DNA of 64,000 nucleotides. It comes from Planctomycetota bacterium. GTDB lineage: Bacteria; Planctomycetota; Phycisphaerae; Phycisphaerales; SM1A02. Shown piece after piece: positions 1 through 64,000 of this stretch (the stretch's first letter is position 1; every line of letters begins with the position of its first letter). Where the stretch lies: assembly GCA_003671075.1 (NCBI GenBank), contig QWPT01000002.1, positions 1 to 64,000 on the forward strand, written 5' to 3'. The translations under genes and the position numbers were made by a program. The notes beneath the pieces were generated by a model that worked only from the letters and a program-made list of their open reading frames with translations, searched no databases and was not told the origin of the DNA.

Positions 1-489
1 GTCGGCGCAAACGCACCCGGCGCCGCCATCTTCGTCGACGAGTGTTCGTTCACGGGGAACATTGCCGGCATATCGGGGTCCGCGATCGAGTTCTACGAGA
101 TTGGCCTGGGTTACCCAGGGGTGCTGCACATCTCGCGCACGAACTGCGCCAACAATGTGTCAGGGTCGCCTGCGCAAACAGGCGCAGCTGGACTCCGTGT
201 CCTCGGTCGGATGGAAAGCTGCATATTGAGCGAAGGCTCGATTTTCTGCGCTAATTTGCCACGAAATGTGTCTGGGCCGTACTTCGATGACGGCACTGCG
301 GGAGTCTGCGACTGCGCTGCCGACTTCAACGCCGATGGAAATGTGAATGCGTCCGATCTCAGCCTGCTGCTGAGCGTTTGGGGCGCGACGCTTGCGTCGG
401 GCGTGGGCGATGTCACACACAACGGCACAGTCGATGCCGGCGATCTTTCGATATTGCTTTCCCTCTGGGGCGCCTGCAACTCGCACTGA
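1..489 (+). CDS. C-terminal part of a secreted protein with duplicated dockerin-like (GC-type) repeats; start lies outside the window
   Basis: Frame 1 is open from base 1; C-terminus CAADFNADGNVNASDLSLLLSVWG...DVTHNGTVDAGDLSILLSLWGAC. Confidence 0.8.
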   Translation, partial: VGANAPGAAIFVDECSFTGNIAGISGSAIEFYEIGLGYPGVLHISRTNCANNVSGSPAQTGAAGLRVLGRMESCILSEGSIFCANLPRNVSGPYFDDGTAGVCDCAADFNADGNVNASDLSLLLSVWGATLASGVGDVTHNGTVDAGDLSILLSLWGACNSH

Positions 490-630
490 CGCGGTCGATC
501 TGTTCGGTTTATGCAGCCTACGCAGGCGTTTCCACGCCTTGACCGACGCATTGGCGGCGCAGGGGCGTTCTTGGTTCGCGGCGCGTGGACGCCGTGGCAT
601 GCTCTGCGTGTGAGCCGGACCACTTCGAAG

Positions 631-2298
631 ATGCCCAGCATTTCCTTGCTGCGTGGCGCCATCATCGGCGCACTCGCGGCGGCGATGTCGCATGCCGGCT
701 TCGCGCAATCATGTCCGCTGTACTTCACCGACTTCGCGTCGTTTGCGGGGCCGCCTGACTTTGTCGAGGGCGATTTGCGCGTGCAGTGGTGCAAGGCGAC
801 GGCAACGGTGGTTGGCTCGAATTTCTGTAACAGCGGCAGCGCGTTCAAGCTCGACTCGTCGGGCGATGATCCGATTGTGCTCGTTGCCGTTGGCGGCGCG
901 GGCTGCACCGCCATCGAAGTCAGCTTCAAATATGCGCAATTTGCCGCATCGCAGACGGTTCTCAGATACGGCACCACCACCGCGACCACCGTCAGCTGCA
1001 CCGCCGCGACGCCGCTCACGCTTGGCGCGCTCACCACGACCGGCGGCGCGTGCACCGCGTTTACCGCAGTCATCCCGCTCAATGGCGCGCCTGGCCTCTG
1101 TCTGCGCTTTGATCATGGCGCCAACAACAACGCCGTCACCATCGATGACCTCGAGTTTCGCCGCATCGGCTGCTGCACGACGGGCGCGCATCCGTGCTGC
1201 GAGTTGGGTGGCGCTGGCTGCGCCGACAACGCCGTCGCCGCTTGCGTGTGCGCGCAAGATCCGTTCTGCTGCAGCACGCAATGGGACGCGCAGTGCGTTG
1301 GCGAAATCACACAGTTTGGCTGCGGTTCGTGCAGCGGCGGCGGGGCCCCGTGCCTCGATGTCTTTGCGCTCGATTTTGGAACGCTCTATTCGGGCGGCAG
1401 CATTTGCGCGCGCTTTCCCGAGTACATCGAGTCGTGCGAGGGCACGGCGCCGTTCCTAACTTCCAGCCTCGGCTGCACGGCCCCGAGCGATATGGCGCTG
1501 CGGTTTTCCTCGGGATTTCCCTACTCCGCCGCCATCACCCGCTGCGTGACTTTTGCCTCGCGCACCGCGCCCGCGCTTGCGTTTGTCTATTCGAAGCAGA
1601 CGGGCACGCTCGGTCCGCGCGTGGACTATTCGCTCGATGGATCGAACTGGACCAACGCCTGGTCCGCGCCGATTGCCTTCGCGGGCGGTTGCGTCCCCGT
1701 TCAGCTCGACCTCTCGCCGTTGGCCGGCGAGGCGAGCGTGCGCTTTCGTTTCTCGTCGGGCTCAAGCGTGTCGAATCTCGCAACTTTCGACGACATCACC
1801 GTGCTCGAGATCACCAATGTGCCGCATGCCTGCTGCGCGCCCGGCGGTCCGTCTTGCGCCAACGCCGCAATCAGCGCCTGCACCTGCGCGATCGATCCAT
1901 ATTGCTGCGCGACGGCGTGGGACGATGTCTGTATCGCCATCGCCACCGTCTATTGCGGCGCGCAGTGCCCGGACCTTGCGGTTTGCGGTTCGCCCACCGC
2001 GGGCAGCTGCATCGTCATGCACGCGACCGCCGCTTGCGCCGATGCCGATTGCTGTGTGAGCGTCTGCACGCTCGATGCGTTCTGCTGCGAAAGCGCGTGG
2101 GACGCAACTTGCGTTCAGGAGGCAGGCGCCGCGTGCTTTGCCGCCGCCGACATCGACCGCGATGGGCGAGTGGCCGCGGTTGATCTGGCGATGGTGCTTG
2201 ATTCGTGGGGACTTTCAGGCGTGAGCGCCGACATCGACGGCAACGGCATCGTCGGCGCAGGCGATCTGGCGATGGTCTTGTCGGCCTGGACCGGTTGA
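631..2298 (+). CDS. Secreted Cys-rich multi-repeat protein with C-terminal dockerin-like domain
   Basis: In-frame ATG at 631 followed by a signal peptide (MPSISLLRGAIIGALAAAMSHAGFAQS); three Cys-rich repeats; DIDRDGRVAAVDLAMVLDSWG...DIDGNGIVGAGDLAMVLSAW tail. Confidence 0.8.
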   Translation: MPSISLLRGAIIGALAAAMSHAGFAQSCPLYFTDFASFAGPPDFVEGDLRVQWCKATATVVGSNFCNSGSAFKLDSSGDDPIVLVAVGGAGCTAIEVSFKYAQFAASQTVLRYGTTTATTVSCTAATPLTLGALTTTGGACTAFTAVIPLNGAPGLCLRFDHGANNNAVTIDDLEFRRIGCCTTGAHPCCELGGAGCADNAVAACVCAQDPFCCSTQWDAQCVGEITQFGCGSCSGGGAPCLDVFALDFGTLYSGGSICARFPEYIESCEGTAPFLTSSLGCTAPSDMALRFSSGFPYSAAITRCVTFASRTAPALAFVYSKQTGTLGPRVDYSLDGSNWTNAWSAPIAFAGGCVPVQLDLSPLAGEASVRFRFSSGSSVSNLATFDDITVLEITNVPHACCAPGGPSCANAAISACTCAIDPYCCATAWDDVCIAIATVYCGAQCPDLAVCGSPTAGSCIVMHATAACADADCCVSVCTLDAFCCESAWDATCVQEAGAACFAAADIDRDGRVAAVDLAMVLDSWGLSGVSADIDGNGIVGAGDLAMVLSAWTG

Positions 2299-2300
2299 AC

Positions 2301-3284
2301 TCATGAGTCGCGCGCGACGACGCGATCAGCCAGTTCCAGCAAGAGTTCGCGCGAGTGCGTGCGCCGTGTCGCGGGCAATCCGCGCTTGGCGTCTTCGACG
2401 ATCTCGACCGCGCGCGCCCGCGCCGCCTCGATCGCGCCCGAGCGCATCAGCATCGTGCGCAGCGCCGCGCCGTCCTTGGCCTCGATCGCACGCAGCGCAC
2501 TGCTTCGATCGGCGCCAGTGGTTCGAGCGATGTGCATGATCATCGGCAGCGTGAGCTTGCCCTTCTCGAGATCGCGGCCGATCGACTTGCCCACCGTCTG
2601 TTCGTCGCCGAGCAGGTCAAGCAGATCGTCTTGAATCTGAAAGGCAACGCCGAGGCTCTCGCCAAACAGGCGCATCGCCGCCGAAGCCGAAGCGTCTGCG
2701 CCTGCGAGCATCGCGCCGAGTTCGCACGACACGCCCACCAAAGCCCCCGTCTTTCGCCGCACGATTTCGAAGTAGGTGTTCTCGTCAAGCGTGAGGTCGT
2801 GCCGCCGAGAGAGTTGCACCAGCTCGCCCTCGCAGAGCGTGTTGGTGACCTCGCCCAGCCGCAGGTTGAGCGCGGGATCGCCCACGCGCGAGCAAAGGTG
2901 GAACGCATTCGAAATGAGGTAGTCACCGAGCATCACCGCCATCTCGTTGCCGTGCAGATGGTTCACCGTTGTTCCACGGCGGCGAATCTCCGCCTCGTCC
3001 AACACATCGTCGTGCACCAGCGTGCTCATGTGGATCATTTCCACCGTGGCCGCGATGACATCGTGTTCGCCACTCAGCGTTTCGCCGTCCTCGGTGAACG
3101 CGAGGCCGGACACGATGACCAAGGTGGGCCGCAGCATCTTGCCGCGGTAGCGTTCAACATGGCGGCACAGGTCGTTCACCGCGGGAAAACGGCTCGAAAG
3201 CTGCGATTCAAACAGCGTCTCCGCTCGCGCGAGTCCCGCCGCGATGTCCGCCGCCAATGCCGTGTCTGGAAATGCTCTGCTCAT
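2301..3284 (-). CDS. Polyprenyl (isoprenyl) diphosphate synthase
   Basis: HDDVLD and QDDLLD Asp-rich motifs in a 327-aa prenyltransferase-like protein. Confidence 0.9.
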   Translation of the reverse strand: MSRAFPDTALAADIAAGLARAETLFESQLSSRFPAVNDLCRHVERYRGKMLRPTLVIVSGLAFTEDGETLSGEHDVIAATVEMIHMSTLVHDDVLDEAEIRRRGTTVNHLHGNEMAVMLGDYLISNAFHLCSRVGDPALNLRLGEVTNTLCEGELVQLSRRHDLTLDENTYFEIVRRKTGALVGVSCELGAMLAGADASASAAMRLFGESLGVAFQIQDDLLDLLGDEQTVGKSIGRDLEKGKLTLPMIMHIARTTGADRSSALRAIEAKDGAALRTMLMRSGAIEAARARAVEIVEDAKRGLPATRRTHSRELLLELADRVVARDS

Positions 3285-3302
3285 CGACGGTTCCTTCGTT
3301 TC

Positions 3303-4205
3303 CTATTTCTTCGCGCGCTTGGCTTTCTTCACACTCTTCTCCGACACCAGATAGGCGATCCATCCCGCGCACGCCTCGCCGCGGGTCGACGGCTTGAAGA
3401 CGCTGTTGCCTTCGCCGGTCTTGCGGTTGGTGCCTTCCCAGTAGATGGTCGTCTTGGCGAAGCCCGCCTCGCGCAACGCGTCCTGAATTTCGGGCAGGCT
3501 CCAAAGGCGCCAGTCGTAGCTGAATGCGCGCTTGATCTCGCTGCCGTCAGGAAAGCGAAAATGGATGTGGTTGAGCACATCACCCGTAATCGGGTTGTAC
3601 TTGTTCTGATCCCACACATAGGTGAAACCGTCGAGGTTGCGCTCCTCCTCGACCTCGGAGTGCGCCTCGCTGCCGCCGTAGGCATCGCAGATGAAAAGAC
3701 CATCGTCGGCCAGCGACTCGAACACGCGGCGGAAGTAACGCACCAGCAGCGCGCGATCCTTGAAGATGAAGTAGCTGAAGTTCATCGCGGCGATCGTCTC
3801 GACCGCCGGCGTTGCCACGGTGAGAACATCAGCCTCGAGAATGGTGATGCGCGACGAGATTTCCGCAGGCAGGTTTGCGCGGTGGTGGTGCTCGCCCCAG
3901 AGAATCACCGATCGGTCGAGGTCAACGCCGATGGCGAAATTCGTCTTGCGCCTGCGCGCCCATTCGGTGCTCGCCTTGGCGGTTCCGCAGAAATCCTCGC
4001 GCAGCGTCGAGGCGATTCGTCCGCGCAGCGTTCGCCAGACCTTATCGATGAAGTCGCACTCGCTCACGACCTCCTGAACGGCGAGTTCATAGAGCTCATG
4101 CCTGTCGCTGTTGGCGGCGGTGCGCCAGAAGCCAGGGCGCTTGGCCTTGGAGGCCTTCGAAGTGGCTGACTTAGGTCGTGGTTTCGTTGCGGTGCTGTTT
4201 GCCAT
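3303..4205 (-). CDS. Class I SAM-dependent methyltransferase
   Basis: Start reassigned to internal ATG at 4205 (MANSTATK...); EDFCGTAKASTEWARR, ITILEADVL and FICDAYGG segments. Confidence 0.75.
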   Translation of the reverse strand: MANSTATKPRPKSATSKASKAKRPGFWRTAANSDRHELYELAVQEVVSECDFIDKVWRTLRGRIASTLREDFCGTAKASTEWARRRKTNFAIGVDLDRSVILWGEHHHRANLPAEISSRITILEADVLTVATPAVETIAAMNFSYFIFKDRALLVRYFRRVFESLADDGLFICDAYGGSEAHSEVEEERNLDGFTYVWDQNKYNPITGDVLNHIHFRFPDGSEIKRAFSYDWRLWSLPEIQDALREAGFAKTTIYWEGTNRKTGEGNSVFKPSTRGEACAGWIAYLVSEKSVKKAKRAKK

Positions 4206-4305
4206 TTGGGTCCAAAGGTGGATCGAGAAAGATACCGCCCGACGGGCGCGGTGCGTCGCATCGGGCGGCGGGGGTTCTTGGAGATTTACTGCGGGCGCGG
4301 TGTGG

Positions 4306-4380
4306 GCGCTTGCTCCGTGCTTGCTCAGCGCATGCTCAGCGCATGCTCCGTGCTTACTCAGCGCTTGCTCAGCGCTTACT
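4306..4380 (-). repeat. 11-bp degenerate tandem repeat, about 6.8 copies, overlapping the 3' end of the TlpA-like gene
   Basis: Minus strand reads agtaagcgctg|agcaagcgctg|agtaagcacgg|agcatgcgctg|agcatgcgctg|agcaagcacgg|agcaagcgc. Confidence 0.9.
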
Positions 4381-5718
4381 TTTGGCCCAGCGGTTGGCGG
4401 GTCCGCCTCCGCCATTCTTAGCGAGCAGCGCGCGATTGGCGGTCACCAGCTGGGTCATGATGTCGGGCGTGAGCGACATCGGGTGACCTTGCCAACGCAC
4501 AATCTTGTCAGCCGACATGATCGCAACATGGGGAATCCCGCGGATCTGGAAGACATTCTTCATGCGCGACTGCGGGTCGATTCCCACCGCGTAAGAGAAG
4601 TCAGACTTGCTGATTCTGTGCTTCAGAACGCCTACTTCGAAGTTCGAATTGGTTTCGTCGGAAATTCCCATGCAGGCGACATCGTCGGGGTAGGCCTTGG
4701 CAATCTCATTCATGTGTGGGATCGCCGCTCGACATGGGCCGCACCAGGTCGCCCAGAAGTCAAAGACCATGAGCTTTCCCTGGGTTTTAGGCTCGAAATT
4801 CCACCACTTCTGAATCGCGGGCTCGGGCCCCGGCTTGCCGCGCAAGTCGGCGGCGCTGCCGACGGCTGCAGTAAACTCGGGGAACACGACGGTGGCCTCA
4901 ATGACCTTCTCGTCGCGCTTCTTGGGCTCGATCGACGGGTCGTACTTCTCAGCCGCGAGTTCCTTGGCGGCGGAGGTGATGCCTTCCTCGCTGAGCCCGC
5001 CGTAGCGCAGGTTGCCCTGGCGATCGACGATGTACGCGATCGAATTGCGGTAGGCGCCGAGCGCGTCGCTGTAGGCGCCGTCGCTGTCGATCAGGATCGG
5101 CAGCTCGAGCTTGCGCTTCTCGATCGCGGCCTTCGCCTTGTCGGCGGCCTCAGGAGTGTGCACCGCGATGATGATGATGTCGTCGGCGCCGAGCTTGGTC
5201 TCGGTCACAGCGGCCTGCGCCTTGACCACCGCAACCAATCCGCCCACCGACTTCGAGGTGAATGCCTCGATGACCACGACCTTGCCGCGCAGGTCCTTCA
5301 TGTCCTTAAAGTTGGCATTGAGAAACTCGACGCTAGCGGGAATCGCCGGCGCGGCGTAGCCGATGGCGGCATCGACGGCGGCGCGATCGTCCTTGTCGAG
5401 CTTCGCGAACCACTTGGCCTTGGCTTTGGCGGCGTCGCGCTCTTCCTTGGCGGCGCGGGTTCCGGCCTTCTCCTTGTCCTTCTTGGTTTCGATCTTGGAA
5501 TCACCACCCTTGGAATCGCCATTTTGGGGCTTTGATTCGTCGGTCTTGTTGCCCGAATCCTGCCGCGCAAAAGATGCGGGCGTTGCGATGGTCATTGCAC
5601 CGACGATGGCGATGCAGGTGGCGAGCGAGAGTCCGAGGAAGTTCAGGCTGGTCTTGGTCGTGGCGTTCATGGTGGCGTTCATGGTGGCGTTCATGGTGGC
5701 TTTCGTCGTGGCTTTCAT
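4369..5718 (-). CDS. TlpA/thioredoxin-family protein with two thioredoxin-like domains
   Basis: C-terminal FWATWCGPCRAAIPHM active site; N-terminal LRGKVVVIEAFTSKSVGG...ILIDSDG domain without CxxC; signal-like segment. Confidence 0.8.
   Translation of the reverse strand: MKATTKATMNATMNATMNATTKTSLNFLGLSLATCIAIVGAMTIATPASFARQDSGNKTDESKPQNGDSKGGDSKIETKKDKEKAGTRAAKEERDAAKAKAKWFAKLDKDDRAAVDAAIGYAAPAIPASVEFLNANFKDMKDLRGKVVVIEAFTSKSVGGLVAVVKAQAAVTETKLGADDIIIIAVHTPEAADKAKAAIEKRKLELPILIDSDGAYSDALGAYRNSIAYIVDRQGNLRYGGLSEEGITSAAKELAAEKYDPSIEPKKRDEKVIEATVVFPEFTAAVGSAADLRGKPGPEPAIQKWWNFEPKTQGKLMVFDFWATWCGPCRAAIPHMNEIAKAYPDDVACMGISDETNSNFEVGVLKHRISKSDFSYAVGIDPQSRMKNVFQIRGIPHVAIMSADKIVRWQGHPMSLTPDIMTQLVTANRALLAKNGGGGPANRWAKSKR
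5647..5718 (-). repeat. 12-bp tandem repeat x6 encoding M(K/N)AT units at the N-terminus
   Basis: atgaaagccacg|acgaaagccacc|atgaacgccacc|atgaacgccacc|atgaacgccacg|accaagaccagc. Confidence 0.92.
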
Positions 5719-5806
5719 TTACAGGGGGAACTCCGAGCGAAAGTGTACAGGTCGATGCGGGGCGACCCGCGCCGTCGAGCAGATTTCCCGCGTTTCCGTG
5801 CGTGTT

Positions 5807-6667
5807 TCAGTGCTCGCGCGCCATCGAGGCGTTGTCGATCAAGCGCGTGTGGCCCAGTCGCGCCGCGATCAGTGCTCGGGTCGGTCGCACCAAAGCCGTT
5901 GTCGATTCATCGACGGGCATGAGCGTTCGCGCATCGCGGACAACCGCATACTCCGTCTCCAACCCGCACGAAACGAGCACCTCGTGCATGGCGGCCTCTG
6001 CGTCTTTGACCCGCTCGGCCGCGCGCGCCAACTGCAGTGCGCGCGAAAGAGCGAGGGCGGCGATGCGCTCATCGGCGCTCAGGTAGCGGTTGCGACTCGA
6101 CATCGCGAGCCCGTCCGTCTCGCGGATGGTGGCGCAGGGGACGATCTTCAGACCGCCGAAGCGCGCGCGGTCGGCCTCGACCATGTCGTCGACTAGCCGG
6201 AGTTGTTGGAAGTCCTTCTCGCCGAAGTACGCCGCCGACGCGCCCACGAGGTCAAACAGCCGGCCGACGACCAGCGCAACGCCAGCGAGGTGACCGGGCC
6301 GGCAGCTGTCCTCAAGCCCGGGCATGGTTGCGACATCGGGAAGGGCGAGCGCCGCCGACTCCACCCGCGCCGCCTCGAGCCCGCGCGGGTAGATCGCCTC
6401 GACCGACGGCACGAAGACCGCAGCCACGCCGAGCGGCTCGAGTAGCGCGCAATCGGAGTCGAGCGTCCGTGGATATCGGGCGTAGTCCTCCTTCGGACCG
6501 AACTGGGTCGGGTTCACAAAGATGCTCACCACCACCGGTCGACCGCCCGCGGCCGCGAGCCTCACCAACGATCCGTGCCCCTCGTGGAGCGCGCCCATGG
6601 TCGGCACAAATCCGCATCGGCGCAGGGAAAGGGACGAGAGTTCGGCGGGGTCTTCGATGATGCGCAT
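5807..6667 (-). CDS. panC: Pantoate--beta-alanine ligase
   Basis: GFVPTMGALHEGHGSLV, SIFVNPTQFGP, and DGLAMSSRNRYLS motifs. Confidence 0.95.
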   Translation of the reverse strand: MRIIEDPAELSSLSLRRCGFVPTMGALHEGHGSLVRLAAAGGRPVVVSIFVNPTQFGPKEDYARYPRTLDSDCALLEPLGVAAVFVPSVEAIYPRGLEAARVESAALALPDVATMPGLEDSCRPGHLAGVALVVGRLFDLVGASAAYFGEKDFQQLRLVDDMVEADRARFGGLKIVPCATIRETDGLAMSSRNRYLSADERIAALALSRALQLARAAERVKDAEAAMHEVLVSCGLETEYAVVRDARTLMPVDESTTALVRPTRALIAARLGHTRLIDNASMAREH

Positions 6668-6830
6668 GCGGGTCAGGCGGGTCCAATTTTGGGTTTTTGA
6701 ATTCTAACCAATAGTGCGTCCATACTTGTTCGGGCACCGAAGTCGTATGATGAGACTTGGTCGCAACGGGCGGACTTCCAGTCTGGAAGTCATCTCGCGA
6801 CCTATCACCTTCGATTGAGGAGAGATTCCG

Positions 6831-8069
6831 TTGGCCGTCAAACTGCCCATCTACATGGACAACGCCGCCACCACCCGCACCGATCCGCGCGTGGTTGAGG
6901 TCATGTTGCCTTACTTCACCGAGAAGTATGGCAACTCCGCTAGCCGTAACCACAAGTTCGGCTGGGAAGGCGAGGATTCCATCGACCTTGCCCGCGAGCA
7001 GGCGGCCGCGCTCATCGGCGCTTCCCCCAAGGAGATCGTTTGGACGAGTGGCTCGACCGAGTCGAACAACCTCGCGATCAAGGGCGCGGCGCGTATGTAC
7101 GCCAAGGCCCCCGAAGGCTCGAAAAACCGCGGACACATCATCACTGCCGCTCACGAGCACAAGGCCGTTCTCGATCCGTGCAAGCGTCTGCAGAACGAAG
7201 GCTTCGATGTCACTTTCCTGCAGCCGCCCGCCGACGGCGTGATCACGCGCGCGATGATCGCCGACGCGATGCGCGCCGACACCATTCTCGTCTCCATCAT
7301 GTGGGCGAACAATGAGATCGGCACCATCAACGAAGTCCCCGAGATCGGCGCGCTTTGCCATGAGCGTGGCGTGATCCTCCACACCGATGCAACGCAGTGG
7401 GTTGGCAAGATGCCGACCAATGTTGATCGCGATCACATCGATCTCATGTCTTGGTCTGGTCACAAGCTTTACGGCCCGAAGGGTGTTGGCGCGCTCTATG
7501 TGCGTCGGCGCAACCCGCGCGTGCGTCTTGAGGCGATCCAGGACGGCGGCGGTCACGAGCGCGGCATGCGCTCGGGCACGCTCAACGTCACCGGCATCGT
7601 CGGCATGGGCAAGGCCTGCGAATTGGCCATGCACGAGATGGACAGTGAGCGCGAGCGCCTGCTTTCGCTGCGCCGCAAGTTCGAACGCGAGCTCTCCGCC
7701 CGCCTCGAGGTTGTGCAGGTCAACGGCCACGCCGACCGACGCATCGCGCAGATCCTCAACATCAGTTTCGGCTTTGTTGAAGGCGAATCGCTGCTCATGG
7801 GCATCAAGGACATCGCCTGCTCTTCCGGCTCGGCGTGCACCAGCGCCAGCCTCGAGCCCAGCTATGTGCTCAAGAGCCTCGGCATCGGCGACGAACTCGC
7901 GCACAGTTCCCTTCGTCTCTCGCTCGGCCGCTGGTCGACCGAGGAAGAAGTCGATCACGCGATCGAATCCATCGTGAAAGCAGTCAACCACCTTCGAACG
8001 ATGAGCCCACTCTGGGATCTTCATAAAGAAGGCATCGATGTCTCCAAGATCGAATGGCAGACGCACTAA
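6831..8069 (+). CDS. iscS: Cysteine desulfurase (TTG start likely)
   Basis: YMDNAATTRTDPRV, WTSGSTESNN, SGHKLYGPKGVGALYVRR, SSGSACTSASLEPSYVL. Confidence 0.95.
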   Translation: MAVKLPIYMDNAATTRTDPRVVEVMLPYFTEKYGNSASRNHKFGWEGEDSIDLAREQAAALIGASPKEIVWTSGSTESNNLAIKGAARMYAKAPEGSKNRGHIITAAHEHKAVLDPCKRLQNEGFDVTFLQPPADGVITRAMIADAMRADTILVSIMWANNEIGTINEVPEIGALCHERGVILHTDATQWVGKMPTNVDRDHIDLMSWSGHKLYGPKGVGALYVRRRNPRVRLEAIQDGGGHERGMRSGTLNVTGIVGMGKACELAMHEMDSERERLLSLRRKFERELSARLEVVQVNGHADRRIAQILNISFGFVEGESLLMGIKDIACSSGSACTSASLEPSYVLKSLGIGDELAHSSLRLSLGRWSTEEEVDHAIESIVKAVNHLRTMSPLWDLHKEGIDVSKIEWQTH

Positions 8070-8150
8070 TCTCACGGGGGCGACGAAGCACTCTTCGCCT
8101 CCTGAATCAGAAATACCGCGCGATCAACGCGCTTTGAAAGGGGCTCACAC

Positions 8151-8582
8151 ATGGCCTACAGCGAAAAAGTCATCGAGCACTATCAGAATCCCCGCAATGT
8201 CGGCAGCTTCGGGACTTCGAAGGAAGTCGCCGCCCGCAAGGATGTCGGCGTCGGCATCGTCGGCGCACCCGAATGTGGCGATGTCATGCAGCTTCACATC
8301 AAGGTGAACGCGCAAGGCGTCATTGAAGATGCGAAGTTCAAGTGCTTCGGCTGCGGATCGGCCATCGCGTCGAGTTCGCTGGCAACCGAATGGATCAAGG
8401 GCAAGTCGATTGACGACGCGCTCACGATCAAGAACACCCAGATCGTCGAGGAGCTCAGCCTTCCGCCGGTCAAGATCCACTGCTCAGTTCTCGCGGAGGA
8501 CTCGATTCGCAGCGCGATCGCCGATTACAAGAAAAAGAACGGCATTGTCGCCGAGTCGACCGCCGTTACCACCACCCACTGA
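8151..8582 (+). CDS. iscU: Fe-S cluster assembly scaffold IscU/NifU-N
   Basis: GAPECGDVMQLHIKV, KFKCFGCGSAIASSS, KIHCSVLAEDSI. Confidence 0.95.
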   Translation: MAYSEKVIEHYQNPRNVGSFGTSKEVAARKDVGVGIVGAPECGDVMQLHIKVNAQGVIEDAKFKCFGCGSAIASSSLATEWIKGKSIDDALTIKNTQIVEELSLPPVKIHCSVLAEDSIRSAIADYKKKNGIVAESTAVTTTH

Positions 8583-8604
8583 AGCGGGGAAAGGCAGCAC
8601 CACC

Positions 8605-9042
8605 ATGCCAGTCAATGTCACCGAAACCGCGGCTCGCCGCATCGACCAGATCATCGCCGAACACGGCTTCGAGCCATCCACCATGAAGCTCCGCGTGGGC
8701 GTCAAGGGCGGAGGCTGCTCGGGCTTCAACTACACGCTCGACCTCACCGAGGTCCTGAAGGACTCCGACGAGGCGTGGAGTTTCACTTACAAGCGCCTGC
8801 CCGCCACGCTCGAAACCAGCGAATCGGGCGGTCAGACGGCCACCATTACGACCACCGGCACGGCCACGATGACCGCTACCGACGAGAATTTCACCGTGAC
8901 CGTCGTGTGCGACCCGAAGAGCTATCTCTACCTCAACGGCACCACGATTGACTACAAGGACGAGATCATGGGCTCCGGGTTCGTCTTCAACAACCCCAAC
9001 TCGACTTCGACTTGTGGATGTGGAAGCAGCTTCAGCGCATAA
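8605..9042 (+). CDS. HesB/IscA-family Fe-S assembly protein with internal insertion
   Basis: GGCSGFNYTLDL ... NPNSTSTCGCGSSF; ATG at 8605, 22 nt after the iscU stop. Confidence 0.9.
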   Translation: MPVNVTETAARRIDQIIAEHGFEPSTMKLRVGVKGGGCSGFNYTLDLTEVLKDSDEAWSFTYKRLPATLETSESGGQTATITTTGTATMTATDENFTVTVVCDPKSYLYLNGTTIDYKDEIMGSGFVFNNPNSTSTCGCGSSFSA

Positions 9043-9100
9043 GGAGTCCCGCGCCGGCTTGCGCTGGCGTGGTCGATGGAACACACTTTCAACCAGCGAG

Positions 9101-9124
9101 AACGCGCGCCAAAAGGCGCGCGTT
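9101..9124 (+). terminator. Putative terminator hairpin after the isc genes
   Basis: aacgcgcgcc-aaaa-ggcgcgcgtt followed by tt. Confidence 0.6.
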
Positions 9125-9177
9125 TTCGTTGGTTGCTCGTTGGAATCAATCCACGCGGTCGTCGGCCGCGCGCGCGT

Positions 9178-9639
9178 TTAGGCGCTCATGCGCGCGGCCT
9201 TGGCCCGCATTGCGCTGGCGACCAGTCGCGCCCAACCGCCTCGAAGGGCCGTCGCTGCATGGGCAAGTCGCGCGTCGGCATCGCGATCGGTGCGGGAGAC
9301 GAGCAGGCGTCGGCGATAGACGATTGAACTGGCTTCAAGCACGGCGATCGAAGTCGCGGCGAGCTCGCGTTGAGCGGTGTTTCCCGTTGCCGCGAGCAGC
9401 TCGCAGGCCTCGAGCGCGCGAAGGTAGTCGTCGCGTTCAGCGAATCCGAAGCAGAAGAGCTCGACCGGGTTTCCTGGCACCGACAACGGACCGCTTTCCA
9501 TTTCCGACTTCGTGGGCAGCAACCCATCACCACGGCGCGCACGATCCAGCACTTGGATCAGCACGGGATCTGTCTCGTCGCCGAGGGCGGCGAGGAGCCG
9601 TAATGAGGAATCTGTGTCGACGAAGTCGTCCATAGCCAT
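9178..9639 (-). CDS. Hypothetical protein
   Basis: 153-aa ORF, no recognised family; compatible with adjacent minus-strand genes. Confidence 0.5.
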   Translation of the reverse strand: MAMDDFVDTDSSLRLLAALGDETDPVLIQVLDRARRGDGLLPTKSEMESGPLSVPGNPVELFCFGFAERDDYLRALEACELLAATGNTAQRELAATSIAVLEASSIVYRRRLLVSRTDRDADARLAHAATALRGGWARLVASAMRAKAARMSA

Positions 9640-9673
9640 CGGGTCGGGTTGTGTAATACGGTCTGCCGTGATC

Positions 9674-10405
9674 TCAAGCGGGTCGGAGTGCGCGCATCAG
9701 GCGCGCAATCTCATCATCAAGCTCATCTTCGGTCGCGCCGTCCTTCAGGAGGAGGTCGACGACCGCTTGTCGAAATCGAATGGAGGCGGTTCGGACCATA
9801 CTGGCCGACTGTCCTCCGCTCACTTTGAAGCTCTCGGCGATGTCCGCGTATGACGCGCCACCGACGAAGTGTTTTTCAAACATGTCCCAATGGGTCTCAA
9901 ACCCCTCTTGGATGCACCGATCTCGCGCGGCGCCAGCGGCACTGCGCACCATAGATGCGGCCCACACTCGGTCAAACTCCTCACCGGCGCTCTTGGCATC
10001 GGCGATCGGTTCAATCGAAGATGCTCCCGAGAGCGTGTCAACGCGCTCGGACTTCCTGCGGCGAGCCTCTTCTTGAAGAAAGAAGAGGAAGCCGTTGATC
10101 AGCCAGCGGCGAAGGGGCAGGCCACTGTCTATCCATTTCTCGAAATACGCCGTCTGCGCTAGGCGCGACGCGAAGAAGCCCGAAACGAGGTCCTTCGGCG
10201 TGCTTAACGATCGAAAGCTCGAGCCCGCGACATAGTTGCTGAGCGGCTCGGTATAGGTCTCCATCACATACGCGTTGATTCGTGAAACTCCAGCGCTACC
10301 TTGTGCCAATTGAGCGACCAACCAACCGCGCTGCGTTGCTGGGAACGAATCGCGCTTCTGGGAGGGCGGAATTGCCTGTGATGAGTTCAAGTCTGGTTCG
10401 CGCAT
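9674..10405 (-). CDS. Putative sigma-70/ECF-like sigma factor (divergent)
   Basis: In-frame ATG at 10405; LVAQLAQGSAGVSRINAYVMETYTEPLSNYV...DLVSGFFASRLAQ...LRRWLINGFLFFLQEEARRRK resembles region 2; HFVGGASYADIAESFKVSGGQSASMVRTASIRFRQAV resembles region 4. Confidence 0.6.
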   Translation of the reverse strand: MREPDLNSSQAIPPSQKRDSFPATQRGWLVAQLAQGSAGVSRINAYVMETYTEPLSNYVAGSSFRSLSTPKDLVSGFFASRLAQTAYFEKWIDSGLPLRRWLINGFLFFLQEEARRRKSERVDTLSGASSIEPIADAKSAGEEFDRVWAASMVRSAAGAARDRCIQEGFETHWDMFEKHFVGGASYADIAESFKVSGGQSASMVRTASIRFRQAVVDLLLKDGATEDELDDEIARLMRALRPA

Positions 10406-10516
10406 CGCTTTAGTGGTGCGATATCGGCAAACGACCGCCCTGTGGTCGCCTCCTCTGTTGGAGAAGAGAGGAAACAGTCCGAGACTTTGCGCAAGAAACT
10501 CGGACTTGAACAAGAC

Positions 10517-12505
10517 TTAGGCGAGTTGGCGCAGGCCCGCGGCCGCATCACTGGCCAGCGGCGCCGCCGAAACCGGGGTGCCGACGGCCCGACGCATCCA
10601 TAAATCAGGCGTCAGGGATCCCAGCGAGGTGATGCGCTTGGTTTCGGTCGCAAGATCCTTGCCGCGCATGTAGGAGCGAATCTGGTGGCTCATCATGTGC
10701 CCGAGCGTGTAGTCGGGCAGATAGAGCGGGTGCCCGATCATGTGCTGGTAGGCAGCGAGAATCCTATAACCGTCCTTACCGAAGTCGCGTTCGTAGAAAC
10801 GAGTCCAGAGATCGTCGGCGATACGAAGAACTTCGGTGCGCAAGGCGGCCGCGGTGGCCTCGGGGTTGGCATAGAGCCAGCGCCAGGCACGCAGTTCGAG
10901 CAGCGACGGACCAGCGATCTGGCATGCCGAAAGCATGGTGATCACCGAGTCAACGGCGAACTGCTTGTCCAGCTCCGCGGCGTCCTCCATCCCGAGCACG
11001 CGCTTGGCGAGCGACTGGTAGAGGAACGCGAACGCCTCGGTGCAGGCGGTATTGGGCACGCCGCGCAGGGCGGGGCGGCTGACAAAGTAGGTCGAGCAAA
11101 GCTGTTCAAGGTTGTGGCCGAGCTCGTGCATGGCGGTGTCGAAGCCGTCCCAACCCAGTTCGTTATCGAGGCTCGAAGTGCGCAGCCAGGCGCCGTAGCC
11201 CTCGAGATGCGGACGCATGGCGTGGCCCGCGCCCTTGGCGACCTCGACCTTGATGCGAGTGCCGAGGAAATCGGCATCGGCGGCGCTGAATCCCAGCTCG
11301 CGCAGCACGGTGGGCAGCTTGCTCTCGAACTCCTTGACATTGGCAAAGCGCTGCTTCACCGCGGCGTTCATCTCATCGGCGGGCTTGGCCTCAACGATGT
11401 CCTCGAAGTAGATGTCAAACGGCTCGAGCGCGCGGCCGAGGCGCTTGGCGAGGAAGGCGGCGAGATCCTTGCGGACCGGCGCCTCAAGCAACGCGATCAT
11501 GAGCTGCTCAACCTCGCTCTCGGGCATTTCGCGCTCGAGGGCGAATTTGCGCGCAATCGCCGTGGGCTCGTTGGGATAGAGCGGGTCAAACTCGCGTGCC
11601 ATGCGAAAGTTCGCGATCCAACGCTCGTAGCGCACCAGCCCGAGGAGCTCGCCAGGATCGCCGCCGGCAACGGTGTTCTTCTCAGGATTCCAGTCACGCT
11701 TCTCTTCGCCCGACATGACCCGCGCGGGGATAGTGCCGTCGATATGGCGCGCCATCACCCATGAAAGCGCGCGCTGCTTGGCCAGACCGTTAGGGTCGCC
11801 GTAGCCGGCCTTGATCTCCTCGCGCACCAGCCAGTGTGCGATCAGCTTGCGGTCGGCTTCGAACCAGCGCTTGCCATTGGCATCGACCATGCCTCCAACG
11901 GGCACATGGAAATGGCTTACGAAACTGCCCGATTCGAACGAAACCTTGCGCGCGCGGTCAGCGAGATCGACGGGAATGCGCGGGCCGAAATTCTGCGCGA
12001 CTCGCGCGGCCGCCCAGCCCGCATCGTTCCACGCCGGGCCATCAGCAAGCATGATCGCTAAGGTCGGACGCGCAAAATTCAGCAGGCAGAGGTGGGCGAC
12101 CTTCTGCTTGTACATCTGCTCGGAGAGGTCGGGCGACGGATCGAACTGCGCAAGGATGTCGTCGACACCAGGAAACTCGTCGCCGCGCAGATCGTGGTGG
12201 CGGCGCAGCGTGCGGCGCATTTCGTAGAGGTGGCCGTCGATCTGCTCGAGGGCGCTCTCGAGCCGCGCGAGCAGACGGGTGCGCTCGGCGGCGTCCGACA
12301 CGAAATGCTTGGTGCAGAAGTCCTCAAATGCCGCGGCGTCTCCGTCCTTGGCGCTCCATCGCGCGGCAACGCGCGCAACGCCCGCCTCAATCGCGGCGCG
12401 CTGGGTTTCGCCGTGCTTTGCAAGCAGATTTGCGATCGCTCGCGTCGGGGCATCGGCAAGCGTGAATGGAGCAACGGCATCGGCGGTGGCGGTGGCGATC
12501 GTCAT
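10517..12505 (-). CDS. HExxH zinc metallopeptidase (gluzincin, M3-like)
   Basis: DGFDTAMHELGHNLEQL with downstream TEAFAFLYQ; start reassigned to ATG at 12505. Confidence 0.7.
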   Translation of the reverse strand: MTIATATADAVAPFTLADAPTRAIANLLAKHGETQRAAIEAGVARVAARWSAKDGDAAAFEDFCTKHFVSDAAERTRLLARLESALEQIDGHLYEMRRTLRRHHDLRGDEFPGVDDILAQFDPSPDLSEQMYKQKVAHLCLLNFARPTLAIMLADGPAWNDAGWAAARVAQNFGPRIPVDLADRARKVSFESGSFVSHFHVPVGGMVDANGKRWFEADRKLIAHWLVREEIKAGYGDPNGLAKQRALSWVMARHIDGTIPARVMSGEEKRDWNPEKNTVAGGDPGELLGLVRYERWIANFRMAREFDPLYPNEPTAIARKFALEREMPESEVEQLMIALLEAPVRKDLAAFLAKRLGRALEPFDIYFEDIVEAKPADEMNAAVKQRFANVKEFESKLPTVLRELGFSAADADFLGTRIKVEVAKGAGHAMRPHLEGYGAWLRTSSLDNELGWDGFDTAMHELGHNLEQLCSTYFVSRPALRGVPNTACTEAFAFLYQSLAKRVLGMEDAAELDKQFAVDSVITMLSACQIAGPSLLELRAWRWLYANPEATAAALRTEVLRIADDLWTRFYERDFGKDGYRILAAYQHMIGHPLYLPDYTLGHMMSHQIRSYMRGKDLATETKRITSLGSLTPDLWMRRAVGTPVSAAPLASDAAAGLRQLA

Positions 12506-12565
12506 GCGCGGAGGGTATTCGCCCGCGCGCCTTGAGGGAAGGCGCTGAATCGCCACAATGCGCCG

Positions 12566-12925
12566 ATGCTTCGCTTCCAGCAAATCCTTTGCATCGTCAC
12601 GCTTTCAGCTTTCTGCGCCTGTGCATCGGAGCGGGTCGTTCACGGCTTTCGCGCGGTGGAACCTGGGATGACGCAAGTCGAGGTGATCGATCTGCTCGGC
12701 GAGCCGAGTTCGAGGTGGTCGCTCAGCCAGCAACTCGACGGACGCGTCGGCGAGCGTTTGCAGTGGGGCGATGGGGCCTCGAGCCTGGCGTCGAGCGCGA
12801 TGTTTCGCGGCGACCCCGAGCGAGCGTACTCGGTGGTCTTCGACGGGCAGGGAAAGGTGGTCTCCAAGACCGAGCCAACTTGGGTCGAGGAAACCAAAGC
12901 CGGCGCAATGGTCGACAAGCCATGA
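12566..12925 (+). CDS. Small SmpA/BamE-like lipoprotein
   Basis: N-terminal LSAFCAC lipobox-like; VEPGMTQVEVIDLLGEPSS. Confidence 0.6.
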   Translation: MLRFQQILCIVTLSAFCACASERVVHGFRAVEPGMTQVEVIDLLGEPSSRWSLSQQLDGRVGERLQWGDGASSLASSAMFRGDPERAYSVVFDGQGKVVSKTEPTWVEETKAGAMVDKP

Positions 12926-12986
12926 CATCGAGCCGCGCGCTCGACTTTGCGCGTACAACATCGGGGCGCACCGCTGGAGTTGACCC

Positions 12987-13826
12987 ATGACCTATCACAT
13001 CCGCACCGAAGCTGGGGTCGAGTTTGGCCCCGTGACCGCCAATCAGCTTCGCGACGGCGCGCGGGCGGGAACGATTTCACGCCGTGATCTGGTGCGGCCT
13101 GACGGCTCGGTCGATTGGTTTCGCGCGGACAAGGTTCGCGGATTGGATTTTTCCGCCGAGATCGTGGTTGCTGATGGACTCGGAGTGAAAGCGGAGACGC
13201 CGCAACTGCTCACGCCGCCGCAGTCGCTCACGCCGCCGCAGTTGCCTGTTGCGCGGGCGAATCCGAACGATGCGCTGCTTCGTCACATCGAGCCGCTGGT
13301 GTTGCGTGGTTTCAATGTGCGCAAACTCGAGGGCGAGGAGGTTGTGGCGATCGACACCCAGACTTTCCTCGACACTTTCCGCGTTTCGATCGCCGCCGCG
13401 CTCATCGGCCGGCGCGGCATTCTTGTGCTCACCAACCGTCGGCTCTTCATCGCCAACGCCACCATCTCCACCCGTTCGCTGCAGTCGGTCTACCTCGAGC
13501 GCATCGATCGGCTGGGCTTCGGTGGTCGGATATCGCTTGCGTACTTTCTCATCGGCATCTTGCTTGCGCTGACGGGCAGCGCCATCGCGTTTGGCTCGGG
13601 AGTGATCGCGGTGGCGACGGGCGGCGCATACGGGCTGGCCCCCAACATTGTTGCGGTGCCGCTCGTGGCGATCGGCGTGATTCTGATTCTGCTCGCGCGC
13701 TTGCGTGCGTTGGAGATTGGCGTCGCGTCGGCCAACATCATCTACGCCAAGCGCTCCCTCGACTTCGACACTCTCGCGCGCATCGACGAGGCGCGCGACG
13801 CCGCGATCACTTCGAGATCTGGCTGA
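12987..13826 (+). CDS. GYF_2-domain membrane protein
   Basis: YHIRTEAGVEFGPVTANQLRDGARAGTISRRDLVRPDGSVDWFRADKV; two hydrophobic helices in the C-terminal half. Confidence 0.65.
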   Translation: MTYHIRTEAGVEFGPVTANQLRDGARAGTISRRDLVRPDGSVDWFRADKVRGLDFSAEIVVADGLGVKAETPQLLTPPQSLTPPQLPVARANPNDALLRHIEPLVLRGFNVRKLEGEEVVAIDTQTFLDTFRVSIAAALIGRRGILVLTNRRLFIANATISTRSLQSVYLERIDRLGFGGRISLAYFLIGILLALTGSAIAFGSGVIAVATGGAYGLAPNIVAVPLVAIGVILILLARLRALEIGVASANIIYAKRSLDFDTLARIDEARDAAITSRSG

Positions 13827-14577
13827 TGATGCCGTCGGCCCACATGTCGTAGCCCTTGGGCGTCAGGTGCAGCGCGTCGGGCATGATGTCTTTCGAGATC
13901 GAGCCGTCATCGTTGATGAAGGTGTCGCCGACGGCGTTGACCATGTAGTGGCTCTTTCCGCCGTGTTTCGCGGCATCTTCGCGCACGAACGCGCGCAGTG
14001 CCTGATTGATTTGGCAGACGTCACCGCGCATGGCGTGGAACTGTTCGCCGCGCGGAAAAATCTCGAGGATGTGAATCGTCGCGCCATCGCACTGGCTCGC
14101 GATCATTTCGGCAACCGCGCGAACGCCGGCGAGAGTCTGCGCGGCGTTGCTCGTTCCGTGGCCGAGGTTGTTGGTGCCGATCAGCAGCACGACATGCTTG
14201 GCCTTGAGGCGCGTGAGCGGTGCCTGCGCGAGGCGATAGAGCACATTCTCGGTGCGGTCGCCAGAGTTGCCAAGATTGAGCGCACCCAGCGGCGCAATCC
14301 GCTTTGCCCAGACATCCTTGCCCGGATCTTCCCACGACTGCGTGATCGAGTCGCCGACGAAGATCACATTGACCGGCGCCGACTCTCGGGCGCGCTTGAT
14401 CAATTCAGCTTCGCGCTTGATCGCCCACTCGTCACTCCGCGCCGCGGGTACCAGCGAAGTCGCAGGTGTTGCGGGCGGCGTCTTCGCATCTTGCGGCGAG
14501 GCAACGCCTGCGCCAACGGAGAGCACCGCGATGCCAGCAAGGAAGAACGCGAGCGAGAGGGTGGAGGCAAGTTGCAT
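13807..14577 (-). CDS. SGNH/GDSL hydrolase
   Basis: VIFVGDSITQSW, NLGNSGDRTENVLYRL, IGTNNLGHG; signal peptide. Confidence 0.85.
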   Translation of the reverse strand: MQLASTLSLAFFLAGIAVLSVGAGVASPQDAKTPPATPATSLVPAARSDEWAIKREAELIKRARESAPVNVIFVGDSITQSWEDPGKDVWAKRIAPLGALNLGNSGDRTENVLYRLAQAPLTRLKAKHVVLLIGTNNLGHGTSNAAQTLAGVRAVAEMIASQCDGATIHILEIFPRGEQFHAMRGDVCQINQALRAFVREDAAKHGGKSHYMVNAVGDTFINDDGSISKDIMPDALHLTPKGYDMWADGIISQISK

Positions 14578-14586
14578 CGGCGCAGT

Positions 14587-14625
14587 CTAAAAACAACGCG
14601 CCCGCGTGGGTGAGACGCGGGCGCG
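14587..14625 (-). terminator. Intrinsic terminator downstream of the minus-strand dockerin-tailed protease
   Basis: Minus strand cgcgcccgcgt-ctcaccc-acgcgggcgcg followed by ttgttttt. Confidence 0.8.
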
Positions 14626-14655
14626 GAGTTTGATCAATCAGAATTGCGCTTTCGT

Positions 14656-16977
14656 TTACGGGCAGGCGCCCCAACCGTTCAGGATCAGCGCCAAGTCGCC
14701 GGCGTCAACCGCGCCGCTCGCGTCAAGATCGGCTGCGCATCCAGTGCACGGTCCCCAGGCGTTCAGGAGCGCCGCAAGGTCGCCCGCGTCGACCGCACCA
14801 CTTCGGTCGATGTCGCTCGGGCACGGTGGAGCCGACGGTGTGCAGCTGAAGCTCACCGTTCCCGCGCCACCCACGACAGCCTTGCTGCCGATGCGCACGT
14901 AGTACTGGCCGATGTCGGTCGAGGTAAAGCTCACCGTGCTGGTCAGTGCCGTGCAACCAACTCCATTGTCGTTGCAGGCGATGACCGTCGATGCTGCGGT
15001 GGGGCAGCTCAGTCCCGATGCGTAGACGATGATGCGGGTGTCGAATGCAGCGAGGCCGCAAGTCGAAATCGTCGAAGTGCCGTTGCACTCGGGAATAAAG
15101 CGGTACCAGACATCCTTGTTCAAGGTCGCGCCCGCACCGTCGGTGCAGCTCGCGGCAACCGCGAGGGTTCCGTTGGTGGCACCAGCCGTGTTGAACGGAT
15201 AGTTGCCGACCAGAACCGCCTCCGCGCTCAGGCAGTCGTCGTTGTTCGGCGGCGGCGTGACCACGCTGTAGGTGAGCGAGTAGATGTTCCGTGTTCCGCC
15301 GCCAAGGAAGACGCGCAAGAGCAGCGTGTTCGATGCGGTGTTGTTCAGGAAAGTGAACGACTCATTGCTCACATTTGCCAGACGCTGGAGTACCGGCGTG
15401 GTTGCACACGCGGAGTAGACCTCGAAGTCCACATCGCCGTTGGCGGTGGTGTAGGTCGAACTTACGGTCATCGTCGAGCCCACGGCCACCGAGAGCGAGT
15501 ACCAGTCTTCGTCGAGTCGCTTCACGATGAGCCCAGGCAGGGCTGTTCCCGCGCTCACGGCCCGCGCCGTAGCGCAAGTGTCGTTCTGCTCCTGAGCGTC
15601 GTCGGTGCCGGCAGCCAGAAAGGCAGCGAATCCGCCGTTGTTTACCGCAAGATCCCAGCGGCCGTAGCCGTCGGTACCACCGAGATTGGTGCACGCGCTT
15701 GAGCCACAGGTCAGCACTCCATACATGCGGCGGTCGCTGGTGCGGTAGATCGCGCTACCTGAGGAGCCACCTTCGGTGATGCCGTTGCTCCACGACATCG
15801 AAGTCCAGTTGGTCGTGGGTGTGCCGCAGTTGAAGCTCGCGGCGTTCTTAGTGCCGAAGGAAATTGCTTGCTCGGTGCCGCTGGGATAGTGGATGCCAGT
15901 CGACGCGGTTCCGGTCGGGACACTTGCATTCGTCCATCCAGCCCAGAACACGGTCGTAGGAAGGATCGGCCGCGCCATAAGCAGCGTGGAGTCGCTCCCA
16001 AGATAGGTGCCGGTCAGGTCCGAACCAATGACCGAGCTACCCGCCTGCACGATGCCGGCGCCGCAGACGGTTCGGCGGAAGAAGAAGATGAACTGGCAAC
16101 TGTTGGCCTCGGCGGACGTGGAGATGCAGTGGTTGGCGGTAGAAACATATGGAGTTTCGTCGGCCGCGGTCGTTGCCATCAACTGACCAGAGCAGAGGAA
16201 ACTTCCGCCACCTGAGGTGAAGACCAACTTGCAGGCAGCGTTGGATTCGTTGGCCCACGCTGGGAAGCAGATCGGGTCGTTGCTGCAACCAGCGGCAACG
16301 CCACCGTCGCCGCCCGCATCGAGCGCGCGAAAGATGTCGCGGTAGCCGTGCTCGTAGTTGACGCCTGTGAAGGGCAGACCCTTCACGCGCTGTCCATGCG
16401 GAACGAACCACTCGATCATCGTGCGGTTGGAGCCAGTGCAGATTCCCCACGCGGTTCCGTTGCCGAATTCGCCAACGCCCTCGATCGGGCCGACGGTCGA
16501 CTCCGCAACGCCCGGCGCGGTGATCATCAGTTCTTGCCCAGCAGGGAGGTTGATGCCGGTGAGCTGGAGGCGCGAACTCAGCGCGTTGGGCGAGGAAACC
16601 TCGATACGCCAGAGCGAACCGCCGTTGACATCAATCCACTCGCCATGCTCGACCGACATGTTGACCGACTGCGCCACGCCGATACGCAGCGCGGTGTGGT
16701 GGGTGCCGGAGCCGTTGGCTTCATCCTGGAGCAGATAGAAATCGTGGTCTTCCATCGGCAAATCGAAGGCAGGCGCGGGGATCGCGTCAATGCCGTGGAG
16801 CGTGGAGAACGAGAGCGTCTCCACGGGCTGCCATGGGGCGCCGTGCAAACTGTGGCCCTGACTCTCGAGGAGCGGGAAAGCGCCGTCAGTCGCGGGCGAG
16901 CGAGGCTTACTTTTTTCCGCGAGCGCGATGGTGGCGGGAAGCAGCAGAATGGTCAGGGCGAGCAGGCATCGGCGCAT
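14656..16977 (-). CDS. Secreted trypsin-like serine endopeptidase with PPC-like domain and dockerin-like tail
   Basis: YVSTANHCIS, EGGSSGSAIYRTSD, PICFPAWANESNAACKLVF (lysyl-endopeptidase-like); DIDRSGAVDAGDLAALLNAWG...DLDASGAVDAGDLALILNGWGAC; start at ATG 16977. Confidence 0.8.
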   Translation of the reverse strand: MRRCLLALTILLLPATIALAEKSKPRSPATDGAFPLLESQGHSLHGAPWQPVETLSFSTLHGIDAIPAPAFDLPMEDHDFYLLQDEANGSGTHHTALRIGVAQSVNMSVEHGEWIDVNGGSLWRIEVSSPNALSSRLQLTGINLPAGQELMITAPGVAESTVGPIEGVGEFGNGTAWGICTGSNRTMIEWFVPHGQRVKGLPFTGVNYEHGYRDIFRALDAGGDGGVAAGCSNDPICFPAWANESNAACKLVFTSGGGSFLCSGQLMATTAADETPYVSTANHCISTSAEANSCQFIFFFRRTVCGAGIVQAGSSVIGSDLTGTYLGSDSTLLMARPILPTTVFWAGWTNASVPTGTASTGIHYPSGTEQAISFGTKNAASFNCGTPTTNWTSMSWSNGITEGGSSGSAIYRTSDRRMYGVLTCGSSACTNLGGTDGYGRWDLAVNNGGFAAFLAAGTDDAQEQNDTCATARAVSAGTALPGLIVKRLDEDWYSLSVAVGSTMTVSSTYTTANGDVDFEVYSACATTPVLQRLANVSNESFTFLNNTASNTLLLRVFLGGGTRNIYSLTYSVVTPPPNNDDCLSAEAVLVGNYPFNTAGATNGTLAVAASCTDGAGATLNKDVWYRFIPECNGTSTISTCGLAAFDTRIIVYASGLSCPTAASTVIACNDNGVGCTALTSTVSFTSTDIGQYYVRIGSKAVVGGAGTVSFSCTPSAPPCPSDIDRSGAVDAGDLAALLNAWGPCTGCAADLDASGAVDAGDLALILNGWGACP

Positions 16978-17220
16978 GGGGAACCTCAAATGTTTCAGGT
17001 GGATTGATTGCGATGGGACGCGCATTGAGAACATGATTCGCGACATGACCGTGGATGTTCCCGCGTACATGCTGATAAATCACGGACTTCAATAAACAAG
17101 GTTTAGTACAGTCGTGTTCAGGGCAACCTGTTCAATTCAAGCAAACAACAACAACAGCGCGGCCCACGCTGAGGCTTAAGTTTTACTCCAGATCGCGCTG
17201 AAATCAATTCAAATCAAGTA

Positions 17221-17252
17221 AAAGGACCCCAGTGATGAGCTGGGGTCCTTTT
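17221..17252. terminator. Intrinsic terminator downstream of atpD
   Basis: aaaggaccccag-tgatgag-ctggggtcctttt hairpin, A and T tracts on both sides. Confidence 0.85.
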
Positions 17253-17282
17253 GAATATTTTTCCAAGGTGATTGGCGCAGCG

Positions 17283-19272
<1,990 letters not shown>

Positions 19273-19389
19273 GCGCGTTGAGACTATACAGAAGCGTGCG
19301 CTTCTTGCTCGTGCATCGAGCAGGTTTGACGGAGTGCAGAACGATGGTCGGCAGGAAATGCCCGCGCGGATCACTTCTCAGACGACAAG

Positions 19390-20211
19390 TCACGCATCGC
19401 TGAGGTGGTCAACAGTCCGATCGAGATCGGTGCGCTCTAGATCTCGGCGAATCTGCTCCCAGCGGGCGGGCTCGACGGAGGAGTTGAGCAGGTACTCGAT
19501 GGAGTCGCGCGCTAGGGCAACGGTGGGCCGGTCGGCGGTCGGCAGCTTGGTCAACAGTTCATCGAGCCGATCAACGAGCTCGTCATAACGAGCGACTTCG
19601 CTGAGTTCGCCGCGATTGGAGGCGTTCTGAAATCCTTCTTTGCGAAGGTTGGTCAGGATCACGCTGGTGGAGTAGAGAAGTTGTCGGTCGTCGGCGTCGA
19701 GTGATGCGAGCTCAACGGCGTTTCGCGTGGGCGCGGGCACGGTTACGGGCACGCCGTCTGCCGCATTCTTTCCTCGGTCAGCAACGGCGAACTCGCCAGC
19801 GCCACCGGGCGCGAGACTCTTCGCGGATCCATCGGTTGGCCAGAGCATGATCGAGGCAAGCACGGCGGCGGCGATTCCCGCGGCGATTGCTGCACGGGGC
19901 AGCCAAACCCGGCGTTCGCGCAGGCCGATGGCGGCGAGCACATTGGCCTGCATTGCGCGCGTGTCGACGCTGGCAGTGCTGACATCGCGTTGGGCGGCGG
20001 CGAGATCAATCGCGAATTTTTCGCGCAGCGTCTCGTCGAGCGTTTCCGCGCGTTCCACCAAATCACGGCAAATTCCGCAGGAAACCAGATGGGTGTCCGC
20101 GCGGATCCGTTCGTCGCGGGTGAGTTCGTCGTCGAGGTAAGCAGACAGAGTGGCCTTAAGTTCGCTGCAGGCGATCGGGCTCGGTCGGGTGTTGTCGATG
20201 GTGCGGTTCAT
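19390..20211 (-). CDS. Zinc-finger anti-sigma factor
   Basis: N-terminal LSAYLDDELTRDERIRADTHLVSCGICRDLV (HxxxCxxC) and one transmembrane segment. Confidence 0.8.
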   Translation of the reverse strand: MNRTIDNTRPSPIACSELKATLSAYLDDELTRDERIRADTHLVSCGICRDLVERAETLDETLREKFAIDLAAAQRDVSTASVDTRAMQANVLAAIGLRERRVWLPRAAIAAGIAAAVLASIMLWPTDGSAKSLAPGGAGEFAVADRGKNAADGVPVTVPAPTRNAVELASLDADDRQLLYSTSVILTNLRKEGFQNASNRGELSEVARYDELVDRLDELLTKLPTADRPTVALARDSIEYLLNSSVEPARWEQIRRDLERTDLDRTVDHLSDA

Positions 20212-20250
20212 GGCTGCTGCTCCTTCAAGCGTGTCTCATGTGATCCGCAT

Positions 20251-20838
20251 TCAGCGGGAGGCGTCGCGCAGATTGTTGATGTTGAATTCGCTTGGGCGCG
20301 CGTTGGCATCGCTCGACTCGTCGAGCTCACCGAGCAGCGCAAGGCGCGCGCGGTTCAATCTGCTCATCACTGTGCCGACCGGCACGCCGAGGTGGTTGGC
20401 GATCGCTTCGTAAGAAAGCCCTTCGTTTACCCGCAGCATGATCATCGCGCGCTTCTCTGGTTCGAGGCGATCGAGCGCGCTGGTGACTCGGGCGAGATCC
20501 TCGCGGCGCGCGGTCTCCGCCCCTGGCCTTTCCGCGCGAACATCACGCGCGCTTCCCGACTCGTCGATCAGGGTCCAAGTGCGTCGCTTGCGTCGGATCG
20601 CGCTGATAGAGAGATTCGTCACCGTCGAACGCATCCAACTTGAGATCGCGGGCTCGCCGGCGTCGGGCGGCGACTTCCAAAGTCGGATGAAGCCTTCTTG
20701 CACGATCTCCTCTGCCTTGTGGCGATCGTGGCAGATGCCGAACGAAATTTGAATGAGGCTCGGAGTGAGCCGCTCGATCCAGTGTTTGAGCACCCGTTCT
20801 GAGAAAGGCTGTCCCATGATTGAAGACCTCCGATGCAC
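20251..20838 (-). CDS. ECF RNA polymerase sigma factor
   Basis: HDRHKAEEIVQEGFIRLWKSPP, SALDRLEPEKRAMIMLRVNEGLSYEAIANHLGVPVGTVMSRLNRAR. Confidence 0.9.
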   Translation of the reverse strand: MHRRSSIMGQPFSERVLKHWIERLTPSLIQISFGICHDRHKAEEIVQEGFIRLWKSPPDAGEPAISSWMRSTVTNLSISAIRRKRRTWTLIDESGSARDVRAERPGAETARREDLARVTSALDRLEPEKRAMIMLRVNEGLSYEAIANHLGVPVGTVMSRLNRARLALLGELDESSDANARPSEFNINNLRDASR

Positions 20839-20910
20839 GCTCTTTCACCGTCGGAAACCGCAAGGCGCGGCGCCCGCCGATCGACGCCGCCGCCGAGTCG
20901 GGCATTCCCG

Positions 20911-22278
20911 TCAGCTGCTCTTTCGACCATAGAGTTTCGCTTCGCTGCGCAGCGGGCGATTGCGGTCGTCGAGGTCCGGATCGAGGTTGATGGTCTGGGG
21001 GACCTCGAGGGTTCCGAGAAATGGGTTGGCCGCGGGGCCGAGAAGCGGAAGTGCCGAGGGCAACTCGTTGCTCCACCAAATGTTCGGGCCGAGTAACAGG
21101 CCAGCGCTGTCGGCGCCTTCGGCCACCGAGTTGAAGCGCCGCAACCCGCCAGGCATCCAACAGACGATGTTGTTGCGGAAGCGCACCGCGGCGCCGGAGT
21201 GGTCGGTCGGAGCCACGGGGAAGCGGAAGACCTCTTCGCTCGGATTGACGATGGTGGAGCTGGTGATGGTGACGCCATCGCAACTACCAAACTCAAACGC
21301 ACAGTCGGCGCCGCGCACCAGCAGATTTTCGAGTACCGCGTTTTGGACAAGCGGCGGGATTTTTGCGCCTGATTGACGCGTGATTGGCCCCGTGCTTGGC
21401 GGCGTGCTTGGCGGCGTGGAGATGACAGGATCTTCGGGGGTGAAAGGAACGGGAACGGGTGCAGGCGCAGGCGCGGTGGGATTGAGTGGCGTCCTCAACT
21501 CAGGAAATGCGGGCACGGTGGGGCCTGCCGAAACATGGCGTGAAGCGGCTCGTGCGCCGATGGACGCGCCGGTCTGTATCGCGCCAGCAATCCAGACATC
21601 GTTGAAGGCCAGTCCGTTGCACTCTCCGACGACCAGCACGCCGTAGGCCGAGCCCTCTTTGAGATCGGATTTGATCTGCACCAGTTCGACGGTGAGTTCG
21701 TTGGTCTGCTCAAGGTGCATCGCGGCGCCACGGCAATTCTCGAAGCGCGAGCGCCTGATCTCGAGTCGATCGGTGTCGATCGCGAGAATTCCCGCTTGTT
21801 CGACTAGACCAGCGACGCCGATGACGAGTACATCGCGAATGTCGATGTCATGACTCGCGCCCTCCACGGTGGAGTCGATCACCACGCCCGCGCGGCGCGC
21901 ATTCTTGATGAGGAGCCGCTCGATGCGCACATGGGCGCAGTCGGTCAACTTGAGTCCTTCGCGGTCGGGGCCGATCTCGGCGAGTTTGTTTTTTGCAATC
22001 GAACGGATGACGATGGGCTTCTCGCGCGTTCCCGCGATGGCGCTGAATTGCGCGGGCCGATGCATGCCTTCGAGCAGGACGATCTCATCGCCCGCGACCA
22101 ACTTCGGGCCAAGCGCGGCCCAATCGTCGCCCGGCTTGACTTCGTAGGTCTCAGCGTGCGTTGCGTTGACAACGCAGGCCACGGCGCATGATCCCACCCA
22201 TGCACCCATCGCGCGGACGATGCAGGCGGCCCACGAGTTGGCAGATTGAGCGTGATGGGCGTTGGTCATTCGGTCCAT
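20911..22278 (-). CDS. Secreted right-handed parallel beta-helix protein
   Basis: TYEVKPGDDWAALGPKLVAGDEIVLLEGMHRPAQFSAIAGTREKPIVIRS and beta-helix-like repeats; Pro/Ser/Thr linker. Confidence 0.65.
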   Translation of the reverse strand: MDRMTNAHHAQSANSWAACIVRAMGAWVGSCAVACVVNATHAETYEVKPGDDWAALGPKLVAGDEIVLLEGMHRPAQFSAIAGTREKPIVIRSIAKNKLAEIGPDREGLKLTDCAHVRIERLLIKNARRAGVVIDSTVEGASHDIDIRDVLVIGVAGLVEQAGILAIDTDRLEIRRSRFENCRGAAMHLEQTNELTVELVQIKSDLKEGSAYGVLVVGECNGLAFNDVWIAGAIQTGASIGARAASRHVSAGPTVPAFPELRTPLNPTAPAPAPVPVPFTPEDPVISTPPSTPPSTGPITRQSGAKIPPLVQNAVLENLLVRGADCAFEFGSCDGVTITSSTIVNPSEEVFRFPVAPTDHSGAAVRFRNNIVCWMPGGLRRFNSVAEGADSAGLLLGPNIWWSNELPSALPLLGPAANPFLGTLEVPQTINLDPDLDDRNRPLRSEAKLYGRKSS

Positions 22279-22340
22279 TCTTGCAGAGGCGCGTCTTGCG
22301 ACGGTAGCCGCTTTGCCCGTCGTGAGCGGTTGGGATTGCG

Positions 22341-23387
22341 TTAGGTGGCGCGGTCGAGTGGGCTTGCGCAAATGAATCGCAGCAGCCGCGTTCCTGCGCT
22401 CGCGCTCATGGTGGCGCTCTCGACGCGGGCGGGACGCAGCACGGTTGCGCCAGCAGATGCGTCAAACGAGTCGCTCGCGCTCGACCAACGGCTCTGGCCA
22501 GCGAGCGTCATCCACACTTCGGGTACGCCGGTTTGCTCGAAAGCAATTGCGGTGTCGTCGATGATTTCCAGGGATTCCACCGTGAAAAATCGACAACGGC
22601 AAAGCCGTCGCGTCACGATGCCAGCGGCCTCCCGACGCGGTGCGGTGGCGGCGCTCACGAATCCCGCGACACCGTCTTCTTGCTCGTGGCCGAACTTCAT
22701 GCACTGCCATGCCTGTTCAAGGTGCAGCGGCCGCTTCGGGTCGTTGCGATTCCAATCCCACACGCGGAAGGTCGTGTCGCTGGGAGTCTGGACTTCCGCG
22801 GCGAGGATTCCGCCACCGAGAGCGTGGCAGACGCCGCTCGGCAGATAGATGCAATCGCCCGCAGCGACTTCGTAGCTTTCGATGTGCTCAAGCGCATGGC
22901 CTTCACGCAACGCGGCGGCAAACTGTTCGCGGGTAGTGCTTGGCCGAATGCCGCGGTAGACGCGCGCACCTGGGTCGCAGGCGACGATGATCCAGGCTTC
23001 GGTCTTGAGGTGCGCGTCGGGATGGCTTGCGGCGTACGCGGCGTCAGGGTGGACCTGAAGAGACAGATTGTCGGCGGCGTCGAGAAACTTCATCAGCAGC
23101 GGAAACGCGCCGTCGGGAGCGGGGGTTGCCACGCCGAGGAGTTCGTCGCGTCGCTGGGTTCTGAGCTCGCGCATCGAACAACCCGCGAACGGTCCACCGT
23201 CGACGCGCGATTGACCGCCCGCGATCGAGTCAGGCAGATCGCTGAGTTCCCAAGTCTCACCAACACGCGCGCCGGGGATCGTGGGCTTCCCGAAACTCGC
23301 CAATCGCGTGGCAGCCCAGGAGCGTTCCTTTGCGATCGGAATGAAGCGTAAAAATGGCAGCATCGGGGTTTGCGGTGGAGCGGCCAT
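22341..23387 (-). CDS. manA: Mannose-6-phosphate isomerase, class I
   Basis: LLMKFLDAADNLSLQVHPDAAYA, KTEAWIIV, YLPSGVCHALGGGILAAEVQTPSDTTFRVWDWNR. Confidence 0.9.
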   Translation of the reverse strand: MAAPPQTPMLPFLRFIPIAKERSWAATRLASFGKPTIPGARVGETWELSDLPDSIAGGQSRVDGGPFAGCSMRELRTQRRDELLGVATPAPDGAFPLLMKFLDAADNLSLQVHPDAAYAASHPDAHLKTEAWIIVACDPGARVYRGIRPSTTREQFAAALREGHALEHIESYEVAAGDCIYLPSGVCHALGGGILAAEVQTPSDTTFRVWDWNRNDPKRPLHLEQAWQCMKFGHEQEDGVAGFVSAATAPRREAAGIVTRRLCRCRFFTVESLEIIDDTAIAFEQTGVPEVWMTLAGQSRWSSASDSFDASAGATVLRPARVESATMSASAGTRLLRFICASPLDRAT

Positions 23388-23399
23388 CCAGCACGATCG

Positions 23400-23873
23400 C
23401 TAGATAGCCATTCCCGTGATCTTCGCCTCAAACACGAGCTTTCCGTTGACGATGCCTTGCACATTGGAAATGAAGCGGCGCGGGGTCGCTTCGATCTCGT
23501 TTACCAGGATGACGAAGGTGTCGCCAGGAACGACCTGACCGCGGAAGCTTGCGTTTTCGCAGCGCAGAAATCCAAGAAATCCCAACGCGGGAAATCGCGC
23601 GCGGAACAGCCAACTCGCACACTGCGCGCAGGACTCAATCATCAGCACGCCAGGAAAAAGTGGGCGGCCTTTGATGTGATGTTCGCACCAGAACTCGTCT
23701 GGGCGAACAACCTTGATTCCAACGCAGTTGCGGCGGTCCTCGCTGATCCAAGAAATGCGATCACACTGGCGCATCGGGCCAGTTTGAGGAAGAAACTCAT
23801 CGAGACATCTGCTGTCGCAGATTGTTTGCGAGAGATCAATGGCCGAGAGATCAAAGAGAATCGTGCTTGCCAC
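23400..23873 (-). CDS. FabZ-like beta-hydroxyacyl-ACP dehydratase
   Basis: HHIKGRPLFPGVLMIESCAQ, ASFRGQVVPGDTFVI. Confidence 0.8.
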   Translation of the reverse strand: MASTILFDLSAIDLSQTICDSRCLDEFLPQTGPMRQCDRISWISEDRRNCVGIKVVRPDEFWCEHHIKGRPLFPGVLMIESCAQCASWLFRARFPALGFLGFLRCENASFRGQVVPGDTFVILVNEIEATPRRFISNVQGIVNGKLVFEAKITGMAI

Positions 23874-23888
23874 AGCGAACCGACGGGC

Positions 23889-24074
23889 TCAGGCCCCGCC
23901 TTCCTCCGTGCCGCGCATTTCAAGAACGCGCTGCCTGATCTGTTGCGCGGTGTCCTTGATGTCCTGCATGGACTTGCGGACGCGCGTGCCAGCGGCTTTG
24001 TTTCCGCCAGCGGCCTTTTTCATATCTTCCTCGACCTCGCGGACGAGTTGACACAGGGTCTCGTAGAGCTCCAT
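23889..24074 (-). CDS. Histone H1-like Hc1-family protein
   Basis: 61 aa: VREVEEDMKKAAGGNKAAGTRVRKSMQDIK resembles the Hc1 core (RDLDKAERGNKAAAQRVR). Confidence 0.75.
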   Translation of the reverse strand: MELYETLCQLVREVEEDMKKAAGGNKAAGTRVRKSMQDIKDTAQQIRQRVLEMRGTEEGGA

Positions 24075-24138
24075 CGGCTACCTCCGAATTTCAGTTGAAG
24101 TGGCCCAGGCACTTGCCAAGGTCCGATCACTTGGGGCG

Positions 24139-24717
24139 TTAGGGTAGCGGCAAAGGGGGCACAAGTGTCTTCACCACTCGCAGAACCGATTTGAATTGCG
24201 GATGGGCGGCGTCGCCGAGGAGTTCGTAGATCGCGCCGAGGACACCCGATGGGGTCGCGCCCGATCGCTCCATGCGGCGCAGCGCTGGGGAAATCTGATC
24301 GGTTTGGCCGGCAGAGATGGCGTCGGTCAACAAGAAGGGCTGGCGTCCAGTTGCGAGAAGGTCGAGGACGGTCTGTTGTACGCAGACATGGGCCTCGATT
24401 CCGCAAACGAGAATGTCATCGCAACGGTGCGCCGACAACAGCGCGTCGACCTCGGGAATGAGGGCGCTGAAACGGGTCTTTTCAAAGATTTTGGCGTGGG
24501 AAGCGGCGGCGGCGGCGATGGCGGGCGCGCTGTGCCCGAGCCCTTTGGTGTACTGCTCGGTCACGATTGCCGGCATCCCAAGGATCTTCGCCAATTCGAG
24601 CGCGGCGGCGCAGTTGGCAACAACGCGGTCGGCGTCGAAGATGGTCGGGAGTAACTTGTCCTGGACATCGATCACAAGAAGCGCGGTTCGTTCGAGCGAA
24701 AGGCGGGGGATCGGCAT
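24139..24717 (-). CDS. Isochorismatase-family cysteine hydrolase
   Basis: RTALLVIDVQDKLLP, ILVCGIEAHVCVQQTVLDLL. Confidence 0.88.
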   Translation of the reverse strand: MPIPRLSLERTALLVIDVQDKLLPTIFDADRVVANCAAALELAKILGMPAIVTEQYTKGLGHSAPAIAAAAASHAKIFEKTRFSALIPEVDALLSAHRCDDILVCGIEAHVCVQQTVLDLLATGRQPFLLTDAISAGQTDQISPALRRMERSGATPSGVLGAIYELLGDAAHPQFKSVLRVVKTLVPPLPLP

Positions 24718-24770
24718 GCGCGGAGATTAGCATGGGCGAGTTCGGCCAGAGGCACATCAAGGACCAACCA

Positions 24771-25307
24771 ATGACAACGCATGACACAAGCGGAGTGGAC
24801 AAGCGCAACCCGGCGCAGCGGGCGCAAGAGGACGCAGCGATGCTGGGCGCGTTCGAGGAATGCGTGCGTCAGTCGCAAGCAATGCTCATCGCCAGCGGTG
24901 CGCCTGCGCCATATGCGATGAACATCGCTTTCGCGCGTTCCATGTTTGGCCTTCCCAACTGGCATGTGGTTGCCTGCGCCATTCATGGGCCAACCGAGCC
25001 AGATATCAAGCAATTGGCCATGATTCAGGTGCGCGACGAACAGGGGCAGTCGAGCCCAAGTCTCGCGGTGTTCGTGACCGAAGCGGTGGCAGAGGCGGAG
25101 ATTCCGCGGATGAACATCCCCATCGAGGGCGGATTCTGGCTGACCTTGCGGATTCCCACCGAAGAGGTGCTTCCTTGGATCCGCTCGATCAAGATCCAGG
25201 CGGTTTCGGTGGTCATGCAAGGCGGCGCTGCTGGTCCGTCGCGCGTGCTGACTGTCGAGCTGCTCGAGAAGGTGCAGTCGATCGAGGCGCAGGCGCCGCG
25301 CGCTTAG
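24771..25307 (+). CDS. Hypothetical protein
   Basis: 178-aa ORF from ATG 24771 (alternative ATG 24732). Confidence 0.55.
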   Translation: MTTHDTSGVDKRNPAQRAQEDAAMLGAFEECVRQSQAMLIASGAPAPYAMNIAFARSMFGLPNWHVVACAIHGPTEPDIKQLAMIQVRDEQGQSSPSLAVFVTEAVAEAEIPRMNIPIEGGFWLTLRIPTEEVLPWIRSIKIQAVSVVMQGGAAGPSRVLTVELLEKVQSIEAQAPRA

Positions 25308-26761
25308 ACGCGGAGTTCGACTTTGGTCGACAGTGATGCGGCGTGACGAACGCGGATCGGCTCGACCACCGTTGCGATGAAGCGGTTGGTCTGCTCGGGC
25401 GCGCGGCCGATGAAACTCGCCGGTTCGAGCGCGCCGTCGAGGTCCACCTTCGCGAAGAACGCGTCGCTCTTCAGCCGCGCCATGAGGTCGTTGGCGCGGC
25501 CAAAACGCTTGACTTCCTCGGCGGCGGCCATCGAATGCACGCGAATGACCTCGTGCGCTTCCTGTCGGTCGGCGCCCGCTCTGGTCGCGGCCAACATGAT
25601 GTTTTCGCTGGCCATGAAGGGAAGTTCGGCCGCGAGGTTTGCCGTGACCGTCGCTGGCCAAACCACCAGTCCCTCCGCCACATTCGCCATGATGTCGAGC
25701 GACCCATCGAGCGCGAGGAACGCTTCGGGAAGCACGAGCCGTCGATTGGACGAATCATCGAGCGTGCGCTCGAGCCACTGCGTCGCCTGCGTCTGCAGCG
25801 GATCGTTGATCAATCCCATCACAAAGCGCGCGAGTCCGCAGGCGCGTTCGCATCGCATCGGGTTGCGCTTGTAGGCCATTGCCGATGAGCCGATTTGATC
25901 TTTCTCGAAAGGCTCTTCAACTTCTTTTCGGTTGGCGAGCAAGCGAATATCGGTGGCGCATTTATGCACGGCCGATGCGGCAATGGCCAGCGCGCTGACG
26001 ATTTGCGCATCGACAATGCGCGGATAGGTCTGGCCGCAGACGGCGAGCATGCGATCCTTCGGCCAGCCGAGTTTGTCGGCGAATTTGGCCTCGAGCGCGT
26101 CGACCTTGGCGGGATCGCCGTCGAGCAGACCGAGGTAGGACGCCTGTGTTCCGGTCGCGCCGCGCAGGCCGCGCAGGCGCAACGACTGCAGGACGAATTC
26201 GACTTGTTCAAGCGCGATGGCGAAGTCCTGCGCCCACAAGGTTGCGCGCTTGCCGACGGTGGTTGGTTGCGCGGGCTGAAAGTGGGTGAATCCCAGCGTC
26301 GCCAGCTGGCAATGCTTGGCCGCGAAGCCGCCGAGCCGATCGACGACCCGCGCGAGCTTTCCCGCGATAAGACCCAGCGAATCGCGCAGCACAAGCATGT
26401 CGGCGTTGCACACGACATCCTGGCTGGTTGCGCCGAAGTGGATGATCGCGCGCGCGGTGGGCGCGGCGTCGCCGAGGGTATGCACATGCGCCATCACATC
26501 GTGACGGAGTCGTGCTTCGTGCTTCGCCGCCGCGGCAAAATCGATGTCATCGAGGTGAGCGCGAATCGCTTCGACCTGCGCACGCGAGACGGGCATGCCC
26601 AGTTCGTGCTGGCTTTCGGCAAGCGCGAGCCAGATGCGCCGCCAAGTGGAGAACTTGCGCTGCTCGCTCCAGAGCGCGCGCATTTCCACGCTGGCGTTGC
26701 GCGATTCAAGCGGTGAACGGTAGCCCGAGTGGTCGGAGTCGATGGGGGAGTTGGTCGTCAC
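25304..26761 (-). CDS. purB: Adenylosuccinate lyase (GTG start likely)
   Basis: QIGSSAMAYKRNPMRCE signature, LRHDVMAHVHT, TLGFTHFQPAQPTTVGKR. Confidence 0.93.
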   Translation of the reverse strand: MTTNSPIDSDHSGYRSPLESRNASVEMRALWSEQRKFSTWRRIWLALAESQHELGMPVSRAQVEAIRAHLDDIDFAAAAKHEARLRHDVMAHVHTLGDAAPTARAIIHFGATSQDVVCNADMLVLRDSLGLIAGKLARVVDRLGGFAAKHCQLATLGFTHFQPAQPTTVGKRATLWAQDFAIALEQVEFVLQSLRLRGLRGATGTQASYLGLLDGDPAKVDALEAKFADKLGWPKDRMLAVCGQTYPRIVDAQIVSALAIAASAVHKCATDIRLLANRKEVEEPFEKDQIGSSAMAYKRNPMRCERACGLARFVMGLINDPLQTQATQWLERTLDDSSNRRLVLPEAFLALDGSLDIMANVAEGLVVWPATVTANLAAELPFMASENIMLAATRAGADRQEAHEVIRVHSMAAAEEVKRFGRANDLMARLKSDAFFAKVDLDGALEPASFIGRAPEQTNRFIATVVEPIRVRHAASLSTKVELRV

Positions 26762-26766
26762 GGGGC

Positions 26767-27522
26767 TCAGTTCCTCGACAGACTTTCGGATGCTGGTTGC
26801 GCGGCCTCTTTCTGGACAACCTTCTGGAGCACGAGGTGCTCGGTTCCAGCGCGGATGCGCGCGATGTTGGATCGATGTTTGAAGACGACAAACGCGGCCA
26901 CCAAAAGACTGCTCGCGAAAAACGGCACAACGGCGCGCACGCCTGTGAGTCCGTTGGCGGAGAGCGCGGCGACGAGCACCGCGCAAGGCACCGCAACAGC
27001 CGCCACCATCGACGCGAGGCTGACCATGCGAAACACCAGCACCAGCGCGATCCAAAGGACCAGCGCGAGCAGACAGGGAATCGTGAGCACCGGCCACATC
27101 GCGGCGAGCGCGCCGAAGCCAGTGGCCACGCCCTTGCCACCTTTGAAGCCGATCCACGGCGAAAGTGTGTGACCGAGAATTCCCGCCGCGGCCGTTGCCA
27201 GCCAGCACCACGCCGTCTGCGGCTCAATACCGCCAGCGGCAACTCCGAGCGCGCCAAGCATCCAGCCCGCGGCCAGCACCGGCAGTGCGCCCTTGATCGA
27301 ATCGATGAGAAAGCAGGCAATTCCCCACGGTTTTCCCAGGGTGCGGCCCAGGTTGGTTGCGCCGTAGTTGTTGCTACCAACGCTGCCCAGATCGACTCCG
27401 CGCGTGCGTGCGAGCAGGTGCGCGGTCGGGAAGCTGCCGATGAGATAGGCGCCGATCGGGAGCGTCGCCCAAAGCAAGGGCGTCGGTAGGCTCGCGGTTG
27501 TCTCCATGAGCAGGGTTTGCAT
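26767..27522 (-). CDS. plsY: Glycerol-3-phosphate acyltransferase
   Basis: GSFPTAHLLARTRGVDLGSVGSNNYGATNLGRTLG, DSIKGALPV, FKGGKGVATG. Confidence 0.92.
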   Translation of the reverse strand: MQTLLMETTASLPTPLLWATLPIGAYLIGSFPTAHLLARTRGVDLGSVGSNNYGATNLGRTLGKPWGIACFLIDSIKGALPVLAAGWMLGALGVAAGGIEPQTAWCWLATAAAGILGHTLSPWIGFKGGKGVATGFGALAAMWPVLTIPCLLALVLWIALVLVFRMVSLASMVAAVAVPCAVLVAALSANGLTGVRAVVPFFASSLLVAAFVVFKHRSNIARIRAGTEHLVLQKVVQKEAAQPASESLSRN

Positions 27523-27571
27523 GAGGCGCGGATGATAGGGAAACATGGCGCAATACGCGCCGCGCGTCGAC

Positions 27572-27838
27572 TCAGTCACCTTGCCAAAGTTGAGAGCCGT
27601 ATTTCGAGCGGTACCAGCGACCAGTGGCGCGGCGGAGTTCGGTGGTGATCGCCATGAGGATGGGCGCTGGGAGTTCAGCGCTGAGTTCGATGCGGTCTTC
27701 AAACAGTTCGACCGACGGCGCGAGCACGCCTTGATGCTCGGCGGTTTCCTCTGCGCACGCGCGAATAAGCGCGGCCAACGCCGGATCAGCGAGCGATCGC
27801 GGATGCGCGGCGTGAAGGGTGAGTCTGGAGATTGCCAC
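27572..27838 (-). CDS. Small hypothetical protein (possible GTG start)
   Basis: ORF between plsY and the GmhB-like gene; VAISRLTLHAAHPRSLADPALAALIRACAEE... Confidence 0.35.
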   Translation of the reverse strand: MAISRLTLHAAHPRSLADPALAALIRACAEETAEHQGVLAPSVELFEDRIELSAELPAPILMAITTELRRATGRWYRSKYGSQLWQGD

Positions 27839-27915
27839 GGGAGCAGTGCGGGGAAGGTGCGGTTGAACGGCGCGTTTACGCAGCAAATTCCTCGGCAAAA
27901 ACCAACGGTTCACGC

Positions 27916-28791
27916 CTACTGCCGATCGAAGAGCAGAATCGTGATTGTGACCAATTGAATCATCGCGGCGGCCGCGGCCCATCGCGCGAAGTGCTCAAAC
28001 TCGGAGAGGTTGAGGAACGAGACGGCGACAACAAGAATTGCGATGAGTTGCAATCCCATCGCCGCGAGGCGCATTGCGCTTGATTCGGCGCGGCGCAGGC
28101 GCAGCGCGCGGACTTCATCGGTGAGTTCGGCAAGTCCACGGCGCAGACGATCGCTCGATCGCTCGCGGCGAACGCTGCGGGTGGCGGTGCGTGCCGGAGC
28201 GGCTGTGCGCGAACTCGCGATGGACGCAGTGGTTTCGTCACGATGGCGGAGGATGATTTCGACCGCCTCGGCAAGGGTCGAGGCCGAGTAGTCCGCGGCG
28301 GCATCGGCGATGCGAGCGCGATCGCGCGAAACCAGAATGGTTCGCAATCCCGCGGTGCGTCCTGCGGCAACATCGCACGGCGAATCGCCGAGCAGCCAAG
28401 AACGCTCGAGTTCAAGCTCCATGTCCTGCGCAGCCTGCAGAAGCATGCCCGGGCGAGGTTTGCGCCACGGGTGCTCGCGGGTGTACTCGGGCGTGATGCC
28501 CTTGGGATGGAACGGGCAATAGTAGAAGCGTTCGATGGTGCGCTTCAGTCCAGTTTGTTGGTCGACGAGTTCGGAGACCTTCGCATGCACCGCGTCGACA
28601 TCGGACTCGGTGAAGCGACCGCGGGCAACGCCGCCTTGATTGGTTGCGACGACAAGACGAAATCCCGCATCGCGCAGGCGGCGCAGCGAGGGCGCCACTC
28701 CTTCGACGAGAGTGGTTCGCGCTGGAATTCCAGCGTTGGAGTCGTCGGGCACCAAGGTGCCGTCTCTATCAAGAAAAATCGCAGGATCCAT
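27916..28791 (-). CDS. HAD phosphatase (GmhB-like) with C-terminal transmembrane pair
   Basis: IFLDRDGTLVPDD, VVATNQGGVARG, YYCPFHP, WLLGDSPCDVAAG; two hydrophobic helices at the C-terminus. Confidence 0.85.
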   Translation of the reverse strand: MDPAIFLDRDGTLVPDDSNAGIPARTTLVEGVAPSLRRLRDAGFRLVVATNQGGVARGRFTESDVDAVHAKVSELVDQQTGLKRTIERFYYCPFHPKGITPEYTREHPWRKPRPGMLLQAAQDMELELERSWLLGDSPCDVAAGRTAGLRTILVSRDRARIADAAADYSASTLAEAVEIILRHRDETTASIASSRTAAPARTATRSVRRERSSDRLRRGLAELTDEVRALRLRRAESSAMRLAAMGLQLIAILVVAVSFLNLSEFEHFARWAAAAAMIQLVTITILLFDRQ

Positions 28792-28871
28792 CGGCGTTCC
28801 GAGTGTTTGACTTCGCGGCCCCTCCGCGCCCGCATCCTAACGCAATTGATGATCGCAGCACCACGATGCCT

Positions 28872-28936
28872 GAGGATCAACCCCGAGGGTCAACCCCGAG
28901 CATTACGCCCGAGCATTACGCCCGAGCATCACGCCG
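28872..28936. repeat. 13-bp tandem repeat x5 between the GmhB-like gene and pfk
   Basis: gaggatcaacccc|gagggtcaacccc|gagcattacgccc|gagcattacgccc|gagcatcacgccg. Confidence 0.9.
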
Positions 28937-28974
28937 ATCAACGTATCAGCGCGTGCGGCCGCAGCCGCGACGGC

Positions 28975-30117
28975 TCAATATCCCCCGCTCGAAATCGGCT
29001 TTGCTTCGATGGATCCCACGCCGTCGCCGAAGCTGGTGCCGATCGCGCGTGCCGCTGAGATGAGCGGGTGGTCGATGGGAACCAGTCGTTGCTTGCCGAC
29101 GGTCTCGAAGAGGTCGATATCGGAAAATATATTGTTTTCGCGGACAACCATGCGGTTGCGCTTCCCGCTTGCCAGCACCGCCATGGCGTGAAAGCCGAAG
29201 TTCGTCGCAAGGATTCGGTCAGCTGCGATGGGTGCGCCGCCACGCTGGGTGTGGCCGAGCACGGTGGTGCGGGTCTCGATTCCGGTGAGGTCGGCGATCT
29301 CGGTTGCCACCAGGTTTCCAATGCCGCCGAAGCGGATCGGATCGTGGCTGGTCGGGTCGTAGCGACCGACGACCTGCTCACCGAATTTCGGGCGCGCGCC
29401 CTCGGCAACCACCACGATGGCGAATCCGGGGCCGCGCATGCGTCGGTCGATGTCGTCGGCGATCTGACGCAGATCGAAGGGGACCTCAGGAAGCAGGATG
29501 ACATCGGATCCGCTGGCGACTCCGGAAGTCAGCGCGATCCAACCAGCGTTGCGACCCATGACCTCGCAGACCATTACGCGGTGGTGGCTGTCGGCAGTCG
29601 AGTGCAGGCGGTCGAGCGCGTCGGTCGCAGTAGCGACGGCGGTAAGGAAACCGAAGGTGATTTCGGTTCCGACGAGATCGTTGTCGATCGTCTTGGGAAC
29701 GCCGATCACATTGATGCCCGCAGCCGCAATCGGCGCGGCGCACGCCATGGTTCCGTCGCCGCCGATCACGATCAGCCCGTCAAGCCGTTCGCGGGCGATC
29801 GTGGTCAGGCACTTCTCAGTGACATCCTCCCAAATCGGCGTGCCGTCGGGCTTGCGGCCCGTGCAGTAGCGCGTGGGGTTGCACTTGTTGTTGGAGCCGA
29901 GAATCGTGCCGCCGCGGGTCAGAATGCCTGAGACATCCTTGAGTCCGAGTGGGCGTACCCGGTGTTCGATGAGGCCTTGGAAGCCGTCTTCGATGCCGAT
30001 GACCTCGATGCCGTACTGCAGGATTGCGGTCTTTGCCACCGCGCGGAGAACCGCGTTGAGGCCTGGACAGTCGCCGCCGCCAGTGAGAATGCCGAGTCGG
30101 CGAGTGCTTGGTGACAT
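28975..30117 (-). CDS. pfk: 6-phosphofructokinase (mixed ATP/PPi-type motifs)
   Basis: LTGGGDCPGLNAV, VIGGDGTMA, GVPKTIDNDLVGTE; start reassigned to ATG 30117. Confidence 0.9.
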   Translation of the reverse strand: MSPSTRRLGILTGGGDCPGLNAVLRAVAKTAILQYGIEVIGIEDGFQGLIEHRVRPLGLKDVSGILTRGGTILGSNNKCNPTRYCTGRKPDGTPIWEDVTEKCLTTIARERLDGLIVIGGDGTMACAAPIAAAGINVIGVPKTIDNDLVGTEITFGFLTAVATATDALDRLHSTADSHHRVMVCEVMGRNAGWIALTSGVASGSDVILLPEVPFDLRQIADDIDRRMRGPGFAIVVVAEGARPKFGEQVVGRYDPTSHDPIRFGGIGNLVATEIADLTGIETRTTVLGHTQRGGAPIAADRILATNFGFHAMAVLASGKRNRMVVRENNIFSDIDLFETVGKQRLVPIDHPLISAARAIGTSFGDGVGSIEAKPISSGGY

Positions 30118-30208
30118 GAGTGGGGGGGTCCGAGGAAAGCGGCGCACGGTATCGCAAATCACTTCGAACACGAAGCGATTTACGCAGTCTTGCTAGGATT
30201 CGTATCCC

Positions 30209-31834
30209 ATGGCCGAGACCACTCCGCAGGATGCCGTTCCGCTTTCCGAGTCCGAGATAGTCGCCGCCCGTCGCGCGAAGCTCAAGCGATTTCGCGATGA
30301 ACTTGGCTTCGAGCCTTACGGCGAGCGCGTCGACGGCCTGCATGCGCTTGCCGATGCGCGTGCGAAGTTTTCCGAGGACGCGCATGTCGCCTACGACACC
30401 GCTGCCAAACAAGCGAAACTTTCCGGCGGCACTGCGGCCGATACGCGCGCGATCGTCAAGGTCGCTGGCCGCATCGTTCAGCACCGCGATATGGGAAAGC
30501 TCGTGTTTCTGTTTCTGCGCGATTCCTCGGGAGATTTGCAGTTAAGCATCTCGAAGTCGGCGATCGATGCCAACGCATTCGAGCTGGCCAAGGCAGCGGA
30601 TTACGGCGACATCCTCGTTGCCGAGGGGCCGATCGGGCGAACGCAGAAGGGCGAGGTCTGCGTGTGGGCGACCTCGATTTCGCTGGCGACCAAGTCGCTC
30701 GCGCCTCCGCCGGAGAAATGGCACGGTCTGTCTGACCCCGAGCAGCGCTATCGCCGCCGTTATGTCGACATGTACGCCAATCCCGAGAGCGCGAAGGTCT
30801 TCGCCATGCGTTCGCGCATTGTCTCGCGCATCCGACGGTTCATGGATGCGCGCGGATTTCTCGAGGTGGAAACGCCGGTGCTCCAGCCCATGGCTGGCGG
30901 CGCGGCGGCGCGACCATTCACGACCCACCACAACACGCTGGATATGCCGCTGTTCATGCGCATCGCGCCTGAGCTCTACCTCAAGCGTTGTTTGGTCGGC
31001 GGCATGGGCAAGGTCTACGAGATCAATCGAAACTTTCGCAACGAAGGCATCGATCGCAGCCACAATCCTGAGTTCACCGCCATGGAGGTCTATCAGGCCT
31101 TCGGCGATTACGGCACGATGATGGAGCTCACCGAGAGCCTCGTCAACAACATCGCGGTGTCGATGGTGGCGGAGCGCGAGGCTGCGGGGCTGCGGGTGAA
31201 CGCCGATGGACCGGTGCTTCCATGGGGCGAAATGGAGATCAACTACGCGATGCCGTTCGTGCGCGTGAAGTTTGAGGAACTCTTTCGCAGGGGCGTTGGC
31301 GTGGACATGCGCGATTTTGCGGCGGTTCGCGCCAAGGCGCGCGCGATCGGCATGCACCATGAAGCGAAGCTCGACAACTGGCTGGTGGTGAACAAACTCT
31401 TCGAGGAACTCGCCGAGCCGTTGATCGATCCGCTTCGTCCGACCTTCGTGACCGACTATCCGAGCGCCATCAGCCCGCTGACGCGTCCGAGTCGAACGGA
31501 TCCAGAAGTCTGCGAACGCTGGGACATCTTTATTGGCGGGATGGAAATTGGTCCCGCGTACACCGAGCTCAACGACCCCGACATCCAACTGGCGAAATTC
31601 ACCGAGCAGCTGAAGGGCGCCGACGATGAGGAGTCGACTTTCCGCACGCTCGACGAGGATTTCATCGACGCACTGCGCGTCGGCATGCCGCCGGCGGGAG
31701 GCTTGGGAATTGGAATCGATCGTTTGGTCATGCTCATGACCGACAGCGCGTCGATCCGCGATGTCATCCTGTTCCCGCTGCTGAAATCGATGAGCGCCGC
31801 GGAATCCACCAAGGTCGAAGGAACGCAGGCCTGA
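30209..31834 (+). CDS. lysS: Lysyl-tRNA synthetase, class II
   Basis: RYRRRYVDMYANP, FLEVETPVLQPMAGGAAARPF, RNEGIDRSHNPEFTAMEVYQA, GLGIGIDRLVML. Confidence 0.96.
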   Translation: MAETTPQDAVPLSESEIVAARRAKLKRFRDELGFEPYGERVDGLHALADARAKFSEDAHVAYDTAAKQAKLSGGTAADTRAIVKVAGRIVQHRDMGKLVFLFLRDSSGDLQLSISKSAIDANAFELAKAADYGDILVAEGPIGRTQKGEVCVWATSISLATKSLAPPPEKWHGLSDPEQRYRRRYVDMYANPESAKVFAMRSRIVSRIRRFMDARGFLEVETPVLQPMAGGAAARPFTTHHNTLDMPLFMRIAPELYLKRCLVGGMGKVYEINRNFRNEGIDRSHNPEFTAMEVYQAFGDYGTMMELTESLVNNIAVSMVAEREAAGLRVNADGPVLPWGEMEINYAMPFVRVKFEELFRRGVGVDMRDFAAVRAKARAIGMHHEAKLDNWLVVNKLFEELAEPLIDPLRPTFVTDYPSAISPLTRPSRTDPEVCERWDIFIGGMEIGPAYTELNDPDIQLAKFTEQLKGADDEESTFRTLDEDFIDALRVGMPPAGGLGIGIDRLVMLMTDSASIRDVILFPLLKSMSAAESTKVEGTQA

Positions 31835-33363
31835 TGCGCGCCGCCCTGTTCGCGCTTTGTTTCGCGGGCGCGGTGAGCGTTGTGTCGTGCACGGTGTCGT
31901 GCGCGGTGGCGTGTGCGGATTGGGCGCTGGTTGAGGAGCACTATTACGCACTCGCACTCGGTGGACATCCGTGCGGAAGGTCGCTTGAACGGGTGGAGAA
32001 AGACGGCGAGCGGCTGCGAACGATCTCGCGCATCGAGATGCGCTTTTCGCGGCTCGGGCAAGAAACTGCGATCGAGCTTTCCAGCGAATTCATCGAGTCT
32101 GCACGAGGAGAACCCATCGAAGCCACCGTCGCGCAGAAGGGTGCCGAGCGGGTTCGTTATGTCTTCGAGTCGCCGAAAAAGGCGAGGGTCGAGCGCGGTG
32201 CGGTTCGGGAAACCCGCGAAATTGCCGATGATTCGTGGCTCACGCCGCGTGAAGTCGCCGCGTTCGTCGCGGCGCGCGGCGGGGCCAAGGCCGAGGAAAT
32301 CAACTTTCGCACGCTCGATGTGCAGTCGGGCTTTGTGGTCGCGGACATCTCCATGAAGCGATTGGGCGAGGTTGAGCGCACGATTGACGGGCATTCGGCG
32401 AAGTTGACGCGCTATGAGGTTCGCAACAGCATGCAGCCGATCGTGGCCACCGAACTCTACGACGCAACCGGTTTACTCTTGGAAAGCACAACGCCGATTG
32501 GACTCGGCAACTTGGTTTCGCTGTTGACCACCAAGGCCGCTGCCGACGAGAGCTACGCGAACGCGTCGTTCGATCTGCTCGCGGGAACCTTCGTGGCGTC
32601 GAGGCCGATCGCGCGCTACCTCGCGCGCGGCACCATTGAGTTTGACCTCGATTCGAGCGCGGCAACGATGCCCGAACTTCCCTCCGAAGGCGCGCAGGCG
32701 TTTACTAAAACGGGCGAGAGGTCAGCGCGCGTGTCGGTCGATGTGCATCGCTCGAGTGGCGCGCAGCCGAGCGATGCCAGTGATCCGCGCTGGAACAAGC
32801 CCAACGAACTCATCGACTCCGACAGCACGGCGGTGATCGAGTTGCTCGCCAGCGCGAAATTGCCTGCGAATGCAAGCGATTTTGCCAAGGCCAACGATCT
32901 GCGCGCGCTGGTTTCCCGACATATTCGATCGAAAAACCTCGCCACCGCCTTCGGCTCTGCGAGCGAGGCTGCGAGGACGCGCAGCGGAGATTGCACTGAG
33001 CACGCGGTGCTGTTGGCTGCGCTCTGTCGTGCGGCGGGGATTCCATCGCGAGTGGCCAGTGGGCTCGTGTATGTGCCCGATCTCGGCGGCGTCGGCCATG
33101 GATTGAAGGGGCCAGGATGGGGATGGCATCTTTGGACGCAAGTGTTGGTGGAGCCGCCGATCGTTGCGGGCGGTGGCGCGCGCGGCTGGGTTGATTTCGA
33201 CGCGACCGTTGGCGGCGATGGGCGTGGCTACCACTCCGCGCACATTCTGGTTGCGACGAGCGATCTCGCTGGTGGTGCGACCGATCCTGCGTTTTCCCGC
33301 GCGCTTTCGCTGATTGGCGCGGTGAAGATCTCGGAGGTCGCGCAGCCAGGAGCCGTCAAGTGA
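31834..33363 (+). CDS. Transglutaminase-like domain secreted protein
   Basis: GDCTEHAVLLAALCRAAGIPSRVASGLVYV...HLWTQVLVE...WVDFDAT; start overlaps lysS stop (ctgatg). Confidence 0.85.
   Translation: MRAALFALCFAGAVSVVSCTVSCAVACADWALVEEHYYALALGGHPCGRSLERVEKDGERLRTISRIEMRFSRLGQETAIELSSEFIESARGEPIEATVAQKGAERVRYVFESPKKARVERGAVRETREIADDSWLTPREVAAFVAARGGAKAEEINFRTLDVQSGFVVADISMKRLGEVERTIDGHSAKLTRYEVRNSMQPIVATELYDATGLLLESTTPIGLGNLVSLLTTKAAADESYANASFDLLAGTFVASRPIARYLARGTIEFDLDSSAATMPELPSEGAQAFTKTGERSARVSVDVHRSSGAQPSDASDPRWNKPNELIDSDSTAVIELLASAKLPANASDFAKANDLRALVSRHIRSKNLATAFGSASEAARTRSGDCTEHAVLLAALCRAAGIPSRVASGLVYVPDLGGVGHGLKGPGWGWHLWTQVLVEPPIVAGGGARGWVDFDATVGGDGRGYHSAHILVATSDLAGGATDPAFSRALSLIGAVKISEVAQPGAVK
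31879..31914 (+). repeat. 12-bp tandem repeat x3 inside the signal peptide (VVSC/TVSC/AVAC)
   Basis: gttgtgtcgtgc|acggtgtcgtgc|gcggtggcgtgt. Confidence 0.8.
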
Positions 33364-34274
33364 CGGCATTCGCCTTCGAACCGCTGCCCGCGTTGCCCGC
33401 GCGCATCGCCGATGGGCACAAGGGAAGTTTCGGCACGGTGCTTGTAGTTGGTGGATGTGCGCACCAGCCGCGGCGCATGCTCGGGGGCGCGATGCTTGCG
33501 GCGCGCGGTGCGTTGCGCGCAGGTGCTGGTCGCGCAATCGTGGCCGTGCCCGAATCGCTCGCCGCCGAAGCGCTGGTGATATTGCCTGAAGCCACGGTGA
33601 TTGCGTTGGCGACCGATGCGCACGGCGAGTTGCTCGCCTCAGCTGCGGCGGAGGCGCTCGACGCTGTGATGGCGGAGGTTTCCGTCGTTGTGGTCGGTCC
33701 AGCGATGGGCAGGAGCGTGTCTGCCGGGCAGTTGGTGATGCGGCTGGTCGCACTGGGCGAAAAGCCATTGATCATTGATGCCGACGCGATCAGGTTGTTT
33801 GCCTCGCACATCGACTCCGTTCGCGATGTCCGAGGAACGGTGGTGTTTACGCCGCATCCGGGCGAGGCGCGCGATCTTGCCCAGGCGCTTTCCCTCAGCG
33901 TGGACTGCGTTGATCCTGCCGCCCGCCCCTGCGCCGCGCTCGCGCTCGCCCAGCGACTTGGCGCCGTCGTGGTGTTGAAAGGCGCGGGCACGGTCACCAG
34001 CGATGGATTGCGAACCTGGCGCTGCGACGCAGGAAATGCCGCGCTCGCCACTGGTGGAAGCGGTGATGTCCTGAGCGGAGTGGTCGCGGCGATGTTTGGG
34101 CAATTTCAGCGCAATCCCAGCATGTGTGCCGGTGGACTTTCGGCGCTCGCCGTCGAGATTCATGCACGCGCGGGCGACCTCTGGCGCGATGCGCACGGCG
34201 ACTCCGGAGCGCTCGCCCACGAGATTGCCGATCTCGTGCCCGATGTGATGCGCGCCATCCGCGCACGAGATTAA
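33360..34274 (+). CDS. nnrD: ADP-dependent NAD(P)H-hydrate dehydratase (GTG start)
   Basis: GHKGSFGTVLVVGG, VFTPHPGEARDLA, NAALATGGSGDVLSGVVAAM. Confidence 0.9.
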   Translation: MTAFAFEPLPALPARIADGHKGSFGTVLVVGGCAHQPRRMLGGAMLAARGALRAGAGRAIVAVPESLAAEALVILPEATVIALATDAHGELLASAAAEALDAVMAEVSVVVVGPAMGRSVSAGQLVMRLVALGEKPLIIDADAIRLFASHIDSVRDVRGTVVFTPHPGEARDLAQALSLSVDCVDPAARPCAALALAQRLGAVVVLKGAGTVTSDGLRTWRCDAGNAALATGGSGDVLSGVVAAMFGQFQRNPSMCAGGLSALAVEIHARAGDLWRDAHGDSGALAHEIADLVPDVMRAIRARD

Positions 34275-34328
34275 ACGCGGCGAAATCAGCGCGGATCGAT
34301 GCGCGCGCCGCTCGGCTACAGTGTCCCG

Positions 34329-35300
34329 ATGGCCTCCGATCATCAGCGCATCGCAACACTCACCGACCGCACCTATGTGGAAGGCGTGTATTCGATCGTC
34401 AATCCACAGCTCGCGCAGACGCGCACCAACAAGCCCTATCTGAAGTGCATGATCCGCGACGCCAGTGGCGAGATCTCCGCGCGCGCCTGGGGCTTCGAAG
34501 AGGCGCAATTCGAGACGGTGATCGCAACTGGATTTGTGATGCTGCGCGGTTCAACGCAGGCCTATCAGGGGCAGGTTCAGCTCATCATCGAGCAGATGGA
34601 GGCGCGCGAGGTTTCCGGCGAGGACATGCTGCAGCTGCTTCCCTCGACCACGAAGGACATCGCCACCATGTTCGCGCGGGTCGCCGAGCTGCTGCGTTCA
34701 ATGGCGCATCCGGCGATGCGCGCTCTTGCTGAGCAGTACCTCGGCGACGAACGGCTCATGGAGGATTTTCGCCGCGCGCCCGCCGCGATGAGTGTGCATC
34801 ACGCGTGGATTGGCGGACTTCTCGAGCACACCCAGCAAATGATGGAACTCGCCGATCGCATGCTGGTGCTCTATCCAGCGCTCAATCGCGACATCGTTCT
34901 GTTCTCGATCTTTGCCCATGACCTTGGCAAGACTGTCGAGCTCGATTGGGAGCGCGGGTTCAATTACACCACCGAAGGACAACTGATCGGCCATGTTGTG
35001 CGCGGAGCAATCTGGCTGCAGATCAAGGCGGCACAGGCTTCGCGGGTTGAGCGGCTCCCTGGTGAAACGCTGCGAATTTTGCAGCACATTTTGGTGTCGC
35101 ACCATGGTCTTCCCGAGCACGGTGCCGCCAAGATTCCTGCCACGCCCGAGGCGGTTTTCGTGTCGATGTTGGACAATCTCGACGCCAAGACGCAGGCATC
35201 GATCACGGCCGCCAAGCGCGAGTTCGCCGGTGGCGGCGAGTGGACCGACAAGGTGTGGGCGCTCGACACCAAGGTGTATCGAACCGATCCGCTGGTCTGA
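34329..35300 (+). CDS. YhaM-like OB-fold/HD-domain 3'-5' exoribonuclease
   Basis: Start at ATG 34329; N-terminal OB-like region, HHAWIGGLLEHTQQMMEL, FAHDLGKTVEL, LVSHHG. Confidence 0.82.
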   Translation: MASDHQRIATLTDRTYVEGVYSIVNPQLAQTRTNKPYLKCMIRDASGEISARAWGFEEAQFETVIATGFVMLRGSTQAYQGQVQLIIEQMEAREVSGEDMLQLLPSTTKDIATMFARVAELLRSMAHPAMRALAEQYLGDERLMEDFRRAPAAMSVHHAWIGGLLEHTQQMMELADRMLVLYPALNRDIVLFSIFAHDLGKTVELDWERGFNYTTEGQLIGHVVRGAIWLQIKAAQASRVERLPGETLRILQHILVSHHGLPEHGAAKIPATPEAVFVSMLDNLDAKTQASITAAKREFAGGGEWTDKVWALDTKVYRTDPLV

Positions 35301-35345
35301 TCGGCGCTACCTTTTTACTCGGGCGCGCAGGCCGTGGATGCGGTT

Positions 35346-35444
35346 GATGTCATGTGTGTCGTGGACGTCATGTGTGTCGTGGACGTCATGTGTATGTCAC
35401 GTGTAAGTCACGTGTATGTCACGTGTATGTCACGTGTTTGTCAT
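35346..35444. repeat. Compound 9-bp then 11-bp tandem array between convergent genes
   Basis: gtcatgtgt|gtcgtggac|gtcatgtgt|gtcgtggac|gtcatgtgt then tatgtcacgtg|taagtcacgtg|tatgtcacgtg|tatgtcacgtg. Confidence 0.92.
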
Positions 35445-36755
35445 GGAGAAGGGGAACGGCCAAGTACGGTCGGTCGCGAGCGCGTGGGTGCGCAACGCGC
35501 GTGCATTGGCGCCAAGACGCGCGCGCAATGCGTTGATTTCATCCGCACGCTGCTTGCGCGCCGCCTCGATCGCGCGCCGCATCGCAACGAAGGCTGCGCG
35601 CTTTTCCAATCGTGATCCGACGATGCGCCCGAGCAGTTGCGCCTTGGTGACGCCCGCATCGGCGAACGGATCCTGTTCGAGTCGGCTGAGTGCGCGCGGT
35701 GTCGCTGAGACATCGAACGGCTCGATGAATTGCGCGAGCGGTGCGAGGCGCGTGGCGGTGACGATGGTCATCGGAGCGATCGCCTGTTGCGAGTCGACCT
35801 TGAGGACCGCCGACATCCACGCTTCCATCGCGCCGTCGTATTTGCCGCCGCCCGTGCCGTGGATGAAGAGATCGCATGCGCCCATGCGCGCGATCGCCGT
35901 GAGGGCGAGTGCACGCGGGGCGAGTAGGGCGTTTGGTGTGTTGTCCGACGAAAGTAGTGGCAAACGCGAGGAATTTGCGCTATCGAGCCGCCAGAACGGA
36001 AGTTCATCGCCACCGAGGCGCGCGATGCGTTGGCCCTCGAGCGCATGGTTGTACGCGCCGCGCATGAGTGCAAACTCTCGTCGCATCGCCGCCGCGAGTG
36101 AGGTGCGCGCGAAGCTTGTCGCCGCCACCGTTGCGTCGATGCGTGCCCGCGCGCCCAGCAGCACATTGGCTGCGTGGGCCATCTGCATCGCAAGGTTCTC
36201 GCGGCGAAACGCTCCTTGTACCGCCGATTCGATCTCCTGCAGCGCACTCTCGATCGAGGGCGGAGTCTGATGCGCGCGTTCGGGGCGCATGGTTCGAACT
36301 GGGCGGCGCAACACATTGGGGCCGCGGCCGACCGGCGAGCGCTCGAGCATCAGTCGTTCAAGCCGCCCGTCGACCAGCGCGGGAAAGCCGATGAGCGACG
36401 CGTCGTTGGTGTCGTGGTCGATCACCACATGCACCAGAGCGCCACCGCAAAGCGCGGCGATTTCTGCGCCGCGCACGAATTTTTCCGCGATGCCCGCGTG
36501 CCAGATTCCCGCTTGATGACCGGTCATGATGATGGGACGGTCAAGCGGAAGCCCAAGTTCCTCGCGGGTAACCTGTCGCCAGGAAACTAGGGATTCGCCC
36601 GCGAATTGCGCACTTTCGCGACCATCAAAGCGTGCTTTCGCGCGCGCCGCCAGAATGGTGGATAGCTCGGACGCGACTGCGTTCATCCGAGCTCGCCCTC
36701 CCGCAAGCCGTCCCGCAAGCCATCGAGCGCTCGCAGCGGAAGTCGGCTTGCGCAT
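35430..36755 (-). CDS. Conserved hypothetical, possibly a remote BshC-like protein
   Basis: TGHQAGIWHAGIAEKFVRGAEIAALCGGALVHVVIDHDTND resembles the BshC TGQQ.G...IYK...H.D core; C-terminal coiled-coil-like region. Confidence 0.5.
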   Translation of the reverse strand: MRKPTSAASARWLAGRLAGGRARMNAVASELSTILAARAKARFDGRESAQFAGESLVSWRQVTREELGLPLDRPIIMTGHQAGIWHAGIAEKFVRGAEIAALCGGALVHVVIDHDTNDASLIGFPALVDGRLERLMLERSPVGRGPNVLRRPVRTMRPERAHQTPPSIESALQEIESAVQGAFRRENLAMQMAHAANVLLGARARIDATVAATSFARTSLAAAMRREFALMRGAYNHALEGQRIARLGGDELPFWRLDSANSSRLPLLSSDNTPNALLAPRALALTAIARMGACDLFIHGTGGGKYDGAMEAWMSAVLKVDSQQAIAPMTIVTATRLAPLAQFIEPFDVSATPRALSRLEQDPFADAGVTKAQLLGRIVGSRLEKRAAFVAMRRAIEAARKQRADEINALRARLGANARALRTHALATDRTWPFPFSMTNT

Positions 36756-37468
36756 CGACGGATCTCGCGGTGCATAGTGGCGCGGTAGGTCATGAGTCGG
36801 CGATTAGGCTCATCGAGTCCATTGCCAAAGGTGCGCGTCATGTCGACATAGATGCGGCGAACCGCCATTTCCTCGATGCGCAGTCCAGCGGCGCACGCTT
36901 GAACCCAGAATTGCATCGGAAAGTCGTAGCCGCTCACATCAAGGTGGAGGTTCGCGCAGACGCTGGCGCGATAGGCCTTGTAGCCACAGAAAGCATCGGA
37001 AATGCCGAGCGAAAGCCGCTCGTTGAGCTCGCGGGTAAGCAACGCGTTGATGCGTCGGCGGTCTTCGGGAGCGGGATCGCCGGGCAGCGACTCATCGACA
37101 TAGCGCGAACCGGAGATCAGATCTGCCTCGCCGCGCACGATCGCGGCCACGAAGTTCGGCAGGCTCGCGGGCTCGTGCTGCTCATCGCAGTCCATCGAGA
37201 TCACCCAGTCGTAGCCGCGAAAATCAGCCCATTCCAGCATGTCCTGCATCGCTCGGCCGTAGCCACGGTTCTTGCCATGACGAATGACCTCCACCGGATG
37301 GGTGGCGAGAATGGCAGGGGTCGAATCGGTCGAGCCGTCGTCGATCACCAGGATCTCGCCGTTGAATCCGACAGCGTGTCGCGCGACCTCGGCCAGCACG
37401 CGGTCCACCGACTTCTCCTCATTGAAGACGGGAATCGCAACAAGAATGCGGGGAAGAGTCGTGGTCAT
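36683..37468 (-). CDS. Family 2 glycosyltransferase
   Basis: ILVAIPVFNEEKSVDRVL, ILVIDDGSTDST, WVISMDCDEQHEP. Confidence 0.9.
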   Translation of the reverse strand: MTTTLPRILVAIPVFNEEKSVDRVLAEVARHAVGFNGEILVIDDGSTDSTPAILATHPVEVIRHGKNRGYGRAMQDMLEWADFRGYDWVISMDCDEQHEPASLPNFVAAIVRGEADLISGSRYVDESLPGDPAPEDRRRINALLTRELNERLSLGISDAFCGYKAYRASVCANLHLDVSGYDFPMQFWVQACAAGLRIEEMAVRRIYVDMTRTFGNGLDEPNRRLMTYRATMHREIRRCASRLPLRALDGLRDGLREGELG

Positions 37469-38271
37469 GGAGTTGGGCCGTGAGGGGCGGTGCGACTTTC
37501 GAGCTGGATGAGGACGGAGGTTTCGTCGCGTCGTCGCGGAAAGATTCCAAGAATACGCACTTCTTCGCGTCGTTCCTCGCCCACGATGCCGCGCCCGGGC
37601 ACGACGAAGATCGTCGATTGCACATGGGCTTCGGCGACATCGAGGGTCACATCGAAGGTGAGTTCGAGCACAGTCGCACGCGCGCGTGTTCCGGCGAACT
37701 CGACATCTGCTTCGCCAGTGATGCGCAGCGAACGGCGGGCGCGACCGTTTCCCCGAGCTTTTCCAGCTGAAAGCGTGAGAACTTGCATGGCCGATCCGCC
37801 CTCGAGGTCGGTGAGGGCGGTGAGGATTGGAATGGCGAATGGCAGTCCGTCGGCGAATTTGCTGAGTGAATCCTCGTCGTGGGTCGCGACCTCCCGCAGC
37901 AGAAGCGCACCGTCGGCGCGGCGCTCAAGCATCATGCGTTCCGCGGGGATTTGCCCTTGCGAATCGGCGTTTACGTCGGTTTCGTCGATTAGCATCTCTT
38001 CGAGAATCGTGTGCTCCAGCGTACTGCTCACTCTTTGCACGATCCGCTTTCCCTTGCGCTTGCCTGTGAGAACCTCATAGGTCGCGACGCTGCCGCAAGG
38101 TCTCACCAGATCGTCGAGCGCCACGCTCGATCGCGCTGGCTGAAGCGGACCGTGCTTGAAAACAGCCTCAATGGAAGTCCGGCTCTCTGGCGCGACGCTC
38201 GCCTTCTGCGTGGTCGAGCAGCCCGCGGCCGCGATCACAAGCAGAAAGAAAAGTGCGGAAACGCCTTGCAT
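37465..38271 (-). CDS. Putative lipoprotein
   Basis: Lipobox IAAAGCS; 4-nt overlap with the downstream glycosyltransferase. Confidence 0.65.
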   Translation of the reverse strand: MQGVSALFFLLVIAAAGCSTTQKASVAPESRTSIEAVFKHGPLQPARSSVALDDLVRPCGSVATYEVLTGKRKGKRIVQRVSSTLEHTILEEMLIDETDVNADSQGQIPAERMMLERRADGALLLREVATHDEDSLSKFADGLPFAIPILTALTDLEGGSAMQVLTLSAGKARGNGRARRSLRITGEADVEFAGTRARATVLELTFDVTLDVAEAHVQSTIFVVPGRGIVGEERREEVRILGIFPRRRDETSVLIQLESRTAPHGPTP

Positions 38272-39782
38272 CAGTCCACGGGAAGGCCCTTCGCCTTCCA
38301 GAGTGTTCGCAAGTCTTCGAGCGAGATCAGCTCGGTGACCGAGCCGTCGATGTCCACGCGGCGCACGCGCTTTCCGAGGGCATCGAACTCCTGCACGATC
38401 TTCGCCGGCGCTGAACCCTGCTGAGTCTCAAGCTTCCACCCATTGGTGATGCGAGTCCACGATTCCTTGCGCTGCGGAAGCTTTTGTTCGCGCTGATCGA
38501 ACGCGTAGTCCTTGAATTCGATCGCAGTGACGGAGGGATCGCGCGGCAACAATTCACCAATCACGATGAGCTCTGCTTGCGACAGGTAAACCGGCGGAAG
38601 GGGCCATTCCTGCGGCTCGCGCGTCATTCCATCCTTGCTGGCGGTGATCACTTGAAGTTTCGAGCGTGGCGCTCCTGAACTGGGCGCAAGGCGCAGTCCA
38701 GTCTGCGCGCTTGAGCGACTTGCGCGCTTCTGCCGTTCAGTCGAGCGGATCGACCAGGCCTCGCTCGCGCGGTCCCAGCGCACGAAGTAGCGGCTCTGCG
38801 CGTCAAGGGTATGGGTCGAGTCGTCGCCGATCACCACTCGCGCATCGATCGAGGCCAAGAGCCCCAGCTCACTGTCTTCACCCTTGAAGGTGGCGGCGTT
38901 TTTGGAGGCGTCAACCTCGCCCTGTCGTCCTTCGCGGACGCGGACGATCATGTAGCCGTAGTCCTTTTTCTCGCCATTTTCGCCTGGTTTCCACATGCGA
39001 TACACCCGCGGCTCCAAGCCAATCGTCGCGCGCAGCGTGGTCGCGTTGATAGCGGCGGAGATGGTGGCACCGCGGAGAAGCAGATCGTTGTTTTCCGCGA
39101 GGGCCTTGTCGGCGTCGCGAATTTCGATGGTGGCGAACGCGCGGTCAAGGAGCGGACGCACGCGCGCGAACTCCGAATCAACGAGCAGCAGCGAGAGCAC
39201 GAGATATCCGTCGGTCGAGTTGGGAATCACCAGCAATCCCATGATGCCGCGCCCGCCTGAATCAAGCGGAACCCCGAGGTACATGAGATGTCCCTCGCGG
39301 CTACCGAACATCCGAGGCTCGTTGACGATCATGTCGAGCTTCTGATTTTTGTTGATGAGTTCTTTGAGGTAGTCGTCGCACTGAATTTTCGCGGTGGTTC
39401 CAGCACGGGACGCGGTGAGCGATGAAGCCCGAATGCGCCACGCCGGCTGCTCGGCGCCGTCGGCAAGCAGGTAGCTGGTCGTGGCGGCGCGCTCGATGCG
39501 CACGGCGGTACCAATCGGAACCCGCATGCGAAACCCCAATGCTTCGGCATCGAGCGGTGCGGACGCGAGGCCTTCGTCAGCGGCCGCAGTGGCAGCTTGG
39601 GAGGTCGCGAGGACCGAGAACCATGCTCCCGCAGGCTCGCAAACCATCATTGTGCTGCAAATCATCGCCGCGCCGAGCCAGGCTCGAACCGGCAACTGCC
39701 CAATCAAACGAGAAGCAAGGTCATTGAACACGCCGCGGATAGTAACGGTGAAACAAAGACGAGACCCCTCCAGTCTTCGCAA
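38271..39782 (-). CDS. Hypothetical secreted protein
   Basis: 503-aa ORF with a hydrophobic N-terminal segment; adjoins the lipoprotein gene. Confidence 0.6.
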   Translation of the reverse strand: MRRLEGSRLCFTVTIRGVFNDLASRLIGQLPVRAWLGAAMICSTMMVCEPAGAWFSVLATSQAATAAADEGLASAPLDAEALGFRMRVPIGTAVRIERAATTSYLLADGAEQPAWRIRASSLTASRAGTTAKIQCDDYLKELINKNQKLDMIVNEPRMFGSREGHLMYLGVPLDSGGRGIMGLLVIPNSTDGYLVLSLLLVDSEFARVRPLLDRAFATIEIRDADKALAENNDLLLRGATISAAINATTLRATIGLEPRVYRMWKPGENGEKKDYGYMIVRVREGRQGEVDASKNAATFKGEDSELGLLASIDARVVIGDDSTHTLDAQSRYFVRWDRASEAWSIRSTERQKRASRSSAQTGLRLAPSSGAPRSKLQVITASKDGMTREPQEWPLPPVYLSQAELIVIGELLPRDPSVTAIEFKDYAFDQREQKLPQRKESWTRITNGWKLETQQGSAPAKIVQEFDALGKRVRRVDIDGSVTELISLEDLRTLWKAKGLPVD

Positions 39783-40024
39783 GCTCAGACGATTGCGGGC
39801 AACCTGCGCGACTCATAACGCAAATTGCATCATCAACTGACGGTGCGTGTCGCTGACCGCATTGACAGCCGTCGTGGATTTGCTATCTTCGCCGATTCGC
39901 GTCACTTCGGCTGCGTGCCGACGGACGCGATCCTCTTCGCATTGCGCGTATGCGCATAGTGCGCTGATGATCAGGAATGCTTTGGCAAGTGAGCGTTGCG
40001 CAGCAAATTGCCTGCAAACGCCAT

Positions 40025-40059
40025 CATGACAGGCACGACAGGCATGACAGGCACGACAG
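40025..40059. repeat. 9-bp (18-bp higher-order) tandem repeat x4 upstream of rpsJ
   Basis: catgacagg|cacgacagg|catgacagg|cacgacag. Confidence 0.9.
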
Positions 40060-40209
40060 CAAGTTTGGTCAATCCTCGCGGATTCAGAGTTCATTCTTCA
40101 GCGGCACGGTGCCGCAGAAGACCGCGAGAATTAAAAGGTTGAGTCTGCTCGCGCAGGCGCAACGCAAGCTCAACGCAAGAACGAGGCGACACTCGATGGG
40201 CGACACTCA

Positions 40210-40518
40210 ATGACTGGTGGCAAATTCCGAATCCGCATGGAGGCCTACGACCACCAGGCGCTTGACGCTTCGGCTCGAGAGATCGTTGACCAGGCGAAGC
40301 GCACCGGCGCTCGCGTTGCAGGTCCGATCCCGCTGCCCACTCGCCGAGAGATCTACACAGTCAACCGTTCGCCGTTCATCGATAAGAAGTCGCGCGAGCA
40401 GTTCGAAATCCGAACGCACAAGCGCGTCATCGACATCACTGAGTGGAACCACCGCACCACCGACGCGCTTCAGCGCCTCGTTGTGCCAGCCGGTGTATTC
40501 CTCCGCATTAAGGCTTGA
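40210..40518 (+). CDS. rpsJ: Ribosomal protein S10
   Basis: [65 protein letters not shown]. Confidence 0.97.
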
Positions 40519-40665
40519 TTTGTCGGTTGCCTCCGCAAAGTGCGCCAGGCAGCTCGGCAAGAAACAGGTCATCGACAGCACAGTCAATCCAAAGTCCGAC
40601 AGCAAACGTCATGTGCGGTGCTTGCACCGAACCCCTGACGGAATCGCTAGAAAGCCAACGAAATC

Positions 40666-41367
40666 ATGAGCAGCACTCCCTGCAAGTTCGCCATCCTCGG
40701 TCGCAAGATCGGTATGACGCGCTATTTCCTCGAGAACGGGACCAACATCCCGGTCACCGTGATTGAAGCCGGTCCTTGCGTTGTGACGCAGGTCAAGACC
40801 GCTGATCGCCACGGCTACGCAGCGATTCAGATCGCATTCGACGATGTGAAGCCGCGCAATTCGACCATGGCCGTGATTGGCCATGACATGAAGGCCGGCT
40901 CCACCCCCAAGCGCATGCACCGGGAAGTGCGCATGGCGGACGATGCTGCTGCCAACGGCTTCCAGCTCGGCCAGATCATCGATGTCAATGCCCTCGACGG
41001 CACTGCCTATGTCGATGTCGTCGGCACCAGCAAGGGCAAGGGCTTCGCTGGAAACATGAAGCGAAACAACTTCAAGGGAATGAGCGCGACCCACGGTACG
41101 GAGCGCAAGCACCGAACCGGCGGCAGCATCGGCTCCCACGGTACTGACCGTGGTCACGGCGCGAAGATTAAGAAGGGCAAGCGTATGTCCGGCCACATGG
41201 GTGACGAGCGCGTCACCGTGCGCAGCCTGGATGTCGTCAAGATCGATGTCGAGAGGAACCTGCTGCTCGTCAAGGGCCCGGTTCCTGGCGCAAACGACGG
41301 ATACCTCTTTATCCGTCCGGCTACCCGCCTCTTTAAGCGGAAGTCGAAGAAGCTCACGGCGAAGTGA
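40666..41367 (+). CDS. rplC: Ribosomal protein L3
   Basis: AILGRKIGMTRYF, GKGFAGNMKRNNFKGMSATHGTERKHR. Confidence 0.96.
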   Translation: MSSTPCKFAILGRKIGMTRYFLENGTNIPVTVIEAGPCVVTQVKTADRHGYAAIQIAFDDVKPRNSTMAVIGHDMKAGSTPKRMHREVRMADDAAANGFQLGQIIDVNALDGTAYVDVVGTSKGKGFAGNMKRNNFKGMSATHGTERKHRTGGSIGSHGTDRGHGAKIKKGKRMSGHMGDERVTVRSLDVVKIDVERNLLLVKGPVPGANDGYLFIRPATRLFKRKSKKLTAK

Positions 41368-41691
41368 TTCGTCCCTGAGCGCAAGAGTGAGAACACGTCT
41401 GAATTTGTTTGTCATCCCTGCGGCGCGTGAGCTGCAGGGGGTTTGAGGTGAATGAACGAGTCCGAGGCCCGCAGGGGTACTCGGGCGCCAGCAAGGCCGA
41501 ACTGGAACCGGCTGGCAACAACAAGTCCGTATCTCATGGTCGGTGTGGGCCGCTCGAGCAAACAAAGTTTGCAACAAGCGCGCCTCTTCCGAACCTGAGG
41601 ATTCACCAAGTCGAGTCCTACCCCGTGCCACCAATAACAGGCACGCGGAGGGCGAAGCGAAGTGCGGGCGCGGCCCGCGAGAGGCGAAGCA

Positions 41692-42459
41692 ATGATTGAA
41701 CTGCCGATTTACGACACTGCAGGCACAAAGGTAGACACCCTGAAGATTGACGAGCAGACGCTCGGCGGAGAAATCCGTCACGCACTCCTCAAGCAGGCGT
41801 ATGTCATCACCCACGGCAACCAGCGCCAGGGTTCCGCTCGAACCAAGAGCCGCGGCGATGTCCACGGTTCGACGCGCAAGATCTACAAGCAGAAGGGCAC
41901 TGGTAGCGCGCGCGCCGGCGCCGCTCGCACCGCAATCCGCAAGGGTGGTGGTGTTACCTTCAAGAAGACCCGCACTCGCGAGGACTTCCGAACCGAGCTC
42001 CCCAAGAAGATGCGCCGTCTGGCCAATCGCAACGCGCTTCTTGCCAAGCTCGTTGACAACGAAGTCAAGTGCTTCGCGACGATTGACTTCAAGACGCCAA
42101 AGACTTCTGACTTCGCCAAGATGATGGAAGCGGTTGGCATCAACCGTACCTGCCTCTTCGCTACCGAGAAGTCCAATCGCAACGCCTTCCTCTCTGCGCG
42201 CAACTGCGCCGGAGTCGATGTGTGCCGCATTGACCAGCTCAACGCGTTCTCGCTGCTGAACCACCGATTCCTTGTGGTGGACAAGGCGGCGCTCATCTCC
42301 TTCCTCGAGGGAACCTGCTTTGACGGTGTGCCTGGAGACGAGGCCGACGCGCCGAAGACTCCTGAGCCAACTCCGGCGAGCACGGCGACTGCACCGAAGA
42401 AGGCTGCACCGAAGAAGTCTGCCGCCTCGGTAACGAAGGCCAAGAAGGAGGTCGCGTAA
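41692..42459 (+). CDS. rplD: Ribosomal protein L4 with Lys/Ala/Pro-rich tail
   Basis: QRQGSARTKSRGDVHGSTRKIYKQKGTGSARAG; start at ATG 41692. Confidence 0.95.
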   Translation: MIELPIYDTAGTKVDTLKIDEQTLGGEIRHALLKQAYVITHGNQRQGSARTKSRGDVHGSTRKIYKQKGTGSARAGAARTAIRKGGGVTFKKTRTREDFRTELPKKMRRLANRNALLAKLVDNEVKCFATIDFKTPKTSDFAKMMEAVGINRTCLFATEKSNRNAFLSARNCAGVDVCRIDQLNAFSLLNHRFLVVDKAALISFLEGTCFDGVPGDEADAPKTPEPTPASTATAPKKAAPKKSAASVTKAKKEVA

Positions 42460-42738
42460 ATGGACCCCATCCACATCATTGTTCGTCCGATCGTGACTGA
42501 AAAGGCTACTTGGGGCTCCGGCCACCAGAACCGCTTTGCATTCGAAGTCGCCAGGACTTCGTCCAAGACGGATATCAAGTACGCCGTTGAGTCGCTTTAC
42601 AAGGTTCGAGTTGTCGGCGTCTCAACGCAGAACCGCCACATCCGCGCCCGTGCTTACAAGTACGGCATCGTGGATGGCAAGGTCTGGAAGCGCGCTGTCG
42701 TCAAGATCCACCCCGAAGACAAGATCGAGCTCTTCTGA
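42460..42738 (+). CDS. rplW: Ribosomal protein L23
   Basis: IIVRPIVTEKAT, FEVARTSSKTDIKYAVESLYKVRVVGV. Confidence 0.95.
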   Translation: MDPIHIIVRPIVTEKATWGSGHQNRFAFEVARTSSKTDIKYAVESLYKVRVVGVSTQNRHIRARAYKYGIVDGKVWKRAVVKIHPEDKIELF

Positions 42739-42756
42739 GCCGCGAGGTATTCCTAA

Positions 42757-43608
42757 ATGGCTATTCGAGTCTACAAGCCGGTCACCAACGGACGCCGAAA
42801 CGCGTCGGTGAACCTCCATTCGGAAGTGACCAAGAAGACCCCTGAGAAGGCGCTTCTCGCCCCGCTCGTTCGCGGCAGCGGACGCAACGTCCAGGGCAAG
42901 ATCACCATCGCTGGTCGCGGTGGAGGTCACAAGCGTCGCTACCGCAAGATCGACTTCCGTCGCAACAAGGACGGAATGACGGCGACTGTCGTCGGTATCG
43001 AGTACGACCCCAACCGCTCCTCGCACATCGCGCTCCTTGAGTACGCTGATGGCGACAGGCGCTACATCATTGCGCCGAAGGGCCTCACCGCCGGCGATGT
43101 GATTGGAAGCTCGACCGAGCCGATGGACCCGAAGCCGGGCAATTGCACTCCAATCAAGCACATTCCGACCGGTATCGCGCTGCACAACATTGAGATCGAG
43201 CCGGGTGCCGGCGGTCGTCTGTGTCGCGGCGCGGGTATGTCGGCGCGTCTGACCAACAAGGAAGGACGCTGGGCAACCATCGTGCTCCCTTCTGGTGAAA
43301 TCCGCCAGGTCTCGATGGAATGCCGGGCAACGGTTGGCGAGGTCGGCAACGCTGATCACGCGAATGTCGTTCTCGGTAAGGCCGGTCGTAATCGTTGGCT
43401 GGGACGTCGTCCGACGACCCGTGGTCTTGCGATGAGCCACCACGCTCACCCGCACGGCGGTGGTTCGGTGTCCAAGGGTGGACGCGAGCCATGTAACTAT
43501 TCGGGTACGTTCGCCAAGGGCGGACGAACTCGTCGTTACGGCAAGTCCAGCGATTCGCGCATCATCCGCCGTCGTCGCAGCAAGCGATACGGTCAGTTGA
43601 AGCTGTAA
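42757..43608 (+). CDS. rplB: Ribosomal protein L2
   Basis: GRNVQGKITIAGRGGGHKRRYRKIDFRRNK, GGGSVSKGGREP. Confidence 0.97.
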   Translation: MAIRVYKPVTNGRRNASVNLHSEVTKKTPEKALLAPLVRGSGRNVQGKITIAGRGGGHKRRYRKIDFRRNKDGMTATVVGIEYDPNRSSHIALLEYADGDRRYIIAPKGLTAGDVIGSSTEPMDPKPGNCTPIKHIPTGIALHNIEIEPGAGGRLCRGAGMSARLTNKEGRWATIVLPSGEIRQVSMECRATVGEVGNADHANVVLGKAGRNRWLGRRPTTRGLAMSHHAHPHGGGSVSKGGREPCNYSGTFAKGGRTRRYGKSSDSRIIRRRRSKRYGQLKL

Positions 43609-43621
43609 TGATTGATTGAAT

Positions 43622-43725
43622 CGGAGTCGTCGAAGAACTCGCCGAGTCCGTAAGTGAGCCGGAGTCGTCGAAGAACTCGCCGAGTCCGTAAGTGAGCCGG
43701 AGTCGTCGAAGAACTCGCCGAGTCC
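43622..43725. repeat. 38-bp tandem repeat, about 2.7 copies, in the rplB-rpsS spacer
   Basis: cggagtcgtcgaagaactcgccgagtccgtaagtgagc repeated identically, third copy partial. Confidence 0.95.
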
Positions 43726-43800
43726 TAAACAGAGTCTGAGTTTGCGAAGTCAGTGGATATCCACGCCGTGCATGCGGCGAGAACCTCAAGAGAACCAACC

Positions 43801-44079
43801 ATGTCGCGTTCGCTCAAGAAGGGTCCATACGTCGTCGAGAGTCTGTACCGCAAGGTTCAGAAGCAGGAAACCGCTACCAAGCGCACTCCGATCAAGACCT
43901 GGTCCCGTGCCTGCACGATCGTTCCCGAGTTCATCGGGTTCACTTTTCAGGTGCACAACGGGCGTCAGTTCATCGATGTCTATTGCACTGAAGACATGGT
44001 TGGTCACAAGCTCGGCGAGTTCTCGCACACTTGCACGTTCCGTGGCCACACCAACAAGAAGGAGAACCTCAAGGTCTGA
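43801..44079 (+). CDS. rpsS: Ribosomal protein S19
   Basis: [19 protein letters not shown]..., [16 protein letters not shown]; start at ATG 43801. Confidence 0.96.
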
Positions 44080-44110
44080 TCGCTCTGCGATCTGAACCGA
44101 GGTAACTGCC

Positions 44111-44446
44111 ATGTCTTTCCAGGCCTGCCACCGATTTGCTCGTATCGCGCCCCGCAAGGCGCGCCTCGTCGCGGACTTGATCCGCGGCAAGCGCGTCGAC
44201 GAGGCGCTCGTTGCGCTCGATTTCTCGAAGAAGCGCGGTTCTGCCTTCATCTCTGTCGTGCTCAAGAGCGCGATCGCCAATGCGGAAGAGAAGAATGCCG
44301 ACCCGACCAAGCTCATCGTGAGCGAGTCCCGTATCGACGAGGGTCCGACCCTCGATCGTTTCCAGCCCAAGGACCGCGGTCGCGCGCATCCGATCAAGAA
44401 GCGCACGTGCCACATTCACGTCGCCGTCGAGGAGCGCGGAGCCTAA
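44111..44446 (+). CDS. rplV: Ribosomal protein L22
   Basis: RIAPRKARLVADLIRGKRVDEAL, DRFQPKDRGRAHPIKKRTCHI. Confidence 0.95.
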   Translation: MSFQACHRFARIAPRKARLVADLIRGKRVDEALVALDFSKKRGSAFISVVLKSAIANAEEKNADPTKLIVSESRIDEGPTLDRFQPKDRGRAHPIKKRTCHIHVAVEERGA

Positions 44447-44464
44447 CCGCTCCGGAGAAACACT

Positions 44465-45169
44465 ATGGGACAGAAGGTCCACCCTTTCGGATTCCGAGTC
44501 GGCATCACCGAGGCGCACCGCTCCCGCTGGTTCGCACCTAAGGCGTTGTTCGGTAGCCTCCTCGTTGAGGACTACAAGATCCGCCAGTACATCGACAAGC
44601 GGCTCAACCGCACGCCGCCGTTCGCGGCGGTCAGCGACATTCTGATCGAGCGCACGCGCGACGAACTCACGGTCATCGTGAAGACCGCGCGTCCTGGTCA
44701 GGTCGTTGGTCTTCGTGGCGCTGGAATCGAGTCGCTCACCAAGGATCTCCAGACCATGACCGGCCGCAAGGTCGTCCTCAAGGTCGTCGAGATCAAGAAC
44801 CCTGACCTCGATGCCAAGCTCATCGCGGAAAGCATCGGCGAGCAGTTGAAGAAGCGCGCGAATTTCCGCCGCGTCCTCAAGATGCGCGCTGAGAGCTCCA
44901 TGCAGAACGGCGCGAAGGGAATTCGCATTCTCCTCGCCGGCCGTCTTGGTGGCGCTGAAATGAGCCGAACCCTCGATACGCGCTTGGGCTCCATTCCGCT
45001 CTCCACGCTGCAGGCCAACGTCGAATACGCCGTTGCCCACAGCTTTACGACCTACGGCGCCATCGGCGTGAAGGTGTGGGTCTTCAAGGGCCTCTTCACC
45101 GAGAACGACGAAGACCAGACCCATTCGAGTGCGGCAGGTGGCCGAGCTCGCGCCCGCGGTCGCCGTTGA
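44465..45169 (+). CDS. rpsC: Ribosomal protein S3
   Basis: MGQKVHPFGFRVGITEAHRSRWF, GIRILLAGRLGGAEMSRT. Confidence 0.96.
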   Translation: MGQKVHPFGFRVGITEAHRSRWFAPKALFGSLLVEDYKIRQYIDKRLNRTPPFAAVSDILIERTRDELTVIVKTARPGQVVGLRGAGIESLTKDLQTMTGRKVVLKVVEIKNPDLDAKLIAESIGEQLKKRANFRRVLKMRAESSMQNGAKGIRILLAGRLGGAEMSRTLDTRLGSIPLSTLQANVEYAVAHSFTTYGAIGVKVWVFKGLFTENDEDQTHSSAAGGRARARGRR

Positions 45170-45265
45170 TCGCAGTTGAAACCAGATAGACCGTTCCGAA
45201 TTCCACGAGGCTAGGCATCCGCCGAACCTTGAGCAAACCAAGACAGCGACTGAAGAGGACTGACT

Positions 45266-45688
45266 ATGTCCAACCTGATGCCAAAGCGAGTCAAGTTCCG
45301 CAAAGAGCAGCGCGGCAAGCTGAAGGGCAATGCCACGCGTGGCAACTATGTTGCCTTCGGTGACTACGGCCTGCAGACCCTTGAGCCACACTGGCTCACG
45401 GCTCGACAGATCGATGCCGGCCGTATTGCGGCGCAGCACTTCCTTCGTCGTCAAGGCAAGGTCTTCATCCGCGTATTCCCGGACAAGCCCATTTCGAAGA
45501 AGCCCCTGGAAACCCGAATGGGTAAGGGCAAGGCCGAAGTGGATTACTGGGCCGCGCGCATCAAGCCGGGAACGATTCTCTTCGAGATCGCCGGTGTGCC
45601 AGAGGATCTTGCGAAGCAGGCGATGGCCCGCATCGCACACAAGATGCCGGTCAAGTGCCGATTCGTCGGCCGCCGCATCGCCGTCTAA
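45266..45688 (+). CDS. rplP: Ribosomal protein L16
   Basis: LMPKRVKFRKEQRGKLKGNATRGNYVAFGDYGLQ, RMGKGKAEVDYW. Confidence 0.96.
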   Translation: MSNLMPKRVKFRKEQRGKLKGNATRGNYVAFGDYGLQTLEPHWLTARQIDAGRIAAQHFLRRQGKVFIRVFPDKPISKKPLETRMGKGKAEVDYWAARIKPGTILFEIAGVPEDLAKQAMARIAHKMPVKCRFVGRRIAV

Positions 45689-45770
45689 GTAAGTTTCTAG
45701 TCAGTATGTAAGCACGAACGAACGAACGAACGATTAGTTGCGCGCAACTCGCGCATGAAGAGGCAACACC

Positions 45771-46007
45771 ATGAAGCCTGCCGAAGTAATCAAACTTTCC
45801 ACCGACGACCTCAAGGTTGAGGCCACCCGCCTCCGCCGTGAGCTCTTCGATCTCCGCTGCAAGAGCACGACCGAAAAGGTCGGCGACAACTCCCGCATGG
45901 GCAAGGCCCGCAAGGATCTTGCTCGGGTGCTGACGGAGAACACTGCTCGCAGCAATGCGATCAAGGCCCTGAACAGCGCGAAGAGCACGAAGAGCACGAA
46001 GAACTGA
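45771..46007 (+). CDS. rpmC: Ribosomal protein L29
   Basis: L29 position and LRRELFDLRCKSTTEKVGDNSRMGKARKDLARVLT. Confidence 0.92.
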   Translation: MKPAEVIKLSTDDLKVEATRLRRELFDLRCKSTTEKVGDNSRMGKARKDLARVLTENTARSNAIKALNSAKSTKSTKN

Positions 46008-46015
46008 GACGAACC

Positions 46016-46324
46016 ATGCCGACGACCAACGATCTCGTCATTCCCCCGACTTCCCCGCGCCGTATCGGCGTTGTGGAGAGCGACAAGCGAACCAAGACCC
46101 GCAAGGTCGTGATTGCCTATTCCGGCAAGCATGCGAAGTACGGTAAGTACATGCGCAAGCGCACGATCCTGCAGGTTCATGACGAGAAGAACGAGTCGCG
46201 CACTGGCGACCGTGTCGAGGTGGCTGAATGCCGCCCGATTTCCAAGACCAAGTCTTGGGTTCTCATTCGCGTTCTTGAGCGCGCTCCCGATGGTGGCGCG
46301 ATCAACTTCGGCGAGAGCACCTGA
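46016..46324 (+). CDS. rpsQ: Ribosomal protein S17
   Basis: RRIGVVESDKRTKTRKVVI...HDEKNESRTGDRVEVAECRPISKTKSW. Confidence 0.94.
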   Translation: MPTTNDLVIPPTSPRRIGVVESDKRTKTRKVVIAYSGKHAKYGKYMRKRTILQVHDEKNESRTGDRVEVAECRPISKTKSWVLIRVLERAPDGGAINFGEST

Positions 46325-46435
46325 AGTCAGGACCGCCAAACGGCTTGCTGAACAGTGAGCCCAACAGCGACTAAAAAGACAGCGAAGCATTGATACTGAA
46401 ATCACGCCAGCAAACGCTGGCGATGGAGCCAAGAA

Positions 46436-46822
46436 ATGATCCAGAAGGAATCACGACTCGAGGTCACCGACAACTCCGGTGCAAAGGAAGCCATGGTCAT
46501 TGGCGTCCTCGGATCCTCGACCGCCACCGGTCGCTTTACCCGTCTCACGATGGGCATCGGCGACCGCGTTGTCTGCACCGTCAAGAAGGCGCTGCCCAAC
46601 GGCGAAGTCAAGGCCGGTGACAAGGTCCAGGCCGTCATCGTCCGTTGCAAGTTTCCAACCCGTCGCGACGACGGCTCGTATGTGCGGTTCGATTCGAACG
46701 CCTGCGTGCTCGTCGACAAGGACGGCAACCCGAAGGGCACTCGCATCTTCGGCGCGGTTGCCCGTGAACTTCGCGAGAAGAACTTTATGAAGATTGTTTC
46801 ACTCGCGACGGAGGTCATCTAA
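46436..46822 (+). CDS. rplN: Ribosomal protein L14
   Basis: [41 protein letters not shown]. Confidence 0.97.
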
Positions 46823-47178
46823 TGCCACGCCACATCCGCAAGGGTGACAATGTCATCGTGACCCGCGGCGCCTCCAAGGGCGTCATCGGGGAGATCCTCC
46901 GCGTCGTCGACGAGGGTGATCGGGTCGTCGTCAAGGGTGTCAACATCCAGACGAAGCACCTCAAGCCAAGCCAGTCGCGTCCGAAGGGCATGATCCTCAA
47001 GGAGGAAGGCCCGATCGACGCATCCAATGTCAGCCCAGTTGTTGACGGCAAGGCGACCCGTGTGCGCTTCGTAACGAAGCCCGACGGATCGAAGTCGCGC
47101 GTTGCCGTGCGCGGTGGCAAGGAACTGCACCAGTTGCGCGGCCCTAAGAAGCCGGTTGCGAAGGCTGCCAAGAAGTAA
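46822..47178 (+). CDS. rplX: Ribosomal protein L24
   Basis: HIRKGDNVIVTRGASKGVIGEILRV. Confidence 0.95.
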   Translation: MPRHIRKGDNVIVTRGASKGVIGEILRVVDEGDRVVVKGVNIQTKHLKPSQSRPKGMILKEEGPIDASNVSPVVDGKATRVRFVTKPDGSKSRVAVRGGKELHQLRGPKKPVAKAAKK

Positions 47179-47279
47179 ACGAAGTGTGGAACCACGCGGC
47201 GACCTCGCCGTGAACAAGTCACCATCAGCAGAAGATTGCCAAGGTCGCGCATCGCGCGACACAGCACAAGGAACGATTT

Positions 47280-47879
47280 ATGGCATACGTCAAGCGAAAC
47301 TACCCCCGACTCCAGCAGGCCTACATCGACACCGTCGGTCCGAAGGCGATCCAGGAGTTCGGTCTCAACAACCCGCACCAGCTGCCGCGGCTCATCAAGG
47401 TTGTGGTCAATGCTGGTATCGGCAAGTACCTCGACAACGCGAAGCTGAAGCCTGAAGTTCGTGATCAGTTCATCAAGAACTTCGCGACCATCACCGGCCA
47501 GAAGCCCATCATGATCATCGCCAAGAAGGCAGTCGCCCAGTTCCGTGTTCGCGAAGGTATGCCGTCGGCCTTTATGGTCACGCTGCGTCGCGATCGGATG
47601 TGGCACTTCACGGATCGACTGATCAACCTCGCGATTCCTCGTATCAAGGACTTCCGCGGTGTCAAGGAGAAGTCCTTCGACATGGGCGGGTCTTACTCGA
47701 TGGGATTGACCGAACAGGCCGTTTGGCCTGAGATCAACATGGCCAACGCCACCATCACTCACGGCATGCACATCACATTCGTGTTCGAGAATTCGAATCC
47801 GAAGATGAGCCGCTTTGTGCTTTCCGAACTCGGAATGCCCTTTGTGAAGCCGGAAGAGCGCAAGCAGAAGAAGTCGTGA
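47280..47879 (+). CDS. rplE: Ribosomal protein L5
   Basis: RLIKVVVNAGIGKY, FATITGQKPIMIIAKKAVAQFRVREGMP. Confidence 0.96.
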   Translation: MAYVKRNYPRLQQAYIDTVGPKAIQEFGLNNPHQLPRLIKVVVNAGIGKYLDNAKLKPEVRDQFIKNFATITGQKPIMIIAKKAVAQFRVREGMPSAFMVTLRRDRMWHFTDRLINLAIPRIKDFRGVKEKSFDMGGSYSMGLTEQAVWPEINMANATITHGMHITFVFENSNPKMSRFVLSELGMPFVKPEERKQKKS

Positions 47880-47975
47880 TTTCACGGCGCGGAGATGTTT
47901 CCCCGCGCCCGAGACTGAACCGATCCGACGAAGTAATCGTCGGCTCTTAGAGAAGCAGAACACGGAACCCACCAC

Positions 47976-48161
47976 ATGGCCAGCACGCGAACCTTCAACA
48001 AGATGAAGCGCAAGCCCAAGTTCAGCTCGCGAGCGGAAGTCCGTTGCGAGATCACCGGGCGCAAGCGCGGTGTGTATCGCAAGTTCCGTATTTGCCGTCA
48101 TATGCTGCGTGAGCTTGCGCTCCAGGGAATGATCCCTGGCATGCGTAAAGCCAGTTGGTGA
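47976..48161 (+). CDS. rpsN: Ribosomal protein S14, short form with two Zn-ligand Cys replaced
   Basis: 61 aa: RCEITGRKRGVYRKFRICRHMLRELALQGMIPGMRKASW. Confidence 0.93.
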   Translation: MASTRTFNKMKRKPKFSSRAEVRCEITGRKRGVYRKFRICRHMLRELALQGMIPGMRKASW

Positions 48162-48232
48162 CCGAACCAGAACGAACCTGATCAGATCGACCCTCCCCGC
48201 GGAATGCCGCAGGGGAGTAGGAGCCAAAAGAA

Positions 48233-48631
48233 ATGTCCGTTCAAGATCTCACCGCCGACATGCTCACCCGCATCCGCAACGCCGTGCGGAACCGCGAGAA
48301 GTCTGTCGTCGTGATTAGCAACAAGCTCAATCGTGGCGTCGCCGCTGTTCTCAAGACCGAGGGTTACATCTCAGACTTTGAGTTCGTGGCCGACGGCCGA
48401 CAGGGCATCATTCGCGTGGTGCTGAAGTACGGCGTCCGCGGTGAGAACATCATCAACGAAATCCGCCGCGTGTCGAAGTCGGGACGCCGAACCTATTCGC
48501 CGGTTGGGGATCTTCCCCGTCCGCTGCAGGGCCTCGGTATCTCGATCGTTTCGACGAGCAGCGGAATCATGTCCGATCGCAAGGCCCGTGAGCAGCGCGT
48601 CGGCGGCGAAGTCGTCGCCACCGTTTGCTGA
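48233..48631 (+). CDS. rpsH: Ribosomal protein S8
   Basis: DLTADMLTRIRNAVRNREKSVVVI...GLGISIVSTSSGIMSDRKAREQRVGGEVVATVC. Confidence 0.96.
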   Translation: MSVQDLTADMLTRIRNAVRNREKSVVVISNKLNRGVAAVLKTEGYISDFEFVADGRQGIIRVVLKYGVRGENIINEIRRVSKSGRRTYSPVGDLPRPLQGLGISIVSTSSGIMSDRKAREQRVGGEVVATVC

Positions 48632-48661
48632 TTCGGTCTGCTGATTCGGTCTGCTGATTGG
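48626..48661. repeat. 13-bp tandem repeat x2.9 that includes the rpsH stop codon
   Basis: tgctgattcggtc|tgctgattcggtc|tgctgattggt. Confidence 0.85.
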
Positions 48662-48785
48662 TGTGAGGTTTGGTTCGCGCATCGGCCAGCGGTTCGATTC
48701 GCGAGTCGGTTTGCGAAGTGCGTAGTGATCCGTCGAAGTAGTCGTCGGATCCTTCTAAGAGTGCAGAGTCCGACAGGAGCAAGTC

Positions 48786-49355
48786 ATGTCGCGCATCGGT
48801 AAGAAGCCCATTCTCGTCCCCGGCACCTGCAAGGTCGCTGTGAACGCCAACACCCACGAGGTCGCGATCACTGGACCCAAGGGTGACACCCTCAAGGTCG
48901 TCTATCGCCCCGAGATTTCTGTTGTCTGGAACGAGAAGGAGCGCCAAATCGTCTGTTCGACCGACATGGCGCGCCTCGACGAAGGCAACCGGAAGGCGTA
49001 CTGGGGTACCACCCGCGCCAATCTCAACAACTGCATCAAGGGCGTCACCGAGGGATACTCGGAGAAGCTCGAGGTTGTCGGTGTTGGTTACTCGGTGAAG
49101 GTCAACGGCAAGAAGCTCGACCTGAAGCTCGGGTACGCCAACCTGATTACGCTCATGATCCCACTCGGGGTCAAGGTCGATATCACGACCGAAGGCGGTA
49201 TCTTCGTGAACATCAGCGGTGCGGACCGCCAGCGCGTCGGCGAGTTCGCCGCAGCCATCCGTTCGCAGCGCAAGCCTGAGCCATACAACGGCAAGGGAAT
49301 CAAGTACTTCGGTGAGACCATCATTCGCAAGCAAGGCAAGGCGACCGGCGGCTAA
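48786..49355 (+). CDS. rplF: Ribosomal protein L6
   Basis: MSRIGKKPILVP, PEPYNGKGIKYFGETIIRKQGKA. Confidence 0.96.
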   Translation: MSRIGKKPILVPGTCKVAVNANTHEVAITGPKGDTLKVVYRPEISVVWNEKERQIVCSTDMARLDEGNRKAYWGTTRANLNNCIKGVTEGYSEKLEVVGVGYSVKVNGKKLDLKLGYANLITLMIPLGVKVDITTEGGIFVNISGADRQRVGEFAAAIRSQRKPEPYNGKGIKYFGETIIRKQGKATGG

Positions 49356-49455
49356 TGCCACGGGTTGCAGATTCTGAGAAGAATCCGTGTACCGATCAGG
49401 TCTCCCGACCAGGCATTCCGACAGTTGACCGCAAGAAGCTAGAAGGCAGCAAACC

Positions 49456-49815
49456 ATGAATCGCACGACCAACAAGCGCGTCCGACGAGCCCGCCGCAAG
49501 CAAGGAATCCGCAAGGACATCCTCGGCCTGCCCGATCGACCGCGTCTATCCGTGTTCCGCTCCCTGAACCACGTTTACGCGCAGGTGATTGACGACCTGA
49601 CCGGCAAGACCCTCGCGTCGGCAAGCACGCGCGACAAGGGATTCCCGGATAAGGGCGCGAAGATGTCCGAGGCCACCGCCGTCGGCAAGCTCGTTGCCGA
49701 GCGCGCGAAGGAGAAGGGCGTTTCGAAGGTTGTTTTCGACCGCAATGGTTACCTCTATCACGGTCGCGTGAAGGCGCTGGCAGACGGCGCGCGCGAGGCC
49801 GGACTTCAGTTCTGA
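49456..49815 (+). CDS. rplR: Ribosomal protein L18
   Basis: [38 protein letters not shown]. Confidence 0.95.
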
Positions 49816-49876
49816 TCGATTCCGCTCCCGCTTACGCGCTATGACAGCGCGAGGCGATTGAAGACTGGTTCAAGCT

Positions 49877-50623
49877 ATGGCAGAGATCATCGACGAATCC
49901 TCATCCATCGAGTCGACTACGGTCGGCGTTTACCGCACCTCGTCGACCGTCGCAGGCGGTCGCCGTTTCAGCTTCTCGGCGATGGTCGTCGTCGGCGACC
50001 GTCACGGTCGCTCTGGCGTCGGCTATGCCAAGTCGAATCAGGTGCCCCAGGCCATCGAGAAGGCGCAGAAGGAAGGTCGTCGCAAGATGACTGGCTTCCA
50101 GCTGCAGGGGAAGACGATTCCCCACTTGGTTGTTGGTCGCTTCGGCGCCACGACCGTGAAGCTGATGCCCGCAGCCCCTGGTACCGGCGTCATCGCTGGC
50201 GCCGCGGTGCGAGCGGTCCTCGAAATGATTGGTGTGCAGGATTGCCTGACTAAGGTCTATGGATCCAGCAACCCGAAGAACGTGGTCAAGGCGACCGTTG
50301 ACGCCCTTGGAACACTTCGCACCCGCCAGCAGGTCGAGGCCCTTCGCGGCGTCAGCTTGCCTGAGACCGGTGTGGAAGTTGCGATCAAGCGCGGAATGGC
50401 CTTCATGCCGCAGACCAAGGGTGGCGAGCGCATGGCTGCTCCGAAGAACACCGTTGGCGAAGAGAATCGCCGTGGTGGTCGCGGTGGTCCGCGCGGTGGC
50501 GGCGGCGGTGGCGGATACCGTGGTGGTGGGGGCGGTGGTGGTGGCGGTCCTCGTCGTCCCGACGGCGATGCGTCCTCTGCTCCGGCTGCTGCGCCTTCTG
50601 CACCTCCGGCGCCTTCTGCCTGA
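49877..50623 (+). CDS. rpsE: Ribosomal protein S5 with Gly/Arg-rich and Ala/Pro-rich C-terminal tail
   Basis: VYRTSSTVAGGRRFSFSAMVVVGDRHGRSGVGYAKSNQVPQAIEKAQ; tail RRGGRGGPRGGGGGGGYRGGGGGGGGGPRR. Confidence 0.95.
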   Translation: MAEIIDESSSIESTTVGVYRTSSTVAGGRRFSFSAMVVVGDRHGRSGVGYAKSNQVPQAIEKAQKEGRRKMTGFQLQGKTIPHLVVGRFGATTVKLMPAAPGTGVIAGAAVRAVLEMIGVQDCLTKVYGSSNPKNVVKATVDALGTLRTRQQVEALRGVSLPETGVEVAIKRGMAFMPQTKGGERMAAPKNTVGEENRRGGRGGPRGGGGGGGYRGGGGGGGGGPRRPDGDASSAPAAAPSAPPAPSA

Positions 50624-50778
50624 TGAATGGCCAAAGTACGCGCATGCATCTGTATGCGCTCATTGACGGCGGTCGAAGTTCTTAGTTCCTTCGACGCAGC
50701 CCAACAAGTCACGAGTAGTAACGAACACACCCTGCGATTTCCCGGCGGTCCGAACCGCTGTTCTGGAGAGTTCCAGTC

Positions 50779-51231
50779 ATGATGATCCAAGACATCACCG
50801 CCAAGGTAGGACCGCACAAGAAGAGCAAGCGCGTTGGTCGCGGCGAAGGCAGCGGTCGCGGCGGTACTTCCGGTCGCGGTCACAAAGGTGCCAAGAGCCG
50901 CGCGGGTTGGACCAGCCGCCCGGCCTACGCCGGTGGCGCGACGCCATTTGCGCGTCGCTTCCCCAAGCGTGGTTTCTCCAATGCGGGCTTCCGCACTGAT
51001 TACTACGTGATCAATGTCCGCGACCTTGATAAGCACTTCAAGGACGGCGCCAACATCGACATCGAGACCTTGGTCAAGCTCGGCATGATTCCCAACGCCA
51101 AGCTTGGGCTCAAGGTTCTTGGAACCGGCGAGCTCAAGAAGAAGCTCACTGTCGTCGCAGCTGCTTTCAGCGCAACGGCGAAGAGCAAGATCGAGGCTGC
51201 TGGTGGTTCGTGCACCGAAGCGTCGAAGTAA
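50779..51231 (+). CDS. rplO: Ribosomal protein L15
   Basis: KKSKRVGRGEGSGRGGTSGRGHKGAKSRAG. Confidence 0.95.
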   Translation: MMIQDITAKVGPHKKSKRVGRGEGSGRGGTSGRGHKGAKSRAGWTSRPAYAGGATPFARRFPKRGFSNAGFRTDYYVINVRDLDKHFKDGANIDIETLVKLGMIPNAKLGLKVLGTGELKKKLTVVAAAFSATAKSKIEAAGGSCTEASK

Positions 51232-51359
51232 GCGAAACAACTTCCGACCCGAGATCACTTTCTCGGGTGTATCCCGTAATGGTGGCCTGAGAAGGCGACC
51301 ACGAGTTCGTGAAGTTTGACGCTCGCGGCTTCGCGACGAAATGACGACCCGAGACCCTG

Positions 51360-52775
51360 ATGTTTCAAGCCTTCGCGAACATCTTCCGAATCCCTGAGCT
51401 CCGTCGGCGCGTGTTTTTCACGCTCGGATTGCTTGCCATTTATCGCATTGGCTTTGTGATCCCGCTGGTAGGCGTGGATCAGACTGCCTTGAAGGAAGCC
51501 GCAGAGAAGGCCAGCCAGGGCGGATCGGGCTTCGGCCGAATCCTTGAGTACGCGTCGATCTTCTCCGGCGGAAGCCTGCAGCAGTCGACGATCTTCGGAC
51601 TCGGAATCATGCCGTACATCACGGCTTCGATCATCTTCCAGCTGCTCACCACTGTGTGGAAGCCGCTGCAGGAGCTCAAGAAGGACGGGACCTCCGGCCA
51701 GACCAAGATCAACGAGTACACCCGCTATGCGGCGGTCGGACTTTGCTTGGTTCAGGGCGTGATGTGGCTCTCCTATCTCCGTCAGTCGGGTCTGGTTCAG
51801 CCGAACTTCCTCGTGGGCGGTGGCATGATCACCTTCTACGCGGCTGGCGTTGCGGGCCTGACCGCAGGTAGTCTCTTCCTGATGTGGCTTGGCGAGCAGA
51901 TCGACAAGTACGGCATCGGAAACGGCATCTCGCTCATCCTCACCGCGGGCATTCTTTCGCGCATGCCGTCGGCGGTCAGTTGGGTTTGGGAAAATTTCGA
52001 TCCATCCATCAATGCCGAGAGTGGCAAGTTGAGTCCAGTTGGACTCATGCTCATCATCGGCGGCTTCGTGTTCGTGATCGCGGGTGCGATCGTGATTACC
52101 GTTGCCCAGCGGCGCATCCCGATTCAGCAGGCGAAGCACACCCGTGGTCGTCGCGTGTTCGGTGGCCAGCGACAGTATCTGCCGCTTCGTCTCAACCACG
52201 CTGGCGTCATGCCGATCGTGTTCGCCAGTTCGCTGATGATCTTCCCGTCGAGCATCTTTGCTTGGCTGCAGACTCGCGCGATTCAGGGCGGTTCGGCTGA
52301 ATGGTGGCAGCTCACCACCAGCTTCCTGGCCATTAACAGCGAGATGGGCAAGTTCCCGTACATCTTCTGTGAGATCCTCATGATCTTCTTCTTCAGCTAC
52401 TTCTGGACCACCGTGCAGTTCAGCCCGGATGAGATGTCGAAGCAGTTGAAGCAGAGCGGCTCGTTCATTCCTGGGTACCGCCCGGGACCGCGTACCGCTG
52501 AGTACCTCGAGACGGTGATGGAGCGCATTACTTATGTCGGCGCTGGCTTCCTCGCAGCGATCGCGGTCATCCCGACCGTGGTGAGCTCGAGCATGGGCAT
52601 CCCGCCGTTCGTTTCGCAGTTCCTTGGCGGCACGGGCTTGCTCATCGTCGTCAGCGTTGGTCTTGATCTCATTCAGCGCATTGAGGCCAATCTGCTCATG
52701 CGCAACTATTCGGGCTTCCTTGCCCAGGGTGCCAACGACAGCAAGTCGCCGCGCATTCGGAGCCGAACGAGTTGA
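51360..52775 (+). CDS. secY: Preprotein translocase SecY
   Basis: FANIFRIPELRRRVFFTLGLLAIYRIGFVIPLVGVD, GIGNGISLI, QRRIPIQ. Confidence 0.97.
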   Translation: MFQAFANIFRIPELRRRVFFTLGLLAIYRIGFVIPLVGVDQTALKEAAEKASQGGSGFGRILEYASIFSGGSLQQSTIFGLGIMPYITASIIFQLLTTVWKPLQELKKDGTSGQTKINEYTRYAAVGLCLVQGVMWLSYLRQSGLVQPNFLVGGGMITFYAAGVAGLTAGSLFLMWLGEQIDKYGIGNGISLILTAGILSRMPSAVSWVWENFDPSINAESGKLSPVGLMLIIGGFVFVIAGAIVITVAQRRIPIQQAKHTRGRRVFGGQRQYLPLRLNHAGVMPIVFASSLMIFPSSIFAWLQTRAIQGGSAEWWQLTTSFLAINSEMGKFPYIFCEILMIFFFSYFWTTVQFSPDEMSKQLKQSGSFIPGYRPGPRTAEYLETVMERITYVGAGFLAAIAVIPTVVSSSMGIPPFVSQFLGGTGLLIVVSVGLDLIQRIEANLLMRNYSGFLAQGANDSKSPRIRSRTS

Positions 52776-52776
52776 C

Positions 52777-53805
52777 ATGAATCTCGGCGTCACCATGGCC
52801 CATGCGCGAAATGCGCGTACCCACCGCGGTGGCTCCCGAGCATTGCACGGCGGAGCAGTTGCGCCGTCGGCATCGACAAAAAAGCCCGCTCTTGCCCTTC
52901 GCTCGACTGAGGATGTTGCTGGGATTCGCCGGGCTGGCGAAGTCGTTGCCGATGCCCTCGCGGCCGCGCGTCGCGCATGCGTGGCGGGAGCGACGACGGC
53001 AGAGCTCGACAGCGTAGTTCGCGCATCGATTGTTGCTGCGGGCGGCGAGCCAGCGTTCCTCGGCTATCGCGGCAACGCTGTCGCGAACATGCACGATCGA
53101 CCGGCGTTTCCTGCGGCAAGTTGCATTTCAGTCAACGAAGAATTGGTGCACGGCGTTCCGGGCCAACGCGAGATCTGCGATGGCGACATCGTGACCATCG
53201 ATGTTGGCGTTCGACTCGCTGGCTGGTGTGCGGATAGCGCGATCACGGTGTGCGTCGGCGCGGTTGACGACGGCGCTCGCGCGCTGGTTGCCTGCTCTCA
53301 GCGCATGCTCGATCACGCCGTTCGTTCCATACGACCAGGCCTGCGTTGGAGCGAGATCGCTTGCGAGTTGGAGCGTATTGCCGTCGACGGCGGATTCACC
53401 ATCGCGGTGGATTTCGTTGGCCACGGCATTGGCCGCGAATTGCATGAGCCTCCGCAGGTTCCTTGTTGCGTCGATTCGTCGTACCTGCAGCGCGGCGACT
53501 TCACACTGCGTCCTGGAATGGTGCTGGCCATCGAACCGATGATCGTGTTCGAGACCGCGCGGCGCAACGACCTGGGCGAAATGCTCAATCCGGCCGTGAC
53601 TCTTGCGAACGATGGTTGGACCGTCACCGTGAATTCAGGCGCGCGCAGCTGCCATGTAGAGCACACCGTTGCTGTGACCCGCGACGGCGCCGAGGTTCTC
53701 ACCGCTCCTCGAGCAAACGCGTCGGACATTTCCACATCCGCCGGCGCTTCGAACAAATCACCAACATCAGCTGGTGCGCATCATTTCGCGCACCGTGCCT
53801 GTTAA
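52777..53805 (+). CDS. map: Methionine aminopeptidase
   Basis: [55 protein letters not shown] at 52777. Confidence 0.93.
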
Positions 53806-53860
53806 ACCACCCCGCAGACCCGCAACGAGATCAGACCCCCGAACACAGGCCCTACGACAG

Positions 53861-54076
53861 ATGCCGAAGGAAGACAAGATCACGCTCGACGCTGAGGTTA
53901 CTGAGGCTCTGCCAGACGCCATGTTTAAGGTGCGTCTGCAGAACGATCAGCAGATCATCGCGTACGTCAGCGGAAAAATGCGGAAGTTTTTCATCCGCAT
54001 CCTGCCTGGCGATCGCGTCACCGTTGAGATGAGCCCCTACGACATGACCAAGGGCCGCATCGTCTATCGCTACTGA
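53861..54076 (+). CDS. infA: Translation initiation factor IF-1
   Basis: [67 protein letters not shown] 53861. Confidence 0.95.
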
Positions 54077-54194
54077 GCGATGGAACCCAAGACCGAGAAC
54101 TTCTCACCACACCCGCAAACACTCTGGCCGTTCACGAGAATTTCCTCGTCGTACGAGTCAGAACAGCCAGAGAATCGCAGACCGGAGTCCCACC

Positions 54195-54311
54195 ATGAAG
54201 GTTCGCTCGAGCATCAAGCGCCGTTCCCGTGATTGCCAGATCGTTGTCCGCAAGGGCAAGCGACTGGTGATCAACAAGAAGAATCCTCGTCTCAAGCAGC
54301 GTCAAGGCTGA
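54195..54311 (+). CDS. rpmJ: Ribosomal protein L36, Zn-ligand-depleted (not in the ORF track)
   Basis: atgaaggttcgctcg...caaggctga = [38 protein letters not shown]; between infA and rpsM. Confidence 0.93.
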
Positions 54312-54499
54312 CTTCGACGGGATTTCAGTTACAATCGCCCCTTCCCCCTCGATTGGTCGTTGACCATTCGTTGGTCGAAGCATTCGGAAAACAAACATTC
54401 CCATCGGCAGTTCGTCCAGCGTTGCTGGCGTGTGCAGATGGGTGCATCAAGAAGTGAGGAATCCCGCAGAGATCCTGCCGGGATTCATCGGAGCCTGAT

Positions 54500-54877
54500 A
54501 TGCCGCGTATCGCTGGTATCGACATTCCTGAGAAGAAGAAGATTGGCATCTCGCTGCGCTACGTCTACGGCATTGGGCCGAAGATTGCGCTCGACATCCT
54601 CGAGGAGGTCGGCATCGACCCCGAGCGTCGTACCAACGAGCTCAAGGAGCAGGAAATCGCTGCGATCGCCGGCGTCATTGACGCCAAGATCATGGTCGAG
54701 GGTGCTCTGCGTCGCCAGGTCCAGCAGGACATCCAGCGGCTCAAGGACATCAAGAGTTACCGCGGCGATCGTCATCGTCGCAGCTTGCCAGTGCATGGTC
54801 AGCGCACGCGCTCGAACTCGCGCACTCGCAAGGGTAGGAAGAAGACTGTTGCCGGTAAGAAGGGCGTGAAGGGTTAA
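54500..54877 (+). CDS. rpsM: Ribosomal protein S13
   Basis: MPRIAGIDIPEKKKIGISLRYVYGIG, RGDRHRRSLPVHGQRTRSNSRTRKG. Confidence 0.96.
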   Translation: MPRIAGIDIPEKKKIGISLRYVYGIGPKIALDILEEVGIDPERRTNELKEQEIAAIAGVIDAKIMVEGALRRQVQQDIQRLKDIKSYRGDRHRRSLPVHGQRTRSNSRTRKGRKKTVAGKKGVKG

Positions 54878-55017
54878 GCCGATTTGCTTCGCGCGATTGG
54901 AGACGCCGTCTCCGATTGAACGAGTTGCGCAGCGATGCGCGGCTTGAAGCGAAGTTCGGACGACCCGCGCGCCAACAGCGGTAGAGTTTGACAGCGAAAG
55001 AAACCGAGATAAACCAA

Positions 55018-55416
55018 ATGAATACGCCAACCCCGGCATCAGCAACACCAAAGAAGAAGCTCCGCAAGAATGTCCTGCGTGGCATCGTGCATGTGAACGC
55101 TACGTTCAACAACACGCTGATCACGATCACTGATGTGAACGGCGAGACCATTGCATGGGACTCGGCCGGAACCGTCGGCTTCAAGGGCGCGCGCAAGTCG
55201 ACTCCATTCGCGGCGAGCCGCGCTTCGGAGAAGGCGGTTGGTAAGGCCAAGCGCGTCGGCCTCAAGGAGGTCGAAGTTCGTGTGAAGGGTCCTGGACCAG
55301 GTCGCGAGAGCGCGATCACCGCGCTGCAGGCCAACGGCTTGCGCGTGACCGCGGTCGAGGATCACACGGCGATTCCGTTCAACGGATGCCGTCCGCCAAA
55401 GAAGCGCCGCGTCTAA
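55018..55416 (+). CDS. rpsK: Ribosomal protein S11
   Basis: [59 protein letters not shown] 55018. Confidence 0.96.
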
Positions 55417-55424
55417 ATGCGGAT

Positions 55425-55458
55425 GAGCCACATCCAGAAAAGTACTTTCTGGTGGCTC
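55425..55458 (+). promoter_or_regulatory. Hairpin 1 in the rpsK-rpoA spacer
   Basis: gagccac(atc)cagaaa...tttctggtggctc. Confidence 0.65.
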
Positions 55459-55473
55459 GAAGTAGAAACCAAC

Positions 55474-55503
55474 CCGTTGCGCGAGGGAAACCTCGCGCAA
55501 CGG
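55474..55503 (+). promoter_or_regulatory. Hairpin 2 in the rpsK-rpoA spacer: perfect 13-bp stem with GAAA tetraloop
   Basis: ccgttgcgcgagg-gaaa-cctcgcgcaacgg followed by cttt. Confidence 0.8.
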
Positions 55504-55655
55504 CTTTCAGTAGATCCATCGCACAGAAGGCCCCCACCCGTCGACAGGGGTGGTCATCCGAGCTGCGTTGGTGTTGAGCAAGGGCGCGAGCCCGAGCCTG
55601 TCGAGAGTCCCTTCAATGGGCAAGAATTCCCTTCAATGGGAAATAGGAGTTTCTG

Positions 55656-56666
55656 ATGCATCTTCGTTGGCGCGGGCTCGACCTGCCCGCAAACGTTCAG
55701 CCTGATCCCAAGAGCCGCTCGGCGACCTTCTCGCGTTTTATCGCGGAACCATTCGAGCCTGGCTTCGGCACGACCATTGGTAATAGCCTGCGTCGCGTGC
55801 TGCTTTCGTCCATCGAAGGCGCTGCGATCACCAAGGTGAAGATCAAGGGTGTCACCCACGAGTTCTCGACGATTCCTGGCGTCCTTGAGGACGTTGTCGA
55901 CATCATCCTGAACATCAAGGGCATCGTCGTCGCGATGGAAGGCGACGGACCCCGCACGATGCGTCTCTCGGCCGAAGGCCCTGGTGATGTGACTGCGGAA
56001 CTCATTGAGTGCGACGCTTCGATTGAGATCATCAATCCGGACAAGGTCATCGCGACCCTGACCGACAAGATTGACTTCGACATCGAGTTCACCGTGGAGA
56101 AGGGTCGCGGCTACATGCCGGCGACCGAGCAGATCTCCAAGGACGCGCTCAAGGGTGGCGATCAGCTCATCGGTGAGATTCCGATCGACGCAATCTTCTC
56201 GCCCGTGCAGCGCGTGCGCTTCTCGACCGAGGACACCCGCGTTGGTCAGCAGACCAATTACCAGAAGCTGGTCCTCGATGTTTGGACCAACGGAACCGTC
56301 ACGCCGGACATGGCGCTGGTTGAGGCGGCGAAGGTTCTTCGCAAGCACCTCAATCCGTTCGTCCAGTTTGACGAGCTCGGCGACATTCTCGTTTCTGACG
56401 AGGTCGCCGACTGCAATGCGCAGGACGACGAAATCATCCGCAAGCTTCGCATGCCGGTGGCTGAGCTCGAGCTCAGCGTCCGCGCATCGAACTGCCTTGA
56501 AACAGCCAAGATTCGCTCGGTTGGCGAGCTGGTGCAGCGCAGTGAGGACGACCTCCTCGCCGTGCGCAGCTTCGGCAAGACCTCCCTGCGCGAAGTGAAG
56601 GAAGAACTCGAGAAGCTCGGATTGCACCTGGGTTACCCGGTGCCCGATGGTCTCGTGACGACCTGA
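55656..56666 (+). CDS. rpoA: RNA polymerase subunit alpha
   Basis: FEPGFGTTIGNSLRRVLLSSIEGAAIT; C-terminal FGKTSLREVKEELEKLGL. Confidence 0.97.
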   Translation: MHLRWRGLDLPANVQPDPKSRSATFSRFIAEPFEPGFGTTIGNSLRRVLLSSIEGAAITKVKIKGVTHEFSTIPGVLEDVVDIILNIKGIVVAMEGDGPRTMRLSAEGPGDVTAELIECDASIEIINPDKVIATLTDKIDFDIEFTVEKGRGYMPATEQISKDALKGGDQLIGEIPIDAIFSPVQRVRFSTEDTRVGQQTNYQKLVLDVWTNGTVTPDMALVEAAKVLRKHLNPFVQFDELGDILVSDEVADCNAQDDEIIRKLRMPVAELELSVRASNCLETAKIRSVGELVQRSEDDLLAVRSFGKTSLREVKEELEKLGLHLGYPVPDGLVTT

Positions 56667-56722
56667 GTCCAGTGATTCAGGTTTAGTGATTCAAGTCCAG
56701 TGATCCAAGCCTAGTCATTCAG
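56667..56722. repeat. 14-bp tandem repeat x4 directly after the rpoA stop
   Basis: gtccagtgattcag|gtttagtgattcaa|gtccagtgatccaa|gcctagtcattcag. Confidence 0.9.
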
Positions 56723-56805
56723 GTGGATCAAAACGAACGACGAGCATTTGGACTCGGACACCGTGCAACGAGCATGGGCCGAGTCCCACAAGATAGGAAC
56801 GAGTC

Positions 56806-57405
56806 ATGCGTCACCGTGTATTTGGCAAGCAACTGTGTTTGAAGGAAGATCACCGTCGCGCGATGCTTCGCAATCTCGCTGCCGGTCTCTTTGAGCACGG
56901 TCAGATCGAGACCACCATTCCAAAGGCGAAGGCTGTTCAGCCCTTCGTTGAGAAGCTGATCACGATGGCGAAGCGCAGTGGTCTGACCATGCGCCGCGAG
57001 ATCGAGGCCCGCATCAACGATCGCGCTGTCTTTGCTTGGGTTGCCGACCCGAATACCAAGGACGCAAAGCGCAATCTCCACACTCTCTGGGAGCTTCCCA
57101 GCGACAAGGAGATTGAGTTCAACCGTTACGGCGAGCTTCGCAAGGCCCCGCGTCTTGTGCAGCACCTGATGACGCGCGTTGCTCCGCTCTACGCTGACCG
57201 CGCTGGCGGATACACCCGTATCGTCAAGCTCGACAAGCGTCGCGTTGGCGATCAGACCGACCTCTGCATCCTGCAGTTGGTTGGTAAGGAAGAGGGCGCG
57301 CAGGTCTCGGGCCGTCGCTCCAATCGCCGCCGCACCGCGGACAAGCGCACGGCCTACGCAGCGGAACTTCGCAAGAAGTCTGCTGACGCGCCGAAGGCCG
57401 AGTAA
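56806..57405 (+). CDS. rplQ: Ribosomal protein L17
   Basis: MRHRVFGKQLCLKEDHRRAMLRNLAAGLFEHGQIETTIPKAKAVQPFVEKLIT. Confidence 0.95.
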   Translation: MRHRVFGKQLCLKEDHRRAMLRNLAAGLFEHGQIETTIPKAKAVQPFVEKLITMAKRSGLTMRREIEARINDRAVFAWVADPNTKDAKRNLHTLWELPSDKEIEFNRYGELRKAPRLVQHLMTRVAPLYADRAGGYTRIVKLDKRRVGDQTDLCILQLVGKEEGAQVSGRRSNRRRTADKRTAYAAELRKKSADAPKAE

Positions 57406-57421
57406 GTCTTCAACGAAACTT

Positions 57422-57462
57422 CACGCCGCCTCGAGTTTGCTCGGGGCGGCGTGTTTCGTTTT
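57422..57462 (+). terminator. Intrinsic terminator at the end of the ribosomal superoperon
   Basis: cacgccgcctcgag-tttg-ctcggggcggcgtg followed by tttcgtttt. Confidence 0.85.
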
Positions 57463-57537
57463 GGGCTTCTCGCTTTGGCAAGGCGGCAGTTGACTCAGCG
57501 CGCCCGCAATCGTGTCGACTGAAGTTAGAGTACGACG

Positions 57538-58542
57538 ATGCTCTCTGACCTTGACGCGATGGAACAACAGGCGCTCGCCGAACTTTCGACGGTGCTCGAT
57601 GGCGCCGCTCTTGAAGCCTTTCGCGTGCGTTGGCTTGGCACCAATGGTCGACTGCGCGCGGCGATGGATGCGCTGAAGAGCGTGCCCAAGGAGCTGAAGC
57701 CAGCGGTTGGCAAGCGCATGAATGAAGTGAAGGCCGCGATCGAAGGTGCGTTTAACGCGGCCAAGGACTCGACGGTTTCTGCGCCCAAGGGCCCGGTGGT
57801 CGATGTCACCGAGCCTGGAATGGCGATGGGCGAGGGCGCACGGCATGTGCTTACCAAGACCATTGACGAGATCGTCGATGTGCTCGGGCGCATGGGATTC
57901 ACTGTTGCCGACGGCCCTGAGCTCGAGGATGAGTGGCACAACTTCAACGCCCTCAACATTCCCGATAGCCATCCGGCGCGTGGACCCGCTGACAACTTCT
58001 TTCTCGGCGGCGAAGTCGCGGGAAAGCTGCTGCTTCGCACGCAAACATCCACGGTGCAGATCCGTGCGATGGAGACGATGAAGCCGCCGCTGAAGATCTG
58101 TGCGATTGGGCGCGTGTACCGACCCGATGCGCACGATGCCACGCACTACTCGATGTTCCATCAGGTTGAAGGTCTGTACATCGATCGTGCGGTTTCGATG
58201 GTGGATCTCAAGACCACGCTGGTGCAGTTTGCCAAGGCGTTCTTTGGCGCTGAGGCGGAGATTCGTTTGCGTCCGAGCTTCTTCCCCTTCACCGAGCCAT
58301 CGGCGGAGTTGGACATGAAGATGCGCGTGATGAAAAACGGCGTGCCTGAGTGGCGCTGGATCGAACTCGGCGGCTGCGGCATGGTTGATCCGAATGTCTT
58401 CAAGGCAGTCGGCATCGATCCCGAGGAGTGGACTGGTTTCGCCTTTGGCCTAGGCATCGAGCGGGTGGCGATGCGCAAGTACGGCATCGGCGACATCCGT
58501 CTGCTGTTCGAGAACGACGCGCGATTCCTGCGCCAGTTCTGA
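57538..58542 (+). CDS. pheS: Phenylalanyl-tRNA synthetase subunit alpha
   Basis: FHQVEGLYIDRAVSM, RPSFFPFTEPSAELDM, GLGIERVAMRKYGIGDIRLLFENDARFLRQF. Confidence 0.96.
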   Translation: MLSDLDAMEQQALAELSTVLDGAALEAFRVRWLGTNGRLRAAMDALKSVPKELKPAVGKRMNEVKAAIEGAFNAAKDSTVSAPKGPVVDVTEPGMAMGEGARHVLTKTIDEIVDVLGRMGFTVADGPELEDEWHNFNALNIPDSHPARGPADNFFLGGEVAGKLLLRTQTSTVQIRAMETMKPPLKICAIGRVYRPDAHDATHYSMFHQVEGLYIDRAVSMVDLKTTLVQFAKAFFGAEAEIRLRPSFFPFTEPSAELDMKMRVMKNGVPEWRWIELGGCGMVDPNVFKAVGIDPEEWTGFAFGLGIERVAMRKYGIGDIRLLFENDARFLRQF

Positions 58543-58565
58543 GCCGGTGTAAGGCGAGGGCGCCC

Positions 58566-58601
58566 GTTCGCAAGTTTGTTCGCAAGTTTGTTCGCGCGTT
58601 C
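58566..58601. repeat. 12-bp tandem repeat x3 in the pheS-MCP convergent spacer
   Basis: gttcgcaagttt|gttcgcaagttt|gttcgcgcgttc. Confidence 0.8.
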
Positions 58602-58611
58602 GATGGCTTGT

Positions 58612-60963
58612 TCATGCAATACTGAATCGTTCGACGGTCTGCTTGAGCGTCGCGACCTCGTCTGCTGATTGTCGCGCCGTTGCTGCGACTTGTTCGCTTT
58701 GTCCCGCGGCTTCCTGAGTCGTACGCGAGATCTCCGCGATGCCCTGGTCGAGCAGTGTGATCCCCGACAACTGCTCGGTCTGTGCTTGCGCGATCGATTC
58801 GACCGCCCGCGCGACTTCGGCGGATCCCGCGATGATCTGTTCGAGCGAGCTGCGCACGGTTTTCGAGAACTCCACGCCACGGCCCACGCGTTCGCTGGCC
58901 GATCCGACGAGCTCCGTCGTCTTGCGTGCGGCTTCGCCTGAGCGCGTTGCGAGCGCGCGAACCTCTTGCGCAACCACCGCAAATCCCCGTCCCGCATCGC
59001 CGGCACGCGCTGCCTCCACGGCAGCGTTGAGCGCGAGCAGATTGGTCTGGAATGCGATCTCATCGATCACGCGCACGATCTGGCCGATCTCGCGGGCAGC
59101 GCGGTCGATCTCGCCCATGGAATGCTCGAGTCCGTCGACGGCCTTCTGTGCCGAGGCCGCGTCCTGCGTCCCTTGCTCGGTGCGCTTGCGCGCGCCGAGT
59201 GATTCCTCGCTAGTCCGCGCGGTCTGCTCGCGCAGTTGCGTCACCGCGGCCGACATTTCCTCGATGCTCGCGGCCTGGCCGCTGGCGACGCCCGACAGCG
59301 ACTCGCTTGTGCTCGCGAGCGTCGACGTCTCGCCCGCGAGCTCGGTCGCGCTCTGGCGCACACCGGAAATCGAAATCGAGAGCTGCTCGCCAAGTTGGTT
59401 GACGGCGACGCCAATCGCGCCGAACTCGTCGGTCCCATCGTCCTTGATGCGCGCCGTGAGGTCGCCTCGCGCAAACTGAGCGAGCGCGATGACCGTTTGC
59501 CGAGCGCGACGACCGATCGAGCGCGCGAGTGGGAGGGCGAGCGCGGAGAGCGCTAGCACGGCGGCGGAGGAGACGCCGATGATCCACCAAGTCAATGCGC
59601 GCACTGGCGCGAGCACTTCGGCAGTGTCGATCGTTCCGAGGATCGCCCATTTCTGGCCGAGGAAATCGAACGGCCGGTAGGCGGCTATCGACTCGCGGTC
59701 ATTGATCACCGTGTGCGCGAAGCCCGATTCGCCCTTCATCGCCATGGCCGCGAAGGCTGCAGACGGGCTTAGAGTGCCGACGGTGGGGGACTTCACCAGG
59801 CGCAGGTTCGTGCGGTTGCTTCCGCCGGGCCCGACCAGGAAGACCTCGCCCGTCTCGCCCAGGCCCGCGGCGAGGCCACACATCGCGTCGAGCCGATCAA
59901 TCGGAACCTGGACGGCAACGACGCCGATCGGTTTGCCATTCTCGACGATCGGCGCAGCGATGAATCCTGCCTGCGCCCCGTAGCTTGCGGTGTAGGGCGC
60001 AAAGTCGCACGCTAGGGCGCCCGTTGCATGAGGAGCGCCCGCTGCATGAGGGGCGCCCGTTGCATGAGGAGCGACCGTTGCATGAGGAGCGCCCGCGTCG
60101 GTTGCGAGCGTGGTGCGCACGAGCTTGGAGAGATTCGATTCCGCGTAGCAGCCGTGCGTGGCGGAACTCGCGAAATCGGTCTCCTTAAACACGGTGTAGA
60201 CCGCGTCGCCTTGCGCGTTGAAGAGGAAGACATCGTAGAAGCCGAAGGTCTCAAGCATCGTGCGGATGCGCGGATGGTGCTCGGCGTGCGCGCGGTCGTA
60301 CGGCGTGTCGAGGTCCGCACGGTCGAGCTTGTGCTTCGATCCGACGGCGTTGGGATTCGACGCGATGTAGAGCTCTTGTAGCGCGCGCGCATTTGCGCCC
60401 TCGGGCACGATCGCGCCGCCGCCGCTCCAGTTCAGTCCACCGTCGCGGAACCGCTTGGCGAGCTCGCGGTCGTGGTGTTCGGTGATGTGCGCAAGCGCGT
60501 GGTCGGGGTCGTGTCCAGCTTTCCGCGCGTCGTCGGCGGCGGTGGCGAATCCGGCGGAAAACGCGGTGAGCGCAGCGTGCGTCGAGGGATCCGCCGCCAG
60601 CGTCGTGACCTGTCCTCGCATGGTTGCCAGAGTCTGCTCGATGCTTGTTGCGCGGGACGCAAGCGTCGCCTCGAACATGGTCTGTTGCTGTTCGAGCAGC
60701 GCGCTCCTCGCGAGGCGCGTTGCGGCGTAGCCGATGGCGATGCTGGTTGCGATGATCGCAGACACGCTGACTGCAAAGGTGCGCACGCCGATCGAGTCGG
60801 TACGCCGCGACAATGGGGTGCGAGGCGCGTGGGCGTTGGGTTTCGCCGCCGTGGTTGAAGCCGTGGTCGCAGCCGTGGTCGAAGGCATGGTCGCCGCCAG
60901 GGTCGCCGCCGTGGTCGAAGCAATGCTCGTGCGGTCGGTTGTCGTCTGCGGCGTGTTCGGCAT
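58612..60963 (-). CDS. Methyl-accepting chemotaxis protein (Cache-like sensor, HAMP, MCP signalling domain)
   Basis: [50 protein letters not shown]; two transmembrane segments. Confidence 0.95.
60015..60096 (-). repeat. 18-bp tandem repeat, about 4.6 copies, encoding APHA(T/A)(G/V) in the MCP sensor region
   Basis: Plus-strand unit gg(a/g)gcg(c/a)ccg(t/c)tgcatga repeated; protein [24 protein letters not shown]. Confidence 0.93.
60844..60921 (-). repeat. 12-bp degenerate tandem repeat, about 6.5 copies, at the MCP N-terminus ([25 protein letters not shown])
   Basis: Minus strand gcttcgaccacg|gcggcgaccctg|gcggcgaccatg|ccttcgaccacg|gctgcgaccacg|gcttcaaccacg. Confidence 0.88.
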
Positions 60964-61099
60964 GTCGGGATCCTGTTTCAGCGCGCTGGGTGCGAAACAG
61001 TGGTCGGTCAGCGACCGACTCCGGACAAGAGTCAGAGGGCAATCAACTCAATTCACCGCGTGAATGGGGTTTCCGCCTGAGGTGCACGGCAAGTGCACA

Positions 61100-62347
61100 T
61101 CAGGTCGTGTAGTCGGCGTTGAGCCGCACATACTCGGTGGTGAGGCCGCAGCTGAGGAACTCGTCGGAGTTCATCTCCGCCGTCGCGCCTTCGGTGGCGC
61201 CGAGCGAGATCACGATGTCGACATGCGAGCCATTGAATGCGGCGCGCACGTCATGCTTGTCGGCGCCTACAGGCTCGCCGTTGGCGAAGATCAGGATCCC
61301 GCCCACGCTCAGCTCGAGATCATTGGCGCGGAATTGCACGCCGGCGCGGCCAGCCGCCGCGATGATGCGTCCCCAGTTGGGATCGCCGCCGGTGATGGCG
61401 GTACGCACCAGCAGGCTCGACGCAACGGTTTCGGCGACCTTGAGCGCATCGGCCTTGGTCGCGGCGCCAGTGACGCGCACCGACAGCGAGCGTTCGAAAC
61501 CCTCGCCGTCGCACACGATCATCTTGGCGAGATCGCAGGCGACTTCGCGCAAGGCGATCGCGAGCGCCGCTTCGTCGCAGGGGCCGGCGAGGCCCGAGGC
61601 GAAGGCGAACACTGAGTCATTGGTCGAGGTGTCGCCGTCGATGGAAATGCGGTGGTAACTCGCGTCGGCGGCGTGGCGGAGGATGCGGTCGAGGACCTTG
61701 GGTTCGACTTCGGCATCGGTCGCGAGCACCGAGATCATCGTGGCCATGTCGGGGCGGATCATGCCCGCGCCCTTGGCGACGCCCGACACGCGCACCGTCC
61801 GCCCGTCGGCGCACTTGATCGTGCGCGAACTCATCTTCGGCTTGGTGTCGGTGGTCATGATCGCGCGCGCGAACGGCTCGAGCGAGTCACCGTCAGTCGC
61901 GTGCGCAAGCCGAGTCACGAGGTGGGAGATCTCGGGAACGATGCGATCCATCGGCAGTTGCACGCCGATCACGCCTGTCGAGTTCACGAGCACCGATTCG
62001 CCCGCGCATCCGAGTGTGAGCGAAACCGCATCGACCATCTCTTGCGCGTTGGCCAGGCCGCGCGGCCCGGTGGCGGCGTTGGCGCAGCCTGAGTTGAGGA
62101 TGAGCGCCGATGCGTGACCGCGCGAGTCGCGCAGATGGCGCCGCGAGACTTCGATCGGCGCCGCCGCGAAGATATTGCGGGTGAAGAGCGCCGCCGCCGT
62201 CGCGCCTCCGGGCATCGAGAGCAGCGCGAGATCGTCGCGCCCCGCCTTCTTGATCGCGGCCGAGCCAACGACGGTACGGAATCCCCGCGGCCAGTCGAGC
62301 GAAGCGGTGTGGATCATCGAGGAAGTTGCGGCGGTTGCGGTTGTCAT
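61100..62347 (-). CDS. argJ: Glutamate N-acetyltransferase / bifunctional ArgJ
   Basis: LILNSGCANAATG, VNSTGVIGVQLPM, GAGMIRPDMATMI, GDPNWGRIIAAAGRAG. Confidence 0.94.
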   Translation of the reverse strand: MTTATAATSSMIHTASLDWPRGFRTVVGSAAIKKAGRDDLALLSMPGGATAAALFTRNIFAAAPIEVSRRHLRDSRGHASALILNSGCANAATGPRGLANAQEMVDAVSLTLGCAGESVLVNSTGVIGVQLPMDRIVPEISHLVTRLAHATDGDSLEPFARAIMTTDTKPKMSSRTIKCADGRTVRVSGVAKGAGMIRPDMATMISVLATDAEVEPKVLDRILRHAADASYHRISIDGDTSTNDSVFAFASGLAGPCDEAALAIALREVACDLAKMIVCDGEGFERSLSVRVTGAATKADALKVAETVASSLLVRTAITGGDPNWGRIIAAAGRAGVQFRANDLELSVGGILIFANGEPVGADKHDVRAAFNGSHVDIVISLGATEGATAEMNSDEFLSCGLTTEYVRLNADYTT

Positions 62348-62356
62348 AAAGTCAGC

Positions 62357-64000
62357 TCATTTACCGTTGGTTTCGGGCAGCAGCGTATCGTGCACCAACG
62401 CGATCTCATCGCATGCGGTGTTCTTGGGGCAATTCGCGCAGTCCTTCAGCACCTTCTCAGGAAGCGAGTTGATCGACACGCGGCGGAATCCGCACTTCTC
62501 GAAGAAATCGGGAGCGCGCGTGAGTACGAAGACTTTGTCGATGTGCAGTTGACCGGCGAGTTGCTGGAAATGCCGCACCATTCCGTGGCCGATGCCGCGG
62601 GCCTGGAACTCGGTGTCGATGCCGAGCGAGCGGATCTCGGCGAGATCAGGCGTGTAAATCCACAACGCGGCGCAACCGACCACGCGTCCATCGACCACGG
62701 CCACGCCGAAGTCGAGGATCGCCTTCATGATGTCCTCGCGCGAGCGCGGCAGATTCTCGCCGTGCAGCGCCCAGTAGTCGACCAAGCGAACGATCGCGTC
62801 GAGGTCATCCATGCGCGCCTGACGAAACTCAGCCTCGCCAGCGCCGGCCGGCACCGCGCGTTCGCGAAGCATGCGACGCACGCGCTCGATGGCGCTCTCC
62901 ACCGCCTGCGGTCCAGTGCCGCCAGTGACTCCGCGCTTCTCGAGCGTGGCGTTGACGGTGAGCTGGGTGTAGACATCCTGGTTTGCGCGCGGAGCCTGCT
63001 CGCGGATCACCTCGAGCGAGAGTTCCTCGAGCGCGCTGTCGCTTTCCATGGCCTTGCGGACGAGCCGACCGGCCTGATGATGCGCCTCGCGGAAGGGGAC
63101 GCCCAGCCGAGTGAGGTAGTCGGCGAGGTCGGTGGCGTTGCTGTAGCCCTCGGCGGCGGCGAGCAGCGCGTTCTCGCGATTGACCTTGAGCCCGGCGATC
63201 ATCGGCGGCAGGACGCGCAGGCACATGGAGAGTTGCTTCATCGCATCGAAGAGCGGCTCCTTGTCTTCCTGCAGATCCTTGTTGTAGGCCATGGGCAGGC
63301 CCTTCATGGTGACCAGCAGCGTGACGAGGTTGCCGATCTGGCGACCGGTCTTGCCGCGGAACAACTCGAGGGCGTCGGGGTTTTTCTTCTGCGGCATCAG
63401 CGAACTGCCCGAAGTGAACGCATCGGGAAGCTCGACGAGCGATGCTTCGCTGGTCGAATAGAAGATCAGGTCTTCGGCGAAGCGCGAGAGATGCACGGCG
63501 CAGAGGGCGCACGCCGAGAGCGTTTCGATGACGAAGTCGCGGTCGCCGACGGCGTCGAGCGAGTTGGCGGTAGGGGCGCGGAAGCCGAGGTCTTTGGCGA
63601 GCAGCTCGCGGTCGATCGGATACGCGGTTCCTGCGAGCGCGCCCGAGCCCAACGGCGAGAGGCGCACGCGCTTGAGCGCATCAGTCAGGCGCTCGGCGTC
63701 GCGGCGGAACATCTCAACATAGGCGAGGCACCAGTGAGCGAACAGGATCGGCTGCGCGCGCTGGAGGTGGGTGTAGCCCGGGAACGCGGTGGTCTTCTCG
63801 CGCTCGGCGAGATCGACGAGCGCGTTCATGGCCGCCTTGAGTTCAGCCTGGCGAAGGCGCAGCTGCCGCGCCGTCCACAGCCGCAGGTCGGTGGAGACCT
63901 GGTCATTGCGGCTGCGGCCGGTGTGCAACTTCTTGCCCAGGTCAGCCACGCGAGCGATGAGCTGGCGCTCGACCCACGAGTGAACATCCTCATCGTCGGC
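62357..64000 (-). CDS. argH: Argininosuccinate lyase fused to a GNAT N-acetylglutamate synthase-like domain; start beyond window
   Basis: GKKLHTGRSRNDQVSTDLR, GSSLMPQKKNPDALE; C-terminus IRSLGIDTEFQARGIGHGMVRHF...LPEKVLKDCANCPKNTACDEIALV; frame open to 64000. Confidence 0.94.
   Translation of the reverse strand, partial: ADDEDVHSWVERQLIARVADLGKKLHTGRSRNDQVSTDLRLWTARQLRLRQAELKAAMNALVDLAEREKTTAFPGYTHLQRAQPILFAHWCLAYVEMFRRDAERLTDALKRVRLSPLGSGALAGTAYPIDRELLAKDLGFRAPTANSLDAVGDRDFVIETLSACALCAVHLSRFAEDLIFYSTSEASLVELPDAFTSGSSLMPQKKNPDALELFRGKTGRQIGNLVTLLVTMKGLPMAYNKDLQEDKEPLFDAMKQLSMCLRVLPPMIAGLKVNRENALLAAAEGYSNATDLADYLTRLGVPFREAHHQAGRLVRKAMESDSALEELSLEVIREQAPRANQDVYTQLTVNATLEKRGVTGGTGPQAVESAIERVRRMLRERAVPAGAGEAEFRQARMDDLDAIVRLVDYWALHGENLPRSREDIMKAILDFGVAVVDGRVVGCAALWIYTPDLAEIRSLGIDTEFQARGIGHGMVRHFQQLAGQLHIDKVFVLTRAPDFFEKCGFRRVSINSLPEKVLKDCANCPKNTACDEIALVHDTLLPETNGK

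What the first reader, a model, noticed from the sequence alone, without database searches (positions are those of the whole stretch)
5647..5718. Start codon carried on a 12-bp tandem repeat (MKAT-TKAT-MNAT-MNAT-MNAT-TKTS)
Six 12-bp units form the first codons of the TlpA-like gene. Four units begin with ATG in frame (codons 1, 9, 13 and 17). Gain or loss of units would change the N-terminus before the signal peptide without shifting frame and would change the spacing of the start from its ribosome-binding site.
Basis: partly seen in the sequence, partly recalled or inferred. Interest (0 to 1): 0.6.

Follow-up and report, generated by a model that had tools for sequence, protein, structure and literature searches.

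The report
In-frame minisatellite overlapping a start codon
The first codons of an exported thioredoxin-like protein are a real 12-base tandem repeat, but it is one of well over a hundred unrelated short repeats scattered through this planctomycete genome, and relatives indicate that translation starts at the first ATG, so the repeat lengthens a tolerant part of the signal peptide rather than moving the start.

Summary
The repeat is real. On the minus strand, 5718 to 5647 reads MKAT-TKAT-MNAT-MNAT-MNAT-TKTS, with in-frame ATGs at codons 1, 9, 13 and 17. Its period-12 score is 33, against at most 9 in shuffled windows.

The proposed start switching is not supported. In 13 congeners the ortholog has TACACT, then (in 12) GGAG, then ATG and the signal peptide directly. 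Here the same elements point to codon 1; codons 9, 13 and 17 lie 36-60 nt from the GGAG. Unit changes would therefore lengthen the n-region downstream of the start.

No congener has this repeat. G002 and G011 carry a different 12-bp repeat (SQPK) at the same place, with equal copy number, although they differ by 12 bp at another repeat in the gene and by 33 bp at one upstream.

The locus is one of 189 arrays in 1.44 Mb of this genome, 12 bp being the commonest period. Array occupancy falls smoothly across gene starts, with no peak. Seven of 832 well-scored genes have their start codon in an array.

Best reading: an ordinary in-frame minisatellite, tolerated in a signal-peptide n-region.

The parts
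4369..5718 (-). Gene of a 449-aa exported protein with two thioredoxin-fold stretches (Redoxin-like 138-246; AhpC-TSA/TlpA-like 312-409 with CGPC)
   Evidence: ORF; Pfam
5647..5718 (-). Six 12-bp units, codons 1-24; clear array 5660-5718, last unit degenerate
5716..5718 (-). ATG codon 1, the start supported by conserved upstream elements
5731..5734 (-). GGAG (Shine-Dalgarno), 12 nt before ATG codon 1; GGAG also present in 12 of 13 congeneric loci printed
5742..5747 (-). TACACT, presumed -10 promoter element, 23 nt before ATG codon 1; present in all 13 congeneric loci printed, 16-22 nt before ATG in 11 of them
   Evidence: no sigma-70 match with a -35 box, so the promoter role is inferred from conservation
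5566..5646 (-). Hydrophobic and c-region of the signal peptide (LNFLGLSLATCIAIVGAMTIATPASFA), where alignment with congeners resumes
   Evidence: hydropathy 2.40; cleavage site inferred

Best explanation
The array is a species-specific minisatellite made by tandem duplication (presumably replication slippage) of a 12-bp segment that includes the gene's own start codon. Translation begins at codon 1, chosen by an upstream GGAG conserved in the genus, so the extra units encode a longer, hydrophilic n-region (K2, K6, K22) in front of an otherwise normal signal peptide. The n-region tolerates such inserts if frame is kept, and the signal peptide is presumably cleaved, so the mature protein is unchanged. 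It is one instance of a genome-wide load of independent short arrays; a few fall on start codons because arrays are common upstream of genes and thin out into coding sequence. Shown: the array, its absence in congeners, the conserved upstream geometry, the genome-wide load. Inferred: slippage as the cause, codon 1 as the start used in the cell, neutrality.
For: Congeners start right before the signal peptide, with conserved TACACT / GGAG / ATG geometry, and lack the array. A different 12-bp repeat (CCCAAGTCACAG, SQPK) sits in the same n-region in G002 and G011; those two loci, 95.4% identical, differ by one 12-bp unit at another repeat inside the gene and by 33 bp at a repeat upstream of it. 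The own genome holds 189 arrays in 1.44 Mb: 514 per Mb intergenic, 140 in the first 75 bp of genes, 54 in gene bodies. In the first 1.05-Mb sample, with masked N runs removed, 50 of 50 arrays lying inside genes had periods divisible by three, against 32 of 56 intergenic ones. Occupancy declines smoothly through start codons, about 0.02 upstream to 0.008 at the start and about 0.005 inside. Other genes show the same thing with unrelated units: MNNTTNNTMNNTMNNS (C88), MIGRMIGRMIHR (C37), MLPVMLPIMLPV (C70), MLSPMLSPMLNP (C22). The C88 gene's congeneric orthologs align only from residues 10-23 onward. Lake Planctomycetota are reported to have unusually many structural variants, with noncoding deletions often at intergenic tandem repeats, for which slippage was suggested (PMC9426551).
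Against: GGAG-to-ATG spacing here (12 nt) is longer than in most congeners (6-8), so initiation at codon 1 may be weaker. Only 37.5% of well-scored genes in this genome show a Shine-Dalgarno core, so SD-independent initiation at a later ATG cannot be excluded. Five of the seven genes whose start lies in an array have an N-terminal hydrophobic segment, against about 30% of all genes, which hints at non-random placement; the wider test (array within codons 1-25) is not significant (P = 0.20).
Confidence: 0.85

Rival explanations
1. Tuning device: the array offers several in-frame starts, and unit number sets the ratio of long and short n-regions or the amount of exported protein.
For: Four in-frame ATGs; the same architecture in several other, mostly exported, proteins of this genome; SD use is low genome-wide.
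Against: Only codon 1 has a Shine-Dalgarno; upstream geometry is conserved and points to codon 1; no congener keeps the array; no peak of arrays at starts; the SQPK array in G002 and G011 has constant copy number and no internal ATG.
Confidence: 0.08
2. True start at a later ATG (codon 9, 13 or 17); the units upstream of it are untranslated leader.
For: The start of the close congener G008 matches about codon 19-20 of this protein; the sequence before that is not conserved.
Against: Would need initiation 36-60 nt past the GGAG without a local Shine-Dalgarno, although the GGAG and its distance from the start are conserved.
Confidence: 0.06
3. Assembly artefact of a draft, probably metagenome-assembled, genome.
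For: The genome is a 113-contig draft and repeats are error-prone in assembly.
Against: The array is 59-72 bp, shorter than an ordinary short read; its units differ by diagnostic substitutions; the frame is intact; and similar arrays are found in independently assembled congeners.
Confidence: 0.03

Closest known systems
Tandem repeats of lake Planctomycetota associated with structural variants (PMC9426551)
   Same: Same phylum; many short tandem repeats, mostly intergenic; slippage proposed
   Different: That report concerns intergenic repeats and population deletions; here the array overlaps a start codon, and population variation was not measured
Borg element tandem repeats / aaTRs (PMC9879509)
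   Same: Units unique to each locus, genome-specific, in-ORF units divisible by three; aaTR proteins enriched in signal peptides
   Different: Bacterial genome; units imperfect and mostly about 12 bp; ATG is depleted in Borg aaTRs but carried by several arrays here
Phase-variable contingency loci with start-proximal repeats (e.g. CAAT repeats of Haemophilus lic1; general knowledge, not looked up)
   Same: Repeat lies at the start of the gene
   Different: Unit is a multiple of three, so no frame switching; repeat lies downstream of the supported start

Membership tests
In-frame minisatellite / VNTR | Head-to-tail units of about 9 bp or more, above chance | tested here: met
In-frame minisatellite / VNTR | Period divisible by three inside the ORF | tested here: met
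   12 bp; all arrays inside genes of the first sample likewise
In-frame minisatellite / VNTR | Copy number varies among strains | not testable with these tools
   No second strain of the species is held; nearest orthologs are 72% identical in protein
Phase-variable contingency locus | Unit change switches frame or promoter/RBS spacing | tested here: not met
   12-bp unit keeps frame; array lies downstream of promoter-like element, Shine-Dalgarno and ATG1
Borg-type aaTR | Perfect (near-identical) repeat units in the ORF | tested here: not met
   Units differ at several positions; only units 3 and 4 are identical
Extended signal peptide (ESPR) of autotransporters | Match to the ESPR profile in the n-region | tested here: not met
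   Pfam scan finds only thioredoxin-fold families

The most novel reading that the evidence does not exclude
In this planctomycete genus, start-codon-bearing 12-bp arrays on exported proteins are a favoured source of variation, giving ladders of in-frame starts and signal-peptide n-region lengths that tune export.
Probability: 0.06. Interest if true: 0.65.

Novelty: new member of a known kind. Interest (0 to 1): 0.27.

Why it matters
As a single locus it matters little. It does show that the minisatellite load known from intergenic DNA of lake Planctomycetota also reaches start codons and signal peptides (start codon inside an array in about 1% of genes here). That can mislead automatic start calling, and it gives a natural series for testing how much n-region length export tolerates.

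Tried and rejected
Start-codon targeting: rejected, as array occupancy shows no peak at starts. Signal-peptide enrichment: inconclusive (P = 0.20 for arrays within codons 1-25). Loss of mismatch repair as cause of the load: a MutS domain is present in all 21 genomes searched, own genome included; MutL was not searched. A mobile or shared repeat family: the only other own-genome DNA match to the region is an independent repeat at the start of the unrelated C88 gene, and the M(N/K)xT pattern matched three congeners at unrelated places only. Paper searches for start-codon tandem repeats, minisatellites with signal peptides and n-region length variation found no matching report.

Full report
Observation. 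The minus strand from 5718 to 5647 consists of six 12-bp units that encode MKAT-TKAT-MNAT-MNAT-MNAT-TKTS, with in-frame ATG at codons 1, 9, 13 and 17. TRF reports 5660-5718, period 12, 4.9 copies, 91% matches; the sixth unit is degenerate. The period-12 score is 33; twenty shuffles of the 64-kb window gave at most 9.

The gene. ORF 4369-5718 (449 aa) matches thioredoxin-fold families twice: a Redoxin-like stretch at 138-246 and an AhpC-TSA/TlpA-like stretch at 312-409 with CGPC. A typical signal peptide follows the repeat. A panC-like gene lies upstream (5807-6667, same strand) and an IscS-like gene starts further up on the plus strand (both named from the sequence). The congeners include a Planctomycetota genome with a ZH- (I read it as Lake Zurich) isolate name (L034); placement in the Phycisphaerae is my reading, not a tool result.

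Which start. Orthologs were found in 14 congeneric genomes with strong matches and their N-termini were read. In the 13 congeneric loci that could be printed with a TACACT element, that element precedes the start in all; GGAG is present in 12, with a spacing to ATG of 6-8 nt in 11 and 11 nt in G007. G004 has no GGAG, and G012 and G004 have longer leaders. In the window TACACT ends 23 nt and GGAG ends 12 nt before codon 1. The later ATGs would be 36, 48 and 60 nt from GGAG and have no Shine-Dalgarno of their own. In the congeners the signal peptide begins soon after ATG. So the array is an insertion between a conserved start region and the hydrophobic core. Unit gain or loss would change n-region length, not the spacing of the supported start from its ribosome-binding site. 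Shine-Dalgarno cores are seen in only 37.5% of well-scored genes, so minor internal initiation is possible.

Relatives. No congener has this array. G002 and G011 carry an unrelated 12-bp array (CCCAAGTCACAG, SQPK) in the same n-region, with the same number of units and one substitution. Their genes with upstream DNA are 95.4% identical, yet differ by one 12-bp unit (AEKA) inside the gene and by 33 bp in a repeat upstream. So repeat-length change does occur in this gene family, but the start-proximal array was the stable one in that pair.

Genome context. A sample of 1.44 Mb of this genome holds 189 tandem arrays (periods 6-30), 131 per Mb: 514 per Mb between genes, 140 in the first 75 bp of genes, 54 in gene bodies, 141 in the last 75 bp. 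Genes were called with a simple script of mine (codon usage, start codon, Shine-Dalgarno bonus), so starts are approximate. The units are mostly unrelated to each other and 12 bp is the commonest period. In the earlier 1.05-Mb sample, every array lying within a gene had a period divisible by three, while arrays running over stop codons did not; the latter follows from how such arrays end a frame. Congeners range from 28 to 135 arrays per Mb and two other genera of the family from 0 to 25, all from small samples. Occupancy falls smoothly across gene starts, so starts are not targeted. Seven of 832 well-scored genes have their start codon inside an array, among them MNNTTNNTMNNTMNNS (C88), MIGRMIGRMIHR (C37), MLPVMLPIMLPV (C70) and MLSPMLSPMLNP (C22); a lipoprotein-like gene on C24 (MSRIMSKVMN) also has an array running through its start but scored below that cut. 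Five of the seven have an N-terminal hydrophobic segment against about 30% of genes; the broader test gives P = 0.20.

Mechanism. The simplest account is slippage-type tandem duplication of a segment that included ATG, tolerated because 12 bp keeps frame and because n-regions accept hydrophilic, weakly basic sequence. Slippage and neutrality are inferred, not shown. A MutS domain is present in all 21 genomes searched, so loss of MutS does not explain the load.

Comparison. PMC9426551 reports that lake Planctomycetota carry unusually many structural variants, with noncoding deletions often at intergenic tandem repeats. Borg elements (PMC9879509) show genome-specific, in-frame repeats enriched in signal-peptide proteins, but with perfect units and with ATG depleted. 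The present locus is an in-frame minisatellite and fails the tests for a frame-switching contingency locus. Novelty is low; the recurrence at start codons is a modest extension of what is known.

Noticed in passing
Own-genome sample (G000, 1.44 Mb): CATG is over-represented in tandem-array units: 41 of 189 arrays against 13.1 expected from random units of the same class; also in intergenic arrays more than 100 bp from starts, 19 against 7.2. Cause unknown.
   Followed up: partly
window 4306-4377: Another array (period 11/33, GCGCTTGCTCA-like, 6.5 copies) overlaps the 3' end of the same TlpA-like gene.
   Followed up: no
window 43622-43725: Perfect 38-bp unit repeated 2.7 times, longer and cleaner than the other arrays of the window.
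   Followed up: no
window 5647-5718 and G000:C88:10150-10197: In both start-borne arrays the second unit has ACG in place of ATG (MKAT-TKAT-..., MNNT-TNNT-...); perhaps coincidence.
   Followed up: no
L042 (G013:C7:123835): ATGAAGCACACC twice at the start of a pseudopilin-like ORF (MKHTMKHTGKKSVLARSGITITEV...), another start-borne 12-bp repeat in a congener.
   Followed up: partly
G000 sample, 14 arrays (e.g. C37:52943-53012, C1:121190-121254): Arrays with periods not divisible by three run over stop codons, so C-terminal tails end inside repeats.
   Followed up: no
   Followed up: no
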